From Micromonospora aurantiaca ATCC 27029 (GTDB lineage: Bacteria > Actinomycetota > Actinomycetes > Mycobacteriales > Micromonosporaceae): a DNA stretch of 64,000 bases. The DNA lies in contig NC_014391.1 of NCBI RefSeq assembly GCF_000145235.1, positions 6,033,501 to 6,097,500 on the forward strand, in the 5' to 3' direction. Numbering within the stretch: the first letter of the stretch is position 1; every line of letters starts with the position of its first letter. The notes beneath the pieces were generated by a model, which worked only from the letters and a program-made list of their open reading frames with translations, did not search any database and was not told the DNA's origin. Positions 1 to 64,000 of the stretch are shown in pieces. The translations under genes and the position numbers were made by a program.

Positions 1-142
1 TGGCCTTGGCGCTGCGGCCCAGCCCGAAGACGGTACGCACGCCGTGCAGGTAGAGCGCGCCGAAGACCTGCCGGCGGCCGAGCCGCGGACCGGTGTAGCG
101 CTGGTAGCCGATGTCGTGGATGACCCCGGTCGCGTCAGACAT
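1..142 (-). CDS. ABC transporter permease, N-terminal fragment
   Basis: This is the 5' end of a minus-strand gene that runs off the left edge of the window. The visible 47 residues begin MSDATGVIHDIGYQRYTGPR, a start typical of actinobacterial permeases paired with CcmA-type ATPases. The ATG lies at 140-142 and overlaps the end of the upstream ATPase gene by 8 bases, so the two are translationally coupled and should form one transporter. Membrane segments lie outside the window, so the substrate cannot be inferred. The family call rests on the start motif and the gene pairing. Confidence 0.7.
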   Translation of the reverse strand, partial: MSDATGVIHDIGYQRYTGPRLGRRQVFGALYLHGVRTVFGLGRSAKA

Positions 143-1049
143 GGCTGGGCTCCCTCGCGGCGAAGAGTTCGGCCACCCGGTGCCGCCGCTGGTCCAGCCG
201 GTGCAGCGGCAGGTCCAGCTCGGCGACCGCGCCGAGGATCTGGTCGTAGGTGGCGTCGTCGGCGAGCGGGACGAGCAGCAGCCGCCCGTCGCGGGTCACC
301 GGCAGGTCGAGCGCGGTGAGCCGGGCGGCCAGTTCCTCCGTGCCCTCGCTCACCTCGACCGCGAGCACGTCGGTGGCGGTGGTCATGGCGGACACCCGGT
401 CCGCGCGCAGCAGCCGGCCGCCGTCGATGGCGACGAGCGTGTCGCAGATCCGCTCCACCTCGCCGAGCAGGTGCGAGCAGACCACCACCGAGATGCCGAA
501 CTCGGTGCCGATCCGGTGGATCAGCGCGAGCATGGCGTCCCGGCCGGCCGGGTCGAGGCCGTTGGTCGGCTCGTCGAGCAGCAGCAGGTCGGGATCGTGC
601 ACGAGCGCCTGGGCGAGCTTGACCCGCTGCTTCATGCCGGTGGAGTAGCCACCGACGGCCCGGTGCCGCTCCTCGTGCAGACCGACGTGGCGCAGCGCCT
701 CGGAGGCCCGCTCGCGGGCGACTGTGCGCGGCAGCCCGCTGATCCGGCCCAGATGGGTGACCAGCTCGGCGGCGGACAGGTCGGGCGGGAGGGCGTCGTG
801 CTCGGGCATGTAGCCGACCCGGGCGCGGACCGCGGCGGGGTCGGTGGTGGGGTCGAGGCCGAGCACCTGCACCCGGCCGCTGGTCGGCGGGAGCAGACCC
901 AGCAGGATCTTGATCAGAGTGGACTTGCCGGCGCCGTTCGCGCCCACCAGCCCGATGATCCCCGGCTCGACCGACACGGTGAGGTCGGCCAACGCGGTGA
1001 CCCGGCCTCCGTACGTCTTGGTCAGCGACTCGGTCGCGAGCAGTGTCAC
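135..1049 (-). CDS. ABC transporter ATP-binding protein (CcmA/NatA type)
   Basis: A 304-residue ATPase subunit of an ABC exporter. Walker A GANGAGKST is at about residues 36-44, the signature is degenerate (YSTGMKQRVKLAQAL, about 138-152), and Walker B DLLLLDEPTNGLDPAG follows at about 155-170. The C-terminal ~80 residues form the regulatory tail seen in NatA-like ATPases. It overlaps the downstream permease start at 142, which supports a two-gene export operon. The substrate is unknown; relatives move drugs, sodium or lipids, and nothing here chooses between these. Confidence 0.9.
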   Translation of the reverse strand: MTLLATESLTKTYGGRVTALADLTVSVEPGIIGLVGANGAGKSTLIKILLGLLPPTSGRVQVLGLDPTTDPAAVRARVGYMPEHDALPPDLSAAELVTHLGRISGLPRTVARERASEALRHVGLHEERHRAVGGYSTGMKQRVKLAQALVHDPDLLLLDEPTNGLDPAGRDAMLALIHRIGTEFGISVVVCSHLLGEVERICDTLVAIDGGRLLRADRVSAMTTATDVLAVEVSEGTEELAARLTALDLPVTRDGRLLLVPLADDATYDQILGAVAELDLPLHRLDQRRHRVAELFAAREPSHV

Positions 1050-1419
1050 GCCGTTCAGCGTAGAACTCCGGTGCCTCGCCAGAGCCTCTCCTGACCCCTG
1101 CGATCCCCTGATCCTCGGCCTCCGCGGCCCTTAGGTGGCGGGAACGGCGGCGCGCCTCGGGTGGAGGACTCGCGCCGGCTCCGGTCCCGTCTCCGCCGAG
1201 CGGTCCGGCGGATACGGGACCGCGCGCTCGGCCGGTCGGCGCGCGCAGGCAGCCGTTCGCACGATCGACCGGCCGCGGCCCGCCGGTAAGGATTCGGTGA
1301 CCCCGACTCGTCCTCGGCACGGTCGCCGGAACAGGCGATCACCGGGAGGCCGGGTGGCGCTCTCGACCGATCGCCGGTGGGCTGCGAAACTGTGTGCCGG
1401 CCGGTGAGTTGGGGGTTCG
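1050..1419. other. Intergenic divergent region, no gene recognised
   Basis: This 370-base spacer separates the minus-strand ABC operon from the plus-strand sulfurylase/APS kinase gene and should hold both promoters. Its open frames are antisense continuations or GC-driven and lack family features. I found no convincing -10/-35 pair, RNA structure or repeat. A G-rich stretch (GTTGGGGGTTCG) just before 1420 can serve as a weak ribosome binding site for the downstream gene. Confidence 0.5.
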
Positions 1420-2949
1420 ATGAGCAACGGGTGGCTGCTGCCCGAGGACGTTCTGCGGGATGCGCCGTCGTACGCGCCCAGACCCGCTGAGCTGGCCGAT
1501 CTCCAGTTGTTGCTGAGCGGGGCGTACGCACCGCTCACCGGTTTCATGAGCCGGGCCGACCTGGCCTCGCTGAACCGGCGCGGCCGGCTGGCCGACGGCA
1601 CGCCGTGGCCGGTGCCGGTGACACTCCAGGTGCCGGCGGCGCTCGCCGACGGGCTGGACCCGGCCGACCCGGCCCGCCGGGCGGTGGTGCTCACCGACGG
1701 CGAGGGCGCGCCGGTGGCGGCGATGGACGTGACCGACGTCTGGCCGGGCCGCGAGGGCATGGTGGGTGTCGGCGGCACGGTGCGCCGCCTGGGCGACGGC
1801 GGCCACGGGCCGTTCCAGCGGCTGCGGCGCGGCCCCGACGAGGTACGCGGGCTGCTGCCGCCGGGCCGGGTGCTCGGCGTGTTCGCCGACCGTCCCCTGC
1901 ACCGGCCGCAGCTGGCGCAGATCGCGCACGCGGCCCGTACGCTCGGCGCGCACCTGCTGGTGATGATCCCGGTGGGCGAGGAGTCGATCGGCGGCCTGCC
2001 GGCCGAGTCGCTGGTGCGCAGCGTGTTCGCCGCCCGCGACCGGATGCCCCCGGCGACGCTGGTGGCGGTGCCGCTGGCCCGGCGGCGCGACGAGATCAGC
2101 GACGCGCTGCTGCGGGCCCGGGTCGCCGCCGCGTACGGCGTCACCCACCTGCTCTCCACCGAGGGCATGCTCTCCGGCGCCGGTCTGCGCGTGCTGGTCC
2201 CCCGCGAGCTGGCCTACGACAACCGGGACGGGCAGTGGCGCTGGCGCGAGGACATCCCGCCGCGCAACCGGCGGCTGGCGCTGAGCGCGCGCGAGATCGA
2301 CGACCTGCTGGACCGGGGCTTCCCGCTGCCCGAGTGGCACACCCCGCCGGCGGTGGCGAAGGAACTGGCCCGGGCACGCCCGCCGCGGCGGCACCGAGGG
2401 CTGGTGATCTTCCTGACCGGCCTGTCCGGCTCGGGCAAGTCGACGATCGCCCGAGGGCTGGCCGACGTGCTCCGCGAGCAGGGCGACCGCACCATCACGC
2501 TGCTCGACGGCGACGTGGTGCGGCGGGAACTCTCCGCCGGGCTGGGGTTCAGCAAGGCCGACCGGGATCTCAACGTGCGCCGGATCGGCTGGGTGGCCGC
2601 CGAGATCGCCCGGCACCGGGGCGTCGGCATCTGCTGCCCGATCGCGCCGTACGCGGCGGCCCGCGCCACCGCCCGGGAGATGGCCGAGACGGCCGGTGCG
2701 GGGTTCCTGCTGGTCCACGTGGCGACGCCGCTGGCGGTGTGTGAGCAGCGCGACCGCAAGGGCCTGTACGCCCGCGCCCGAGCCGGCCTGATCACCGGGA
2801 TGACCGGCATCGACGACCCGTACGAGGCGCCCACCGACGCCGACCTGGTGGTGGACACCTCGGATCTGAGCGTCGAGGAGGCTATCGGGAAGGTGATGGA
2901 GCACCTGACCGAGACTGGCTGGGTGGAGCCCCGCCTCCAGCCCGCGTGA
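1420..2949 (+). CDS. cysC: Sulfurylase-like domain fused to adenylylsulfate (APS) kinase
   Basis: A 509-residue fusion. Residues ~1-300 follow the PUA-like and ATP-sulfurylase fold (LSGAYAPLTGFMSRADL near 30-46; NRRLALSAREIDDLLDRG matches the C-terminal part of that fold). Residues ~325-500 are an APS kinase with P-loop GLSGSGKST, DGDVVRREL, and the conserved LGFSKADRDLNVRRIGWVA stretch. APS kinase makes PAPS from APS and ATP. In the sulfurylase domain the usual QTRNPLHRAH motif reads FADRPLHRPQ and GRDHAG reads STEGMLSG, so this half is probably inactive or regulatory. No cysD/cysN is in view. The kinase call is strong; a working bifunctional enzyme is doubtful. Confidence 0.88.
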   Translation: MSNGWLLPEDVLRDAPSYAPRPAELADLQLLLSGAYAPLTGFMSRADLASLNRRGRLADGTPWPVPVTLQVPAALADGLDPADPARRAVVLTDGEGAPVAAMDVTDVWPGREGMVGVGGTVRRLGDGGHGPFQRLRRGPDEVRGLLPPGRVLGVFADRPLHRPQLAQIAHAARTLGAHLLVMIPVGEESIGGLPAESLVRSVFAARDRMPPATLVAVPLARRRDEISDALLRARVAAAYGVTHLLSTEGMLSGAGLRVLVPRELAYDNRDGQWRWREDIPPRNRRLALSAREIDDLLDRGFPLPEWHTPPAVAKELARARPPRRHRGLVIFLTGLSGSGKSTIARGLADVLREQGDRTITLLDGDVVRRELSAGLGFSKADRDLNVRRIGWVAAEIARHRGVGICCPIAPYAAARATAREMAETAGAGFLLVHVATPLAVCEQRDRKGLYARARAGLITGMTGIDDPYEAPTDADLVVDTSDLSVEEAIGKVMEHLTETGWVEPRLQPA

Positions 2950-3127
2950 CCGCCTGACCGCCGGCCGAGTCCCGGCACTCCAGCACCCTCGACCGCCGTC
3001 GTCCGGCTTCCGGACGGCGGCGGTCTCGCATCACCCCTCGTTGCGCGGTAGTGTTCGTCTTTGTTGGAACACGTTCGACCGCGTGGAGCGCCCGCGTGGG
3101 TCGGTGAGGCGCGGAGGTGAGCCGGGG

Positions 3128-3916
3128 ATGCTGGCGCGGCAGCGGCAGACGGCCATCCTGGAACGACTGCGCCGCGCCGGCGGCGTCCGGGTCACCGAGC
3201 TGGCGGCCGAGTTCGGCGTCTCCGACATGACCATCCGGCGCGACCTGGACACGCTGCACGAGCAGGGCCTGCTCGCCAAGGTGCACGGGGGCGCGACGCC
3301 GGCCGGTCCCGGCTCGACCGACGAGCCCGGCTTCCACGCCAAGTCCGTCCGCCAGTCGGCGGAGAAGGCCGCCATCGCCGAGCATGCCGCAGGGCTGGTC
3401 CGGCCCGGCGCCGCGATCGCGCTCTCCGCCGGCACCACCACCGCCGAGCTGGCCCGGCGGCTGGTGGACGTGCCCGGCCTCACAGTGGTCACCAACTCGC
3501 TGCCGGTGGCGGAGGCCCTGCACGTCGGCGGCCGGCCGGACCAGACCGTGGTGCTCACCGGCGGCGTACGCACACCGTCGGACGCGCTCGTCGGCCCGCT
3601 CGCCGTGGCCGCGATCGCCGCGCTCCACCTGGACCTGCTCTTCCTGGGCGTGCACGGGATCAGCGAACGGGCCGGTTTCACCACCCCCAATCTGATGGAG
3701 GCGGACACGAACCGGGCGCTAGTGGCAGCGGCGGACCGGCTCGTGGTGCTCGCCGACCACACCAAGTGGGGCACCGTCGGCATCTCGTCGATCGTGCCGC
3801 TGGAGGCGGCGGACGTGCTGGTCACCGACGACCGGTTGGCACCCGAGGCCCGACGGGTACTCGACGACAGGGTGGGTGAGCTGGTGACGGTGCCCACGAC
3901 GAGGGGGGCGGAGTGA
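3128..3916 (+). CDS. DeoR-family transcriptional regulator
   Basis: A 262-residue regulator. The N-terminal DeoR helix-turn-helix (RQRQTAILERLRRAGGVRVTELAAEFGVSDMTIRRDLDTL) is followed by a sugar-phosphate-sensing DeoRC domain (LSAGTTTAELARRL, VVTNSLPVAEAL, VVLTGGVR, LFLGVHGIS, DHTKWG). I chose the ATG at 3128 because GGAGGTGA (3114-3121) sits just upstream; an upstream in-frame ATG at 3041 adds an unconserved tail. Its stop overlaps the GTG start of galT (GTGA), so it is co-transcribed with galT and likely controls galactose metabolism through a sugar-phosphate ligand. Confidence 0.9.
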   Translation: MLARQRQTAILERLRRAGGVRVTELAAEFGVSDMTIRRDLDTLHEQGLLAKVHGGATPAGPGSTDEPGFHAKSVRQSAEKAAIAEHAAGLVRPGAAIALSAGTTTAELARRLVDVPGLTVVTNSLPVAEALHVGGRPDQTVVLTGGVRTPSDALVGPLAVAAIAALHLDLLFLGVHGISERAGFTTPNLMEADTNRALVAAADRLVVLADHTKWGTVGISSIVPLEAADVLVTDDRLAPEARRVLDDRVGELVTVPTTRGAE

Positions 3917-4986
3917 AGCGTACGCAGATCGCGCTGGCCGACGGCCGCGAGCTGATCTACTTCGACGAGCGGGACGACGCGGTCCGCGACCAGCCGGACC
4001 GGCGGGACCTGCCCCCTCCCCCGCCCGCCTCGCAGCTGCGGTACGACCCGCTGACCGACGAGTGGGTGGCGGTGGCGGTGCACCGGCAGACCCGCACGTT
4101 CCTGCCCCCGGCCGACCAGTGCCCGCTGTGCCCGTCCCGCGGTGAGCGGCACAGTGAGATCCCCGCGCCCGACTACGACGTGGTGGTCTTCGAGAACCGG
4201 TTCCCGTCGCTGAGCCAGCGGGTGGCCGACGAGCCGGCCGAGATCACGCCGTTCACCCCGGTACGCCCCGGACGTGGAAAGTGCGAGGTGGTCTGCTTCA
4301 CCGACGACCACAACGCCTCCTTCGCCCGCCTCTCCCCGCAGCGGGTGCGGACGGTGCTGGACGCGCTCGCCGACCGCACCACCGCACTGAGCGCGCTACC
4401 CGGCGTCGAGCAGGTCTTCCCGTTCGAGAACCGGGGCGTGGAGATCGGGGTGACCCTGCACCACCCGCACGGGCAGATCTACGCGTACCCGTTCGTCACG
4501 CCGCGCACCCGCACGATGCTGGCCGCCGCCCGGCGGTACGCCGACCGCACCGGGGGCAACCTCTACGCCGACGTGCTGGCCACCGAACGCGCCTCCGGAG
4601 AGCGGGTGGTGACGAGCAACGAGCACTGGACCGCGTACGTCCCGGCGGCGGCGCGCTGGCCGTTCGAGGTGCACGTGGCACCGCACCGGCCGGTGCCGGA
4701 CATCCCGGCGCTGAACGACGCCGAGCGGGACGCCTTCGGGCCGCTCTACCTGGACCTGCTGCGCCGCTTCGACGGGCTGTTCGACCTGCCGATGCCGTAC
4801 ATCGCGGCCTGGCACCAGGCGCCGGTACGGATCGACAGGGAGCTGGGCCACCTGCACCTTCAGCTGTTCAGCATCCGGCGGGCCAAGGACAAGCTGAAGT
4901 ACCTCGCCGGGTCGGAGTCCGGCATGGGCGTGTTCATCAACGACATCGCCCCGGAACGCGCCGCCGAACTGCTCCGCGCCGCATGA
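3913..4986 (+). CDS. galT: Galactose-1-phosphate uridylyltransferase
   Basis: A 357-residue enzyme of the Leloir pathway that exchanges galactose-1-phosphate and UDP-glucose. The zinc-site cysteines (QCPLCPSR, about residues 73-80), the FENRFPSL stretch and the active-site HHPHGQIYAYP (catalytic second His) are visible. A second HIT-like half contains HVAPHRPVPD and HLHLQLFS. It starts with GTG at 3913 inside the stop of the DeoR gene. No galK or galE follows: a repeat begins on the last base of its stop codon and the next gene, icd, is convergent. Confidence 0.95.
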   Translation: MKRTQIALADGRELIYFDERDDAVRDQPDRRDLPPPPPASQLRYDPLTDEWVAVAVHRQTRTFLPPADQCPLCPSRGERHSEIPAPDYDVVVFENRFPSLSQRVADEPAEITPFTPVRPGRGKCEVVCFTDDHNASFARLSPQRVRTVLDALADRTTALSALPGVEQVFPFENRGVEIGVTLHHPHGQIYAYPFVTPRTRTMLAAARRYADRTGGNLYADVLATERASGERVVTSNEHWTAYVPAAARWPFEVHVAPHRPVPDIPALNDAERDAFGPLYLDLLRRFDGLFDLPMPYIAAWHQAPVRIDRELGHLHLQLFSIRRAKDKLKYLAGSESGMGVFINDIAPERAAELLRAA

Positions 4987-5038
4987 AAGGAAGGGCCCCT
5001 TATTAACGCCTGCGGCAGAGGAAGGGCCCCTTCTTAAC
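4986..5038 (-). repeat. Palindromic repeat family 1, copy a (53 bp)
   Basis: Two direct units of GGAAGGGCCCCTTnTTAAC are separated by GCCTGCGGCAGA. The copy starts on the last base of the galT stop codon. It matches the copies at 5244-5296, 47408-47460 and (shorter) 63199-63246. Read in the direction of galT it begins TGAAAGGAAGGGCCCC, identical to the junction after the GMC oxidoreductase gene at 47460. Strand is arbitrary and given relative to the copy at 47408. The near-palindromic core can form a hairpin and may act as a terminator. Confidence 0.85.
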
Positions 5039-5243
5039 AGCCGCGGTCCGAGCATGGGGCGCGGGGGGCCCGGGACAGGACCCCCCGCAGGGAAGGGACG
5101 GCTGGCTGCGCTCAGCAGCCTCGAAGGTCGGCCGGCCGGCGCGCGGCCACGGCCCACCTTCATGGACGCGACTGGCATCTCGTCCACCCTGTGCAACGAG
5201 GGCGCACCGAACGAGGTCACGCCGTCCCGGCGAGCCTGAGGTT
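5039..5243. other. Spacer between two inverted family 1 repeats, no gene recognised
   Basis: About 205 bases lie between oppositely oriented repeat copies. The segment contains a strong hairpin (GGGGGGCCCGGGACAGGACCCCCC, near 5060-5083, described here as two G/C-rich arms around a short loop). A 61-codon open frame at 5054-5239 lacks a ribosome binding site and family features and is not called as a gene. The whole 4986-5296 block looks like one compound element placed between the convergent genes galT and icd. Confidence 0.5.
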
Positions 5244-5296
5244 GTTAAAAAGGGCCCCTTCTACAACGCGAGGCGTTAAGAAGGGGCCCTTCCTTG
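5244..5296 (+). repeat. Palindromic repeat family 1, copy b (53 bp)
   Basis: A degenerate left unit (GTTAAAAAGGGCCCCTT) and a clean right unit (GGCGTTAAGAAGGGGCCCTT) are joined by CTACAACGCGA. It ends 4 bases from the icd stop codon at 5301. It is inverted relative to copy a, so the outer ends of the pair (AAGGAAGGGCCCCTT and its complement) form terminal inverted repeats of roughly 24 bases with one mismatch. Confidence 0.85.
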
Positions 5297-5300
5297 CACG

Positions 5301-6518
5301 TCAGGCGGCGAGCTTGCGCGCCAGGTTCTCGTCGAGCGCGTTCATGAACTCGTCGGTGGTCAGCCACGGGGCATCCCGCGAGATGAGCAGCGCGAGGTCC
5401 TTGGTCATCTGGCCACCCTCGACGGTGTCCACGATGACCTTCTCCAGCGTGTCGGCGAACTCGGTGACCGCCGGGGTGCCGTCCAGCTTGCCCCGGTGGG
5501 CCAGGCCCCGGGTCCAGGCGTAGATCGAGGCGATCGGGTTGGTCGAGGTCTTCTCGCCCTTCTGGTACTGCCGGTAGTGCCGGGTGACGGTGCCGTGGGC
5601 GGCCTCGGCCTCGACGGTGCGGCCGTCCGGGGACAGCAGCACCGAGGTCATCAGGCCGAGCGAGCCGAAGCCCTGCGCGACGGTGTCGGACTGCACGTCA
5701 CCGTCGTAGTTCTTGCAGGCCCAGACGTATCCGCCCTCCCACTTGAGCGCGGCGGCGACCATGTCGTCGATCAGCCGGTGCTCGTAGGTGAGGCCGGCGG
5801 CCTCGAACTCGGCCTTGAACTCGTTCTCGAACACCTCGGCGAAGATGTCCTTGAACCGGCCGTCGTACGCCTTGAGGATGGTGTTCTTGGTCGACATGTA
5901 GACCGGGTAGCCGCGGTCCAGGCCGTACCGGAACGAGGCGCGGGCGAAGTCCCGGATCGACTCGTCGTAGTTGTACATGCCCATGGCGATGCCGCCGCCG
6001 GGGAAGTTGGCGACCTCCATCTCCATCGGGGTGCCGCCGTCGGCCGGGGTGTAGGTGATGGTCACCGTGCCCGGGCCGGGGACGACGAAGTCGGTGGCCT
6101 TGTACTGGTCGCCGTGCGCGTGCCGGCCGATGATGATCGGCTTGGTCCAGCCCGGGACGAGCCGCGGCACGTTCGACATGATGATCGGCTCGCGGAAGAC
6201 CACGCCGCCGAGGATGTTGCGGATGGTGCCGTTCGGCGACCGCCACATCTTCTTCAGGCCGAACTCCTCCACCCGGGCCTCGTCCGGGGTGATGGTGGCG
6301 CACTTGACGCCGACGCCGTGCTCCTTGATGGCGTTGGCGGCGTCGACCGTGACCTGGTCGTCGGTGGCGTCACGGTGCTGGATCGACAGGTCGTAGTAGT
6401 GCAGGTCGACGTCGAGGTAGGGCAGGATCAGCTGCTCCCGGATCTGCTTCCAGATGATCCGGGTCATCTCGTCGCCGTCGATCTCCACGACCGGGTTGTT
6501 TACCTTGATCTTCGCCAT
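5301..6518 (-). CDS. icd: NADP-dependent isocitrate dehydrogenase
   Basis: A 405-residue TCA-cycle enzyme converting isocitrate to 2-oxoglutarate, CO2 and NADPH. It has the dimeric, eukaryote-like IDH form: [20 protein letters not shown] at the start, the substrate loop [21 protein letters not shown] around residues 91-111, the metal-binding [13 protein letters not shown], and the cofactor segment [17 protein letters not shown]. Length is normal for this class. It is monocistronic and ends just before a family 1 repeat that may terminate it. Confidence 0.96.
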
Positions 6519-6657
6519 CGGCCGGCGCTCCTCTCGGGGGACACGTGCTCAAGCAGTACGAGCGTACTGGAAACTGACCGGCAGTCCCCAGGCGGCCCGG
6601 GTGGACCGCCGGAAAAGCGGGCTGCGCCGCGCCTCGGCCCGCTGGCATCATCGTCCG

Positions 6658-7455
6658 ATGCCGCGCAGCCGCACCCTCGGGTCTATCACGGTCACCGCGC
6701 TCTCCGACGGCGAGGGGCCCTTCTTCCAGCCCCGCGGCGAGGCGTTTCCCGACGCCACGGAAGCGCACTGGCAGGCGGCCGACCGGCTCGATCCGGGCGC
6801 CGTCACCGACGACGGCCGGTGGTGGCTGCGGTTCCGCGCGTTCGCGGTGCGGGCCGGCGACGGGCCGGTCACGCTTGTCGACGCCGGCATCGGCCCGGCC
6901 GACTCCCTCGCCGCGAGCTGGGCGCCGGTGCCGGGCCGGCTGCCGGCCGAGCTGGCCGCGGCCGGGATCGACCCGGCCGACGTCCGCACCGTGGTCCTCA
7001 CCCATCTGCACACCGATCACGTGGGCTGGGCCGGCGCGCTGTTCCCGAACGCGGACCACCTGATCCAGCGCGCCGAGGTGGACGCGCTGGAGCTGTTCCA
7101 CCCGGAACTGCCGGCCCGGCTGCTGACGCCGTTGCGCGCCGCCGGCCGGCTGCGGGTGGTCGACGGCGAGACGCCCCTCACCCCGGGGGTACGACTGCTG
7201 CACACGCCCGGCCACACGCCGGGTCACCAGTCGGTGCTGGTCGAGGCGGACGACGAGCGCCTCCTGATCACCGGCGACCTGCTCGTGCACGCGATCCAGT
7301 TGGTCGACCCGGAGCTGGCGTACGCCCACGAGGAGGACCAGCCCACGGCCCGCCACTCCCGGCAGCACCTGCTCACGTCCCTCTCCCCCACCGTCCTGGC
7401 CACTCCCCACCTGACCGCCCCCTTCACCACCCATCCCCCACCCCGTCGATCATGA
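6658..7455 (+). CDS. Metallo-beta-lactamase-fold hydrolase
   Basis: A 265-residue protein with the metal-binding motif THLHTDHVGWAG (HxHxDH, about residues 113-124), the later HTPGHTPGHQS histidine and the ITGDLLVH aspartate. The ATG at 6658 is preferred over an upstream in-frame ATG because conserved sequence begins there (PRSRTLGSITVTALSDGEG). Relatives include lactonases and glyoxalase II; substrate is unknown. The final residues and the TGA stop come from the left arm of a palindromic repeat at 7441-7509, so the native C-terminus may have been altered. Confidence 0.85.
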   Translation: MPRSRTLGSITVTALSDGEGPFFQPRGEAFPDATEAHWQAADRLDPGAVTDDGRWWLRFRAFAVRAGDGPVTLVDAGIGPADSLAASWAPVPGRLPAELAAAGIDPADVRTVVLTHLHTDHVGWAGALFPNADHLIQRAEVDALELFHPELPARLLTPLRAAGRLRVVDGETPLTPGVRLLHTPGHTPGHQSVLVEADDERLLITGDLLVHAIQLVDPELAYAHEEDQPTARHSRQHLLTSLSPTVLATPHLTAPFTTHPPPRRS

Positions 7456-7509
7456 AGTTGACGGCGGAATTGGAGATCGACTACGCCGTCAACCTCATGA
7501 TCGACGGGG
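7441..7509. repeat. Palindromic repeat family 2, copy a
   Basis: A near-perfect inverted repeat: CCCCGTCGATCATGAAGTTG continuing to ACGGCG (7441-7466) pairs with its complement at 7484-7509, 25 of 26 positions matching, around a 17-base spacer. It overlaps the last codons of the hydrolase gene and supplies its TGA. A related copy lies at 44227-44291 between the two NUDIX genes. Confidence 0.85.
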
Positions 7510-7531
7510 AGAACCGCGGGTGGGACGGCAG

Positions 7532-7560
7532 AAGGCCCGCCGGCGGAGCCGGCGGGCCTT
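7532..7560. terminator. Bidirectional terminator hairpin between hydrolase and mdh
   Basis: AAGGCCCGCCGGC and GCCGGCGGGCCTT form a perfect 13-bp stem around GGA between two convergent genes. There is only a short T stretch on either side, as is usual in high-GC actinobacteria. It likely serves mdh. Confidence 0.75.
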
Positions 7561-7579
7561 CGATGCGGTGGGACGGGCG

Positions 7580-8530
7580 TCACATGCTGGCGACGTCGCC
7601 CTGCTTGGCGCGGACCGCCTCGGCGGCCTCCTTCAGCGCGGCCAGCTCGTCGGCGTCCAGGTCGGTCTCGACGACCCGCTTCACGCCCTCGGCGCCGATC
7701 TCGGCCTCGACGCCCAGGTAGACGCCGGAGATGCCGTACTCGCCGTCGACCCAGGCGCAGACCGGCATGACGGCGCCGGAGTCCTCGGCCACGGCCTTCG
7801 CCATCCGGGCCGCGGCGGCGGACGGGGCGTAGTACGCGGAACCGGTCTTGAGCAGCGCGACGACCTCGGCGCCACCGTTGCGGGTCTTGACGACCAGCTC
7901 CTCGATCTGCTCGGCCGGCATGACGTCACGCAGCGGCTTGCCGTTCACCGTGCTCTTGGACGGCACCGGGACCATCGTGTCGCCGTGCGAGCCGAGCGTC
8001 AGGGTCCGTACCGACTTCACCGGCACGCTCAGCGCCTCGGCGACGAAGTTGGTGAAGCGGGCGGTGTCCAGCATGCCGGCCTGGCCGAGCACCCGGTTCT
8101 TGGGGAACTGGGTGGCGAGCTGGGCCAGCGCGGTCATCTCGTCGAGCGGGTTGGACACCACGATGACGACGGCGTTCGGGGCGTACTTGGCGACGTTCTC
8201 GGCGACCTGCCGGACGATCTTGGCGTTGGTCTCCAGCAGGTCCATCCGGCTCATGCCCGGCTTGCGCGGCAGGCCGGCGGTGATGACGACGACGTCCGAG
8301 CCCTCGATGGCCTCGTAGCCCTCGCCGTTCGGGCCGGTGGTGACGCCGACGACCTTGGTCTCGAAGCCCTCGACCGCGCGGGACTGGTTGAGGTCGAGCG
8401 CGAGACCCGCCGGCTTGCCCTCCACGATGTCGGTGATCACGACGGTGTCGAAGACGTCGTACTCGGCCAGGCGCTGTGCGGTGGTCGAGCCGTAGAAGCC
8501 GGCGCCGACGACAGTGACCTTCTTACCCAT
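7580..8530 (-). CDS. mdh: Malate dehydrogenase (LDH-like class)
   Basis: A 316-residue TCA enzyme oxidising malate to oxaloacetate with NAD+. The Rossmann motif VTVVGAGFYGSTTAQ is at residues 5-19, the substrate-loop arginines appear in GLPRKPGMSRMDLL, NPLDEM marks the substrate-binding Asn/Asp region, and the catalytic LGSHGDTMVP holds the active His. The arginine in PRKPGMSR supports malate over lactate specificity. The 5' leader carries a hairpin (8545-8576). Confidence 0.96.
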   Translation of the reverse strand: MGKKVTVVGAGFYGSTTAQRLAEYDVFDTVVITDIVEGKPAGLALDLNQSRAVEGFETKVVGVTTGPNGEGYEAIEGSDVVVITAGLPRKPGMSRMDLLETNAKIVRQVAENVAKYAPNAVVIVVSNPLDEMTALAQLATQFPKNRVLGQAGMLDTARFTNFVAEALSVPVKSVRTLTLGSHGDTMVPVPSKSTVNGKPLRDVMPAEQIEELVVKTRNGGAEVVALLKTGSAYYAPSAAAARMAKAVAEDSGAVMPVCAWVDGEYGISGVYLGVEAEIGAEGVKRVVETDLDADELAALKEAAEAVRAKQGDVASM

Positions 8531-8544
8531 GGTCGTCCCACTCC

Positions 8545-8576
8545 CTGATACCAGTCGGTTTTCCGGACCGTATCAG
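8545..8576. promoter_or_regulatory. Inverted repeat in the mdh leader
   Basis: CTGATAC at 8545-8551 is repeated inverted as GTATCAG at 8570-8576, with an inner GTCGG-TTTT-CCGGAC pairing. It sits 14 bases upstream of the mdh start codon, close enough to be an operator or an mRNA hairpin affecting translation. Function is inferred from position only. Confidence 0.5.
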
Positions 8577-8628
8577 CCATCCTGGCACCGATCGGGTCAG
8601 GGGCGGACGGTTATGACCTGGGTGGGTG

Positions 8629-9492
8629 TCAGGCGGTCCGCTCGGCCCGTTCGACCACGTTCGTCAGCAGCATCGCCCGGGTCATCGGACCGACGCCGCC
8701 GGGCATCGGCACCAGCTTGCCCGCGACCTCGGCCACCTCCGGGTCCACGTCGCCGGTGTAGCGGCCCTTGCCGTCCTCGCCGATGACCCGCGTGATGCCG
8801 ACATCCACCACCGTCGCGCCCGGGTTGATCATGTCGGCGGTCAGCAGGCCGGGCACGCCCGCGGCGACGATGACGACGTCGGCTGCGCGGGTGTGCGCGG
8901 CCAGGTCGAGCGTGCCGGTGTGGCAGAGCGTCACTGTGGCGTTCTCGCTGCGCCGGGTCAGCAGCAGGCCCAGCGGGCGGCCGACCGTGTTGCCCCGGCC
9001 GACGACAGCCACGTTCGCGCCGCGCAGCGGCACGTCGTGCCGGCGCAGCAGCTCCACGATGCCGCGCGGGGTGCAGGGCAGCGGCGCGTCGTACCCGAGG
9101 ACGAGCCGGCCCAGGTTGACCGGGTGCAGCCCGTCGGCGTCCTTGTCCGGGTCGATCGACTCCAGCGCGCGCTGGGTGTCAAGGTGCCCGGGGAGCGGGA
9201 GCTGGACGATGTAGCCGTGGCAGGCCGGGTCGGCGTTCAGCTCGGCCAGCGCCGCGTCGAGCTGCTCCTGGCTGGCGTCGGCCGGCAGTGCGACCCGCAG
9301 CGAGGCGATGCCGACCTCGGCGCAGTCACGGTGCTTGCCGTTGACGTACGCCTGGGAGCCGGGGTCCTCCCCGACCAGCACGGTGCCGAGGCCGGGGGTG
9401 ATGCCGCGTTCCGCGAGCGCCTTCACCCGGGCCCGTAGCTCGTCCTTGATCTCCGCCGCGGTGGCCTTGCCGTCCAGGATCGTCGCCGTCAC
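8629..9492 (-). CDS. folD: Methylenetetrahydrofolate dehydrogenase/cyclohydrolase
   Basis: A 287-residue bifunctional cytosolic enzyme interconverting 5,10-methylene-, methenyl- and 10-formyl-tetrahydrofolate with NADP(H). The folate-binding [20 protein letters not shown] contains the catalytic lysine; [12 protein letters not shown] and [16 protein letters not shown] (dinucleotide binding) follow; the C-terminus has the conserved [14 protein letters not shown]. It provides 10-formyl-THF for purine synthesis, matching purH and purN at 16-18.5 kb. Confidence 0.96.
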
Positions 9493-9882
9493 GTCGTGAT
9501 CGTCTCACGCCCGCGGGCGGGCCCGGACGACGACGGCCGACGATCACGCTCCGCAACGTGCCCTAACTCACGGAGAGTGACCAGTCACCGTGACACGGCG
9601 GCCCTGACACGCCCGGACGGGCAGGGACCGGACAGGCGGGCCGGACGTCGCAGACGCGCTTTACCGACCTCGAACGGACCACCAGGGGCGAATAAAAGGC
9701 CAGGTAGGGGCGAGGTTTAGCACGCGCGGACAACAGCGGCAAGGCCCGCCGAACACGATCCGTCATCAGTTGACCACGCACTAGTTGTCGACGGGCCAGA
9801 TCGCGACCTACCGTTACCGCTCGTTGCGCAGAGTCACCCAGCGCCGGGACGACCGCGCAGCGTGAGGAGATGAGGAGACTCC
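9493..9882. promoter_or_regulatory. Divergent folD / oligopeptide importer promoter region
   Basis: This 390-base region separates two divergent genes and contains no plausible gene. A candidate plus-strand promoter is TTGTCG (9785-9790), an 18-base spacer and TACCGT (9809-9814). The importer gene has a clear ribosome binding site (GAGGAG shortly before the ATG at 9883). The AATAAAAGG stretch near 9692 is unusually AT-rich for this genome. Confidence 0.35.
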
Positions 9883-11481
9883 ATGCGTGTTCGTAGGCTC
9901 GCGGCCTGGGCCGCGCTCCCGCTCGCGGTGACGCTCGGCCTGACGGCCTGCGGCTCGGGCGGTGGCGGCGGCGGTGCCGGCGACTCCGATGCGGCCGTGC
10001 GGATCGAGATCGCCGAGCCGCAGCACCTCGTGCCCACCAACACCAACGAGACGAGCGGCTCCCAGGTCCTGTCGGCCCTGTTCAGCCCGCTCGTCGACTA
10101 CGACGAGGCGAACAAGCCGCACGAGGTGGCGGCCGACTCGGTGACGACGTCCGACAACAAGGTCTGGACGGTCAAGCTGAAGCCCGGCTACACGTTCCAC
10201 AACGGCGAGAAGGTCACCGCCGACAACTACATCGACGCCTGGAACTACGGCGCGTACGCGCCAAACGGTCAGAACTCCAGCTACTTCTTCGAGAAGGTGG
10301 CCGGCTACGACGACCTCCAGGGCGAGAGCCCGAAGGCGACGACGATGAGCGGCCTGAAGAAGGTCGACGACCTGACCTTCACCGTGACGCTCAGCCAGCC
10401 GTACGTGGACTTCAAGTCCATGCTCGGCTACACCGCCTTCTACCCGCTGCCCAAGGCGGCCTTCTCCGCCCCGGGCGTGCTCGCCGAGGGCTACGAGCAG
10501 GCGCCGATCGGCCAGGGCCCGTTCAAGATGAAGGGCAGCTGGCAGCACGACGCCAAGGTCGAGGTGGAGCGCTACGACGCGTTCCCGGGCCAGCAGCCCA
10601 AGGTCGGCGGCGTCGAGTTCCGCATCTACCAGCAGCCGACCGCGGCGTACGCGGACGTGCTGTCGGACAACCTCGACGTGATCAAGACGATCCCGACCGA
10701 GAACCTGTCGACCGCCTCGACCGACCTGGGCGACCGCTTCCAGCAGAGCCCGGCCTCGTCGCTGCAGGTGCTGGCCTTCCCGACGTTCCAGGAGGAGTTC
10801 AGCAAGCCCGAGGTGCGCAAGGCGATCTCGATGGCGATCGACCGGGACGAGATCACCAAGTCGATCTTCAAGGACTCGCAGCAGCCGGCTCGCTCGTTCG
10901 TCTCGCCGGTGGTCGCCGGTTACCGGGAGAACACCATCGGCACGGCGGGCGCGTTCGACCCGGTCAAGGCCAAGGCCATGTACGAGGCCGCGGGCGGCCC
11001 GAAGAAGATCGAGCTGTCCTACAACGGCGACGGCGGCCACAAGGACTGGATCGACGCCACGTGCAACCAGCTCAAGGCCAACCTGGGTGTGGAGTGCGTG
11101 GGCACCGCCGAGCCGAAGTTCGCGGACCTGCTGACCAAGCTCAAGCAGAAGCAGCCGGTCGGCCTGTTCCGGATGGGCTGGGTCATGGACTACCCGTCCA
11201 TGGAGAACTACCTCGGCCCGCTGTACAGCACCACCGGCTCGTCGAACTACTACGGCTACAGCAACCCGGAGTTCGACAAGCTGCTCGCGGAGGGCGCCCG
11301 CGCGGCGACCGAGGACGAGGCGATCAAGAAGTACCAGGCGGCGGAGGACCTGCTCGCGCAGGACATGCCGGTGATCCCGCTGCGGTACGGGCAGAACAAC
11401 TTCGGCCACTCGACCAAGGTCAAGAACGTCCACGTGGACCTCTTCGACCGGGTGGATCTGCTGAAGATCGAACGCGCCTGA
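9883..11481 (+). CDS. Peptide ABC transporter substrate-binding lipoprotein (system 1)
   Basis: A 532-residue SBP family 5 (OppA/DppA) protein. The signal peptide MRVRRLAAWAALPLAVTLGL ends in the lipobox LTAC, with Cys about residue 24, so it is membrane-anchored and extracytoplasmic. The GSGGGGGG linker, the SQVLSALFSPLVDYDE entry motif and PEVRKAISMAIDRDEI are typical of the family. It is first in an A-B-C-D-F order operon. A hairpin after it (11494-11526) may raise SBP level over the permeases. Peptide specificity cannot be read from sequence. Confidence 0.93.
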   Translation: MRVRRLAAWAALPLAVTLGLTACGSGGGGGGAGDSDAAVRIEIAEPQHLVPTNTNETSGSQVLSALFSPLVDYDEANKPHEVAADSVTTSDNKVWTVKLKPGYTFHNGEKVTADNYIDAWNYGAYAPNGQNSSYFFEKVAGYDDLQGESPKATTMSGLKKVDDLTFTVTLSQPYVDFKSMLGYTAFYPLPKAAFSAPGVLAEGYEQAPIGQGPFKMKGSWQHDAKVEVERYDAFPGQQPKVGGVEFRIYQQPTAAYADVLSDNLDVIKTIPTENLSTASTDLGDRFQQSPASSLQVLAFPTFQEEFSKPEVRKAISMAIDRDEITKSIFKDSQQPARSFVSPVVAGYRENTIGTAGAFDPVKAKAMYEAAGGPKKIELSYNGDGGHKDWIDATCNQLKANLGVECVGTAEPKFADLLTKLKQKQPVGLFRMGWVMDYPSMENYLGPLYSTTGSSNYYGYSNPEFDKLLAEGARAATEDEAIKKYQAAEDLLAQDMPVIPLRYGQNNFGHSTKVKNVHVDLFDRVDLLKIERA

Positions 11482-11493
11482 CACCCCGCTGAC

Positions 11494-11526
11494 GGGCCGG
11501 GCCACCCCCACCGGGTGGCCCGGCCC
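11494..11526 (+). terminator. Hairpin between SBP gene and permease genes
   Basis: GGGCCGGGCCACCC and GGGTGGCCCGGCCC form a perfect 14-bp stem around CCACC. No T-tract follows, so it may be a partial terminator or an mRNA 3'-protecting structure separating highly expressed SBP mRNA from the rest of the operon. Confidence 0.6.
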
Positions 11527-11570
11527 TCGCATTGGCACGCATTTAGCCTGGTTTCGGCAGACTTGCCAGC

Positions 11571-12509
11571 ATGCTCCGCTTCATCCTGCGGCGACTGCTC
11601 CAGATGGTCCTCGCCTTCTTCGGGACCACGCTGATCGTCTACGCGCTGATGTTCGCCGGGCAGGGCGACCCGATCCAGGCCCTCGCCGGGGAGCGGCCGG
11701 TCACCGCCGCGCAGCGGGCCTACCTGACCGAGAAGTACCACCTGGACGCGACGGGTGTCGGCGGCTTCTTCTACCGCTACTTCGACTACGTGGGCGGCCT
11801 GGTCCAGGGCGACCTCGGGCAGTCGCTGACCGGGCGGCAGATCAGCGACATCCTCGCCGCCGCCTGGCCGGTCACCCTGAAGCTCGCGGTGATCGCGATG
11901 GCCGTGACGGTGATCTTCGGGGTCACCGCCGGCGTGATCGCGGCGATCCGCCGCTCCGGCGTGTTCGACCACGCCACGCTCGTGCTCACGCTGCTGGTGC
12001 TCGGCATCCCCACCATCGTGCTGGCCCCGCTGGCGCAGTACTTCCTCGGCGTACGCTGGCCGATCTTCCCGCCCACCGCCGGAGCGCAACCCTCCTTCTA
12101 CGCGTTGCTGCTGCCCGGCATCGTGCTCGGCTCGTTGTCGCTGGCCACCGCGCTGCGGCTGACGCGTACCTCGGTGACCGAGAACCTGCGCGCCGACTAC
12201 GTCCGCACCGCCCGCTCCAAGGGCCTGCGGCGGCGCCGCATCGTCGGCGTGCACGTGCTGCGCAACTCGCTCATCCCGGTCGTCACCTTCCTCGGCGTCG
12301 AGCTGGGCAACCTGATGGGCGGCGCGATCATCACCGAGGGCGTGTTCAACGTCCCGGGCGTCGGCTTCAACCTGTTCCGCGGCATCCGCACCGAGGACGG
12401 ACCGCTTGTGGTCGGCATCGTCAGCGTGCTCGTCGTGGTCTACCTGCTGTCCAACCTGGTGGTGGACGTGCTCTACGCCGTCCTCGACCCGAGGATCCGC
12501 TATGAGTGA
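11571..12509 (+). CDS. Peptide ABC transporter permease, DppB/OppB type (system 1)
   Basis: A 312-residue inner-membrane permease starting MLRFILRRLLQMVLAFFGTT, with about six hydrophobic segments. The periplasmic insert (GDPIQALAGERPVTAAQRA... QGDLGQSLTG) and the EAA loop (RADYVRTARSKGLRRRRIVGVHVLRNSLIPVVT) that contacts the ATPases are clear. The C-terminal YAVLDPRIRYE is the family ending. It pairs with the DppC-type permease 18 bases downstream. Confidence 0.93.
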   Translation: MLRFILRRLLQMVLAFFGTTLIVYALMFAGQGDPIQALAGERPVTAAQRAYLTEKYHLDATGVGGFFYRYFDYVGGLVQGDLGQSLTGRQISDILAAAWPVTLKLAVIAMAVTVIFGVTAGVIAAIRRSGVFDHATLVLTLLVLGIPTIVLAPLAQYFLGVRWPIFPPTAGAQPSFYALLLPGIVLGSLSLATALRLTRTSVTENLRADYVRTARSKGLRRRRIVGVHVLRNSLIPVVTFLGVELGNLMGGAIITEGVFNVPGVGFNLFRGIRTEDGPLVVGIVSVLVVVYLLSNLVVDVLYAVLDPRIRYE

Positions 12510-12527
12510 GCACAGCGAGGTGCAGCA

Positions 12528-13484
12528 GTGAGCGACTTCGAGACGGTGGCGGCTACCGAGAACCAGGCCGCGCGACGCGGCGTGTCAGGCGAACCGGGCA
12601 CGCCCGGGCGGGCCGGGCGGCCGGACCGGGCCCGCAGCCTGGCCGGTGACGCCTGGCGGGACCTGCGCCGCAACCCGGTCTTCTGGATCAGCCTGCTCCT
12701 GGTGGTGCTGGTCGCCGCGATGGCCGTGGCACCCGGGCTGTTCGCCGCCAACGACCCGCGCGACTGTGTGCTGTCCCGGCAGCACGCCGGGCCGTCCGGC
12801 GGGGCGATCTTCGGGTACGACTTCCAGGGCTGCGACACGTTCGCCCGCGCGGTCTACGGCGCCCGCGCCTCGCTGCTCGTGGGCGCGTTCTCCGCGCTGA
12901 TCACCGGCGTGATCGCGCTCGTCGTCGGCATGCTCGCCGGCTACTTCGGCGGGTGGGTCGACGCGGTGCTGTCCCGGGTGATCGACATCGTGCTCGGCAT
13001 CCCGCTGCTGCTCGCCGCGATCGTGCTGCTCAAGCGCGTGAGCACGAGCGGCGAGACGGTACGCCTGTTCGCCGTGATCCTCGTCCTGGCGCTGCTCGGA
13101 TGGACCACCGCGGCCCGGGTGGTCCGTTCCTCGGTGATCACCGCCCGGGAGCAGGACTACGTGGCCGCCGCCCGGATGCTCGGGGCCGGCGACGGCCGGA
13201 TCATGTGGCGGCACATCCTGCCGAACGCGCTCGCCCCGGCCATCGTGGTGCTCACCATCGCGCTCGGGTCGTTCATCGCGGCCGAGGCGACGCTGAGCTT
13301 CCTCGGCATCGGCCTGAAGGCGCCGACCATCTCCTGGGGCATCGACATCGACGCCGGCCGGGTGCACATGCGCGAGTCGGCGACACCGCTGATCGTGCCG
13401 TCGACGTTCCTGGCCCTGACCGTGCTCGCCTTCATCATGCTCGGCGACGCGATCCGCGACGCCTTCGACCCGAAGCTGCGGTGA
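12528..13484 (+). CDS. Peptide ABC transporter permease, DppC/OppC type (system 1)
   Basis: A 318-residue second permease beginning with GTG at 12528. A basic N-terminal stretch of ~45 residues precedes the DppC N-domain (DAWRDLRRNPVFWISLLLVV) and FGYDFQGCDTFARAVYGARASLLVG. The EAA loop is EQDYVAAARMLGAGDGRIMWRHILPNALAP. The ending LGDAIRDAFDPKLR is typical. Together with the upstream permease it forms the membrane channel. Confidence 0.93.
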   Translation: MSDFETVAATENQAARRGVSGEPGTPGRAGRPDRARSLAGDAWRDLRRNPVFWISLLLVVLVAAMAVAPGLFAANDPRDCVLSRQHAGPSGGAIFGYDFQGCDTFARAVYGARASLLVGAFSALITGVIALVVGMLAGYFGGWVDAVLSRVIDIVLGIPLLLAAIVLLKRVSTSGETVRLFAVILVLALLGWTTAARVVRSSVITAREQDYVAAARMLGAGDGRIMWRHILPNALAPAIVVLTIALGSFIAAEATLSFLGIGLKAPTISWGIDIDAGRVHMRESATPLIVPSTFLALTVLAFIMLGDAIRDAFDPKLR

Positions 13485-13491
13485 CTTCCTC

Positions 13492-14529
13492 ATGACGCAG
13501 AACGCGGTCCGGCCCACGCCGGCCTCACCCACGCCGCCCGGCGGGCACCTGCTGGAGGTACGGGACCTGCACGTCGAGTTCCGTACCCGGGAGGGCGTGG
13601 CCCGGGTGATCAACGGGGTGACGTACCACCTGGACGCCGGTGAGACGCTCGCGGTGCTGGGCGAGTCCGGCTCCGGCAAGTCCGTCACCGCCCAGGCGAT
13701 CATGGGCATCCTGGACACCCCGCCCGCGTACGTGCGCGCCGGGCAGATCCTCTACCAGGGGCGGGACCTGCTCACCCGCCCGGAGGAGGAGCGCCGGCAG
13801 ATTCGCGGCGCCGAGATCGCGATGATCTTCCAGGACGCGTTGTCGGCGTTGAACCCGGTCTTCCCGGTCGGCTGGCAGATCGGCGAGTCGCTGCGCGAGC
13901 GGGCCGGGATGTCGCGGGCCGACGCGCGCAGGCGCACCGTCGAACTGATGGATCTGGTCCGGATCCCGGCCGCGGCGAAGCGGCTCGGCGACTACCCGCA
14001 CCAGTTCTCCGGCGGCATGCGGCAACGCGTCATGATCGCGATGGCGCTGGCGCTGGACCCGAAGGTGCTGATCGCCGACGAGCCGACCACCGCGCTGGAC
14101 GTCACGGTGCAGGCGCAGATCATGGACCTCCTGGCCGACCTGCGCCGGGATCTCGGCATGGCGCTCGTCCTGATCACCCACGACCTGGGCGTGGTCGCCG
14201 GTGTGGCGGACCGGATCGCGGTCATGTACGCGGGCCGCATCGTCGAGCACGCCGACGTGCACGCGCTGTACCGGGCGCCGGCTCACCCGTACACGAAGGG
14301 GTTGCTGGAGTCGATCCCGCGCCTGGACGTGCGCGGCCAGGCGCTGTCCAGCATCCGCGGGCTGCCGCCGAACCTGATGGCGATCCCGTCCGGCTGCCCG
14401 TTCCACCCCCGGTGCCCGTACGTCCAGCCGGTCTGTGTGGACGAGGTGCCGCACGACCTGGTGCTCGGCGACGGGCGGACCAGCGCGTGCCACTTCGCCC
14501 AGGAGGTGCACGATGACCGCGACGGCTGA
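13492..14529 (+). CDS. Peptide ABC transporter ATP-binding protein, DppD/OppD type (system 1)
   Basis: A 345-residue ATPase. Walker A GESGSGKS at about residues 58-65, signature [19 protein letters not shown] and Walker [15 protein letters not shown] are intact. The C-terminal oligopeptide-transporter domain has cysteines ([16 protein letters not shown]... CHFA) that in relatives bind an iron-sulfur cluster. Its 3' end overlaps the start of the next ATPase gene by 17 bases. Confidence 0.94.
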
Positions 14530-15541
14530 ACCCGCCAAGGTGCGCGGCGAGACGATCCTCGCCGTCGACCAGTTGGTCAAGCACTTCCCGATCAGCCAGG
14601 GCGTGCTGTTCAAGAAGACCATCGGCCAGGTCAAGGCGGTCGACGGCGTCTCGTTCGAGCTGCGGCGCGGTGAGACGCTCGGCGTGGTCGGCGAGTCCGG
14701 GTGCGGCAAGTCCACGCTGGCCCGGCTGCTCATGCGCCTGGAGACGCCGACCGCCGGGCGGGTCACGCTGGAGGGGCGCGACCTGCTCCGGGCGGCAGGG
14801 GCGGACCTGCGCCGGCTGCGGCGGAACATGCAGATGGTGATGCAGGACCCGTACACCTCGCTGAACCCGCGCATGACTGTCGGCGACATCATCGGCGAGC
14901 CGTTCGAGATCCACCCGGAGGCGGCACCGAAGCGCAGCCGGCGGCAGCGGGTGCAGGAGCTGCTGGACGTGGTCGGGCTCAACCCGGAGCACGTCAACCG
15001 CTACCCGCACCAGTTCTCCGGCGGTCAGCGGCAGCGCATCGGCATCGCCCGGGCGCTCGCGCTGCGGCCCGAGATCATCGTCTGCGACGAGCCGGTGTCG
15101 GCCCTGGACGTCTCCATCCAGGCCCAGGTGATCAACCTGCTGGAGCAGCTCCAGGACGAGCTGGGGCTGTCGTACATCTTCATCGCCCACGACCTGTCGG
15201 TGGTCCGGCACATCTCCGACCGGGTGGCGGTGATGTACCTGGGCCGGATCGTGGAGATCGGCACCGAGGAGCAGATCTACCAGCGCGCGACCCACCCGTA
15301 CACCCAGGCGCTGCTGTCGGCGGTGCCGGTGCCCGACCCGGAGGCCCGCGACCGGCGGACCATCATCCGGCTCACCGGCGACGTGCCGAGCCCGGCCGAG
15401 CCGCCGTCCGGCTGCCACTTCCGGACCCGCTGCTGGAAGGCCGAGGAGGTCTGCGCGACGCAGGACCCGCAGGCGGTACCGCGCGCGGCGGACCCGCACC
15501 CCAGCGCCTGCCACTTCGCCGAGGTACGCACCGAGGCGTGA
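14513..15541 (+). CDS. Peptide ABC transporter ATP-binding protein, DppF/OppF type (system 1)
   Basis: A 342-residue ATPase whose start ATG at 14513 is set by AGGAGGTG at 14501-14508; an upstream ATG in frame encodes unconserved sequence. Walker [10 protein letters not shown], signature [17 protein letters not shown] and Walker [15 protein letters not shown] are intact. [20 protein letters not shown] is nearly identical to the corresponding part of the second system's ATPase (29760-30776). Last gene of the operon; a hairpin follows. Confidence 0.94.
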
Positions 15542-15547
15542 CGACGA

Positions 15548-15583
15548 AGGCCCCGTCCCCCGGAGGAAGAGGGGGCGGGGCCT
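15548..15583 (+). terminator. Terminator hairpin after peptide importer operon 1
   Basis: AGGCCCCGTCCCC pairs with GGGGGCGGGGCCT around a 10-base loop, starting six bases after the last stop codon of the operon. Confidence 0.75.
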
Positions 15584-15761
15584 CCGATGCGGGCACGCGT
15601 GCGGAAGGCGGACCCGGGACGAACCCGAGGCGGCCCGGCGGCGTGAGGCGCGCCGCCGTACCGGTGGACGGCAGCTCGCGGCGGAGACCGCCGGGTCGAC
15701 GCGGCGGTGTCCGGTGCGGCGCGAGCGCGCGTGTCGGTGCGGGCTGCGGGTTCGGTGCGGC
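15584..15761. other. Spacer, nothing recognised
   Basis: GC-rich, low-information sequence between the operon 1 terminator and the 3' end of the small secreted-protein gene. No gene, repeat or clear signal is seen. Confidence 0.4.
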
Positions 15762-16211
15762 TCAGGCGGCCGGCGGGGCGCGCGCGGCGAGCGGGCCGCG
15801 CGGCGGCAGCGGCACGACAGGCGGCCGGGGCGCGGGCACGACGGGCTCCGGCACCGCCGGACCGGCCACGCGCGGGAGCGCGGCCGGGGCCAGGTCGTCC
15901 GGTCCGTCGGCGTAGCCGAGACCGCCGCCGTGGTCGTGCCACGGCCCGGCGGCAAGCTCCGACCAGGAGATTCGGGGGTACGCGGCACGCAGCGCGGCCG
16001 GGCTCGTTCCGCTCGCCGAGGCGGCGGCCGGCGCGGCGGCGAGCGCTTCGGCGGGTGGTGCGACGTCGGGAGCGGGCCGCGCGGCGGCGAGCGCTTCGAC
16101 GATCGGGGCGACGGCCGGTGCGGTGACGGCGGGTGCGGCTGCCGCTCCCAGTCCGGCCAGGACGAACGCCAGCGTGACGACGACGGCGGTCAACCGGTCG
16201 CGAACGCGCAT
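15762..16211 (-). CDS. Small secreted Ala/Pro-rich protein, function unknown
   Basis: A predicted 149-residue protein starting MRVRDRLTAVVVTLAFVLAG, a classic signal peptide, followed by an Ala/Pro/Val-rich region and a short less-biased core (AAYPRISWSELAAGPWHDHGGG). I do not recognise a family. The ATG at 16211 is chosen because it places the signal peptide at the N-terminus; an upstream in-frame ATG would add 21 residues of unrelated sequence. Low complexity makes the gene call moderate. It could be a cell-wall or matrix protein. Confidence 0.6.
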   Translation of the reverse strand: MRVRDRLTAVVVTLAFVLAGLGAAAAPAVTAPAVAPIVEALAAARPAPDVAPPAEALAAAPAAASASGTSPAALRAAYPRISWSELAAGPWHDHGGGLGYADGPDDLAPAALPRVAGPAVPEPVVPAPRPPVVPLPPRGPLAARAPPAA

Positions 16212-16300
16212 GGCACACCTGCCGGGCTCACAGACAGCGGAGACGCTCGATCGTCGCCGCCCACACGCTAGCAACCGCCTCCCGCGGCGGGCAACGGCAC

Positions 16301-16351
16301 GGCCTCCGGGTGCGTCGGTCGTCCGTCCGACGACTGACGCACCCGGAGGCC
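16301..16351 (-). terminator. Terminator hairpin after purH
   Basis: GGCCTCCGGGTGCGTC at 16301-16316 pairs with GACGCACCCGGAGGCC at 16336-16351, a 16-bp perfect stem located 7 bases past the purH stop. Confidence 0.75.
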
Positions 16352-16358
16352 GGACTCG

Positions 16359-17933
16359 TCAGTGGAAGAAGTGCCGGGTGCCGGTGAGGTACATGGTCAC
16401 GCCGGCCGCCTTGCAGGCCGCGATGGTCTCCTCGTCCCGGATCGATCCGCCGGGCTGAACGATCGCCCGCACCCCGGCGTCGATGAGGATCTGCGGACCG
16501 TCGGCGAACGGGAAGAACGCGTCCGAGGCGCAGACCGAGCCGCGGGCCCGCTCGTCACCGGCCCGGCTGACCGCCAGCCGCGCCGAGTCCACCCGGTTGA
16601 CCTGGCCCATGCCGACACCGACGGTGGCGCCGTCGCGGGCCAGCAGGATCGCGTTGCTCTTGACCGCGCGGACCGCCCGCCAGGCGAACGCCAGGTCGCG
16701 CAGCGTCGCCTCGTCGGCCGGGTCGCCGGTCGCGAGCGTCCAGCCGGACGGGTCGTCGCCGGGCGCGTCGACGGCGTCCCGCGTCTGCACCAGCACGCCA
16801 CCGCTGACCTGCCGCCACTCCGCGGGCCGCACGGCGAACTCGGGCGCCCGCAGCAGGCGGAGGTTCTTCTTGGCCCGCAGCAGCTCCAGCGCGTCCGCGT
16901 CGAAGCCGGGCGCCACGAGCACCTCGGTGAAGATCTCCGCGACCTGGCCGGCCATCGCCGCGTCGACCGGCCGGTTCACCGCGATCACGCCGCCGAACGC
17001 GGAGACCGGGTCGCAGGCGTGCGCCTTTCGGTGCGCCTCGGCCACGTCCGCACCGACAGCGATGCCGCACGGGTTGGCGTGCTTGATGATCGCCACCGCC
17101 GGCTGGTCCGCGAAGTCGTTGGCGGCCCGCCAGGCGGCGTCCGCGTCGACGTAGTTGTTGTAGGACATCTCCTTGCCGTGCAGCTGCTCGGCCTGGGCCA
17201 GCCCGGCCGGCGCGCCCGGGTCGGTGTAGAGCGCCGCCGCCTGGTGCGGGTTCTCGCCGTACCGCAGCACCGCCTGACGGCGCAGTGCCAGCCCGGCGAA
17301 CTCCGGCCAGCCGTCCTCGGCCGGCGACACGGTGGTGGCGAACCAGTCGGCCACCGCGACGTCGTAGTCGGCGATGTCGGCGAACGCGCGGGCCGCCAGC
17401 GCCCGGCGCCGGGCCGGCGTGAAGCCGCCCTCGGCGAGCGCGGCCACCACCGCCGGGTACGCGGCCGGGTCGGTCACCACCGCCACCGAGGCGTGGTTCT
17501 TCGCCGCGGCCCGCACCATCGCCGGACCGCCGATGTCGATCTGCTCGACGCACTCGTCGGTGTCGGCGCCGGAGGCGACGGTGGCCTGGAACGGGTACAG
17601 GTTGGAGACCAGCAGGTCGATGCCGGCGATGCCGTGCTCGTCGAGCTGCGCGGCGTGCGCGTCCTTGCGCAGGTCGGCGAGGAGGCCGCCGTGGATCTTC
17701 GGGTGCAGCGTCTTGACCCGCCCGTCGAGGATCTCCGGGAAGCCGGTGACCTGCTCGACCGGCGTCACCGGCACCCCGGCGCCGGAGATCGTCGACGCGG
17801 TGCTCCCGGTCGACACGATCTCCACGCCGGCCTCGTGCAGGGCGCGGGCCAGCTCGGCCAGGCCGGTCTTGTCGTAGACGCTGACCAGCGCGCGCCGGAT
17901 CGGGCGGCGGCCGGCGTCCTCAGTGGCGTTCAC
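16359..17933 (-). CDS. purH: Bifunctional AICAR transformylase/IMP cyclohydrolase
   Basis: A 524-residue enzyme for the last two steps of IMP synthesis: formylation of AICAR with 10-formyl-THF, then ring closure. The N-terminal MGS-like cyclohydrolase domain shows [20 protein letters not shown] and [15 protein letters not shown]. The transformylase has [12 protein letters not shown], the conserved [11 protein letters not shown] and the C-terminal [11 protein letters not shown] with [12 protein letters not shown]. The GTG at 17933 overlaps the purN stop (GTGA), so it is coupled to purN; an upstream in-frame start adds 11 residues within purN. Confidence 0.95.
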
Positions 17934-18550
17934 GGGATGGTGACCTTTCTGCCGGTGATCGTCCAACCTTCACGGACCAGGCGGCCGACCTGCTCGACGA
18001 GCTGGCGCCGCTCGGCGGACTTGATGCGCTCGGTGAGCGTGTCCTCGTCGTCGTCGTCCTGCACCGGCACGGCGACCTGGGCCACGATCGGGCCGGTGTC
18101 CATGCCGGCGTCGACGAAGAACAGGGTGGCCCCGGTGACCTTGACGCCGTACGCCAGCGCGTCGCGGGGGCCGTGGATGCCGGGGAACGCCGGCAGCAGC
18201 GTGTTGTGCGTGTTGAGGTAGCGGTCGCCGAACGCGGCCAGGAACTCCGGACCGACCAGCTTGAGGAACCCGGCGCTGATGACCAGGTCGGGCCGGTGCT
18301 CGGCGACCCGCGCGGCGAGCGCCTTGTCCCAGTCGGCGCGGGTGGGGTGGTCCTTGACGCGCTCGACGAAGGACGGCACACCGGCTGCGGCGGCCCGGTC
18401 CAGGCCGGCGATCCCGTCCCGGTCGGCGCCGACGGCGACCACCCGGGCGCCGTACCCGGGGTCGGCGGTGGCGTCCAGCAGCGCCTGGAGGTTGCTGCCG
18501 GAACCGGAGACGAGGACGACGAGGCGGGCGACGGACGCGGGCTCGGTCAC
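17930..18550 (-). CDS. purN: Phosphoribosylglycinamide formyltransferase
   Basis: A 206-residue enzyme that formylates GAR using 10-formyl-THF in purine synthesis. The phosphate-binding [16 protein letters not shown] is near the start; catalytic residues are in [15 protein letters not shown] (Asn-His) and [18 protein letters not shown] (Asp). The start codon is GTG at 18550. It is the first gene of the purN-purH pair and uses the product of the FolD pathway. Confidence 0.95.
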
Positions 18551-18728
18551 CGGGCAACCCTATCGGGCAGGTCAGGCGGCCCGGCCGCGGGGCGGCGGCT
18601 CATCGGGTGACCTCCCCGGTGGCGTGATCGCGGTACGCTGCCGGTCGCCCGGTGTCCGGCCCCGTGCCCGGCCCGCACCCCCAGTGAACCCGGCACGCCG
18701 CGTGCCACCGGACCGAGGAGTACTTCGA

Positions 18729-19025
18729 ATGCAGCCCGGATACCCCCCGCAGCAGCCGCAGCAGATCGACAACAACATGACGATGTCCATCGTCGCGATC
18801 TTCCTGTTCTGGCCGCTCGCGATCCCGGCCATCATCAACGCGTCGAAGGTCAACCCGCTGATCCAGCAGGGTGACTACGCGGGCGCCCAAGCCGCCGCCG
18901 CCGAGTCCAAGAAGTGGTCCAAGTGGGCCCTCATCGTCGGCCTGATCTGGATCGGCATCATCGTGGTGGGATGTTGCCTCCTCGGCGGCCTTGCTGGTCT
19001 CGCCGGCAACAGCGGCAGCAACTGA
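18729..19025 (+). CDS. CD225/dispanin-family small membrane protein
   Basis: A 98-residue protein: short Pro/Gln N-terminus (MQPGYPPQQPQQIDNN), then MTMSIVAIFLFWPLAIPAIINASKV, a conserved re-entrant/first membrane segment, a polar loop with AGAQAAAAESKKWSKWA, and a second hydrophobic segment LIVGLIWIGIIVVGCCLL. This is the dispanin (CD225) layout. Bacterial members have no settled function. Clear ribosome binding site GAGGAG precedes it (18713-18718). It is followed by another small Pro/Gln-rich membrane protein, probably in one transcript. Confidence 0.85.
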   Translation: MQPGYPPQQPQQIDNNMTMSIVAIFLFWPLAIPAIINASKVNPLIQQGDYAGAQAAAAESKKWSKWALIVGLIWIGIIVVGCCLLGGLAGLAGNSGSN

Positions 19026-19059
19026 CCGACAACCCGAACCGATCTGAGGAGCACCAGAC

Positions 19060-19614
19060 ATGCAGCCCGGTTACCCCGGACAGGACCCGTACGGCCAGCA
19101 GCCGAACCAGGACCCGAACGCGCAGCCGCACGACCCGTACGCGCAGCCGCCGCAGGCCCCGCAGTACGGCCAGCAGCCCCCGTACGGGCAGCAGCCGCAG
19201 TACGGCCAGCAGCCGACCTCGGGCCAGCCGTACGGCCAGCCCACGTCGGGTCAGCCCGCCTACGGCCAGGACCCGTACGCGCAGCAGCAGCCGTACGGCG
19301 CCGCGCCGCAGTACCCGGCCGCCGGCTACCCCAGCGGCCCGGGGCAGGGCCAGAACAACACCATGGGGCTGGCCGGCATGATCGTCGGCATCGCGTCGAT
19401 CGTGCTCGGCCTGTGCTGCCCGCTGCTGGGCGTCCCGGCCGGCATCGTCGCCGTCGTCCTCGGCGTGCTGGGCCAGAAGAAGGTCCAGGCCGGTGAGGCC
19501 AGCAACGCCGGCCAGGCCCGGGCCGCCCTGATCTGCGGTGCCGTCGGCGTGGTCGTCGGCATCGTCAGCGCCATCGCGGGCGCGGCGATCAACATGAACA
19601 ACTTCGGCGCCTGA
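19060..19614 (+). CDS. DUF4190-type membrane protein with PYGQQ-repeat N-terminus
   Basis: A 184-residue protein. Residues 1-105 are a low-complexity tail built from repeats such as YGQQP, SGQPYG and DPYAQ; residues ~106-184 carry two hydrophobic segments (MGLAGMIVGIASIVLGLCCPLLG and AALICGAVGVVVGIVSAIAGAAI) separated by a QKKVQAGEASNAGQARA loop, the DUF4190 pattern. The tail probably faces the cytoplasm. Function unknown; it shares the MQPGYP start with its upstream neighbour. A GAGGAG ribosome binding site precedes the ATG. Confidence 0.85.
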   Translation: MQPGYPGQDPYGQQPNQDPNAQPHDPYAQPPQAPQYGQQPPYGQQPQYGQQPTSGQPYGQPTSGQPAYGQDPYAQQQPYGAAPQYPAAGYPSGPGQGQNNTMGLAGMIVGIASIVLGLCCPLLGVPAGIVAVVLGVLGQKKVQAGEASNAGQARAALICGAVGVVVGIVSAIAGAAINMNNFGA

Positions 19615-19626
19615 CCGGCGTCCGAC

Positions 19627-19658
19627 GAGGGGCGTCCACCATCCGGTGGGCGCCCCTC
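19627..19658. terminator. Bidirectional terminator hairpin
   Basis: GAGGGGCGTCCACC and GGTGGGCGCCCCTC form a 14-bp stem (one G-T pair) between two convergent genes. Confidence 0.75.
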
Positions 19659-19684
19659 TCGCGTTCCCGAGCCGCGCCGCGAGG

Positions 19685-21001
19685 TCAGCGGGGAGCCGGG
19701 GTGGCGCGGGGCGGAGGGGTCGGGCGGGTCAGCGTGCGGGTGGCGGCGGCACCGAGCGCCGCGCCCACCCCGATCACGAGCGTGGCCACCGCGGCCACCG
19801 CCCACGGTGACGGCCCGACCTCGGCGAGCCGGCCACCGCCGAGCGACCCGCCGGAGGCCGCCGCGAACAGCCCCAGCAGCGCGCCCGCGACCGGTCCGGC
19901 GAGCGCGGCCGGCAGCAGCAGCGCCGGCCAGCCCACCTCGGTGCGTTCCTCGGCCGCCACGCGCAGCAGCCGCCGGGCCAGCAGCCAGCCGGCCGCCATG
20001 GCGGCCAGCACCGGCACGGCCAGCAGCGCGCCACCGAGCCCGTCCATCGGGCCGCGCGGCAGGCCCGCCAGCAGCGGTACGGCCGGCAGCGCGCCCACGG
20101 AGACCTCACTCGTGCGGACGGCGGTGTCGGTGCCGACCGCGAACCCGGGGCCGAGCAGGTAGCTCGCCGACCAGGCGGTCGCGTTCGGCGCGTAGGCGAG
20201 GCTGACCAGTGTGATGCCCGCCTGACCGGCCACCCCGGTCCGGTACGCCCCGATCATGTCGGCCGCGTCGCCGCCACCGGTGGCCACCGCCAGCCCGGCC
20301 GCACCGGCACCCGCGCCGCACAGCAGCAGCGCCGCCACCAGTCCGGTACGCAGACCGTCGCGCACCGGCGGTGGGCAGCGCTCGGCCAGCAGCGCCCAGA
20401 CACCTGTGGTGCGCAGCGCGCCGACCAGGGCGGCGGGTACGCCGAACGCGGCGAACGTGAGCGCGGCGGTGACCGGGGAGACCCGCAGGCCGCCCGCGTC
20501 GACAGCGAACGCGGCGAGTGCGCCGAGCAGCGCGTACCCGATGCCGACGGCGACCGCGACGGTGAGCGCCTGGCGGGGTGAGCCGGCCCCGCGCGCGCCG
20601 ACGGCCCGGCTGACGTGCACCCCGGCGCGGGTGAGCCGCCAGACGACGAGCGCGCTCAGCGCGAGCGGCGCCAGGCCGAGCGGCCCGGCGGTGGTCTGCA
20701 ACGGCACCCCGTGCCCGAGCAGCCAGCCGGCCAGGCCGGCGCGCAACGCGCCGCCGAACGATCCGGCGTCCTCGCTGAGCTGGGCGAGGCCCAGCACGGC
20801 GGACACCGGCAGCCAGGAGGTCAGCGCCGCCCAGAGCGCGGCCACCCCGGCGGCGACCGGCAGCGGGGCCCGGCTGCGGGGCTCCTCACCCGATCGGGGT
20901 GCGGGCACCCGCGCGGCCGGGCGGGCACGGCCGGGCGGCCGGGCGCCGGCGGGGGGACCGGTGGCCGGACGGCGGGGCTGGTCAGGGGTGACGCGTGACA
21001 T
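19685..21001 (-). CDS. DUF6350 polytopic membrane protein
   Basis: A 438-residue protein with a Pro/Arg-rich cytoplasmic N-terminus (about 50 residues) and roughly ten hydrophobic segments. The pattern SYLLGPGFAVGTDTAV, with a following cluster of Pro/Leu-rich helices, is characteristic of DUF6350, a family found near purN/purH and sucCD in actinobacteria. Mycobacterial members in this position have been linked to cell division (PerM); that role is only an inference here. Not part of an obvious operon; the next upstream gene is divergent. Confidence 0.8.
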   Translation of the reverse strand: MSRVTPDQPRRPATGPPAGARPPGRARPAARVPAPRSGEEPRSRAPLPVAAGVAALWAALTSWLPVSAVLGLAQLSEDAGSFGGALRAGLAGWLLGHGVPLQTTAGPLGLAPLALSALVVWRLTRAGVHVSRAVGARGAGSPRQALTVAVAVGIGYALLGALAAFAVDAGGLRVSPVTAALTFAAFGVPAALVGALRTTGVWALLAERCPPPVRDGLRTGLVAALLLCGAGAGAAGLAVATGGGDAADMIGAYRTGVAGQAGITLVSLAYAPNATAWSASYLLGPGFAVGTDTAVRTSEVSVGALPAVPLLAGLPRGPMDGLGGALLAVPVLAAMAAGWLLARRLLRVAAEERTEVGWPALLLPAALAGPVAGALLGLFAAASGGSLGGGRLAEVGPSPWAVAAVATLVIGVGAALGAAATRTLTRPTPPPRATPAPR

Positions 21002-21159
21002 CGTGTCTACTCTGGCACGCCGCGGGAAGGACGGCAGTCCGATACCGGGTCGGCAGCGTGGCGAGTTCGCCGAACCCCGGTCCCGCGGTGGTGATCCGGT
21101 CTAGCCTCGGCCTCAGACGCGACCGTTCCCGTCGCGGCGCCGACCGCTCGGAGGAAGCC

Positions 21160-21429
21160 GTGCACGCTCCGTATCCGCCGCCCCCGCCGCCACCGGCCGT
21201 CGGCCGGGACCGGACCACGCTCTGGGGCGTCCTCGGCATCGTCTTCGGCCTGCTCTGCTGCGGGATCCTGGGCATCGTCTTCGGCGCGCTGTCGATCCGC
21301 GACGCCCGGCGCAACGGCCGGTCGCAGTTGCTCGGCTGGCTGGCCATCGCGTTCGGCGTGATCAACATCGTCGCCAGCGCCATCGTGCGCGCCCGGGGCA
21401 ACTCGTACTACCCGTACTGGTATCGCTGA
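21160..21429 (+). CDS. Small DUF4190-type membrane protein
   Basis: An 89-residue protein with a short proline-rich N-terminus (HAPYPPPPPPPAVG) and two hydrophobic segments (LWGVLGIVFGLLCCGILGIVFGALS and LLGWLAIAFGVINIVASAIV) around SIRDARRNGRSQ. The GTG at 21160 is chosen because GGAGGA lies at 21150-21155. It resembles the DUF4190 protein at 19060-19614 without the long tail. Function unknown. Confidence 0.8.
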   Translation: MHAPYPPPPPPPAVGRDRTTLWGVLGIVFGLLCCGILGIVFGALSIRDARRNGRSQLLGWLAIAFGVINIVASAIVRARGNSYYPYWYR

Positions 21430-21432
21430 ACG

Positions 21433-21468
21433 CGAGGGGGCCGACCGGTTCCCCGGTCGACCCCCTCG
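21433..21468. terminator. Bidirectional terminator hairpin before sucD
   Basis: CGAGGGGGCCGACCGG pairs with CCGGTCGACCCCCTCG around TTCC (one G-T pair) between the convergent small-protein gene and sucD. Confidence 0.75.
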
Positions 21469-21485
21469 ACACGTCGCTCGGCCGC

Positions 21486-22373
21486 TCAGCGGCCGGACAT
21501 GATCTCCCGCATCAGGTTGGCGGTCTCGGTCGGGGTCTTGCCGACCTTGACGCCCACCGCCTCCAGCGCCGCCTTCTTGGCGTCGGCGGTGCCCGCCGAG
21601 CCCGAGATGATCGCGCCGGCGTGGCCCATGGTCTTGCCGGGCGGGGCGGTGAAGCCGGCGATGTAGCCGACCACCGGCTTGGTGACGTTGGCCTTGATGA
21701 ACTCGGCCGCCCGCTCCTCGGCGTCGCCGCCGATCTCACCGATCATGACGATCGCGTCGGTCTCCGGGTCCGCCTCGAAGGCGGCCAGGGCGTCGATGTG
21801 GGTGGTGCCGATGATCGGGTCACCGCCGATGCCGACGCAGGTGGAGAAGCCGATGTCGCGCAGCTCGTACATCATCTGGTAGGTCAGCGTGCCGCTCTTG
21901 CTGACCAGGCCGATCCGGCCGGAGCCGGTGATGTCGGCCGGGATGATGCCGGCGTTCGACGCGCCCGGCGAGGCGATGCCCGGGCAGTTCGGGCCGATGA
22001 TCCGGGTGCGCTCGCCCTGGGCCCGGTTGTACGCCCAGAACGCGGCGGTGTCGTGCACCGGCACGCCCTCGGTGATCACCACGGCCAGGTCGATGCCGGC
22101 GTCGATCGCCTCGACCACGGCGGCCTTGGTGAACTGCGGCGGCACGAAGATGACGGTGACGTCCGCGCCGGTCTCCTTCATCGCGTCCGCGACGGAGGCG
22201 AAGACGGGCAGCTCGGTGCCGTCGAAGTCGACGGTCGTGCCGGCCTTGCGCGGGTTCACGCCGCCGACCACGTTGGTGCCGGCGGCGAGCATCCGCCGGG
22301 TGTGCTTGGAGCCCTCGGAACCGGTCATCCCCTGCACGATGACCTTGGAGTCCTTGGTCAGCCAGATAGCCAT
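21486..22373 (-). CDS. sucD: Succinyl-CoA ligase, alpha subunit
   Basis: A 295-residue subunit of succinyl-CoA synthetase (TCA cycle, substrate-level phosphorylation). The CoA-binding N-terminus ([19 protein letters not shown]), [13 protein letters not shown] and [13 protein letters not shown] precede the phospho-histidine loop, seen as [19 protein letters not shown] (active His in GHAGA). It starts two bases after the sucC stop, so both subunits are made from one mRNA. Confidence 0.96.
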
Positions 22374-22375
22374 TG

Positions 22376-23554
22376 TCAGACCCCCGCAGCTGCCAGCTCG
22401 GCGGCCCGCTCGGCCGCGCCGTCCATGGTGTCGACCCGCTGGATCAGCGGGTTCGCCGCGCCGTCGAGGATCGCCCGGCCGGCCTCGGCGTTGTTGCCGT
22501 CGAGGCGCACGACGAGCGGCTTGGTGGCCTTCTCGCCGCGCTGCTCCAGCAGCGCCAGCGCCTGCACGATGCCGTTGGCGACCGCGTCACAGGCGGTGAT
22601 GCCGCCGAAGACGTTGACGAAGACGCTCTTGACCGACGGGTCGGACAGGACGATCTCCAGGCCGTTCGCCATCACCTCGGCGCTCGCGCCGCCGCCGATG
22701 TCGAGGAAGTTGGCCGGCTTGACGCCGCCGTGCCGCTCGCCCGCGTACGCGACCACGTCGAGCGTGGACATGACCAGGCCCGCGCCGTTACCGATGATGC
22801 CGACCTCGCCGTCGAGCTTGACGTAGTTGAGGTCCTTGGCCTTCGCGGCCTGCTCCAGCGGGTCCACCGACGCCTGGTCGACCAGGGCCTCGTGGTCCGG
22901 GTGCCGGAACCCGGCGTTCTCGTCCAGGGTGACCTTGGCGTCCAGGAGCAGCAGCTTGCCGTCCTTGGTCGTGGCCAGCGGGTTCACCTCGACGAGCGTG
23001 GCGTCCTCGGCCACGAACGCCTGCCACAGCTTGACCGCGACCTCGACCACCTGGTCGGCGATCTCGGCCGGGAAGCCGGCCGCGGTGACGATCTCGCGCG
23101 CCTTGGCCTCGTCCACGCCGGTGTTGGCGTCGATCGGCGCCTTCACGACCCGCTCCGGGGTCTCGGCCGCGACCTGCTCGATGTCCATACCGCCGGCCAC
23201 GCTGGCGATGCAGAGGAAGGTGCGGTTCGCCCGGTCGAGCAGGTACGAGAAGTAGTACTCCTCGGCCACGTCCGCGGTCACGGTGATCATGACCTTGTGG
23301 ACGGTGTGACCCTTGATGTCCATGCCGAGGATGTCGGTGGCCCGGGCCACCGTCTCCTCCGCGCCCTCGGCCAGCTTCACGCCGCCGGCCTTGCCGCGGC
23401 CACCGACCTTCACCTGCGCCTTGACGACCACCCGGCCGCCGAGGCGTTCGGCGATCGCGCGGGCCTCCTCCGGGGTAGTGGCGACGCCGCCGGCGAGCAC
23501 GGGCAAGCCGTGCCGCTCGAACAGGTCCCGCCCCTGGTACTCGTACAGGTCCAC
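22376..23554 (-). CDS. sucC: Succinyl-CoA ligase, beta subunit
   Basis: A 392-residue ATP-grasp subunit. [20 protein letters not shown] opens the ATP-grasp fold, [20 protein letters not shown] binds nucleotide, VEVNPLA and [14 protein letters not shown] mark the metal site, and [19 protein letters not shown] forms the subunit contact. The start is GTG at 23554. Candidate promoter elements and a palindrome lie 70-130 bases upstream. Confidence 0.96.
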
Positions 23555-24008
23555 GATTGCGCGTCCCGTCCCGTCTCCGCGGCGCGCCGTCGCGCCGCCA
23601 CCAGCTTCGGAAAATCAGTTTGACGCCTGTCATCAGATGAGACAGGCCATTTGCCGCAGCCTAACGAGATGGGAACGGGCGGCAACCGAGCGGGTGCGGG
23701 GTGTGCGGTAATGCACAGACCGGGGTCGGCCGGGCCGATCACTGCGGCGCCGGCGCACGGGGGCGTCAGCCGTCCGGGGGATGTCCGGGCCCGGGCGTAA
23801 CCGCCCGTCGGGGGCGTCGTTGAGTGTGATGTCGGCGCGCTGGTCAAGCGCGGCGACGGGAGCGGCCGATGCCCTGTCGGTCGAGGGGTGGCGGCGGGGC
23901 ATCGTGCATAGAGGGGCCGGGCGTGTGAGGGGTGCGTCCGGCCCCTCCCCCGTGCCCGGAGCCGGAAACGCGGGGGCCGGGCACGCAGGGGCCGGGAACC
24001 GGGCGGGG
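23555..24008. promoter_or_regulatory. sucCD promoter region with imperfect palindrome
   Basis: No gene is supported in these 454 bases. On the minus strand, TTGCCG (complement at 23680-23685), a 16-base spacer and TAGGCT (complement at 23658-23663) form a plausible sigma-70-type promoter for sucC. Just downstream of the predicted start, 23625-23647 holds GCCTGTC...GACAGGC, a possible operator or 5' hairpin. The segment 23700-24008 is featureless GC-rich sequence. Confidence 0.4.
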
Positions 24009-24413
24009 TCAGCCGACCGGCTGGGCGACGTTCTCCCGCACCCACTCGACGATCGAGCCGGTGGTGGCGCCCGGGGTGAAGATCTTCGCGACGCCGAGCC
24101 GCTCCAGCTCCGGGATGTCGGCCTCGGGGATGATGCCGCCGCCGAACACCACGATGTCGGTGGCGTCCCGCTCGGTGAGCAGTTCGACGACGCGCTTGAA
24201 CAGCGTCATGTGCGCGCCCGAGAGCACCGACAGGCCGACCGCGTCCGCGTCCTCCTGGATGGCGGTCTCGACGATCTGCTCGGGCGTCTGGTGCAGGCCG
24301 GTGTAGATGACCTCCATGCCCGCGTCACGCAGGGCGCGGGCGACCACCTTCGCCCCCCGGTCGTGGCCGTCCAGGCCGGGCTTCGCGACGACGACCCGGA
24401 TACGAGAGCTCAT
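24009..24413 (-). CDS. Cobalamin (B12)-binding domain protein
   Basis: A 134-residue stand-alone B12-binding domain related to the C-terminal part of methylmalonyl-CoA mutase. The base-off/His-on motif is visible as [18 protein letters not shown] (DxHxxG), followed by LSVLSGAH and [11 protein letters not shown], which line the corrin nucleotide tail. The ATG at 24413 is preceded by AAAGGTG. In actinobacteria such proteins are small subunits of acyl-CoA mutases; the partner is not in the window. Location near sucCD, whose substrate succinyl-CoA is a mutase product, is suggestive only. Confidence 0.88.
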
Positions 24414-24815
24414 CTGCGCACACCTTTCACCGGCACTCCTGACCTGAACGAACGGTAACCCGGCCGGACCGGAGGCGGGAAGCCGGGCCGGACCTTCCCA
24501 CATACGAGCCGCCCCACTACCGCCCACCCGGGTACGCGGAAAGCCGGACACCTCCGCCGTTCGGTCACTGTCCGCGACGAATGGGCAGTCGACATACCAT
24601 CCGACCGGCGGCACGAGCTATGACAAGGTTGGATGGAATTGGACATAACGAATCACCATTTCGGCGCTTCGGCTTGTGACAGGAGTGGCGGTTGGCTAAC
24701 GTGTCCACGGTTGTCATCAGGTCCACGGACGGGTGACGACGCGGCACCGGAGGTTCGACCGAGCTTCACCGAACGGTCCGGAGTCGCATCGGATCCCCGA
24801 CAACGGAGGGTGTGC
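24414..24815. promoter_or_regulatory. Divergent promoter region upstream of the first M23 peptidase
   Basis: A well-formed plus-strand promoter is present: TTGTGA (24674-24679), 17-base spacer, TAACGT (24697-24702), predicting a ~107-base 5' leader. I looked for the c-di-AMP (ydaO) riboswitch that often precedes actinobacterial wall hydrolases and did not find its conserved blocks. No gene is supported in the region. Confidence 0.5.
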
Positions 24816-25526
24816 GTGCGCCAGCGCCTGTCGTCTGAGCCCGATCGCTATCGCGGCCGCCGCCGCGTACCCACCCCCCCGCGGAGCCGCTACGCCGCGG
24901 TGGTCACCACCGCCTTCGTCGGCGCCGGCATCGTCGCCATCGGCGCGAACGCCCTCCCCGACGCCAAGAGCGTCAGCCCGTCGGTCCTCGACGAGCTCCG
25001 GCAGGCCTCGGTCGCCAGCCAGGACGCCGCCGCCCGCGCCGACAGCGCGGAGCGCCCGTCCCGTGCCGACCGCTCCGACAGCAAGGCCGCCGAGCAGGAC
25101 CCGTGGCTCCTGCCGCTGCACGGCTACGACTTCAAGTCCCCCTACGGCATGCGGTGGGGCAAGCTGCACACCGGCATCGACCTGGTCGCCCCGGAGGGCA
25201 CGCCCTACAAGGCGGTCCACGCCGGCACCGTCACCAAGGCCGGCTGGTTCGGCGGCTACGGCTACGCCGTCATCGTCCAGCACTCCGACGGCAGCGAGGC
25301 CATCTACGGCCACTCCTCCGCGGTGACGGTCAAGGAGGGCCAGGAGGTGAAGGCCGGCGACCAGCTCGGCCTGGTCGGCAACACCGGCCACTCCTACGGC
25401 TCCCACCTGCACCTGGAGATCCATGTCAAGGGCCAGCCGCAGGACCCGGTGGCGTTCCTCAAGGATCGCGGAGTGGACATTCAGCTCGAAGTCGAGGCAG
25501 TTTACAGCGACGTAGCCGCGTCCTGA
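24816..25526 (+). CDS. M23-family peptidoglycan endopeptidase, membrane-anchored
   Basis: A 236-residue protein with a basic N-terminus, one membrane segment (YAAVVTTAFVGAGIVAIGANAL), a charged Asp/Ala/Arg linker and a C-terminal LytM domain. Zinc ligands are visible in HTGIDL (HxxxD) and SHLHLEIH (HxH). Members cut peptide cross-links in peptidoglycan or activate other hydrolases. The GTG at 24816 is used because GGAGGG (24805-24810) precedes it. A second M23 gene follows 260 bases downstream. Confidence 0.88.
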   Translation: MRQRLSSEPDRYRGRRRVPTPPRSRYAAVVTTAFVGAGIVAIGANALPDAKSVSPSVLDELRQASVASQDAAARADSAERPSRADRSDSKAAEQDPWLLPLHGYDFKSPYGMRWGKLHTGIDLVAPEGTPYKAVHAGTVTKAGWFGGYGYAVIVQHSDGSEAIYGHSSAVTVKEGQEVKAGDQLGLVGNTGHSYGSHLHLEIHVKGQPQDPVAFLKDRGVDIQLEVEAVYSDVAAS

Positions 25527-25788
25527 CGCTCCGTACCGCCCCGTCACCGCCCGGACCGCACGGTCCGGGCGGTTTCGTCTGTGCCGATGTCTGCCACGTC
25601 ACACCGGCCGGTGTGAGCGGGAGCACATCGCCGAATGATCGTCTCTTCGACCGAACCGGCCGACCGGTCCGAAACCGGACGCGCGGTGGCGGCGCGGGCC
25701 ACCGCCTCCGCACCCCCGATACCCGCTGCGACCTGCACCGACACCAGTATTTCGAGGTCACGTGCCCCTCGAACCGATGAAGGATCCC

Positions 25789-26550
25789 GTGCAGCACAGC
25801 AGCCCCACCCCGGACAACGCTCCCGCCCGGCACCGGCGCCCGCGCCGCGCCCGGCGCACCGTTTACGTGGTCACCGGCGCGGTGGCCCTGCTCGGCCTCG
25901 GCATCGGCGGCGTGGTCGTCACCACCGCCCCGTCCGACCCGACGCCGGCCGCCGTCGACCTCGGCGTAGCGGCCCGCGCCGACGACGCCGACCGCGCCGA
26001 CCGTTCGGCCCGCGAGCCGGTCACCCCGTCCGCCGTACCGGCCAGCCCGTCGCCGAGCCCGAGCGCGAGCGCGACCAGCCCGGCACCGAAGAAGACGGCG
26101 ACGGCGAAACCCAAGCCGAAGCCGAAGAAGACGACAGTGGCGAAGAAGCCCACCTGGGTCATCCCGATGAAGGGCGCCGACATCACGTCGTGCTACGGGC
26201 CCCGCTGGGGCACCCAGCACGCCGGCATCGACTTCGCCATGCCGGCCGGCACGCCGATCCACGCCGCCGCAGCGGGCACCGTGGTCAAGGCCGGTGACGT
26301 GGGCGACGGCTACGGCGTCTCGGTCTTCATCGACCACCACAACGGCTACCTGACCCACTACGCCCACCAGAGCCGGCTCGCCGTCGGCGTCGGCGACACG
26401 GTCAAGGCCGGTCAGGTCATCGGGTACGAGGGCTCCACCGGCGACTCCACCGGCCCGCACCTGCACTTCGAGGTGCACCAGGGCGCGATGTGGAACCAGA
26501 TCGACCCGGCGCCGTTCCTGCGTGCCCGGGGCATCGGCGTGGCCTGCTGA
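25789..26550 (+). CDS. M23-family peptidoglycan endopeptidase with Lys/Pro-rich linker
   Basis: A 253-residue protein: basic N-terminus, membrane segment (TVYVVTGAVALLGLGIGGVVVTT), a Ser/Pro then Lys/Pro linker (SPSPSASATSPAPKKTATAK) and a LytM domain with HAGIDFAMPAG (HxxxD) and GPHLHFEVH (HxH). Same layout as the upstream M23 protein, so likely a functional pair. I prefer GTG 25789 because AAGGA lies four bases before it; ATG 25777 would add four residues. Confidence 0.85.
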   Translation: MQHSSPTPDNAPARHRRPRRARRTVYVVTGAVALLGLGIGGVVVTTAPSDPTPAAVDLGVAARADDADRADRSAREPVTPSAVPASPSPSPSASATSPAPKKTATAKPKPKPKKTTVAKKPTWVIPMKGADITSCYGPRWGTQHAGIDFAMPAGTPIHAAAAGTVVKAGDVGDGYGVSVFIDHHNGYLTHYAHQSRLAVGVGDTVKAGQVIGYEGSTGDSTGPHLHFEVHQGAMWNQIDPAPFLRARGIGVAC

Positions 26551-26569
26551 CGCAGTGGTCCACCGGCGT

Positions 26570-26594
26570 GGCCGGGCCGGTCTCCAGCCCGGCC
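26570..26594. terminator. Hairpin between M23 gene and pcrA
   Basis: GGCCGGGC and GCCCGGCC form an 8-bp stem around a 9-base loop between two convergent genes; no T-tract. Confidence 0.5.
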
Positions 26595-26620
26595 GCGCCT
26601 GCGGTCCGTCCGCCTGACGC

Positions 26621-29032
26621 TCAGAGCTTGTCGATCGGGGCGTGCCGCAGCACCAGCCACATGGTCTGGTCGCCGAAGTCGATCTGGGCCCGGGCACCCG
26701 GCCCGGCCCCCTCCACCGCCAGCACCCGGCCCAGGCCGTACCGCTGGTGGTTGACCCGGTCGCCCACCGCGACCTTCGGGGCCTGCTTCAGCTCGCTCGC
26801 GGTGGCCAGCCGGCTGGCGTCCACGCCCAGCCGCTTCGCCAGCTCGGTCGCCTTGGGCGTGCCGCCGGCGAAGCCGCCGCGGCCCAGCCGGTCCGCCCGG
26901 CCGCCGACGCCCCCGCCTCCGCCGCCCCACGAGGTGTACGACCCCTCGGTGCGCTCCCAGCGGACCAGCTCGGGCGGCAGCTCCTCCAGGAACCGCGACG
27001 GCGGGTTGTAGGCGGGCGCGCCCCAGGCCGACCGGGTCACCGCGCGGGACAGGTAGAGACGCTGGCGGGCCCGGGTGATGCCCACGTACGCCAGCCGCCG
27101 CTCCTCCTCCAGCTCGCGGGTGTCGCCGAGCGAGCGCAGGTGCGGGAAGACGCCGTCCTCCAGGCCGGTCAGGAAGACCACCGGGAACTCCAGGCCCTTG
27201 GCGGTGTGCAGCGTCATCAGCGTGACCACCCCTTGGTGGTCCGGGTCGTCGGAGGGGATCTGGTCGGCGTCGGCGACGAGCGCCACCTGCTCCAGGAAAC
27301 CGGCGAGCGTGGCTCGCTCGTCGTCGGCGCCGAGCGCCTCGATCCGCTCGGTGTACTCCCGGGCGACGCTCACCAGTTCCTGGAGGTTGTCCACCCGGCC
27401 GGCGTCCTGTGGGTCGAGGCTCTCCTCCAGCTCGGCCAGGTAGCCGGAGCGGGTCAGCACCGCCTCCAGCACCTCCTCCGGGGTGCCGGTGCCGGCCAGC
27501 TCCCGCGCCGCGTCGAGCAACGCGACGAACTCGGCGATGCCGTTCGCCGCCCGGGTGGAGATGCCCGGCGCGTCCTTGGCCCGGCGCAACGCGGCGCCGA
27601 AGGAGATGCGGTCCCGGGCACTCAGCGCCTCCACGCACGCCTCGGCCCGCTCGCCGATGCCCCGGCGCGGGGTGTTGAGAACCCGGCGCAGGCTGACCGT
27701 GTCGTCGTCGTTGACCACGGCGCGCAGGTACGCGAGCGCGTCGCGGACCTCCTTGCGCTCGTAGAAGCGCACCCCGCCGACCACCTTGTAGGGCAGGCCG
27801 ACCCGGATGAACACCTCCTCGAACACACGGGACATGGCGTTCGTGCGGTAGAACACCGCCACGTCGCCCGGGCGGGTCTCGCCGTCGTCGACCAGCCGGT
27901 CGATCTCCCGGGCCACCCAGTCGGCCTCGGCGTGCTCGGTGTCGGCGACGTACCCGACGATCTGCTCGCCGGACCCGGCGTCGCTCCACAGCCGCTTCGG
28001 CTTGCGGGAGGTGTTGCGGTCGATCACCGCGTTGGCGGCGTTGAGGATGGTCTGGGTCGAGCGGTAGTTCTGCTCCAGCAGGATCGTGCGGGCGTCGGTG
28101 AAGTCCCGCTCGAACTCCAGGATGTTGCGGATGGTCGCGCCGCGGAACGCGTAGATCGACTGGTCGGCGTCACCGACCACGCACAGCTCCGCCGGCGGGA
28201 TCCCCTCGGTACCGGAGACCAGTTCCTTGATCAGCACGTACTGGGCGTGGTTGGTGTCCTGGTACTCGTCCACCAGCACGTGCCGGAACCGGCGCCGGTA
28301 GCTCTCCGCCACGTGCGGGTGCGACTGGAGCAGGTGCACAGTCGTCATGATCAGGTCGTCGAAGTCCAGCGCGTGCGCCTCGCGCAGCCGCCGCTGGTAG
28401 AGCGTGTACGCCTCGGCCAGCGCCCGCTCGTTCGGCCCCTTGGCCCGGCCGGCGAACTCCTCCGGGTCGACCAGCTCGTTCTTCAGGTTCGACACCTGGG
28501 CGGCCAGGCCCCGGGCCGGGTAGCGCTTCGGGTCCAGATCCAGCTCGCGGGCGACCATCTGCATCAACCGGCGCGAGTCGTCCGCGTCGTAGATCGAGAA
28601 CGTCGACTTCAGGCCGGCGTGCTCGTGCTCGGCCCGCAGGATGCGTACGCAGGCGGAGTGGAACGTCGAGACCCACATGAGCCGGGCGCGCGGGCCGACC
28701 AGCGCGGCCACCCGCTCCTTCATCTCACCGGCGGCCTTGTTGGTGAACGTGATCGCGATGATCTCGCCGGGGTGCACGTCGCGGGCGGCGAGCAGGTAGG
28801 CGATCCGGTTGGTCAGCACCCGGGTCTTGCCGGACCCGGCGCCGGCCACGATCAGCAGCGGGGAGCCGGCGTGGGTCACCGCGTCCCGTTGGGGGCCGTT
28901 CAGGCCGTCGAGGAGGGCGGCCGGGTCCGACCCGGCGCCCCCGGGACGGCGCGGCGGGGTCGGCCGGGACTCCGGCGCGGGCGGGGACTCCGGCGCGGGC
29001 GGGGATGTGGGAATGTCGAAGAGAGGATGCAT
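26621..29032 (-). CDS. pcrA: ATP-dependent DNA helicase PcrA/UvrD
   Basis: An 803-residue superfamily 1A 3'-5' helicase. After a Pro-rich 30-residue N-terminus, motif Q/I region LNGPQRDAVTHAGSPLLIVAGAGSGKTRVLTNRIAYLL, motif Ia ITFTNKAAGEMKERV, motif II VDEYQDTNHAQY, motif III GDADQSIYAFRGA, motif IV LEQNYRSTQTIL, motif V VTLMTLHTAKGLEFPVVFLTG and motif VI RLAYVGITRARQRLYL are all intact. The C-terminal Tudor-like domain (VGDRVNHQRYGLGRVL) binds RNA polymerase in relatives. Acts in nucleotide excision repair and removal of stalled polymerase. Confidence 0.95.
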   Translation of the reverse strand: MHPLFDIPTSPPAPESPPAPESRPTPPRRPGGAGSDPAALLDGLNGPQRDAVTHAGSPLLIVAGAGSGKTRVLTNRIAYLLAARDVHPGEIIAITFTNKAAGEMKERVAALVGPRARLMWVSTFHSACVRILRAEHEHAGLKSTFSIYDADDSRRLMQMVARELDLDPKRYPARGLAAQVSNLKNELVDPEEFAGRAKGPNERALAEAYTLYQRRLREAHALDFDDLIMTTVHLLQSHPHVAESYRRRFRHVLVDEYQDTNHAQYVLIKELVSGTEGIPPAELCVVGDADQSIYAFRGATIRNILEFERDFTDARTILLEQNYRSTQTILNAANAVIDRNTSRKPKRLWSDAGSGEQIVGYVADTEHAEADWVAREIDRLVDDGETRPGDVAVFYRTNAMSRVFEEVFIRVGLPYKVVGGVRFYERKEVRDALAYLRAVVNDDDTVSLRRVLNTPRRGIGERAEACVEALSARDRISFGAALRRAKDAPGISTRAANGIAEFVALLDAARELAGTGTPEEVLEAVLTRSGYLAELEESLDPQDAGRVDNLQELVSVAREYTERIEALGADDERATLAGFLEQVALVADADQIPSDDPDHQGVVTLMTLHTAKGLEFPVVFLTGLEDGVFPHLRSLGDTRELEEERRLAYVGITRARQRLYLSRAVTRSAWGAPAYNPPSRFLEELPPELVRWERTEGSYTSWGGGGGGVGGRADRLGRGGFAGGTPKATELAKRLGVDASRLATASELKQAPKVAVGDRVNHQRYGLGRVLAVEGAGPGARAQIDFGDQTMWLVLRHAPIDKL

Positions 29033-29124
29033 CGCAGCCCGAGTCTATGCCGCCGGGCGGACACTTCCCCGCCCGCGCCGCCGCCCGGCGCACGCCGTCA
29101 CGTCTCACCTGTTGGTGCGTCTTC

Positions 29125-29154
29125 TTGCGCGCCCGCCCGGGTGGTCGGCATACT
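29125..29154 (+). promoter_or_regulatory. Candidate promoter of the chorismate mutase leader transcript
   Basis: TTGCGC (29125-29130), an 18-base spacer and CATACT (29149-29154). The expected transcription start falls at about 29161-29162, exactly on the GTG of the aromatic leader peptide, implying leaderless translation. Confidence 0.5.
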
Positions 29155-29161
29155 CGACGAC

Positions 29162-29227
29162 GTGTTCGATCAGCGCTTCTACTTTTACTACGGCACCGGG
29201 AGTCCGGCAGCCGTGGGTCGCGCCTGA
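29162..29227 (+). CDS. Phe/Tyr-rich leader peptide (probable attenuator)
   Basis: A 21-codon reading frame GTG...TGA encoding M-FDQRFYFYYG-TGSPAAVGRA. Six of the first ten residues are aromatic and positions 6-10 are five consecutive Phe/Tyr codons. It is followed 18 bases after its stop by a strong intrinsic terminator and then the chorismate mutase gene, whose product feeds Phe and Tyr synthesis. This is the layout of ribosome-mediated attenuation: stalling at aromatic codons when charged tRNA is scarce would favour read-through. No Shine-Dalgarno is visible; the promoter position suggests leaderless initiation. An in-frame GTG at 29141 is a less likely alternative. Confidence 0.65.
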   Translation: MFDQRFYFYYGTGSPAAVGRA

Positions 29228-29244
29228 TCACAGACCTACGAAAC

Positions 29245-29273
29245 GCCCCGGGCTCCCCGAGCCCGGGGCTTTT
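29245..29273 (+). terminator. Attenuator terminator before chorismate mutase
   Basis: GCCCCGGGCT (29245-29254) and AGCCCGGGGC (29260-29269) form a perfect 10-bp stem around CCCCG, followed by TTTT. It lies between the aromatic leader peptide and the mutase gene rather than after any other plus-strand gene. An upstream segment CCGGGAGTCC (29196-29205) is partly complementary to GGCTCCCCG in the stem and could be the antiterminator strand. Confidence 0.75.
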
Positions 29274-29320
29274 CCGTCCCGGGATCCGGGTACCGGGCCC
29301 GAGCCCCGAGAGGGACGACG

Positions 29321-29674
29321 ATGATGACTGACGTGGTGGAGTCCAGCGGCAGCCTGGCGCGGCACGACCGGCCGGCCGGCGGCGACCCGACCGGCGCCGC
29401 GGCGGCCCGGACCGGCACCGACGACGCGGCGGCGGCGGAACGGATCGGTGAGATCCGGCGGCGGATCGACGAGATCGACCGCACCCTCATCGCGCTCTGG
29501 CAGGAGCGGGCAGCGCTCTCCCAGGAGGTCGGCGCGACCCGGATGGCGTCCGGCGGCACCCGGCTGGTGCTCTCCCGCGAGCGGGAGATCCTGGAGCGGT
29601 TCCGGTCCGAACTCGGCGCCGACGGCACCCAGCTTGCGCTCCTGCTGCTGCGCGCCGGCCGCGGCCCGCTGTGA
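29321..29674 (+). CDS. Chorismate mutase (AroQ class)
   Basis: A 117-residue all-helical AroQ-type enzyme converting chorismate to prephenate, the branch point to Phe and Tyr. After a ~38-residue Ala/Gly-rich N-terminus, IGEIRRRIDEIDRTLIALWQERAALSQEVGATRMASGGTRLVLSREREILERF shows the conserved Arg (RRRIDEID), the Lys/Arg positions and ERE. An AGAGGGA ribosome binding site precedes ATG 29321; ATG 29324 is also possible. It is preceded by a leader peptide and terminator, suggesting control by Phe/Tyr supply. Length is short for fused forms, so it is the monofunctional type. Confidence 0.88.
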   Translation: MMTDVVESSGSLARHDRPAGGDPTGAAAARTGTDDAAAAERIGEIRRRIDEIDRTLIALWQERAALSQEVGATRMASGGTRLVLSREREILERFRSELGADGTQLALLLLRAGRGPL

Positions 29675-29707
29675 CGGCCACGGAGGCGCTGTGACGGCCA
29701 CGGAGAC
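29668..29707 (+). repeat. 20-bp tandem duplication at the chorismate mutase stop
   Basis: GCTGTGACGGCCACGGAGGC is followed directly by a second copy with one change (GAC for GGC at the end). The first copy contains the gene's TGA at 29672-29674. It looks like a recent slippage duplication of the 3' end. Confidence 0.8.
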
Positions 29708-29712
29708 GACGA

Positions 29713-29749
29713 ACCGCCTGCCGGCGTCGGGCTGACGCCGGCAGGCGGT
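29713..29749. terminator. Bidirectional terminator hairpin
   Basis: ACCGCCTGCCGGCGTC and GACGCCGGCAGGCGGT form a 16-bp perfect stem around GGGCT between chorismate mutase (+) and the second peptide importer operon (-). Confidence 0.8.
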
Positions 29750-29759
29750 CCGGAACGGA

Positions 29760-30776
29760 TCAGGCCACCTCGTGGGTGACGACGATCTCCCGCTTCTCCG
29801 CGAAATGGCAGGCGCTCGGGTGGTCCGAGCCCGGCCGGATCTGGAGCAGCGGCACCTCCTGGGCGCAGACGTCCTGCGCCTTCCAGCACCGGGTGCGGAA
29901 CCGGCAGCCCGAGGGCGGGCTGACCGGCGAGGGCACGTCGCCCTGGAGCCGGATGATCGCCTTGCTCTCCCGCACGGTCGGGTCCGGCACCGGCACCGCC
30001 GACAGCAGCGCCTGGGTGTACGGGTGGGTCGGCCGCTCGTAGATCTCGTCCTCGGTGCCGATCTCCACCATCTTGCCCAGGTACATCACGGCGACCCGGT
30101 CGGAGAGGTGCCGCACCACCGACAGGTCGTGGGCGATGAAGACGTACGACAGCCCGAACTCGGCCTGGAGCTTCTCCAGCAGGTTCATCACCTGAGCCTG
30201 GATCGAGACGTCCAGGGCCGACACCGGCTCGTCGCAGACGATCACCTCGGGCCGCAGCGCCAGCGCCCGGGCGATGCCGATGCGCTGCCGCTGACCGCCG
30301 GAGAACTGGTGCGGGTACCGGTTGATGTGCTCCGGGTTGAGGCCGACCAGGTCGAGCAGCTCCTTGACCTTGTTGCGCCGGCTGCCGCGCGGGGCGACCT
30401 CGGGGTGGATCTCGAACGGCTCGCCGATCAGGTCACCCACCGTCATCCGGGGGTTCAGCGAGGTGTACGGGTCCTGCATCACCAGCTGGATCTGCCGGCG
30501 CAGCCGCCGCAGCGCGCCACCGGAGAGCTTGGAGATGTCCTGGCCCTTGTAGAGCACCTGGCCGCCGGTCGGCTTCTCCAGGTTCATCAGCACCCGGGCC
30601 AGCGTCGACTTGCCGCAGCCGGACTCGCCGACCACGCCGAGCGTCTCGCCGGCCTTGAGGTCGAAGGAGACGCCGTCGACCGCCTTGACCTGACCGATGG
30701 TCTTCTTGAACACCACGCCCCGGGTCACGGGGTAGTGCTTGACCAGGTCACGGACCTCGATGATGTTCTCAGTCAC
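29760..30776 (-). CDS. Peptide ABC transporter ATP-binding protein, DppF/OppF type (system 2)
   Basis: A 338-residue ATPase, last gene of the second importer operon. Walker [10 protein letters not shown], signature [17 protein letters not shown], Walker [15 protein letters not shown] and the C-terminal cysteine-containing oligopeptide domain ([15 protein letters not shown]) are intact. The GTG start at 30776 overlaps the end of the DppD-type gene by 8 bases. It is very similar to the DppF-type protein of system 1, indicating duplication of the whole operon. Confidence 0.94.
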
Positions 30777-31812
30777 GGTTCACCAGTTCCTCGGCGAAGT
30801 GGCAGGCGCTGGCCCGGCCGTTGCCCAGTTGCAGCAGCGGCGGGACCTTCTCCCGGCACATCGGCTGCGCCATCGGGCAGCGCGGGTTGAACGCGCAGCC
30901 CGTCGGGATGTTCATCAGGTTCGGCGGGAGGCCCTTGATGGTCCGGAGCTCCTGCCCCTTCTCGTCCATCCGCGGGATCGAGTTGAGCAGGCCGAGCGTG
31001 TACGGGTGTGCCGGCTTGCGGTACAGGTCGTAGACGTCGGCTTCCTCGACGATCCGGCCGGCGTACATGACCGCGATCCGGTCCGCGACGTCGGCGACCA
31101 CGCCGAGGTCGTGGGTGATCAGGATCATGCCCATCTGCCGTTCCCGCTGGAGCTCGCCGAGCAGGTCCATGATCTGGGCCTGCACGGTCACGTCGAGCGC
31201 GGTGGTCGGCTCGTCGGCGATCAGCACCTCGGGGTCCAGCGCCAGCGACATGGCGATCATGGCGCGCTGCCGCATACCGCCGGAGAACTGGTGCGGGTAG
31301 TTGCTGAACCGGCCCTTGGCGTTGGGGATCTTCACCTGGTCGAGCATCTCGATCGCGCGCTTCTTGGCGTCCGAGCGGCTCATGCCGCGGCGGATGCGGA
31401 ACTGCTCGGCGATCTGGAAGCCGACTGTGAAAACCGGGTTGAGGGCCGAGAGCGAGTCCTGGAAGATCATGGCGATGCCCTCGCCCCGGATCCGCCGCCG
31501 CTGCTCGGGGGACATGGTGAGCATGTCCTTGCCGTGGAAGCGGACCTTGCCGCCGGTGACGAAGCCGGGCGGGGTGTCCAGGATGCCCATGATGGTCTGC
31601 GCGGTGACGCTCTTGCCGGAGCCGGACTCGCCGAGCACGGCGAGGGTCTCCCCCGCGTCGACGTGGTACGTGACTCCGTTGATGACCTTGGCGACGCCGT
31701 CCCGGGTGCGGAACTCCACCCGAAGGTCGTCGACCTCGAGCAGCCGACCCGAGGGGCGGCCGGATCCGTCGGCGCCCGGCGAGGACTGCTCGGACACGAG
31801 AATGTCGGACAA
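30769..31812 (-). CDS. Peptide ABC transporter ATP-binding protein, DppD/OppD type (system 2)
   Basis: A 347-residue ATPase with Walker A GESGSGKS, signature [19 protein letters not shown] and Walker [15 protein letters not shown], and the Cys-rich C-terminal segment ([15 protein letters not shown]). The start codon is TTG at 31812, supported by AGGGGA six bases upstream. It is separated by 10 bases from the upstream permease gene. Confidence 0.93.
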
Positions 31813-31822
31813 CTCAGTTCCC

Positions 31823-32806
31823 CTAACGGAGCTTCGGGTCGAGGGCCTCGCGGACCGCCTCGCCGAGCATGACGAAGCTCAGCACGGCGGCGACGAGGAA
31901 CGCGGAGGGGAAGAACAGCAGGTAGGGCGAGACCCGGATGTAGTTCTGCGCCTCGCTGATCATGATGCCCCAGGAGACGACCGGGCTCTTCAGGCCGATG
32001 CCCAGGAACGAGAGCGTGGCCTCCGCGCCGATGAACGAGCCGACCATGATCGTGCCGTAGACCAGCAGCGGGGCCAGGCAGTTCGGCAGCAGGTGCTTGA
32101 GGATGATCCGGCCGGTGCCGGCGCCGAGCGCGCGGGCCGCGACGATGTAGTCGGCCTCCTTGGTGGCGAGCACCGAGGAGCGCATCAGCCGCATCACGAC
32201 CGGCCAGCTCAGCACGCTCAGGGACATGATGACCAGGCCCATGATCGTCCACTCGCCGTTGTCGGAGCCGGACCCGTTGAACGTGGTCAGGATGACGATC
32301 GAGCCGAGCACGAACGGCAGGCCGAAGAAGATGTCCGCGATGCGGGAGAGCAGCGCGTCCACCCAGCCGCCGCGGTAGCCGGCGATGATGCCCATCGTGC
32401 CGCCGACCAGCAGCGTCAGGAAGGTGGAGACCACAGCCACCACGATCGAGGCGCGGGCGCCGTAGATGACCCGGGCGTAGACGTCGCGGCCCTGCACGTC
32501 GTAGCCGAACCAGGCGGCCGACGACGGCTCGACCCGGCTGCGGTCCAGCGAGCCGTTCACCGCGTCGCCGGAGGTGAACAGCCACGGGAAGGCCGCCATC
32601 ACGAGGAAGACCAGGATGATCGTCGCCGAGATCCAGAACAGCGGCTTGCGGCGCAGGTCGATCCAGGCGTCACCGAGCAGGCCACGCGGCTTGTTCTGCT
32701 TCGCGCTCTCCGGCAGGCCCGCGTTGGTGGGCGCGCCCGACCCCGCCTCGGTGGGCATGGTCGCGGGCGGCGTCGACACGATCGACGCGGTATTCGGGTC
32801 ACTCAT
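31823..32806 (-). CDS. Peptide ABC transporter permease, DppC/OppC type (system 2)
   Basis: A 327-residue permease. A ~40-residue polar N-terminus precedes GDAWIDLRRKPLFWISATIIL; the periplasmic part has SAAWFGYDVQGRDVYARVIYGARASI; the EAA loop is KEADYIVAARALGAGTGRIILKHLLPNCLAP; it ends VREALDPKLR. GAGG seven bases before ATG 32806 supports the start. Confidence 0.93.
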   Translation of the reverse strand: MSDPNTASIVSTPPATMPTEAGSGAPTNAGLPESAKQNKPRGLLGDAWIDLRRKPLFWISATIILVFLVMAAFPWLFTSGDAVNGSLDRSRVEPSSAAWFGYDVQGRDVYARVIYGARASIVVAVVSTFLTLLVGGTMGIIAGYRGGWVDALLSRIADIFFGLPFVLGSIVILTTFNGSGSDNGEWTIMGLVIMSLSVLSWPVVMRLMRSSVLATKEADYIVAARALGAGTGRIILKHLLPNCLAPLLVYGTIMVGSFIGAEATLSFLGIGLKSPVVSWGIMISEAQNYIRVSPYLLFFPSAFLVAAVLSFVMLGEAVREALDPKLR

Positions 32807-32881
32807 GCCCGTACCTCGCTGCGCTCGGCACGGGCGTGGTTGCCCGCGCAGACTGCTGGGACGTTTCGTACGCTGCGGCGG

Positions 32882-33808
32882 TCACTCATAGCGGATCCTC
32901 GGGTCGAGGGCGGCGTAGAGCAGGTCCACCACCAGGTTCATGATGAGATAGACGAGCACCAGCACCACAACGATGCCGACAACGGTAGCGCTCTCCTTGG
33001 TGACGATCGAGCGGAGCACCTGCCGGCCGATGCCGTTGATGCCGAAGATGCCCTCCGTCACGATCGCGCCACCCATCAGCGCGCCGAGGTCGGTGCCGAG
33101 CAGGGTGACCACCGGGATGAGCGAGTTGCGCAGCAGGTGCACGCCGACCACGCGGCGCATCGGGAGACCCTTGGCGATCGCGGTGCGGACGTAGTCGGCA
33201 CGCCGGTTCTCGGCGATGCTCGTACGCGCCACCCGGGCGATGTACGCCATCGATGCGCTGCCGAGCACGAAGCCCGGCACGATCAGTTCGCTGAACCGCA
33301 TCTCGTTGGACACGGTCGGGTTGATGATGCCCCACTTCACGCCGAGCAGCCACTGCAGCACGAAGCCGATGACGAAGACCGGGAGGGCGATCAGGAAGAG
33401 GGTGGAGACCAGGACCAGGTTGTCCAGGAAGCCGTTGCGCCGCAGGCCGGTGAGGATGCCGGCGCCGAGACCGATCACGGCCTCGATGGCGAGGGCGACC
33501 ACCGCCAGCTTCAGGGTGTTCGGGTACGACGTGGCGATGATGTCGCTGATCTCGCGACCGCCGAACGTGATACCGAAGTCACCCTGCAGAAGGTTCTTCA
33601 TGTAGCTGGCGTACTGCACCCAGATCGACTCGTCGAGGTTGTACTTCTCGGTCATCATGGCGCGGTAGTTCGGCGGGCAACCGCGGTCGCCGCACTTGCC
33701 GGCGAAGGGGTCACCGGGCACCGACCAGACGAGCCAGTAGATCAGGAACGTCGTGCCGATGAACACCGGCACGAGTTGCAGCAGCCGTCTCAAGAGATAA
33801 CGGCCCAT
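32882..33808 (-). CDS. Peptide ABC transporter permease, DppB/OppB type (system 2)
   Basis: A 308-residue permease beginning MGRYLLRRLLQLVPVFIGTT. The ATG at 33808 has GGAGGA six bases upstream; an in-frame ATG at 33916 would add 36 unconserved residues. The periplasmic insert contains two cysteines (GKCGDRGCPP), unlike the system 1 paralog. The EAA loop is RRADYVRTAIAKGLPMRRVVGVHLLRNSLIPVVT and the ending YAALDPRIRYE is typical. Confidence 0.93.
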   Translation of the reverse strand: MGRYLLRRLLQLVPVFIGTTFLIYWLVWSVPGDPFAGKCGDRGCPPNYRAMMTEKYNLDESIWVQYASYMKNLLQGDFGITFGGREISDIIATSYPNTLKLAVVALAIEAVIGLGAGILTGLRRNGFLDNLVLVSTLFLIALPVFVIGFVLQWLLGVKWGIINPTVSNEMRFSELIVPGFVLGSASMAYIARVARTSIAENRRADYVRTAIAKGLPMRRVVGVHLLRNSLIPVVTLLGTDLGALMGGAIVTEGIFGINGIGRQVLRSIVTKESATVVGIVVVLVLVYLIMNLVVDLLYAALDPRIRYE

Positions 33809-33899
33809 GGGGTGGTCCTCCAGACAGGGAGCGCCGGGGCGGGCCGGCGCGGCGGCGACAACGTGCGAGGGGTCCGTTGTACACCCCCTCGCGGAACGG

Positions 33900-33939
33900 C
33901 CCCGGGCCGGGCTCACCGGTAGGCGAGCCCGACCCGGGG
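33900..33939 (-). terminator. Hairpin between SBP and permease genes of importer 2
   Basis: CCCCGGGCCGGGCTC pairs with GAGCCCGACCCGGGG (one mismatch) 15 bases past the SBP stop codon. Its place matches the hairpin after the SBP gene of system 1 (11494-11526), so this arrangement was kept in both operons. Confidence 0.65.
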
Positions 33940-33953
33940 TCAGACCGTTCGGA

Positions 33954-35597
33954 TCAGAGCTCGACCGAGGTGATGTCGAGCTCGCCGACGTTGGTCAGCT
34001 CCAGCTTCTTGATCTTCTCCGAGTGGCCGGACTGCTGGCCACCGAAGTAGATCGGCATCGACGGGACGTCCTGGTCGATGAGCTTGACGGCCTCAGCGAA
34101 CTTCTTGTGGGCCTCCTCGATGCTGGGGGCCGCGGAGGCCTCCTTGGCGAGGGCGTCCACCTGCGGGTTGCTGTACTTGCCGTCGTTCGAGGAACCACCG
34201 GTGACGTAGAGCGGGTTGATCCAGTTCTCCACGTCCGGGTAGTCCTGCTGCCAGCCGGCCCGGTACGCGCCGGTCATCTTGTAGGCGTTGATGTTGGCGC
34301 GGAAGACCGCGAAGGTCGGCACGCCGACGGCAACAGCGTCGATGCCCAGGTTGGTCTTGATCTGCTGGGCGACGGCCTCCATCCACTCCTTGTGGCTGGC
34401 GTCCGCGTTGTACGACAGGGTCAGCTTGCCCTGGAAGCCACCGGCCTCCTGGAGGAGCTGCTTGGCCTGGGCCACGTCGAACTTGCAGGCGGTGCAGTTG
34501 CCCGGCTCGGCGCCCGGGGTCAGCGGGTTGGCCCAGCTGTCGGCCGGCTTACGGGTACCGAAGAAGATCTTGTCGGTGATCGACTGCCGGTCGATGGACA
34601 GCGAGATCGCCTTGCGCAGCTTCGGGTTCTGGAAGCGCTTGTCGTAGATCGGGAAGGCGATGATGCCCGTCGACGGGGTCGTCGAGGCCATGGCCCGCTC
34701 GGCCAGGTCGGTCTTCCACTTCTCACCGGCCAGCGCGGAGACCGGAACCTGCTGCTGGAAGTCCAGGTTGCCGGCGAGCAGGTCGTTGTACGCCGCCGTG
34801 TCGTCCTGGTAGATCTTGACGGTGACGTCCTTGACCTTCATCTTGTCGCGCAGGCTGTAGTCGTCGAAGCGGGTCAGCTTGATCTCGACGTCGTCCTGCC
34901 AGGAGACGAGCTTGACCGGGCCGTTACCGATCGGCTTCTTGCCGAAGTCAGCCGGGGTGGACGAGAAGAACGCGTCCGGCAGCGGCACGAAGGCGCTGTA
35001 CCCGAGCTTGGTCGGGAACACGGCGGTCGGCGCGGAGAGCGTGACCTCGAAGTTCCAGTCGTCGACGACCTTCAGGCCGGACATCTCCTTGGCCTTCGGC
35101 TCCGGGGCCTTCTGCGGGCCGTCCGGGCCGTCCGGGTCCTCGGTGTAGACCTCGTCGAAGCCCTGGATGTCGGAGAAGAAGGAGGCGTTCTGCGCGCCGT
35201 TCGGGCCGTACGCAGCCCAGTTCCAGGCCTTGACGAAGCTCTCGGCCTTGACGGTGGTGCCGTCGTGGAACTTGGTGTTCTGCTTGATCTTGACCTTGAA
35301 GACCTTCGAGTCGCTCGTGTCGATCGACTCGGCGAGCAGGTTCTGCGGCGCCCCACCGTTGTTGGGGTACTCGACCAGACCGCTCCACATCCAGTCGATG
35401 ATCGCGCCGCCACCGGTCTCGGTGGTGTTCGCCGGAACCAGGGGGTTCTCCGGCTGGGTGCCGTCGATGACGATCGCGCCGTCCTTGCTGGCGCCGGCGT
35501 CGCCACCGTCGTTGTTCCCGCTGGAGCAGCCGGACGCGACGAGCGCGAATGCCGCGCCCACCGCGAGCGCGCCGCTCGCCCGCTTCGAGACTCTCAT
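33954..35597 (-). CDS. Peptide ABC transporter substrate-binding lipoprotein (system 2)
   Basis: A 547-residue SBP family 5 lipoprotein. MRVSKRASGALAVGAAFALV leads to the lipobox VASGC (Cys about residue 24), then a Ser/Gly/Asp linker. TETGGGAIIDWMWSGLVEY and NPKLRKAISLSIDRQSITDKIFFG are typical family segments. AGGAGG lies nine bases before the ATG. First gene of a minus-strand A-B-C-D-F operon paralogous to 9883-15541; sequence divergence of the SBPs suggests different substrates. Confidence 0.93.
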   Translation of the reverse strand: MRVSKRASGALAVGAAFALVASGCSSGNNDGGDAGASKDGAIVIDGTQPENPLVPANTTETGGGAIIDWMWSGLVEYPNNGGAPQNLLAESIDTSDSKVFKVKIKQNTKFHDGTTVKAESFVKAWNWAAYGPNGAQNASFFSDIQGFDEVYTEDPDGPDGPQKAPEPKAKEMSGLKVVDDWNFEVTLSAPTAVFPTKLGYSAFVPLPDAFFSSTPADFGKKPIGNGPVKLVSWQDDVEIKLTRFDDYSLRDKMKVKDVTVKIYQDDTAAYNDLLAGNLDFQQQVPVSALAGEKWKTDLAERAMASTTPSTGIIAFPIYDKRFQNPKLRKAISLSIDRQSITDKIFFGTRKPADSWANPLTPGAEPGNCTACKFDVAQAKQLLQEAGGFQGKLTLSYNADASHKEWMEAVAQQIKTNLGIDAVAVGVPTFAVFRANINAYKMTGAYRAGWQQDYPDVENWINPLYVTGGSSNDGKYSNPQVDALAKEASAAPSIEEAHKKFAEAVKLIDQDVPSMPIYFGGQQSGHSEKIKKLELTNVGELDITSVEL

Positions 35598-36182
35598 TCC
35601 GAGGGGCCTCCTCTTTCTAACCTGGTTCCGTCGTGAGTTTCACGCACGTCTTTGGGGGTGACACCACCGGCGACCCGAACCGCAGGACGCCGGTTTACCG
35701 CAGAGGAATTCGGGACACCCCAGGGGTACCGATCCGCCGGGCGCCACACCCTGGACGAGACACCGCGCAGGGTCGGCGACCACGCGGCGGCGCGAAAGAC
35801 GGCGTCACGTGGTCGGCAGGCCCGACGAGATGCCTCACACCGGGGGGTGAGGTGCTGCCACTGTGACACCAACCGGCCCTTTCCGTGAAGGTGCCGTTAT
35901 CAAGCCGTTAGTTGGTCGCCACGTTGCCGATACTTGAGAAAAGATCACAAAGCGCACGGACGATAGGGCCCTGAACAGGCAAGACGGGCACAGACAGGTC
36001 GACGGACGTCCCTGCGACACGGGAGGCTGTGACGTTCACCGCGCCGGCGTCGGCCCCCTTCGCGAGCACCCGGCTGCCGGGTTTTTTGTCCGTCCGGATG
36101 ATGCCATGCCGACCGAGCGGGCACCACCGGCACCCCGGGGTACGAGGTCGCCGAGGCCCCGCCCCCGGGCGGGCGTCGGTTC
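35598..36182. other. Long intergenic region with an orphan plus-strand terminator
   Basis: These 585 bases lie between two minus-strand genes and should hold the promoter for the peptide importer 2 operon. A short inverted repeat CCTCAC...GTGAGG occurs near 35833-35852. The stretch 35890-35960 is unusually AT-rich for this genome. A T-tailed hairpin on the plus strand (36068-36087) has no plus-strand gene upstream, so an unannotated transcript is possible. A 100-codon minus-strand open frame at 35908-36210 lacks family features and is not called. Confidence 0.45.
36068..36087 (+). terminator. Orphan intrinsic terminator
   Basis: ACCCGG-CTG-CCGGGT followed by a run of T (six including the last stem base). 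It is the only terminator in the window with such a long T-tract, is oriented for plus-strand transcription, and the nearest plus-strand gene upstream is more than 6 kb away (chorismate mutase), separated by an antisense operon. Confidence 0.6.
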
Positions 36183-36860
36183 CTAGACCAGCCGGCGGTC
36201 GGCGGCCCACCGGGACAGCTCGTACCGGTTCGACATCTGGAGCTTGCGCAACACGTTGGAGACGTGCGTCTCGACCGTCTTGATCGAGATGTACAGCTCC
36301 TTGGCGATCTCCTTGTACGCGTATCCCCGGGCGAGCAGCCGCAGCACCTCGCGCTCGCGGTTGGTGAGCTGGTCCAGCTCGGGGTCGGCCACCGGCGCGT
36401 CCGGCCGGGAGGCGAACGCGTCGAGCACGAACCCGGCCAGCCGCGGGCTGAACACCGCGTCGCCGTCGGCCACCCGCCGGATCGCGCCGGTCAGCTCCTC
36501 CGGCGAGATCGTCTTCGTGACGTACCCCCGCGCGCCGGCGCGGATCAGGCCGATCACGTCCTCGGCGGCGTCGGAGACGCTCAGCGCCAGGAACCGCACC
36601 TGCGGGTGGGTACGCCGCATCGCCTCCAGCACCGCGCGGCCACCACCGTCGGGCATGTGCACGTCGAGCAGCACCACGTCCGGAGCGGTGGCGGCGATCC
36701 GGGTCACCGCCTCGGCCACCGAGCTGGCCTCACCGACCACCTCCACGCGCGTGCCCAGCTCGGCACGGACGCCGGCCCGGAACATCGCGTGGTCGTCGAC
36801 GAGGAACACCCGCAGCGGCCCGCTCGGCGCCGTACCCTCGACCGGTTCCTGCTCGGACAT
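36183..36860 (-). CDS. NarL/LuxR-family response regulator
   Basis: A 225-residue response regulator. The receiver domain has the acidic pair (VFLVDDHAMFRAG), phosphoacceptor Asp (VVLLDVHMPDGGG) and conserved Lys (GYVTKTISPEE). The C-terminal LuxR helix-turn-helix is LTNREREVLRLLARGYAYKEIAKELYISIKTVETHVSNVLRKL. It lies directly downstream of the PspC-domain kinase gene, its probable partner, in a LiaFSR-like arrangement. Confidence 0.93.
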   Translation of the reverse strand: MSEQEPVEGTAPSGPLRVFLVDDHAMFRAGVRAELGTRVEVVGEASSVAEAVTRIAATAPDVVLLDVHMPDGGGRAVLEAMRRTHPQVRFLALSVSDAAEDVIGLIRAGARGYVTKTISPEELTGAIRRVADGDAVFSPRLAGFVLDAFASRPDAPVADPELDQLTNREREVLRLLARGYAYKEIAKELYISIKTVETHVSNVLRKLQMSNRYELSRWAADRRLV

Positions 36861-36861
36861 G

Positions 36862-38043
36862 TCACTTGTCCCTTTCCGCCGTGGAGCCGGAGCCGCTGAT
36901 CGGCAGGATCAGCCGGACCTCGGTCCCTTCCCCCGGCTCGGACCGGATCTCCGCCCGGCCGCCGTGCCGCTTCATCCGTCCGATGATCGAGCCCCGGACG
37001 CCGTGCCGGTGATTCTCCACCGTATCCGGGTCGAAGCCCTTGCCCCGGTCCCGGACGAACACGCTCACCTGCTCCGGCTCCACCTCGGCGTACAGCGACA
37101 CGGTCTGCACACCGGCGTGGCGGGCCGCGTTGACCAGGGCCTCCCGGGCGGCAGCCACGATCGCGCCCACCCGCTCGTCGGTCTCCCGGTCGCCGACCAC
37201 CACCACCTCGACGGTGATGGCGAACGTGTCCTCCACCTCGGCGGCGGCCTGCTCCAGGGCGGCCGCGAAGCGCTCGGTGGGCGAGGCGGCCGGCTTGTAG
37301 AGCCAGTTGCGCAGCGAGCGCTCCTGGCCCCGGGCCAGACGCTGCACCGTCTTGACGTCGCTGGCGTTGCGCTGGATCAGGGCCAGCGTGTGCAGGACCT
37401 GGTCGTGCACCATCGCGGCCAGTTCGGCGCGCTCCTGCTCACGGATGCGGCCCTCCCGCTCGGAGCGGAGCTGGTTCCAGGTGCGCCAGAGCACCGGACC
37501 GGTGACCACACCCACGCCGGCCAGCCCGACCAGCGCGAAGATCACGCCGTTGAGCACCGCGTCGACGTTCTGCGCCGGCGAGTAGACGGCCGCCACGCCG
37601 ATGATGCCCACCGCGACGAGCACGCCGCCGCCGATGAAGCGCAGCACGAACGCGCGCCTGTCGCTCTCCTCCACCACCGCGCCCAGCCAGGGCACCGCCG
37701 AGTCGCCCCACTGCCGGCGGCGCTCCGGGGCGGACTGGTGCCAGATGACGCCCGCGCCGACCGCGATGATCGCCACCAGCCAGCCGGCGGTGCCGGCCGC
37801 GCCCACCGAGTTGAACGCGACCACCTGGAGCAGCAGCACGCCGAGCCCGATCACCACGAACGGCAGCAGCTGGGCGAGGTCGCGGCGGGGCGGGACGGCG
37901 GTGTCGCCGGGGCGGGGCGGGACCACCGCCCAGAAGGCGGCGTAGAGCAACAGGCCGAGACCGCTCAGCCCGAGCAGCACCATGAACGCCACGCGTACCC
38001 GCAGCACCGGGATGCCCAGGTGCTCGGCGATGCCCGCGGCCAC
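36862..38043 (-). CDS. PspC-domain sensor histidine kinase
   Basis: A ~393-residue membrane kinase. The N-terminal PspC segment (GIAEHLGIPVLRVRVAFMVLLGLSGLGLLLYAAFWAVVPP) is followed by further membrane helices, a HisKA_3-type dimerisation region (AELAAMVHDQVLHTLALIQRNA, His in MVHDQ) and a HATPase (EALVNAARHAG, DRGKGFDP, HGVRGSIIGRMKRHGG). GTG 38043 cuts into the PspC domain; conserved sequence (RLYRATDHRLAAGV) continues upstream to an in-frame ATC at 38110-38112 with GGGAG six bases before it, the probable true start. Partner regulator lies 1 base downstream; a PspC/LiaF-like gene is divergent. Confidence 0.88.
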   Translation of the reverse strand: MAAGIAEHLGIPVLRVRVAFMVLLGLSGLGLLLYAAFWAVVPPRPGDTAVPPRRDLAQLLPFVVIGLGVLLLQVVAFNSVGAAGTAGWLVAIIAVGAGVIWHQSAPERRRQWGDSAVPWLGAVVEESDRRAFVLRFIGGGVLVAVGIIGVAAVYSPAQNVDAVLNGVIFALVGLAGVGVVTGPVLWRTWNQLRSEREGRIREQERAELAAMVHDQVLHTLALIQRNASDVKTVQRLARGQERSLRNWLYKPAASPTERFAAALEQAAAEVEDTFAITVEVVVVGDRETDERVGAIVAAAREALVNAARHAGVQTVSLYAEVEPEQVSVFVRDRGKGFDPDTVENHRHGVRGSIIGRMKRHGGRAEIRSEPGEGTEVRLILPISGSGSTAERDK

Positions 38044-38288
38044 CCCGGCGGCCAGCCGGTGGTCGGTGGCCCGGTAGAGGCGCGGGGCGTGCGGGGCGGG
38101 GGTGCTGCTGATCGGAGGCTCCCAGGTCGAGGCGGACGCGTCGGCGGCGCCGACGCCCCGATCGTCACACGGCCGCGACGCCCGGGACCACGGGGACGCC
38201 CCGGAGTTTCACCGGCGGAGGATCTCAGGGTGGGGTCAGGGTCGGGTCCGGAGGCTGCTCGGGCGGCCGGGGCAGCAGTATCGAAGGC

Positions 38289-40109
38289 ATGAACGAGGAC
38301 GCTGCCCGTCCGCCCCGCCCCTGGGCGGCAGCACAGGACGCCCCGCCGCCCCCGCCGGGAGCGGCACCCACCGACCAGGCGACCCCGCCGCCCGGCGGCG
38401 GCACGCCGTTCGGCGGTCCGCCACCCGGTGGGTACGCCCCACCGCCCGGCGCCGCCGGCTTCACCACCCGGTACGGCCTGGTACGCCCCCGTGAGGGCCG
38501 CTACCTGGCCGGGGTGTGCGCCGCCATCGGCCGGGCCACGAACACCGACCCGGTGCTGTGGCGAGTGCTGCTGGCCGTGCTCGGCTTCTTCGGCGGCATC
38601 GGGATCATCGTGTACGTCGCCGGCTGGCTGATCATCCCCGGCGAGGGCGACACCGCCTCGCCGGTGGAGGCCATGCTCGGCCGGGGCCGGTCCAGCATGT
38701 CCCCGATCACGGTGATCGTGCTCGGCATCGTGGTGGCGCTCGGCTTCGCCTACGTCGTCACCGACGGGTTCCGGGCGATCCTGCTCGGCGCGGTGATCCT
38801 GATCGGCGGCGCGCTCCTGCTCAACCGCGAGCAGCGCGGCCCGGCGCAGCGGCCGGCTCAGCCGGCGCCGCCGCACGGTCCCCCGCCGGGTCCGGTACCA
38901 CCGGTGGCCTGGCCCGCGCCGCCGGCCCCGGCGCCGGGCACCTGGACCGCGGCTCCCCCCGCGGCACAGTGGACCGGCACACCCGCCGGACCGGCACACC
39001 CCGCGGCGGCGCCGTCCGGCGGCATGCCCGCCGAGCCCGGCTACCCGCCGGTGTCCGCCTCCGAGCCCGGCTACCCGCCGGCGGCGCCGTCCGAGCCGGG
39101 GCACCCGGCCACGTCCGAGGCGGAGCGCGAGCCGGGCCACCCCGGGCCTACTACCGGCTACCCGACGCTGCCGGCGCCGGGCTGGCCCGCCGCGGCCGGC
39201 ACCCGGCCGGGCCCGTCCGAGCCGACGACCGTCGCGATGCAGCACGTGACCGGCCCGGTCGCCGACACCGCCACCTGGCCCGCGTACGGCGCGAACCCGG
39301 CCTGGACGGGCGCGCGGGACGCCGGAGCCCGGCTGGACGAGCCGGCCGCCGTGCCGCCGCCCGCGCCGGTGGGCGCACCGCTGCCGCCCGGCGGTTACCG
39401 GCCGCCGTTCGCCCCGCACGGCCCGTACGCCGGATCGCCGCCCGTCCCGCCGCCCTTTCCGCCACCGGTCCGGCCGCCGCGACCGCCGAAGCGGCCCAAG
39501 GAGCGCTCGCCACTCGGCGCGATCACGTTCTCGCTGATCTTCCTGGCGCTCGGCATGGTCGCAATGCTCGACCTGCTCGACGTCTTCCCGGTCGGCGCCG
39601 CCGGCTACTTCGCCGCGGTACTCGCGACCATCGGCCTCGGTCTGCTCGTCGGCACCTGGTTCGGCCGGGCCCGCTGGCTGATCGCCCTGGGCCTGGTGAC
39701 AGCGGCGGCGCTCGGCATCGCCACCGTCGCCGAGTCCTACGACCGGGTACGCGGCATCGACGGCAACGTCACCTGGGCGCCGACCGACCTGCGCGACCTG
39801 GCCGACCGGTACGAGAACAACCTCGGTGACGCGACGCTCGACCTGCGCGGGATCGACTTCGACAAGCAGGACGTCCAGGTGACCGTCGACGTGAACCTCG
39901 GCAACGCGACAGTTGTCGTACCGCCGGACGTCGACGTGACCACTGTGGCCGACGTGAACGCCGGCGACGCCACTGTCTTCGGCCGGCGCAGCGGCGGGCT
40001 CGGCGGTCGTCAGTGGGAGACCACCGACCCGGGCGCCGACGGTCCCGGTGGCGGCAAGCTGCGCCTCTACGTCCACGTGAACGCCGGCAAGCTGGAGGTG
40101 ACCCGGTGA
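38289..40109 (+). CDS. PspC / LiaF-like membrane protein with Pro-rich linkers
   Basis: A 606-residue protein. A Pro/Gly-rich N-terminus (~60 residues) is followed by a PspC domain (LVRPREGRYLAGVCAAIGRATNTDPVLWRVLLAVLGFFGG), two more hydrophobic segments, a ~220-residue Pro/Ala/Gly linker, another membrane pair (GAITFSLIFLALGMVAMLDLLDVFPVG) and a beta-rich C-terminal LiaF-like domain (NNLGDATLDLRGIDFDKQDVQVTVDVNLGNATVVVPPDVDV). The linkers are probably cytoplasmic and disordered. Divergent from the kinase gene, it likely senses or modulates envelope stress. Its stop overlaps the next start. Confidence 0.88.
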   Translation: MNEDAARPPRPWAAAQDAPPPPPGAAPTDQATPPPGGGTPFGGPPPGGYAPPPGAAGFTTRYGLVRPREGRYLAGVCAAIGRATNTDPVLWRVLLAVLGFFGGIGIIVYVAGWLIIPGEGDTASPVEAMLGRGRSSMSPITVIVLGIVVALGFAYVVTDGFRAILLGAVILIGGALLLNREQRGPAQRPAQPAPPHGPPPGPVPPVAWPAPPAPAPGTWTAAPPAAQWTGTPAGPAHPAAAPSGGMPAEPGYPPVSASEPGYPPAAPSEPGHPATSEAEREPGHPGPTTGYPTLPAPGWPAAAGTRPGPSEPTTVAMQHVTGPVADTATWPAYGANPAWTGARDAGARLDEPAAVPPPAPVGAPLPPGGYRPPFAPHGPYAGSPPVPPPFPPPVRPPRPPKRPKERSPLGAITFSLIFLALGMVAMLDLLDVFPVGAAGYFAAVLATIGLGLLVGTWFGRARWLIALGLVTAAALGIATVAESYDRVRGIDGNVTWAPTDLRDLADRYENNLGDATLDLRGIDFDKQDVQVTVDVNLGNATVVVPPDVDVTTVADVNAGDATVFGRRSGGLGGRQWETTDPGADGPGGGKLRLYVHVNAGKLEVTR

Positions 40110-40543
40110 AGGCACACCGTACCGACATCGTGTCGTTCGCTTTCGGACTCGTCTTCCTCGGCCTGTCCGTCTGGTGGCTGCTGGCCCGGATCCTCGGCCT
40201 CGCCGTACCCCCGGTCGGCTGGTTCCTGGCCGGCGGGCTGGTGCTGATCGGACTGCTCGGGCTGATCGGCGCGCTGCGCTCGGGCCGTCCCCCGGAGCAG
40301 CCCACCACGCAGCCCGCGCCGGACGTCACGGTCTCGGCGCCGTACGGCTCCCCGGCCGCGGGCCCGGAGACCGCCGGCAGCGCGGAGACGACCGCCGGCC
40401 CGGAGACGCCCGACCGCGCCGACGAGTGGGCCACCGAGGCCACGACCGACTCCGCGGAACCGGCCACCCGCGAACTGCCGCCGCTCGATCCACCGGCCGA
40501 CGAGGCGGCTCCGCAGCGCCGTACGCCGGGGGATCCGGCCTGA
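40106..40543 (+). CDS. Small two-helix membrane protein
   Basis: A 145-residue protein with two membrane segments (IVSFAFGLVFLGLSVWWLLARIL and VGWFLAGGLVLIGLLGLIGAL) then a ~85-residue acidic, Pro/Thr-rich tail. The GTG at 40106 overlaps the stop of the PspC/LiaF-like gene (GTGA), so the two are co-translated and probably interact. No specific family is assigned. It closes the stress-sensing cluster. Confidence 0.82.
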   Translation: MKAHRTDIVSFAFGLVFLGLSVWWLLARILGLAVPPVGWFLAGGLVLIGLLGLIGALRSGRPPEQPTTQPAPDVTVSAPYGSPAAGPETAGSAETTAGPETPDRADEWATEATTDSAEPATRELPPLDPPADEAAPQRRTPGDPA

Positions 40544-40700
40544 CCGCGCCACTGCGGCGCCCTCCGGACGCGGCCTATGCTGGTCGGCGGAGATCTCGTC
40601 TCCGCCGGCCGGCCCCGCGCACCCCGACCATGCCGGAGCCGCCGGCCGGGTCGCCGGAGCCGCCCCGTCCGTTCGCTATCTCGTCAGGAGCCCGTCCGAC

Positions 40701-41948
40701 ATGACCCAGTCCCCCGCCGTGCGCGTCACCGCTCCCTCCGGTGCGGTCCGCATCGGCGAGCGCGCCGCCCGCACGCTCGTCAGCGAGTTCGCCCGGCGTA
40801 ACGACCCGAAGGCCGGCCTGCTGGTCGGCGCGACCCCGGAGTCCGCGGTGCTGGCCGCCGCGATCGAGGCGCTGCTCCCCGGCGACCGGCTCACAGTGGT
40901 GCCGGCGGAGGGCGCCGCGGCGGCCGCGCTGCGCGAACACGTGACCGCGCAGGGCCGCTGGGTCGCCGACCGGGTACGCGTGGTCGACACCCTCGCCGAG
41001 GCGGACGCCGCCGCGGTGGTGGTCGTCGCCGAGCCGTTCAGCGGCACCGCGGACGAGGCGCGCGTCGCGATCGACGGGCTGGCGAAATACCTCGCCGAGG
41101 GCGCGGTGCTGAGCGTCGCCGCGCCGCTGTTCCGCACCGAGGGTGCCGACGGCGAGCTGGACCGGCAGGGCGTGCTGCACGGCGTACGCACCGACCTGGT
41201 GCTGCGCAACACCCCGCCGGTACGCGTGCACCACCTGCGGTTCACCCCGGCGCCGGTCGCGCTCGCGGCCTCGCTGTCCCCTGCGTACCGGCCGTCGAGC
41301 GTGCCGCTGACCCGGGGCATGCACATCGACTCGAACGGGGTGGCCGCGGCCGGCATCACGCTCGGCCTGGCCGCCCTGGCCCGGGCCGCGCGGCCGAAGT
41401 CGAAGCTCTGGCTGCTGCCGGCGCTGGCCGCCGCGCCGGTGGCCGCGTTCTTCCGCGACCCGGAGCGGGACGTGCCGGAGGACCCGTCGGCGGTGGTCGC
41501 CTCGGCGGACGGTCAGGTGCTGTCCGTGCAGCGCCTTCAGGACGAGCGCTTCGGTGACGGCGAGTGGCTGCGGATCGCGGTCTTCCTGTCGGTGCTGGAC
41601 GTGCACGTCAACCGCGCTCCGGTGGCCGGCAAGGTGGTCGACTACTTCGTCGCCGACGGCGGGTTCGTCAACGCCATGAAGCCGGACGCCGAGCACAACG
41701 TGGCGGCGTACACGGTGCTGGACACCGACCACGGCACCGTGGTGGTGGCGCAGCGCACCGGGCTGATCGCCCGCCGGATCGTGCAGCGGGCGCCCGTGGG
41801 TTCGCTGCTGGCCCGGGGTGAGCGCTTCGGCCTGATCCGGTTCGGCTCGCGTACCGACGTCTACCTGCCGGCCGACGCCGCGGACCCGCTCGTCGGTCCG
41901 GGCGACAAGGTGGTCGGCGGCGCGACGGTGATCGCCCGCTGGCGCTGA
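40701..41948 (+). CDS. psd: Phosphatidylserine decarboxylase with N-terminal extension
   Basis: A 415-residue protein. The C-terminal half (about 210-415) is a short-type pyruvoyl decarboxylase: FFRDPERDVPEDPSAVVASADG, RIAVFLSVLDVHVNRAPVAGKV, AEHNVAAY, and the self-cleavage site in LIRFGSRTDVYLP (Gly-Ser, Ser becomes pyruvoyl). It makes phosphatidylethanolamine from phosphatidylserine. The N-terminal ~200 residues resemble a methyltransferase-like fold (LLVGATPESAVLAAAIEALLPGD, LAKYLAEGAVLSVAAPLFRT) and are not part of normal Psd. It faces pssA, which supplies its substrate. A TATGCT -10-like element lies near 40575. Confidence 0.9.
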   Translation: MTQSPAVRVTAPSGAVRIGERAARTLVSEFARRNDPKAGLLVGATPESAVLAAAIEALLPGDRLTVVPAEGAAAAALREHVTAQGRWVADRVRVVDTLAEADAAAVVVVAEPFSGTADEARVAIDGLAKYLAEGAVLSVAAPLFRTEGADGELDRQGVLHGVRTDLVLRNTPPVRVHHLRFTPAPVALAASLSPAYRPSSVPLTRGMHIDSNGVAAAGITLGLAALARAARPKSKLWLLPALAAAPVAAFFRDPERDVPEDPSAVVASADGQVLSVQRLQDERFGDGEWLRIAVFLSVLDVHVNRAPVAGKVVDYFVADGGFVNAMKPDAEHNVAAYTVLDTDHGTVVVAQRTGLIARRIVQRAPVGSLLARGERFGLIRFGSRTDVYLPADAADPLVGPGDKVVGGATVIARWR

Positions 41949-41962
41949 GCGCCGGACATGAG

Positions 41963-41994
41963 AGAAGGGGCGCCGCTCTCGCGGCGCCCCTTCT
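41963..41994. terminator. Bidirectional terminator between psd and pssA
   Basis: AGAAGGGGCGCCGC and GCGGCGCCCCTTCT form a perfect 14-bp stem around TCTC, midway between two convergent genes. Confidence 0.85.
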
Positions 41995-42006
41995 GTCGTT
42001 CTCGGG

Positions 42007-42996
42007 TCAGGCGGTACGACGCTGGTGCAGCCAGAGCAGCGGCCCGCTGACCAGGTAGCCCACCACCACGAGGGCGAACGTGAGCCGGATGTCGACGAGC
42101 GCGCCGACCACCGGGGCCAGCCAGAGCCACGGCGGCAGCTTCAGCAGCCGGGCGAGCTTCGCGTACGGGAAGCTGGACACCATGGCGAAGGCGAGCAGCG
42201 CCACGCCGGCCACCATGACCAGGCCGGGGACCGGCACGCCGATGGCCACGGTCAGGGCGAGCACTGCCGCCGCCATGGTGGTCGGCACGCCGCAGAAGAA
42301 GCGGCCGTCCTTCGGCGAGACGTTGAACCGGGCGAGCCGGACGGCCGCGCACGCGGCGACGAGCGCGCAGGAGACCGCGGCGGCCGCCGGCGGCGCCGAA
42401 CCGGCGAGCGAGGCGTAGACCACGACCGGCGCGGCGAGGCCGAACGAGCACATGTCGGCGAGCGAGTCCATCTGCGCGCCGAACGGGCTGGCCACACCGA
42501 GCTTGCGGGCCAGCGCGCCGTCGAGGCCGTCGAACGCGACGCACGCGATCAGGCAGATCGCGGCGATCTGCACCTCACCGCGCATGGCCAGGAAGATGGC
42601 CAGCATGCCGAGCATGAGGCTGCTCAGCGTGCACGCGTTGACGAGCGCGAACTTGGCCCGGCGGGCGGCGGTGCGCTCACCCGGCAGGAGCGGGATCGAC
42701 ATCGCCGGGGACTCGTCGTCGACGGGTGTCGCCGGGGGAAGCGCCGGGCTGATGGGCCGTACCGCTTCGATGTCGGTGTCGAGCCGGCCGTAGCGGAGGC
42801 GCTGGCGGTCGGCGTAACGGTGGTCGGGGGTGACCAGGTCGGTCCCGGAGACGGCCGCGCCGTCTCGGCGGCCCACCCGGACCAGCAGCACCTGGCGGGC
42901 GAACGTACTGCTGCGGCGCAACCTGCCCGCCCAGCGACGCCCTGCGGGGCGCGGACTGTCAGTCGTACGACGCCGGCGCCATGGGGCTCTCGGCAC
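42007..42996 (-). CDS. pssA: CDP-diacylglycerol-serine O-phosphatidyltransferase
   Basis: A 329-residue integral membrane enzyme making phosphatidylserine. The CDP-alcohol phosphotransferase motif DGLDGALARKLGVASPFGAQMDSLAD (DxxDGxxAR...GxxxDxxxD) is intact, with about eight hydrophobic segments after a ~110-residue basic, probably disordered N-terminus. GTG 42996 is chosen because GGAGG lies four bases upstream; a longer in-frame start at 43101 is possible. It is convergent with psd, the next enzyme in the pathway. Confidence 0.9.
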   Translation of the reverse strand: MPRAPWRRRRTTDSPRPAGRRWAGRLRRSSTFARQVLLVRVGRRDGAAVSGTDLVTPDHRYADRQRLRYGRLDTDIEAVRPISPALPPATPVDDESPAMSIPLLPGERTAARRAKFALVNACTLSSLMLGMLAIFLAMRGEVQIAAICLIACVAFDGLDGALARKLGVASPFGAQMDSLADMCSFGLAAPVVVYASLAGSAPPAAAAVSCALVAACAAVRLARFNVSPKDGRFFCGVPTTMAAAVLALTVAIGVPVPGLVMVAGVALLAFAMVSSFPYAKLARLLKLPPWLWLAPVVGALVDIRLTFALVVVGYLVSGPLLWLHQRRTA

Positions 42997-43266
42997 GTTT
43001 CCTCCATCACCGGATCGGCTGGCCGCCCACTGCGGGGCGGGTGTCCGGCTGTCTCGTGCCGGACCTTTCGGGTCCGGCAGCCCTTTTGCGGAGTACACCA
43101 TTGCACAGGGGACAGGGGCTTGGCGATAGCTGCCGGCGGTACTTATATCTCCCTTAACCGCGCGAACCGCCCACTCATTCCCATCTCGGGCCTCAACGCC
43201 CGTTTTCGTCGGTCAGCCGTACTTCCGACTGTACCGGAGGTCACCCAGGGCGGCTCGGCGAGCGAT
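42997..43266. other. Spacer upstream of pssA
   Basis: 270 bases that should contain the pssA promoter. Around 43139-43157 the sequence GTACTTATATCTCCCTTAA is AT-rich against the local background and may be promoter sequence. No gene recognised. Confidence 0.35.
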
Positions 43267-44178
43267 TCAGCTCACCCGCTGCCCGGTGGCCCGGGCCGCC
43301 ACGTCGGTCATCGACAGACCGGTGACCTGCTCCGGGGCGAACCAGGCGGCCCGTGCGGTGGAGCCGCCGGCCAGCTCGGTCACCACCGCGTCGGTCGGCG
43401 CGTCCACCCGTACCCGGTAGATCACCCGGACGCCGTGCCAGTCCAGCGGGCGGCCCTCCGGGCCGAGCGCGGCCGGGTTGTGCAGGTTGTCCACGGCGAT
43501 CAGGTCGACCACCCGGCCCAGCTGCCCGGCCTCCTCGACCAGCTCGCGCAGCAGCCCGGCGGCCGGCTGCTCGCCGTGGTCGGTGCCGCCACCGGGCAGG
43601 TGCCAGCGGCCCGCGCCCGGATAACCGTCGGCGATCATGGTGAGCAGCACCCGGTCGGCGGGGTCGGTGACCAGCCCGTACGCGGCGAAGCGCTGCCGGC
43701 GGTCGACGGACGGCCCGGCCGGCTCGGCGGGCAGCGCCCGGGGCAGGTCGGCCGGCAGCGGAGTCACAGGCAGGCCGAGCAGCTCGGCGGTGAACGGCAT
43801 CAGCTGCCGGGCGGCTGCCTCGTCGGGCGTGAACCAGCCGACCTCGTCGCTGCCACCGGCCGGCTCCGGCCGCAGCCGCCCGCCGCGCGCCTCGACCTCG
43901 AAGACCAACCGATCGGTGTGCAGCGCGATCCCCAGGTCGGCGAACGCGGCCACGTCGGCCACCGCGGCCCGGATCGCGCCGGGCGCGACGGTCAGGCCGG
44001 TCTCCTCGGCGAACTCGCGTACCACCGTGGCGGCCGGGTGCTCGGCGTGTTCGACGCCGCCGCCGGGCAACTGCCACACCCCCGGGTACGGGCACCTCGC
44101 CGAACCGCGCGCCAGCAACACCCGCCCGTCGGAGTCCCGCAGCACCCCGTAGGCCCCGACCCGCCGCAGCTGCTCCAC
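43267..44178 (-). CDS. Double NUDIX-domain hydrolase (copy 1)
   Basis: A 303-residue protein made of two NUDIX domains in tandem. The Nudix boxes are GGGVEHAEHPAATVVREFAEETGL (about 40-63) and GGGTDHGEQPAAGLLRELVEEAGQ (about 191-214), both keeping GxxxxxExxxxxxxREUxEExGU. Each is followed by a WF(T/A)PDE/PEQ segment typical of the fold. The GTG 44178 has GGAGGG upstream. Substrate unknown (nucleoside diphosphate-X). A paralog with the same two-domain layout lies upstream on the same strand. Confidence 0.9.
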   Translation of the reverse strand: MEQLRRVGAYGVLRDSDGRVLLARGSARCPYPGVWQLPGGGVEHAEHPAATVVREFAEETGLTVAPGAIRAAVADVAAFADLGIALHTDRLVFEVEARGGRLRPEPAGGSDEVGWFTPDEAAARQLMPFTAELLGLPVTPLPADLPRALPAEPAGPSVDRRQRFAAYGLVTDPADRVLLTMIADGYPGAGRWHLPGGGTDHGEQPAAGLLRELVEEAGQLGRVVDLIAVDNLHNPAALGPEGRPLDWHGVRVIYRVRVDAPTDAVVTELAGGSTARAAWFAPEQVTGLSMTDVAARATGQRVS

Positions 44179-44226
44179 AGCACCCTCCCCCGCCCGCGCG
44201 CCCCCGCGCACTCCCCGCGCCCCACT

Positions 44227-44291
44227 CCGTCGATCATGAGGTTAGCGGTACCGAGGCGGACATTTCGCGCCGTCAACTTCATGATCGCCGG
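44227..44291. repeat. Palindromic repeat family 2, copy b
   Basis: CCGTCGATCATGAGGTTAGC (from 44227) is mirrored by the complement of CCGGCGATCATGAAGTTGAC ending at 44291, with several mismatches, around a ~20-base spacer. It matches the copy at 7441-7509 and lies between the two double-NUDIX genes. Confidence 0.8.
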
Positions 44292-44322
44292 GGTGGGCGC
44301 CCGGAGGGCGGGGGTGGGTGGG

Positions 44323-45270
44323 TCAGAGGAGGTGGGCGGCCTGGACTGCTTCGGCCGTCACCTCGGTGAGGCGGTCGGTGGGGAGGGCGCCGAGTTCCTC
44401 GCGGCGGAACCAGCGGGCCTCGCAGGTCGAACCGCCGATGTCGGCAACGGTGGGCGGCGCGGGCTGGTCGACGACCACCCGGTAGAAGGCGCGTACGCCG
44501 TGCCAGTCGATCGGGTAGCCCTCCGGGCCGAGCGAGGCGGCGTCCCGGTGGCTGGCCACCCCGAGCAGCTCGACCAGGCGGCCGGTCTGGCCGGTCTCCT
44601 CGACCAGTTCCCGGATCAGCGCCGCGCCCGGCTGCTCGCCGTAGTCGGTGCCGCCGCCGGGCAGGTGCCAGCAGCCGGCGCCCGGGTAGCCGTCGGACAC
44701 CCGGGTCAGCAGCACCCGCTCCTCCGGGTCGGTCACCACCGCGTACGCGGCGAAACGCTGCGCCCGGTGCAGCCCGTCCGGGCCGGGGACGGCGTAGAAC
44801 GAGGGGAACTCGGGCACCTCCTCCGGCACGATGTCGTCGGTGGAGGTGGGCAGGCCCAGGGCGCGTGCGGTGAACGACCGCAGCGGCAGCTCCCGGGCCT
44901 CGTCGAGGGTGAACCAGCGGGCCAGGTCGGTCGGGCGGTCGACCCGCTCGGTGAGCGTCCCGCCGCGGACCGACACGGTGTAGAGAAGCCGGTCGGTGTG
45001 GATCGTGATGTGCCGCTCGGGCAGCGCCCGCATGTCGGCGAGCACGTCCTGGAGGCCGGCGACCGCCACCGAGAGCCCGGTCTCGGCAGCGGTCTCCCGG
45101 ACGACCGTGTGTTTGGGGTCCTCACCGTGGTCGACTGCTCCTCCGGGGAGCGACCAGGTGCCGGGGGTGCCGGAGCGCTCCGATGCGCGGACCAGCAACA
45201 CTCGGCCGTTTGAGTCAGCACAAACTGCGTATGCCGCGATCCTGCGGAGCGGCTCCAGCGAGGTGGTCAC
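44323..45270 (-). CDS. Double NUDIX-domain hydrolase (copy 2)
   Basis: A 315-residue paralog of the downstream gene, again with two NUDIX domains: GGAVDHGEDPKHTVVRETAAETGL (about 43-66) and GGGTDYGEQPGAALIRELVEETGQ (about 203-226). The GTG at 45270 gives VTTSLEPLRRIAAYAV, aligning with the start of copy 1 (VEQLRRVGAYGV), although the nearest Shine-Dalgarno-like GGGGAG is 11-12 bases away. Together the pair holds four NUDIX domains, pointing to gene fusion followed by tandem duplication. Confidence 0.88.
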   Translation of the reverse strand: MTTSLEPLRRIAAYAVCADSNGRVLLVRASERSGTPGTWSLPGGAVDHGEDPKHTVVRETAAETGLSVAVAGLQDVLADMRALPERHITIHTDRLLYTVSVRGGTLTERVDRPTDLARWFTLDEARELPLRSFTARALGLPTSTDDIVPEEVPEFPSFYAVPGPDGLHRAQRFAAYAVVTDPEERVLLTRVSDGYPGAGCWHLPGGGTDYGEQPGAALIRELVEETGQTGRLVELLGVASHRDAASLGPEGYPIDWHGVRAFYRVVVDQPAPPTVADIGGSTCEARWFRREELGALPTDRLTEVTAEAVQAAHLL

Positions 45271-45414
45271 GGGAGCAAATTCTCCCCGTAGCGGGTTACC
45301 GACATCGAAAAGAGTCAGATTCCTGACTCTCCGCTGGCGTCTCAGGGGCAGCTCAGGGTAGGCGTCCGGGCGGTCACCGAGGTCGCCCGCCGCGGCGCGC
45401 GGGACCGTTGACAC

Positions 45415-45777
45415 ATGACCTTCCCGAACCCCTCCCAGGCCCCGTACAAGCAGCTCCGCCGGCCGGTCAGCGACCGCATGATCGCCGGTGTGGCGAGCGG
45501 CCTCGGCCGCTACTTCGCCGCCGACCCCACGCTGATCCGGGTGATCTTCGCGACCGCCACCGTGCTCACCGGCGGGCTCGCCGCGCTCGCGTACCCGATC
45601 ATGTGGTTCCTGATGCCCGAGGAGCCGGCCGGCGCGCCCGCCTGGCCGCACCCGCCGGGCACCGCGCCGGGCTGGCCGCCGGTCCCGCCGGCCGGGCCGG
45701 TCCCGCCGGCTACGCCGACCGAGCCGCGGACGCCGGGCGGGCCGCAGGCCGGCCCGCAGACGCCGCCCGCGGCCTGA
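45415..45777 (+). CDS. Stand-alone PspC-domain protein
   Basis: A 120-residue protein with a canonical PspC domain (YKQLRRPVSDRMIAGVASGLGRYFAADPTLIRVIFATATVLTGGLAALAYPIMWFLMPEE, about 11-70) and a Pro/Ala/Gly-rich tail of ~48 residues. One or two membrane segments. This is the third PspC protein in the window. It ends six bases from the convergent guaA stop. Confidence 0.9.
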   Translation: MTFPNPSQAPYKQLRRPVSDRMIAGVASGLGRYFAADPTLIRVIFATATVLTGGLAALAYPIMWFLMPEEPAGAPAWPHPPGTAPGWPPVPPAGPVPPATPTEPRTPGGPQAGPQTPPAA

Positions 45778-45783
45778 GCCGCG

Positions 45784-47340
<1,557 letters not shown>

Positions 47341-47407
47341 GTGCGCAAAGCCTACCGACAGTCACCGGCCGCGCGGACGCGCCCCGGCGGTGTGGCGGGG
47401 TGAACGT

Positions 47408-47460
47408 GTTAACAAGGGGCCCTTCCTCTACCGGAGGCGTTAAGAAGGGGCCCTTCCTTT
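47408..47460 (+). repeat. Palindromic repeat family 1, copy c (53 bp)
   Basis: Two direct units, GTTAACAAGGGGCCCTTCCT and GTTAAGAAGGGGCCCTTCCT, are separated by CTACCGGAGGC. It ends on the last base of the GMC oxidoreductase stop codon. In the direction of that gene the junction reads TGAAAGGAAGGGCCCC, the same as after galT. Copies a and b are very similar; copy d is shorter. Confidence 0.88.
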
Positions 47461-49142
47461 CACCGCAGGGCGGCGGGGGCGTGCGCGGGGACGGCCGGCC
47501 GCCGCGGCGGGACCGGCTCGACCCGGGTGTACGCCGTGCCGAGCGCCGGGCGCGGGTCCGCCTCGCCCTTGTTCGGCCAGTACGACATGGCCCGCTCGGC
47601 CTGCGCGGTGATGGTCAGCGACGGGTTGACGCCCAGGTTCGCCGAGACCGCCGCGCCGTCCACCACGTGCAGCCCCGGGTGGCCGTACACCCGGTGCCAG
47701 GGGTCGATCACACCCTCGTCCGGGGTGGCGCCGATGACCGCGCCGCCGAGGATGTGCGCCGTCACCGGGATGTTGAACGGCTCGGTGACCGCCCCGCCGG
47801 GGGTGCCGCCGATCTCCTCGGCGAGCAGCCGGGCCGCCGTGTTGCCGGCCGGGATCCAGGTCGGGTTGGGCGCGCCGTGGCCGGGGCCGGAGACCAGCCG
47901 CCCCTTGCGGTAGCGGGTGGTCAGCGAGTTGTCGACCGACTGCATGACGAGCGCGATCACGGTGCGCTCGGACCAGCGGCGTACCGACAGCATCCGCGCG
48001 GCCAGCACGGGCTGCCGGACGATGCTCCCGAGCCAGCGCCGGACCCGGCGGGGGCCGCCGTCGACGAGCAGCGACTGGAGCAGGCCCATCGCGTTGGAGC
48101 CCTTGCCGTAGCGGACCGGCTCGATGTGGGTCTGCGCGTCGGGGTGGAACGAGCTGGTGATCGCCACCCCCTCGGTGAAGTCGAGGCCGCGCTTCCGGGC
48201 CGCGCCGGGCGCCACCGAGGCGCCGAGGATGGCCTCGGAGTTGGTGCGGGTCAGCTCGCCCAGCCGGGGCGAGAGCGCCGGCAGGGCACCCGTCGACTTC
48301 ATCTCGTGCAGCAGCCGCTGGGTGCCGAGCGCGCCGGCCGCGAACACCACCTGGTCGGCGTGGATCACCTCGCGCCGCTTGCGCAGCCAGGCGCCGGTGC
48401 GCTCGGTGTGCACCGCGTAGCCGCCGGCCGGGTCCGGGCGTACGGCGGTGACCGTGGTCAGCGGGTGCACCTGCACACCGAGGCGCTCGGCCAGCCAGAG
48501 GTAGTTCTTCACGAGCGTGTTCTTGGCGCCGTGCCGGCAGCCGGTCATGCACGACCCGCAGTGGCTGCACCCGGTGCGGTCCGGCCCGGCCCCGCCGAAG
48601 TAGGGGTCGGCCACCCGCTCGCCGGGGCGCCCGATGTGCACCCCGACCGGCGTCGGGTGGTAGGTGTGCGCCACCCCCATCCGCTCGGCCACCGCGCGGA
48701 CGGCCTGGTCCGCGCGGGTGTCGATCGGGTACGTGGTGACGCCGAGCATCCGCTTCGCCTGGTCGTAGTGGCGGGCCAGCTCGTCGCGCCAGTCGGTGAT
48801 GTCCCGCCACTGCGGGTCGGCGTAGAACGCGTCGAGCGGCTCGTAGAGCGTGTTCGCGTAGACGAGTGACCCACCGCCGACCCCGGCGCCGGAGAGCACC
48901 AGCACGCCGCCTCCGGCCTTGCGGTCGGCCGAGCGCAGCAGCGTGATCCGCTGGAGCCCGAAGCAGCCGAGCCGGGGCGCCCAGAGGAACCGTCGCGCCC
49001 GCCAGGACGTACGCGGGAACTCGTCGTCGGCGAAGCGCCGCCCCGCCTCCAGGACGCCCACCGTGTAGCCCTTCTCGGCCAGCCGGAGCGCGGTGACGCT
49101 GCCGCCGAAGCCCGAACCGATGACGAGCACGTCGTAACGCAT
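47460..49142 (-). CDS. GMC-family FAD oxidoreductase (cholesterol oxidase-like)
   Basis: A 560-residue flavoprotein. The FAD-binding start is YDVLVIGSGFGGSVTALRLAEKGYTVGVLEAGRR; the family C-terminal block is VVDGAAVSANLGVNPSLTITAQAERAM. A Cys-rich segment CSHCGSCMTGCRHGAKNTL near residues 183-201 could bind metal or an Fe-S cluster. Mycobacterial ChoD holds the same position beside guaB genes, so this is likely its counterpart; activity on cholesterol is unproven. No signal peptide is seen. Confidence 0.88.
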   Translation of the reverse strand: MRYDVLVIGSGFGGSVTALRLAEKGYTVGVLEAGRRFADDEFPRTSWRARRFLWAPRLGCFGLQRITLLRSADRKAGGGVLVLSGAGVGGGSLVYANTLYEPLDAFYADPQWRDITDWRDELARHYDQAKRMLGVTTYPIDTRADQAVRAVAERMGVAHTYHPTPVGVHIGRPGERVADPYFGGAGPDRTGCSHCGSCMTGCRHGAKNTLVKNYLWLAERLGVQVHPLTTVTAVRPDPAGGYAVHTERTGAWLRKRREVIHADQVVFAAGALGTQRLLHEMKSTGALPALSPRLGELTRTNSEAILGASVAPGAARKRGLDFTEGVAITSSFHPDAQTHIEPVRYGKGSNAMGLLQSLLVDGGPRRVRRWLGSIVRQPVLAARMLSVRRWSERTVIALVMQSVDNSLTTRYRKGRLVSGPGHGAPNPTWIPAGNTAARLLAEEIGGTPGGAVTEPFNIPVTAHILGGAVIGATPDEGVIDPWHRVYGHPGLHVVDGAAVSANLGVNPSLTITAQAERAMSYWPNKGEADPRPALGTAYTRVEPVPPRRPAVPAHAPAALR

Positions 49143-49283
49143 GAACGCATCATTACCGACCGGTAGCTATGGCGCCAGCAAGTGTTTTTCGCAGATCATG
49201 CAGAGCGCTCGATTCGCCGGGATTCCCGCCGCTGCAACCTCCGGCGGCCCCCGGCGCGTCGAACACCACGGGGAGGAACGAAC

Positions 49284-50384
49284 GTGACGAGACGACGCCT
49301 GCTGGGCCTGGCCGCACTGGTGGCGGCGCTGCTGGTGGCCACCGGAGCGGTGGTGACCACCCGGCTGGTGGCGAACCGCCCGGCCGCCCCGGCCGCCGGC
49401 CCGAGCACCGCGCCGCCGGCCTCACCGACGCCCGCCCCGACCACCGCCAGCCCGGCACCCCCGCCCGGCGCCGACCTGAAGGGCCCGCTCAACCTGCTGC
49501 TCGTCGGCGTCGACACCCGGGTCAGCATCCCCGGCTGGGAGCCGCACGCCGACGCGGTGCTGCTGCTGCACGTACCGGCCGGGCTGGACAAGGCGTACCT
49601 GTTCTCGCTCCCCCGCGACCTGGTCGTGGACATCCCCGCCTACCCGAAGGCCCGCTACCCGGGCGGCCGGACCAAGCTCACCCACGCGATGAGCTACGGC
49701 AGCCGGGTGCCGGGCGACAAGCGCAACCCCAGCACCGCCCAGGGGTACGAGCTGCTGCGCACCACCGTCTCCCGCTACACCGGCCTGCGCATCGACGCCG
49801 GGGCGGTGATCACGTTCGGCGGCTTCGACAAGCTGGTGGACACGCTCGGCGGCGTGGACCTCTACGTCGACCAGCGGGTCGAGTCCCGGCACCGCCGCCC
49901 GGACGGCACCATGCGGACGCTGACCGGTGGCGGCTACACCGGGCCGCAGATGGTCTACGAGAAGGGCACCCGCCACCTGACCGGCTGGCAGGCGCTCGAC
50001 TACGCGCGGCAGCGCTACACCGCGGGCGGCGACTACACCCGGCAACGGCACCAGCAGCAACTGCTCCGGGCGCTGGCCCGCAAGATCCTCGACCAGGGCA
50101 CGGCCCGCGACCCGCAGCGGGTCGAGCAGGTGGTGGCCGCGCTGGGCAGGACCCTGGTGTACGCCGGGGGCGGCCGGAAGCTGATCGACTACGCGTACGT
50201 CCTGGGTGGCCTGCCGGCCGACCGGCTCACGCTCGTCGTGCTGCCCGGCGCCGGGGTGAGCAGCGGCGGCGCGTACCGGGGTGAGCAGCTCAAGCCGCTC
50301 GGCCGCGACTTCCTCACCGCGCTGCGCGGCGGGCGGGCCGACGCGTTCCTGGCCGCCCACCCGTCGCTGCGCGTCAAGAACTAG
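49284..50384 (+). CDS. LytR-CpsA-Psr (LCP) family protein
   Basis: A 366-residue membrane-anchored protein: basic start, one membrane helix (LLGLAALVAALLVATGAVVTTRLV), a Pro/Ala/Thr linker, then the LCP domain with NLLLVGVDTR, HADAVLLLHV, FSLPRDLVVDIP, GAVITFGGFDKLVDTLGGVDLYVDQRV, GWQALDYARQRY and DYTRQRHQQQLL. LCP enzymes attach polymers such as arabinogalactan-like or teichoic glycans to peptidoglycan. GTG 49284 is supported by GGGAGGA upstream; a start at 49182 would add unconserved residues. Confidence 0.92.
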   Translation: MTRRRLLGLAALVAALLVATGAVVTTRLVANRPAAPAAGPSTAPPASPTPAPTTASPAPPPGADLKGPLNLLLVGVDTRVSIPGWEPHADAVLLLHVPAGLDKAYLFSLPRDLVVDIPAYPKARYPGGRTKLTHAMSYGSRVPGDKRNPSTAQGYELLRTTVSRYTGLRIDAGAVITFGGFDKLVDTLGGVDLYVDQRVESRHRRPDGTMRTLTGGGYTGPQMVYEKGTRHLTGWQALDYARQRYTAGGDYTRQRHQQQLLRALARKILDQGTARDPQRVEQVVAALGRTLVYAGGGRKLIDYAYVLGGLPADRLTLVVLPGAGVSSGGAYRGEQLKPLGRDFLTALRGGRADAFLAAHPSLRVKN

Positions 50385-50389
50385 AGGCC

Positions 50390-51847
50390 CTACAGCGGCT
50401 TCGGGGCGGGCGGGCGCTCGGTGCCGTACAGCCACGGGTCGAAGACCTTCGCCAACTTCTTGCCGGAGATCCGCTCGGCCAGCGCCACGAAGTCGGCGGT
50501 GGTGGCGTTGCCGTTCTTCCGCTCCGCCGCCCAGGTGCGCAGGATGGTGAAGAACGCGGTGTCGCCCACCGCCACCCGCAGCGCGTGCACGGTCATCCCG
50601 CCCCGGTCGTAGACCGAACGGCTGAACAGGTTCGCCACGCCCGGCTTGCCCGGCGGCGTACGCCACACCTGACCGCCGGCGTTCGCGTACCTCTGCTCGA
50701 ACATGCGCTGAACCGTGGTCGAGCCGCTGTGCTCGGCCCACAGCCACTCGGCGTACGTGGCCAGCCCTTCGTTGAGCCAGATGTCCTGCCAGCGCTGGAT
50801 CGACACGCTGTTGCCGTACCACTGGTGGGCCAGCTCGTGCGCGACCACGCCGGTGTTGTCGCCCTGCCGGAAGAAGCTCGCCGAGTAGACCGGACGGCTC
50901 TGCGTCTCCAGCGCGTACCGGATCCGTTCGTCGGCGATCACCACGCCGCCGTACGAGTCGAACGGGTACGGCCCGAAGACGCTCTCCAGGTAGTCGGCGA
51001 CCTCGACCGTGCGCGCGACGGACCGGTCCGGCGCCCCCTGGGCGACCTGCGTGGTGACCGCGCTGTAGACCGGCCGTCCCTTGTGCTGCCCGGTGGTGAC
51101 CCGGAACTTCCCGATCGCCACAGTGGTGAGGTAACTGGCGGCCGGCGCGGTCTCCGACCACTTCCAGGTGGTCCAGGCGCCGCTGGTCGCCTTCCCCTTC
51201 GGCACGCCGTTGGAGACCGCCGTCAGTCCCTTCGGGACGGTGATCTCCATGTCGTAGGTGGCCTTGTCCGACGGGTGGTCGTTGACCGGGAACCAGGTGC
51301 TCGCCGACTCCGGCTGCCCGAGCGCGATCGCCCCGTCGACGGTGTGCAGCCAGCCGCCCTCGCCCAGCGCCTCGGTACGCAGCGCCTCCGGCCTGCCGTC
51401 GTACCGGATCTCGGCGGTGAACCCGTTGCCGGAGGTCAGCCCGATCGCCGGGGTGATCACCAGCTCGTCCTCGGTGCGGCTGTGCCGGGCGGCGGTGCCG
51501 TCCACAGTCACCGAGCGGACGGTCAGCCCGGCCAGGTCCAGGTTGAACGCGGACAGGTCGGCGGTCGCGGTGGCCCGCAGCGTGGTGGTGCCGCTGAGCT
51601 TGTCCGTCTCCGGGTCGTAGCGCACCTTCACCGTGTAGTGCGCGACGTCGTACCCGCCGTTGCCGTAGCTCGGGAAGTACGCGTCGCCGGCTCCGGCCGC
51701 GCCCGGCGCGAAGCTGCGCGAGGTCGCCGGCGCGGGACCGGCCGGGGACGACGGGCCCGGGTCCGGCTCGGCCGAACCGCAGCCGGCCAGCAGCAGCGTG
51801 CCGCAGGTCAGCAACCCGATCCGTCGTCGTGCGCCGCGCCGCGTCAT
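50390..51847 (-). CDS. M1-family metallopeptidase lipoprotein (copy 1)
   Basis: A 485-residue secreted aminopeptidase-type protein. The signal peptide ends in lipobox LLAGC (about residues 19-23). Aminopeptidase N-like N-domain is followed by gluzincin motif VVAHELAHQWYGNSVSIQRWQDIWLNEGLATYAEW (HExxH-18-E). The substrate-binding Tyr lies in the VYDRGGMTVHALR block. ATG 51847 puts the signal peptide first; an upstream start adds 14 residues. Tandem paralog follows on the same strand (upstream). Lacks the large C-terminal domain of full-length PepN, as is normal for this short type. Confidence 0.9.
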   Translation of the reverse strand: MTRRGARRRIGLLTCGTLLLAGCGSAEPDPGPSSPAGPAPATSRSFAPGAAGAGDAYFPSYGNGGYDVAHYTVKVRYDPETDKLSGTTTLRATATADLSAFNLDLAGLTVRSVTVDGTAARHSRTEDELVITPAIGLTSGNGFTAEIRYDGRPEALRTEALGEGGWLHTVDGAIALGQPESASTWFPVNDHPSDKATYDMEITVPKGLTAVSNGVPKGKATSGAWTTWKWSETAPAASYLTTVAIGKFRVTTGQHKGRPVYSAVTTQVAQGAPDRSVARTVEVADYLESVFGPYPFDSYGGVVIADERIRYALETQSRPVYSASFFRQGDNTGVVAHELAHQWYGNSVSIQRWQDIWLNEGLATYAEWLWAEHSGSTTVQRMFEQRYANAGGQVWRTPPGKPGVANLFSRSVYDRGGMTVHALRVAVGDTAFFTILRTWAAERKNGNATTADFVALAERISGKKLAKVFDPWLYGTERPPAPKPL

Positions 51848-51936
51848 CGCCTCGATCCCTCCCGGGGCCCGTTCGGCGGCCCCGCCCACGGGCCGCTCCG
51901 ACCGCGGCAGCCTACCCAGCGGCGGTCACGCGTGCG

Positions 51937-53331
<1,395 letters not shown>

Positions 53332-53425
53332 CCGGCGAGCCTAGACGCGCGACGGCGCGGGCGGGGCCGGAACACGTCCGCGCCGCCGCCCGCGCCGTTC
53401 TGTGCTCAGCGGTACTCAGGGGTGC

Positions 53426-54544
53426 TCAGCGGTCGAGGACCAGCCCGACCTTCTGGAACTCCTTCAGGTCGCGGTAGCCGCACTTGGCCATCGCGCGGCG
53501 CAGGCCGCCGAAGAGGTTGAGCTGGCCGTCCGGCTCGTCGGCCGGGCCGAACAGCAGCTTCTCCATCGAGCCGAGCGGCTCACCGGCCACCTCGAACGCC
53601 CCACGGGGCAGCGACGGATGGCTGGCCGCGGAGTGCCACCAGGCGCCCCCGGCCGGCGCCTCCTCGCACAACGACAGTGGCTCGCCGAGCATCACCGCGT
53701 CCGCGCCGCAGCCGAGCGCCTTGGCGATGTCGCCGGAGGTCTGCATGTCGCCGTCGGCGATCAGGTGCACGTACCGGCCGCCGGTCTCGTCCAGGTAGTC
53801 GCGGCGGGCAGCGGCGGCGTCGGCGATGGCGGTGGCCATCGGCACCCGGATGCCGAGCACCGACTCGGTGGTCGACCAGTCGTCGCCGCCGATGCCCACG
53901 ATCACACCGGCCGCGCCGGTACGCATCAGGTGCAGCGCGGTCTTGTAGTCGGTGCACCCGCCGACGACGACCGGCAGGTCCAGGTCGGCGATGAACTCCT
54001 TGAGGTTGAGCGGCTCGTCGGTGGTGGAGACGTGCTCGGCCGAGACGAGCGTGCCCTGGATGACCAGGATGTCCACGCCGGCGTCGAGGATCACCGGGGC
54101 CAGCGCCAGGGTGTGCTGCGGGGAGACCCGTACCGCCACCGTGCCGCCGCCCTCACGCAGCTCGCGGACCCGCTCGGCGATCAGGTCGGGGCGGATCGGC
54201 TCGGCGTAGACCTCCTGGAGGCGCTTGGTCGCCCGCGCGTCCTCGCCGAGACCGGCCAGCTCCTCCAGGATCTTGGCCGGGTTCTCGTACCGGGTCCAGA
54301 GGCCCTCGACGTTGAGCACGCCGAGGCCGCCGAGCTGGCCGAGCCGGACCGCCGAGGCGGGGCTCATGGTCGCGTCCGAGGGGTGCGCGACGCAGGGGAT
54401 GCCGAACTGGTACGCGTCGAGCTGCCACGCGGTGGAGACGTCGTCGACGTCCCGGGTGCGGCGGCTCGGCACGATGGCGATGTCGTCCAGGTGGTAGCCG
54501 CGCTGCGCGGTCTTGCCCAGCCCGATCTCGACCACGTCACGCAT
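53426..54544 (-). CDS. guaB3: GuaB3-family IMP dehydrogenase-related protein
   Basis: A 372-residue TIM-barrel protein related to IMP dehydrogenase but without CBS domains. GIGGDDWSTTESVLGIRVPMATAI aligns with the IMPDH active loop [24 protein letters not shown] of its neighbour GuaB, but the catalytic Cys is Ser here. So it is unlikely to act as a normal IMP dehydrogenase. It lies directly downstream of guaB (31 bases), probably co-transcribed. Function of this actinobacterial family is unclear. Confidence 0.9.
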   Translation of the reverse strand: MRDVVEIGLGKTAQRGYHLDDIAIVPSRRTRDVDDVSTAWQLDAYQFGIPCVAHPSDATMSPASAVRLGQLGGLGVLNVEGLWTRYENPAKILEELAGLGEDARATKRLQEVYAEPIRPDLIAERVRELREGGGTVAVRVSPQHTLALAPVILDAGVDILVIQGTLVSAEHVSTTDEPLNLKEFIADLDLPVVVGGCTDYKTALHLMRTGAAGVIVGIGGDDWSTTESVLGIRVPMATAIADAAAARRDYLDETGGRYVHLIADGDMQTSGDIAKALGCGADAVMLGEPLSLCEEAPAGGAWWHSAASHPSLPRGAFEVAGEPLGSMEKLLFGPADEPDGQLNLFGGLRRAMAKCGYRDLKEFQKVGLVLDR

Positions 54545-54575
54545 GGGGGACTCCAGGTGGTTTGGGGGTGGTGGT

Positions 54576-56222
<1,647 letters not shown>

Positions 56223-56335
56223 TCATCGTACCCACTTGCCCGTCCGCGCCCGGGAAGCGGCGGGCCCGAGGGTAGGCCGGGCCACAGCACGGGCTGGGGC
56301 GGGCTTTCCTGCGGCGCGGGGTCTACGGTGAAGGG

Positions 56336-56740
56336 GTGCACGACGAGCCCATCGACCCGTTCAACGGCGACCCGGCCGATCCGGCTGCCGGCCTGCACGA
56401 TCCCGGCGACGACGACGCCCTCGACCCGCTGAGCGAGGTCGAGCGCCAGGACGTCCTGGAGGATCTCGCCGATCTGGAGATCTACCAGGCGTTGCTCCAG
56501 CCGATCGGCGTGCGCGGCCTGGTGATCGAGTGCGAGGACTGCCGCGAGCCGCACTACTTCGACTGGGACCTGCTGCGCGGCAACCTGCGCCACCTGCTCA
56601 ACTCGGGGCGTCCCCGGGTGCACGAGCCGGCCTACGACCCCGACCCGGACCACTACGTGAGCTGGGACTACGCCCGCGGCTACGCCGACGGCGTGCACGA
56701 CACGCTCACCGAGGGCACCGACGACTCCGCGCAGGAGTGA
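56336..56740 (+). CDS. DUF5319 family protein
   Basis: A 134-residue acidic cytosolic protein starting with GTG at 56336. Segments LLQPIGVRGLVIECEDCREPHYFDWDLLRGNLRHLL and WDYARGYADGVHDTL are characteristic of DUF5319; a CxxC (CEDC) is present. Function unknown. In mycobacteria its homolog is likewise beside guaB2, so position supports the assignment. It ends 12 bases from the convergent BldM-like gene. Confidence 0.88.
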   Translation: MHDEPIDPFNGDPADPAAGLHDPGDDDALDPLSEVERQDVLEDLADLEIYQALLQPIGVRGLVIECEDCREPHYFDWDLLRGNLRHLLNSGRPRVHEPAYDPDPDHYVSWDYARGYADGVHDTLTEGTDDSAQE

Positions 56741-56752
56741 TCCCCGCGCGGG

Positions 56753-57571
56753 TCAGGCGACCAGGCCGGCCCGGAACCCGGCCGCCACGGCGTGCGCCCG
56801 GTCGCGCGCGCCGAGCTTGCGGAACAGCCGCCGGGCGTGCGTCTTGACCGTGTCCTCGGAGACGAACAGCTCCCGCCCGATCTCCGCGTTGCTCTTGCCC
56901 TCGGCCATGCCGAGCAGCACCTGAAGCTCCCGCTCGGTCAGCCCGATCGCGCTGCGCGGCGACCGCGCCGGCCGCTGGGCCGCACCGGGCCGGGGCGCCT
57001 CCGCGCCGTCGGCCGCCGCCGGGTCGTCCGGGTCCTCACCCCGCTGCACGGGCACCACTGTGGGCAGGCCCGCCGCGTCCACCGGCGCCGTCGCCGGCCA
57101 GCCGGGCCCACCCTGGGTACGCCCCGGCGCCGCCGGCCGGGTCGGCCCGCCCACAGCCGCCGCGTCCCGGGCGGTGTCCGCCACCCGGTGCCTGTTGCTC
57201 CGCCCGGGGGCGGAGAGCAGCAGCAGCGCCTTGGCGACCGCGCTGGTCAGGTCGTGGTCGGCGTTCTGGATCAGTCCGCGCGCCCCGGCGCTGATGGTGG
57301 CCGCCGCCGACTCCGACTCCTCGGCGCCGAGCAGCAGCACCGCCGCCTGCGGGGCACGGGCCAGCACCCGCCGGACGAAGCCGGCGCTGTCCGGACGGGT
57401 CAGGGCGGTGTCGGCGAGCACCACGTCCACCGGGCGCTCGGCGAGCCGCAACATCACCTCCGGATCGGAGACGGCCGTCCGGACGACGCCGGACAGCCCG
57501 AGCCGCGCCGCCGCGGAGGTCAGATGCTGGGCCGCCAATGGTGTCCGAACGCACACAAGAACACTACGCAC
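56753..57571 (-). CDS. BldM-like LuxR-type regulator with degenerate receiver domain
   Basis: A 272-residue regulator. The C-terminal LuxR domain (LTERELQVLLGMAEGKSNAEIGRELFVSEDTVKTHARRLFRKLGARDRAHAVAAGFRAGLV) is very close to Streptomyces BldM, which also sits next to a whiB gene and near groEL. The N-terminal ~120 residues fold like a receiver but lack the acidic pair (VCVRTPLA) and the conserved Lys (LIQNADHD), so normal phosphorylation is unlikely. A ~75-residue Pro/Ala linker makes it longer than BldM. GTG 57571 is preceded by GAGGAG. Confidence 0.88.
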   Translation of the reverse strand: MRSVLVCVRTPLAAQHLTSAAARLGLSGVVRTAVSDPEVMLRLAERPVDVVLADTALTRPDSAGFVRRVLARAPQAAVLLLGAEESESAAATISAGARGLIQNADHDLTSAVAKALLLLSAPGRSNRHRVADTARDAAAVGGPTRPAAPGRTQGGPGWPATAPVDAAGLPTVVPVQRGEDPDDPAAADGAEAPRPGAAQRPARSPRSAIGLTERELQVLLGMAEGKSNAEIGRELFVSEDTVKTHARRLFRKLGARDRAHAVAAGFRAGLVA

Positions 57572-57661
57572 AGTGGTCTCCTCTCCGACTCAGAGCAGAC
57601 CATGCGGAGGTGGGCTCGGGAGGGGGTTCCGGGCAATCATCCGAACTTTTCCGACAGATGG

Positions 57662-57707
57662 GGCATATGCCGCCGAGTGTCCGAGGTTTTCGATCACAGA
57701 TGTGTGA
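57662..57707. promoter_or_regulatory. Inverted repeats in the BldM-like/whiB divergent promoter
   Basis: Two palindromes lie between the divergent regulators: GGCATATGCC (57662-57671) and TCACA-GATG-TGTGA (57694-57707). Both are perfect. Candidate operators for one or both regulators; protein binding is not shown by sequence alone. Confidence 0.45.
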
Positions 57708-57823
57708 GCCGCGGACCGCTCGGGTACCGAGGGGTTCATCCGGAACCGGCATCCCGCGCGGACCGCCGCCCGGTAGCTGGCAACGAACATTCTCCGCGGT
57801 GCCGCGCGGGAGGAGGGGTGCTG

Positions 57824-58207
57824 ATGTCGAACGTACGTAGGCTGCCTGGACCGATCGACGAGCTCTGGGACTGGCAGCGGCTCGGAGCCTGCCGTGGCCG
57901 CGACAGCGCGCAGTTCTTCCACCCGGACGGCGAGCGCGGCTCCTCCCGGCTGCGCCGCGAGATGGGTGCCAAGTCGGTCTGCCGCGCCTGCCCGGTACGC
58001 GCCGAGTGCGCCGCCCACGCGCTCTCCGTACGCGAGCCGTACGGCGTCTGGGGCGGGTTCAGCGAGTCCGAGCGGCTGCGGCTGCTCGCCCTCGGCTGGG
58101 AGGACCTGGCCGACCGCCGGCAGACCAAGGTGGACATCGCCCGGCTGGAGGCGCGCCTCGGCCGGCCGCACAACACCGCCGTGCCGGACCAGCGCAAGGT
58201 CGCCTGA
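57824..58207 (+). CDS. WhiB-family iron-sulfur regulator (WhiD/WhiB3-like position)
   Basis: A 127-residue regulator with the four Fe-S cysteines of the family: Cys in GACRGRD, then CRACPVRAEC (CxxC and CxxxxC spacing). The G(V/I)WGG turn (YGVWGGFSESER) and a basic C-terminus (RRQTKVDIARLEARLGRPHN) follow. ATG 57824 is preceded by GGAGGGG. Divergent from the BldM-like gene, as whiD and bldM are close in Streptomyces and whiB3 lies near groEL in mycobacteria. Likely binds sigma factor region 4 and responds to redox. Confidence 0.92.
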   Translation: MSNVRRLPGPIDELWDWQRLGACRGRDSAQFFHPDGERGSSRLRREMGAKSVCRACPVRAECAAHALSVREPYGVWGGFSESERLRLLALGWEDLADRRQTKVDIARLEARLGRPHNTAVPDQRKVA

Positions 58208-58223
58208 CCGGCTTCACGACCCC

Positions 58224-58258
58224 CGACGCCGCGCCCCGGACCCCGGGGCGCGGCGTCG
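58224..58258 (+). terminator. Terminator hairpin after whiB
   Basis: CGACGCCGCGCCCCGG and CCGGGGCGCGGCGTCG form a perfect 16-bp stem with a 3-base loop, 17 bases past the whiB stop. Confidence 0.8.
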
Positions 58259-58289
58259 TCGTGTCGTCCCGCCCCGCCGCCCCGCGCGT

Positions 58290-58364
58290 GATCAACACCA
58301 GCTCGGCGAAATGGCTATATCGCGGAGCCTCTGATGCCACCACTTCGGGGAACTGGTGTTGATC
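58290..58364. repeat. Palindromic repeat family 3 (75 bp)
   Basis: GATCAACACCAG (58290-58301) and CTGGTGTTGATC (58353-58364) form perfect 12-base outer arms; pairing continues inward with mismatches (CTCGGCGAAATGG against CCACTTCGGGGAA), leaving a ~25-base AT-richer centre containing CTATATCGCGG. It lies between the whiB terminator and the 3' end of the molybdoenzyme gene. Only one copy is in this window. Confidence 0.75.
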
Positions 58365-58383
58365 TTTCGGGGTGGGGCGGTCG

Positions 58384-60030
58384 TCAGGTGACCGTGACCC
58401 GCACTGTGTGCCAGCCGGTCGCGCCGTCCGGGGCGACCGGGGCGCGCTGTTCCGTCTGGGTCTCGCCGGTCGTGTCGGTCGCCCGCACCTGGAGCGTGTG
58501 CTCGCCCGGCGTCGCGTCCCACCGCCAGGACCACTGCACCCAGGTGTCCGCCGACACCGCCGGGGCCGGCGTCGCCTCCTGCCAGGGGCCGCCGTCGACG
58601 CGTACCTCGACGCGACGGATGCCGCGGTGCTGCGCCCACGCCACACCGGCCACGATCATCGGGCCGGCGGCCGGGCGGCTGCGGGGCCGGGGCGTGTCGA
58701 TCCGGGACTGCGTCTTGATCGGGCCCTGCGCGGACCAGCCGCGCGGCACCCAGTACGCGTCGAAGTCGGCGAAGCTGGTCAGCTCCAGCTCGGTGAGCCA
58801 CTTGCAGGCCGACACGTACCCGTAGAGGCCGGGCACCACCATCCGCACCGGGAAGCCGTGCTGGATCGGCAGCGGCTCGCCGTTCATGCCGACCGCGAGC
58901 AGCGCGTCCCGCCCGTCGCGCAGCACCGAGGTGGGCGTGCCGCAGGTCCAGCCGTCGACCGCGCGGCCCACCACCTGGTCCGCGCCCTCCTCCGGGCCGG
59001 CCTCGTCGAGCAGTTCCTTGATCGGTACGCCGAGCCAGCGCGCGTTGCCGATCAGGTCGCCGCCCACCTCGTTGGAGACGCAGGCGAGCGTCACGTACCG
59101 CTCGACCATCGGGCGGGCCAGCAGGTCGTCGAAGCTCAGCTCGATCGGGTTGCGCACCCGCCCGTGGATCCGCAGCCGCCAGGTGGCCGGGTCCACCTGC
59201 GGCACCACCAGCGCCGTGTCGATCCGGTAGAACTCCCGGTTCGGCGTCACGTACGGCGCGAGCCGGGGCAGTGACAGGTCGGCTCCGGCCGGCACCTGCG
59301 GGGCGGGCGCGGCCGGGGCGGGCAGCGTCACCGCCTCCCGGGCCGCCGACACGCCGCGCCGCCCGGCCAGCCAGTGCCCGCCCAGCCCGGCCACCGCCGC
59401 AGCGCCGGTGAGCAGTCCGGCGCCGCGCAGGAACCGCCGCCGCGACTCCGCGTCATCGTCGTGCCGTACCGGCTCCCAGCCGCCCGGGGTCTTCTCCTCC
59501 CCCGCGAGCGCGGCGACCGCCGGAGGCGGCGCCGACGGCGGCCGGTCCGCCGCGTCGGCCCGGTCGCGCCCGGCCTGCTCCCGGCGTGCCGGGCCGGCGC
59601 CCAGCGGTCCGGCCACGAACGCCCAGAGCGTCAGCGCGCCGAGTCCGCCGCCGGCCAGGGAGGGCAGCGCGTCGAACGCGTCAGCGCCGGCCCGGGTCAG
59701 CGCGGCGGCGACGCCGAGCACGGCGAACGCGGCGACGCCGGCCAGGCCGATCACCAGCCGCCGGGCCGCCGCCAGGCCGAGCAGCGCCCCGAAGGCGGCC
59801 AGCAGCAGCGCCGTCCCGACCAGCAGGGCGATCTTGTCGTACGTACCGAAGACGTCGATGGCGAACTGCTTGACCGGCTCGGGTACGAGGTCGACGACGA
59901 GTCCGCCGACGGCGACGAGCGGCGCGGACCGGGGACCGGTCAGGACCGCCACGGGCTCGGCGGTGCCGAGTGCCACCACGGCGGCGACGACACCGGCCAG
60001 TGCCGCGCGGCGGCGGGAGAGGGTGCTCAC
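58384..60030 (-). CDS. Membrane-bound molybdopterin oxidoreductase (sulfite oxidase fold)
   Basis: A 548-residue protein. About four membrane segments in the first ~150 residues are followed by a cytoplasmic linker, a twin-arginine motif SRRRFLRGAGLL with a fifth hydrophobic segment, and an extracytoplasmic sulfite-oxidase-type domain. The Mo-ligand Cys is in RYVTLACVSNEVGGDLIGNARWLGVP; a C-terminal dimerisation domain (GVAWAQHRGIRRVEVRVDGGPW) follows. GTG 60030 gives MSTLSRRRAALAG; ATG 60093 would add 21 residues. The layout resembles Sec/Tat dual-inserted Mo proteins of Streptomyces. Substrate unknown. Confidence 0.87.
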   Translation of the reverse strand: MSTLSRRRAALAGVVAAVVALGTAEPVAVLTGPRSAPLVAVGGLVVDLVPEPVKQFAIDVFGTYDKIALLVGTALLLAAFGALLGLAAARRLVIGLAGVAAFAVLGVAAALTRAGADAFDALPSLAGGGLGALTLWAFVAGPLGAGPARREQAGRDRADAADRPPSAPPPAVAALAGEEKTPGGWEPVRHDDDAESRRRFLRGAGLLTGAAAVAGLGGHWLAGRRGVSAAREAVTLPAPAAPAPQVPAGADLSLPRLAPYVTPNREFYRIDTALVVPQVDPATWRLRIHGRVRNPIELSFDDLLARPMVERYVTLACVSNEVGGDLIGNARWLGVPIKELLDEAGPEEGADQVVGRAVDGWTCGTPTSVLRDGRDALLAVGMNGEPLPIQHGFPVRMVVPGLYGYVSACKWLTELELTSFADFDAYWVPRGWSAQGPIKTQSRIDTPRPRSRPAAGPMIVAGVAWAQHRGIRRVEVRVDGGPWQEATPAPAVSADTWVQWSWRWDATPGEHTLQVRATDTTGETQTEQRAPVAPDGATGWHTVRVTVT

Positions 60031-60096
60031 GGCGTCCAGTCTGGTCGACCCGCCGGCCCGGCTGCCAATGTCGTCAGCGTTCCGTAAGGGCATACG

Positions 60097-60135
60097 CGTC
60101 AGGGCACACCACCGGGTCGGCGGTGTGCCCTGACG
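60097..60135 (-). terminator. Terminator hairpin after groEL
   Basis: CGTCAGGGCACACC and GGTGTGCCCTGACG form a perfect 14-bp stem around an 11-base loop, 18 bases past the groEL stop. Confidence 0.8.
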
Positions 60136-60153
60136 TCGGGCCGTGCGGTCGGG

Positions 60154-62182
<2,029 letters not shown>

Positions 62183-62316
62183 ACCCTCCCGGGTACTTGG
62201 TGTCGTTGCCGGCCGGCATGCCGACCAGCGTCAATCTGCCACATGCCACCGGGCGGGGCCGTCGTCGCGGGTGCCGGTCCGCCTGGCGCTCAACCCCCGG
62301 GCACGAGGCTCGGGCG

Positions 62317-62343
62317 TTGGCACCCTCAGGGTGAGAGTGCTAA
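62317..62343. promoter_or_regulatory. CIRCE operator, proximal copy
   Basis: TTGGCACCC-N9-GAGTGCTAA. Compared with the HrcA consensus TTAGCACTC-N9-GAGTGCTAA it has two changes in the left arm and a perfect right arm. It covers the predicted groES transcription start (about 62341). Confidence 0.85.
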
Positions 62344-62347
62344 TCGC

Positions 62348-62376
62348 AGGTTATTCCTCGGCTAGCACTCCGTCAA
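62348..62376 (-). promoter_or_regulatory. groES: groES promoter
   Basis: On the minus strand TTGACG (complement at 62371-62376), a 17-base spacer and TAACCT (complement at 62348-62353). Spacing and hexamers are near the housekeeping consensus. The -35 box lies inside the distal CIRCE and the start site inside the proximal one, so HrcA binding would block RNA polymerase. Confidence 0.8.
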
Positions 62377-62388
62377 GGAGAGTGCCAA
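62362..62388. promoter_or_regulatory. CIRCE operator, distal copy
   Basis: CTAGCACTC-N9-GAGTGCCAA, one change per arm from the consensus TTAGCACTC-N9-GAGTGCTAA. It overlaps the -35 hexamer of the groES promoter. Confidence 0.85.
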
Positions 62389-62436
62389 CGCGTCGCCCTC
62401 CGTGTCGCGCCGGAACCGGGCCGGGAGAATGAGCGC

Positions 62437-63669
62437 GTGGATCTCGACCAGCTCGCCGCGCTGCGTACCCCCGAGGGGTCGGCCGCGCTCGCCGCGGCCG
62501 AACGGGTGGCCGGCGGCGACCCGCTGGCGGCGGCGGCCGCGCTGCGTTCGGCCGGAATCCCCGGCGGGCTCGCGGCGGCCGCACTCACCCAGGCGGAGCT
62601 GCGCCGCCGGGCGGTCGGCAAGTTCGGCGCGGCGGCGGCCGGGATGTTCCTCACCCGGGCCGGGCTGGAGCAGGCCACCCGCCGCGCGGTCGCCGACCGG
62701 CGCGCCGCGCGGCTGCGGGCCGCGGGTGTGACCACGCTGGCCGACCTGGGGTGCGGGCTGGGGGCCGACGCGCTCGCCGCGGCCCGCGCCGGCATCCGGG
62801 TGTACGCGGTGGAGGCCGACCCGGTGACCGCCGCGATGGCCGCCGCGAACGCCGAGGCGGCCGGGCTGACCGACCTGGTGACTGTCGAACGCGGTGACGC
62901 CACGGCGTTCGACGCGACAGGGGTCGACGCCGTGTTCTGCGATCCGGCCCGGCGGCGGGCCGGCACCGGGCGGCGTGTGTTCGACCCGAACGCCTACTCG
63001 CCGCCGTGGGACTTCGTCACCGGCCTGGCCGCGCGCGTGCCGCGCACAGTGGTGAAGGTGGCGCCCGGGCTGGACCACGCGCTGATCCCGGCCGGCGCCG
63101 AGGCGGAGTGGGTGAGCGTGGACGGCGACCTGGTCGAGGCCGCGCTCTGGTGCGGCGAGCTGGCCGAGGTCCCACGCCGCGCCACCCTGCTGCGCGAGAA
63201 GGAAGGGCCCCTTCTTAACGCCTCCGGTAGTAAAAGGGGCCCTTCCTATCACCTCACCGGGACCGGTGCGCAGGAGGCGCCGGTGGGACCGGTGCGGCGG
63301 TTCCTCTACGACCCGGACCCGGCGGTGGTGCGCGCGCACCTGGTCGCCGAGCTGGCCGCCGACCTCGACGCCACGCTCGCCGACCCGTCGATCGCCTACC
63401 TGTACGCCGACGAGGCCCGGCCCACCCCGTTCGCCCGCTGCCTGGAGATCACCGACGTGCTGCCGTTCTCGCTGAAGCGGCTGCGCGCCCTGCTGCGGGA
63501 GCGGCGCGTCGGCCGGGTCGAGATCCGTAAGCGCGGCTCGGCGCTGGAGCCGGAGAAGCTGCGCCGCGACCTGCGGCTGTCCGGTGACGAGGCGGCCGGT
63601 CTGGCGCTGACCCGGGTGGCAGGCGACCCCACTGTGCTCGTCTGCCGGCCGGTTCCGCCCGGCGGTTGA
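62437..63669 (+). CDS. Class I SAM-dependent methyltransferase with THUMP-like C-terminus
   Basis: A 410-residue protein starting with GTG at 62437 (GGGAGA nine bases before). The N-terminal ~85 residues are helical; the SAM-binding fold follows with TTLADLGCGLGADALAAARAG (motif I), VYAVEADPVTAAMAAANAEA and VDAVFCDPARRRAG (motif IV, DPAR). The C-terminal ~170 residues are of the THUMP-like type found with these enzymes. Residues 255-270 (KEGPLLNASGSKRGPS) are encoded entirely by a family 1 repeat inserted in frame. Target molecule unknown; relatives act on RNA. Confidence 0.87.
   Translation: MDLDQLAALRTPEGSAALAAAERVAGGDPLAAAAALRSAGIPGGLAAAALTQAELRRRAVGKFGAAAAGMFLTRAGLEQATRRAVADRRAARLRAAGVTTLADLGCGLGADALAAARAGIRVYAVEADPVTAAMAAANAEAAGLTDLVTVERGDATAFDATGVDAVFCDPARRRAGTGRRVFDPNAYSPPWDFVTGLAARVPRTVVKVAPGLDHALIPAGAEAEWVSVDGDLVEAALWCGELAEVPRRATLLREKEGPLLNASGSKRGPSYHLTGTGAQEAPVGPVRRFLYDPDPAVVRAHLVAELAADLDATLADPSIAYLYADEARPTPFARCLEITDVLPFSLKRLRALLRERRVGRVEIRKRGSALEPEKLRRDLRLSGDEAAGLALTRVAGDPTVLVCRPVPPGG
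63199..63246 (-). repeat. Palindromic repeat family 1, copy d, inside a gene
   Basis: AAGGAAGGGCCCCTTCTTAA, then CGCCTCCGGTAGTAAAAGGG and GCCCTTCC; 48 bases, exactly 16 codons, within the methyltransferase gene. It is shorter than the 53-bp copies but has the same outer end and the same CCTCCGGTAG centre as copy c. Orientation relative to the gene is the same as the copies that follow stop codons. No stop codon arises in the frame used. Confidence 0.88.
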
Positions 63670-63724
63670 CCCCGGCTCACGTTTCCGGCTCGCGGTGTCG
63701 CGGCGCGCGGGTTAGCTTGAGCCC

Positions 63725-64000
63725 GTGGCGGGCCCTGGCACTCCGGCGATCGCGTTGCTGAGCAAGCGGAAGATCGCCCACAGCACCCACACCTACGACG
63801 TCTCGCCGGACGCGCCGAACTACGGCGCGCTCGTGGCGACCGCGCTCGGCGTGGCGCCGGAGCGCGTGTTCAAGTCGCTCGTCACCGAGGTCGACGGCGG
63901 GCTGACGGTGGCGGTGGTGCCGGTGACCGGCGAGCTGGACCTGAAGGCGCTCGCCGCCGCGGCCGGCGGCAAGCGGGCGACGATGGCGGAGCGCACGACG
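63725..64000 (+). CDS. YbaK/EbsC-type aminoacyl-tRNA deacylase, N-terminal part
   Basis: The first 92 codons of a gene running off the right edge. It starts with GTG at 63725: MAGPGTPAIALLSKRKIAHSTHTYDVSPD, then YGALVATALGVAPERVFKSLVTEVDGG and VAVVPVTGELDLKALAAAAGGKRATMA, matching the Cys-tRNA(Pro)/Cys-tRNA(Cys) deacylase YbaK family, including the KSLV lysine. Such proteins hydrolyse mischarged aminoacyl-tRNA. Confidence 0.88.
   Translation, partial: MAGPGTPAIALLSKRKIAHSTHTYDVSPDAPNYGALVATALGVAPERVFKSLVTEVDGGLTVAVVPVTGELDLKALAAAAGGKRATMAERTT

Follow-up and report, generated by a model that had tools for sequence, protein, structure and literature searches.

Chorismate mutase stands at the branch point to Phe and Tyr. 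The closest described actinobacterial leader is that of Corynebacterium glutamicum aroR, which Neshat reportedly described in 2014 as leaderless. AroR contains the run Phe-Tyr-Phe and lies before aroF, where it acts by attenuation through ribosome stalling (PMC4046766; PMC11802643). Limitation for Phe raises transcription of AroR-aroF, and limitation for Tyr does not (PMC11802643). Attenuation at Escherichia coli pheL-pheA is by charged tRNA-Phe (PMC11802643). Reannotation of Streptomyces lividans gave eight leader peptides (including trpL, leuL, ilvL, alaL, thrL and metL), mostly leaderless and some with an intrinsic terminator, none of them a Phe/Tyr leader and none before chorismate mutase (PMC8079986). 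A 2005 survey of actinobacteria described conserved structures only for Trp, Cys, Leu and ileS T-boxes, and none for Phe/Tyr (PMC1262725). The chorismate mutase of Mycobacterium tuberculosis is controlled via a feedback-inhibited complex with DAHP synthase, and the same is assumed in related actinobacteria (PMC4281200).

We analysed a 64,000-nucleotide stretch of DNA from Micromonospora aurantiaca ATCC 27029 (the window, to which all positions below refer; the genome holding it is complete, 7.0 Mb). An earlier note on this DNA had proposed a Phe/Tyr attenuator before a chorismate mutase gene and knew of no Phe/Tyr leader described for an actinobacterial chorismate mutase. The literature searched, in which subscription papers are thinly covered, yielded no published leader of that kind; the idea is nevertheless less isolated than the note supposed, C. 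glutamicum AroR before aroF providing a published precedent from actinobacteria (PMC4046766; PMC11802643). The leader in the window is very probably a classical ribosome-mediated transcription attenuator of the chorismate mutase gene that would sense charged tRNA-Phe/Tyr, and it probably lets the cell make chorismate mutase only when short of Phe or Tyr.

Layout of the leader and its target gene

The elements of the locus outside the RNA helices are as follows.

29125–29130, + strand: −35-like hexamer TTGCGC, from the sequence, 18 nt upstream of CATACT
29149–29154, + strand: −10-like box CATACT, from the sequence, ending 7 nt before the GTG
29162–29227, + strand: leader open reading frame with GTG start, VFDQRFYFYYGTGSPAAVGRA and TGA stop, probably leaderless, kept in congeners and in 20 other genera of the family
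29177–29191, + strand: regulatory codons F6 Y7 F8 Y9 Y10 (TTC TAC TTT TAC TAC), with F/Y swaps in relatives (FFYY, YYFYY, YFFY)
29308–29315, + strand: Shine-Dalgarno-like GAGAGGGA before the chorismate mutase start, from the sequence
29321–29674, + strand: gene for a monofunctional chorismate mutase of the AroQ-delta type (117 aa), the regulated gene

The product of 29321–29674 matches Pfam CM_2 (1.9e-10) and the NCBIfam chorismate mutase NF005894 (5e-31), and is homologous to M. tuberculosis Rv0948c (best PDB match 2qbv, Rv0948c, 7.9e-19), in agreement with the assignment in the earlier note. It contains the conserved Arg-Gly dyad, which the literature gives as invariant for AroQ-delta enzymes (PMC4281200). 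The gene upstream of the leader encodes a UvrD/PcrA helicase on the opposite strand (divergent), so a terminator on the + strand can act only on a transcript begun in the leader region, so that an attenuator is the reading that suggests itself before relatives are compared at all.

The leader has 21 codons (GTG at 29162–29164, TGA at 29225–29227), with aromatic codons at position 2 (F) and at positions 6–10 (F-Y-F-Y-Y). Both this frame and the CATACT ending 7 bases before its GTG are present as the earlier note had read them; TTGCGC, 18 nt farther upstream, was absent from that note. TTGCGC/TTGCG is kept in nearly all congeneric loci compared. A scan for the sigma-70 consensus gave no match. 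Among 159 distinct leaders, CATACT is present in 126 and a Shine-Dalgarno-like sequence precedes the leader start in 2. The distance from the −10 box to the start is 6–7 nt in 158 of the 159, a set collected with the spacing limited to 5–8 nt and an aromatic run required, so that only the concentration of the spacing within 5–8 nt is informative. The spacing and the rarity of Shine-Dalgarno-like sequences fit a leaderless leader, in which transcription would start at or beside the GTG and the leader would be translated.

The middle Phe codon of the run (29183–29185) is TTT and is almost fixed in relatives; none of the 43 Phe codons of four nearby genes is TTT. Slower decoding of this codon may perhaps make the sensing sharper. 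The region that separates the terminator from the chorismate mutase start contains CCCGGGATCCGG and, after it, a stretch rich in CCGGG (29277–29300), both nearly invariant within the genus.

Alternative RNA helices

Four leader segments, numbered 1 to 4, form helices 1:2, 2:3 and 3:4. The features concerned are given below.

29188–29199, + strand: segment 1, CTACGGC-A-CCGG, overlapping the last Tyr codons; forms helix 1:2 when the whole leader is folded, with covariation between families
29198–29219, + strand: segment 2, GGGAGTCCGG (29198–29207) and CGTGGGTC (29212–29219), the 5′ strand of the antiterminator
29233–29257, + strand: segment 3, GACCTACG (29233–29240) and CCGGGCTCCC (29248–29257), the 3′ strand of the antiterminator, from covariation and a swap test
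29245–29273, + strand: intrinsic terminator, stem 29245–29255/29259–29269 followed by TTTT, from the fold, a terminator scan and covariation

The hairpin and its T-tract lie where the earlier note had placed them, but the G+C-rich stem is 11 bp rather than 10, with a 3-nt loop (29256–29258) and TTTT at 29270–29273; at this place the terminator scan returned two nested terminator-like sites, where 0.1 would be expected. The full leader (29163–29275) folds at −58 kcal/mol, compared with −38.6 ± 3.9 for shuffles (z = −5.0), into helix 1:2 (29188–29199 with 29204–29216) and the terminator. The 1:2 hairpin overlaps the regulatory codons, the last Tyr codons lying inside segment 1. With segments 1 and 4 omitted, the RNA folds instead into helix 2:3, GGGAGUCCGG/CCGGGCUCCC over CGUGGGUC/GACCUACG, at −33.8 kcal/mol. 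The earlier note had suggested that 29196–29205 could pair with the left part of the terminator stem; such a pairing exists but is better placed at 29198–29207 with 29248–29257 (10 bp, one G-U), over an inner hairpin, 29212–29219/29233–29240. Rfam gave no match at the gathering threshold in the window and only chance-level matches in the leader and its relatives, and no T-box or riboswitch family.

Covariation of the helices was examined on an alignment of 23 leaders from several families (A6). These leaders offer comparable alternatives: a hairpin of the 1:2 type, a terminator and, when segments 1 and 4 are omitted, an antiterminator. With relatedness uncorrected, helix 2:3 has 15 double-change cells compared with 5.1 ± 1.7 in shuffled alignments, helix 1:2 has 10 compared with 3.7 ± 1.5, and helix 3:4 has 10 compared with 5.3 ± 2.0. 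Helix 2:3 is 86% paired on A6, compared with 58–62% after a shift of one column. If segments 2 and 3 are exchanged among families, the pairing weakens from a mean of −16.7 kcal/mol for a family's own segments to −13.2 kcal/mol (a cost of 3.5 kcal/mol, permutation fraction 0.0011). In one related family, segments 2 and 3 have changed jointly to GGACTCCGG/CCGGAGTCC, spoiling the terminator stem; a joint change at the terminator's expense argues that helix 2:3 is itself selected. Within the genus there are no double changes in the antiterminator, which is too conserved there for covariation to be informative. The antiterminator of Blastococcus, of some Streptomyces-like leaders and of one DAHP synthase leader does not exceed shuffles in strength. 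The locus combines clustered aromatic codons, an intrinsic terminator before the gene and a covarying, mutually exclusive antiterminator, and the downstream gene encodes a pathway enzyme for the amino acids that would be sensed. At the level of sequence, the comparison establishes the leader codons, the three alternative helices with their covariation, the terminator and the target gene.

In the scheme that we infer, from start site and leader translation to stalling, kinetics and the amino acids sensed, transcription would begin at or next to the GTG, and a ribosome would load on the 5′ end and translate the leader while RNA polymerase makes the rest. When Phe-tRNA or Tyr-tRNA is scarce, the ribosome would stall at codons 6–9 and cover segment 1, and the freed segment 2 would pair with segment 3 (10 bp plus the 8-bp hairpin inside it) ahead of the synthesis of segment 4; the terminator would then fail and chorismate mutase would be transcribed. 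When both are plentiful, the ribosome would run into segment 2 or leave, helices 1:2 and 3:4 would pair, and transcription would stop at TTTT.

Folding with the ribosome placed at successive positions gave a probability of the antiterminator, before segment 4 exists, of 0.99 with the A site on codons 6–8, 0.79 at Y9, 0.43 at Y10 and 0 from G11 to R20, which puts the predicted switch where the aromatic run ends. At equilibrium with segment 4 present, the terminator prevails for every ribosome position and every leader tested, so read-through must be kinetic. When the calculation was varied so that RNA on the upstream side of the ribosome could pair, helix 2:3 still formed with the ribosome halted at the last or the stop codon (P = 0.95 at the stop), and the replete state would therefore depend on transit or release.

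Conservation, related leaders and rival explanations

A covariance model of the leader RNA (R1) matches 199 of 201 Micromonosporaceae genomes and 43 of 44 genera (the two genomes without a match are 69% and 77% complete), and conservation on this scale excludes chance. The leader is present in all of the first 30 congeneric loci, 6–7 nt after CATACT, and in 39 of 40 more distant ones; at the exception, where the match to the mutase starts well inside the protein, the DNA taken resembles coding sequence. Among the family's other genera the beginning of the peptide is variable and the aromatic run shifts within F/Y (SFFYY, AYFYY, HYFFY, RFYFY, KFYFFY), always ending in Tyr-Gly, after which the RNA is almost fixed and the peptide C-terminus, YGTGSPAAVGRA, is nearly invariant. 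Across the 159 distinct leaders, Phe and Tyr interchange at positions −4 and −3. The earlier note had named alignment of the upstream region across Micromonosporaceae as the check on its proposal; in that alignment the run of aromatic codons persists, as do the terminator and the pairing of the antiterminator, and family conservation together with compensatory changes in the three alternative helices supports the Phe/Tyr attenuator reading that it put forward.

The peptide after Tyr-Gly varies by group (GSPAAVGRA, GPSGCHGRAA, GYRxAVPVV, GDGPxSVR). A difference of one base puts some Streptomyces-like leaders out of frame after YG with the RNA still alignable, and one leader (f34) stops within segment 2. 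Peptides that differ or are frame-shifted over alignable RNA indicate conservation at the RNA level downstream of the aromatic run; the run itself is conserved as codons.

To describe the spread of the leader we used R1 and a broader RNA model (R2) and counted only leaders read individually, because raw match tallies overstate the spread, ordinary terminators scoring too. On reading, the best class-level R1 matches proved to be genuine leaders of chorismate mutase genes in two families from the same order (one locus is from Blastococcus) and in another family. A genus called Streptomyces-like for its genome size (7–10 Mb) and protein sequence has the leaders FVFTYG and FLFTYG before chorismate mutase. 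R2 extends the leader to Mycobacterium, a label that rests on identity of the mutase to Rv0948c (up to 93%, the best in the genus sample, among which M. tuberculosis itself did not occur), with VLSWQRRFFYGYRSAVPVGI and similar leaders before the Rv0948c-like gene; the mycobacterial leaders have a poor U-tract after the hairpin. Across lineages F, Y and W swap for one another and helices 1:2, 2:3 and 3:4 are retained, and wherever a leader-type match was read with an identifiable downstream gene, that gene encoded only chorismate mutase or DAHP synthase. The chorismate mutase genes of Nocardia farcinica and Tsukamurella have no leader of this type.

Several further observations were made among the loci read. 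Thirteen loci of another actinobacterial family have leaders with Phe, Trp and Tyr codons (AFWFWYG, FWRFYG) before DAHP synthase genes, as though the pathway's first step responded to all three aromatics. Outside the class, R2 led to three loci from other families of the phylum that have DAHP synthase genes with aromatic leaders such as MKRYFWFFGTSGSPEADAS. Many Mycobacterium species (42 loci) have an RFFYGYRxAVPVV leader before the Rv0948c-like chorismate mutase, and in two of these loci the leader is decaying. Nineteen weak class-level R1/R2 matches were set aside, with no aromatic leader before an aromatic gene and the look of ordinary terminators. Second copies of the leader were sought in the same genome and none was found, the other R2 matches read there being ordinary terminators.

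We consider it reasonably probable that these leaders form an old family of aromatic attenuators running through Actinomycetota, with one architecture (aromatic codons, Tyr-Gly in helix 1:2) placed on AroQ-delta chorismate mutase in Micromonosporaceae, the Streptomyces-like genus, Blastococcus and Mycobacterium and, with added Trp codons, on DAHP synthase elsewhere, and with losses in certain lineages, Nocardia and Tsukamurella among them.

The rival that deserves most weight is an identically built attenuator responding to Phe-tRNA only, in which Tyr codons serve mainly to form segment 1. We hold this possible but doubtful. AroR of C. glutamicum, although its run is Phe-Tyr-Phe, responds to Phe but not to Tyr (PMC11802643), the run is Phe-rich in many relatives, its last Tyr codon belongs to helix 1:2, and the almost fixed TTT is a Phe codon unused in the four nearby genes; extra Tyr codons outside segment 1 are nevertheless common (Y7; the YYFYY leaders), and the interchange of Phe and Tyr at −4 and −3 also speaks against this rival.

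The two other readings dispense with aromatic amino acids altogether. That the leader is a general sensor of slowed translation, like whiB7, or an arrest peptide, with the ribosome stalled by the peptide or by an antibiotic, is very unlikely, even though mycobacterial whiB7 likewise has an upstream open reading frame and a regulatory terminator (PMC13236596) and the C-terminus is nearly invariant within the family. Other groups keep the RNA and not the peptide, and the identified targets are aromatic-pathway genes only; since families do not share the C-terminus, which is frame-shifted after YG in some Streptomyces-like leaders and cut short in segment 2 in f34, nascent-peptide arrest as the main mechanism was rejected. 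Slighter still is the chance of a constitutive partial terminator without regulation, where the small leader would merely load ribosomes or make a small protein. Leader genes are indeed proposed to raise downstream translation by reinitiation (PMC4833913), but such a reading leaves unexplained both the aromatic codons beside segment 1 and the covariation of a helix 2:3 that is exclusive of both other helices.

Comparison with described attenuators

What appears to be new is the target gene and the breadth, the attenuation mechanism proposed here for Phe/Tyr being of a known kind. The likeness to C. glutamicum aroR, compared by description, lies in an actinobacterial leader with Phe/Tyr codons before an aromatic-pathway gene. 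The targets differ, AroR preceding a DAHP synthase gene (aroF) and the leader of the window a chorismate mutase gene, and leaders related to that of the window precede both. An old family of this kind would add a transcriptional layer to the complex of chorismate mutase with DAHP synthase, for which feedback control has been described on the enzyme level. If the attenuator reading is right, a transcriptional control of chorismate mutase has been missed in antibiotic-producing and mycobacterial lineages, and the leader offers a ready Phe/Tyr-responsive switch.

The S. lividans leader peptides share with the leader of the window a short open reading frame before amino-acid genes (PMC8079986), and the trp attenuators of Streptomyces and Corynebacterium share classical attenuation with conserved complementary triples, their regulatory codons being Trp codons (PMC1262725). 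With E. coli pheL-pheA, the leader has in common the Phe codons and a chorismate mutase in the target, which in E. coli is the bifunctional chorismate mutase-prephenate dehydratase and here a monofunctional AroQ-delta enzyme; the leader of the window also has Tyr codons and is probably leaderless, and no sequence relation between the two is expected.
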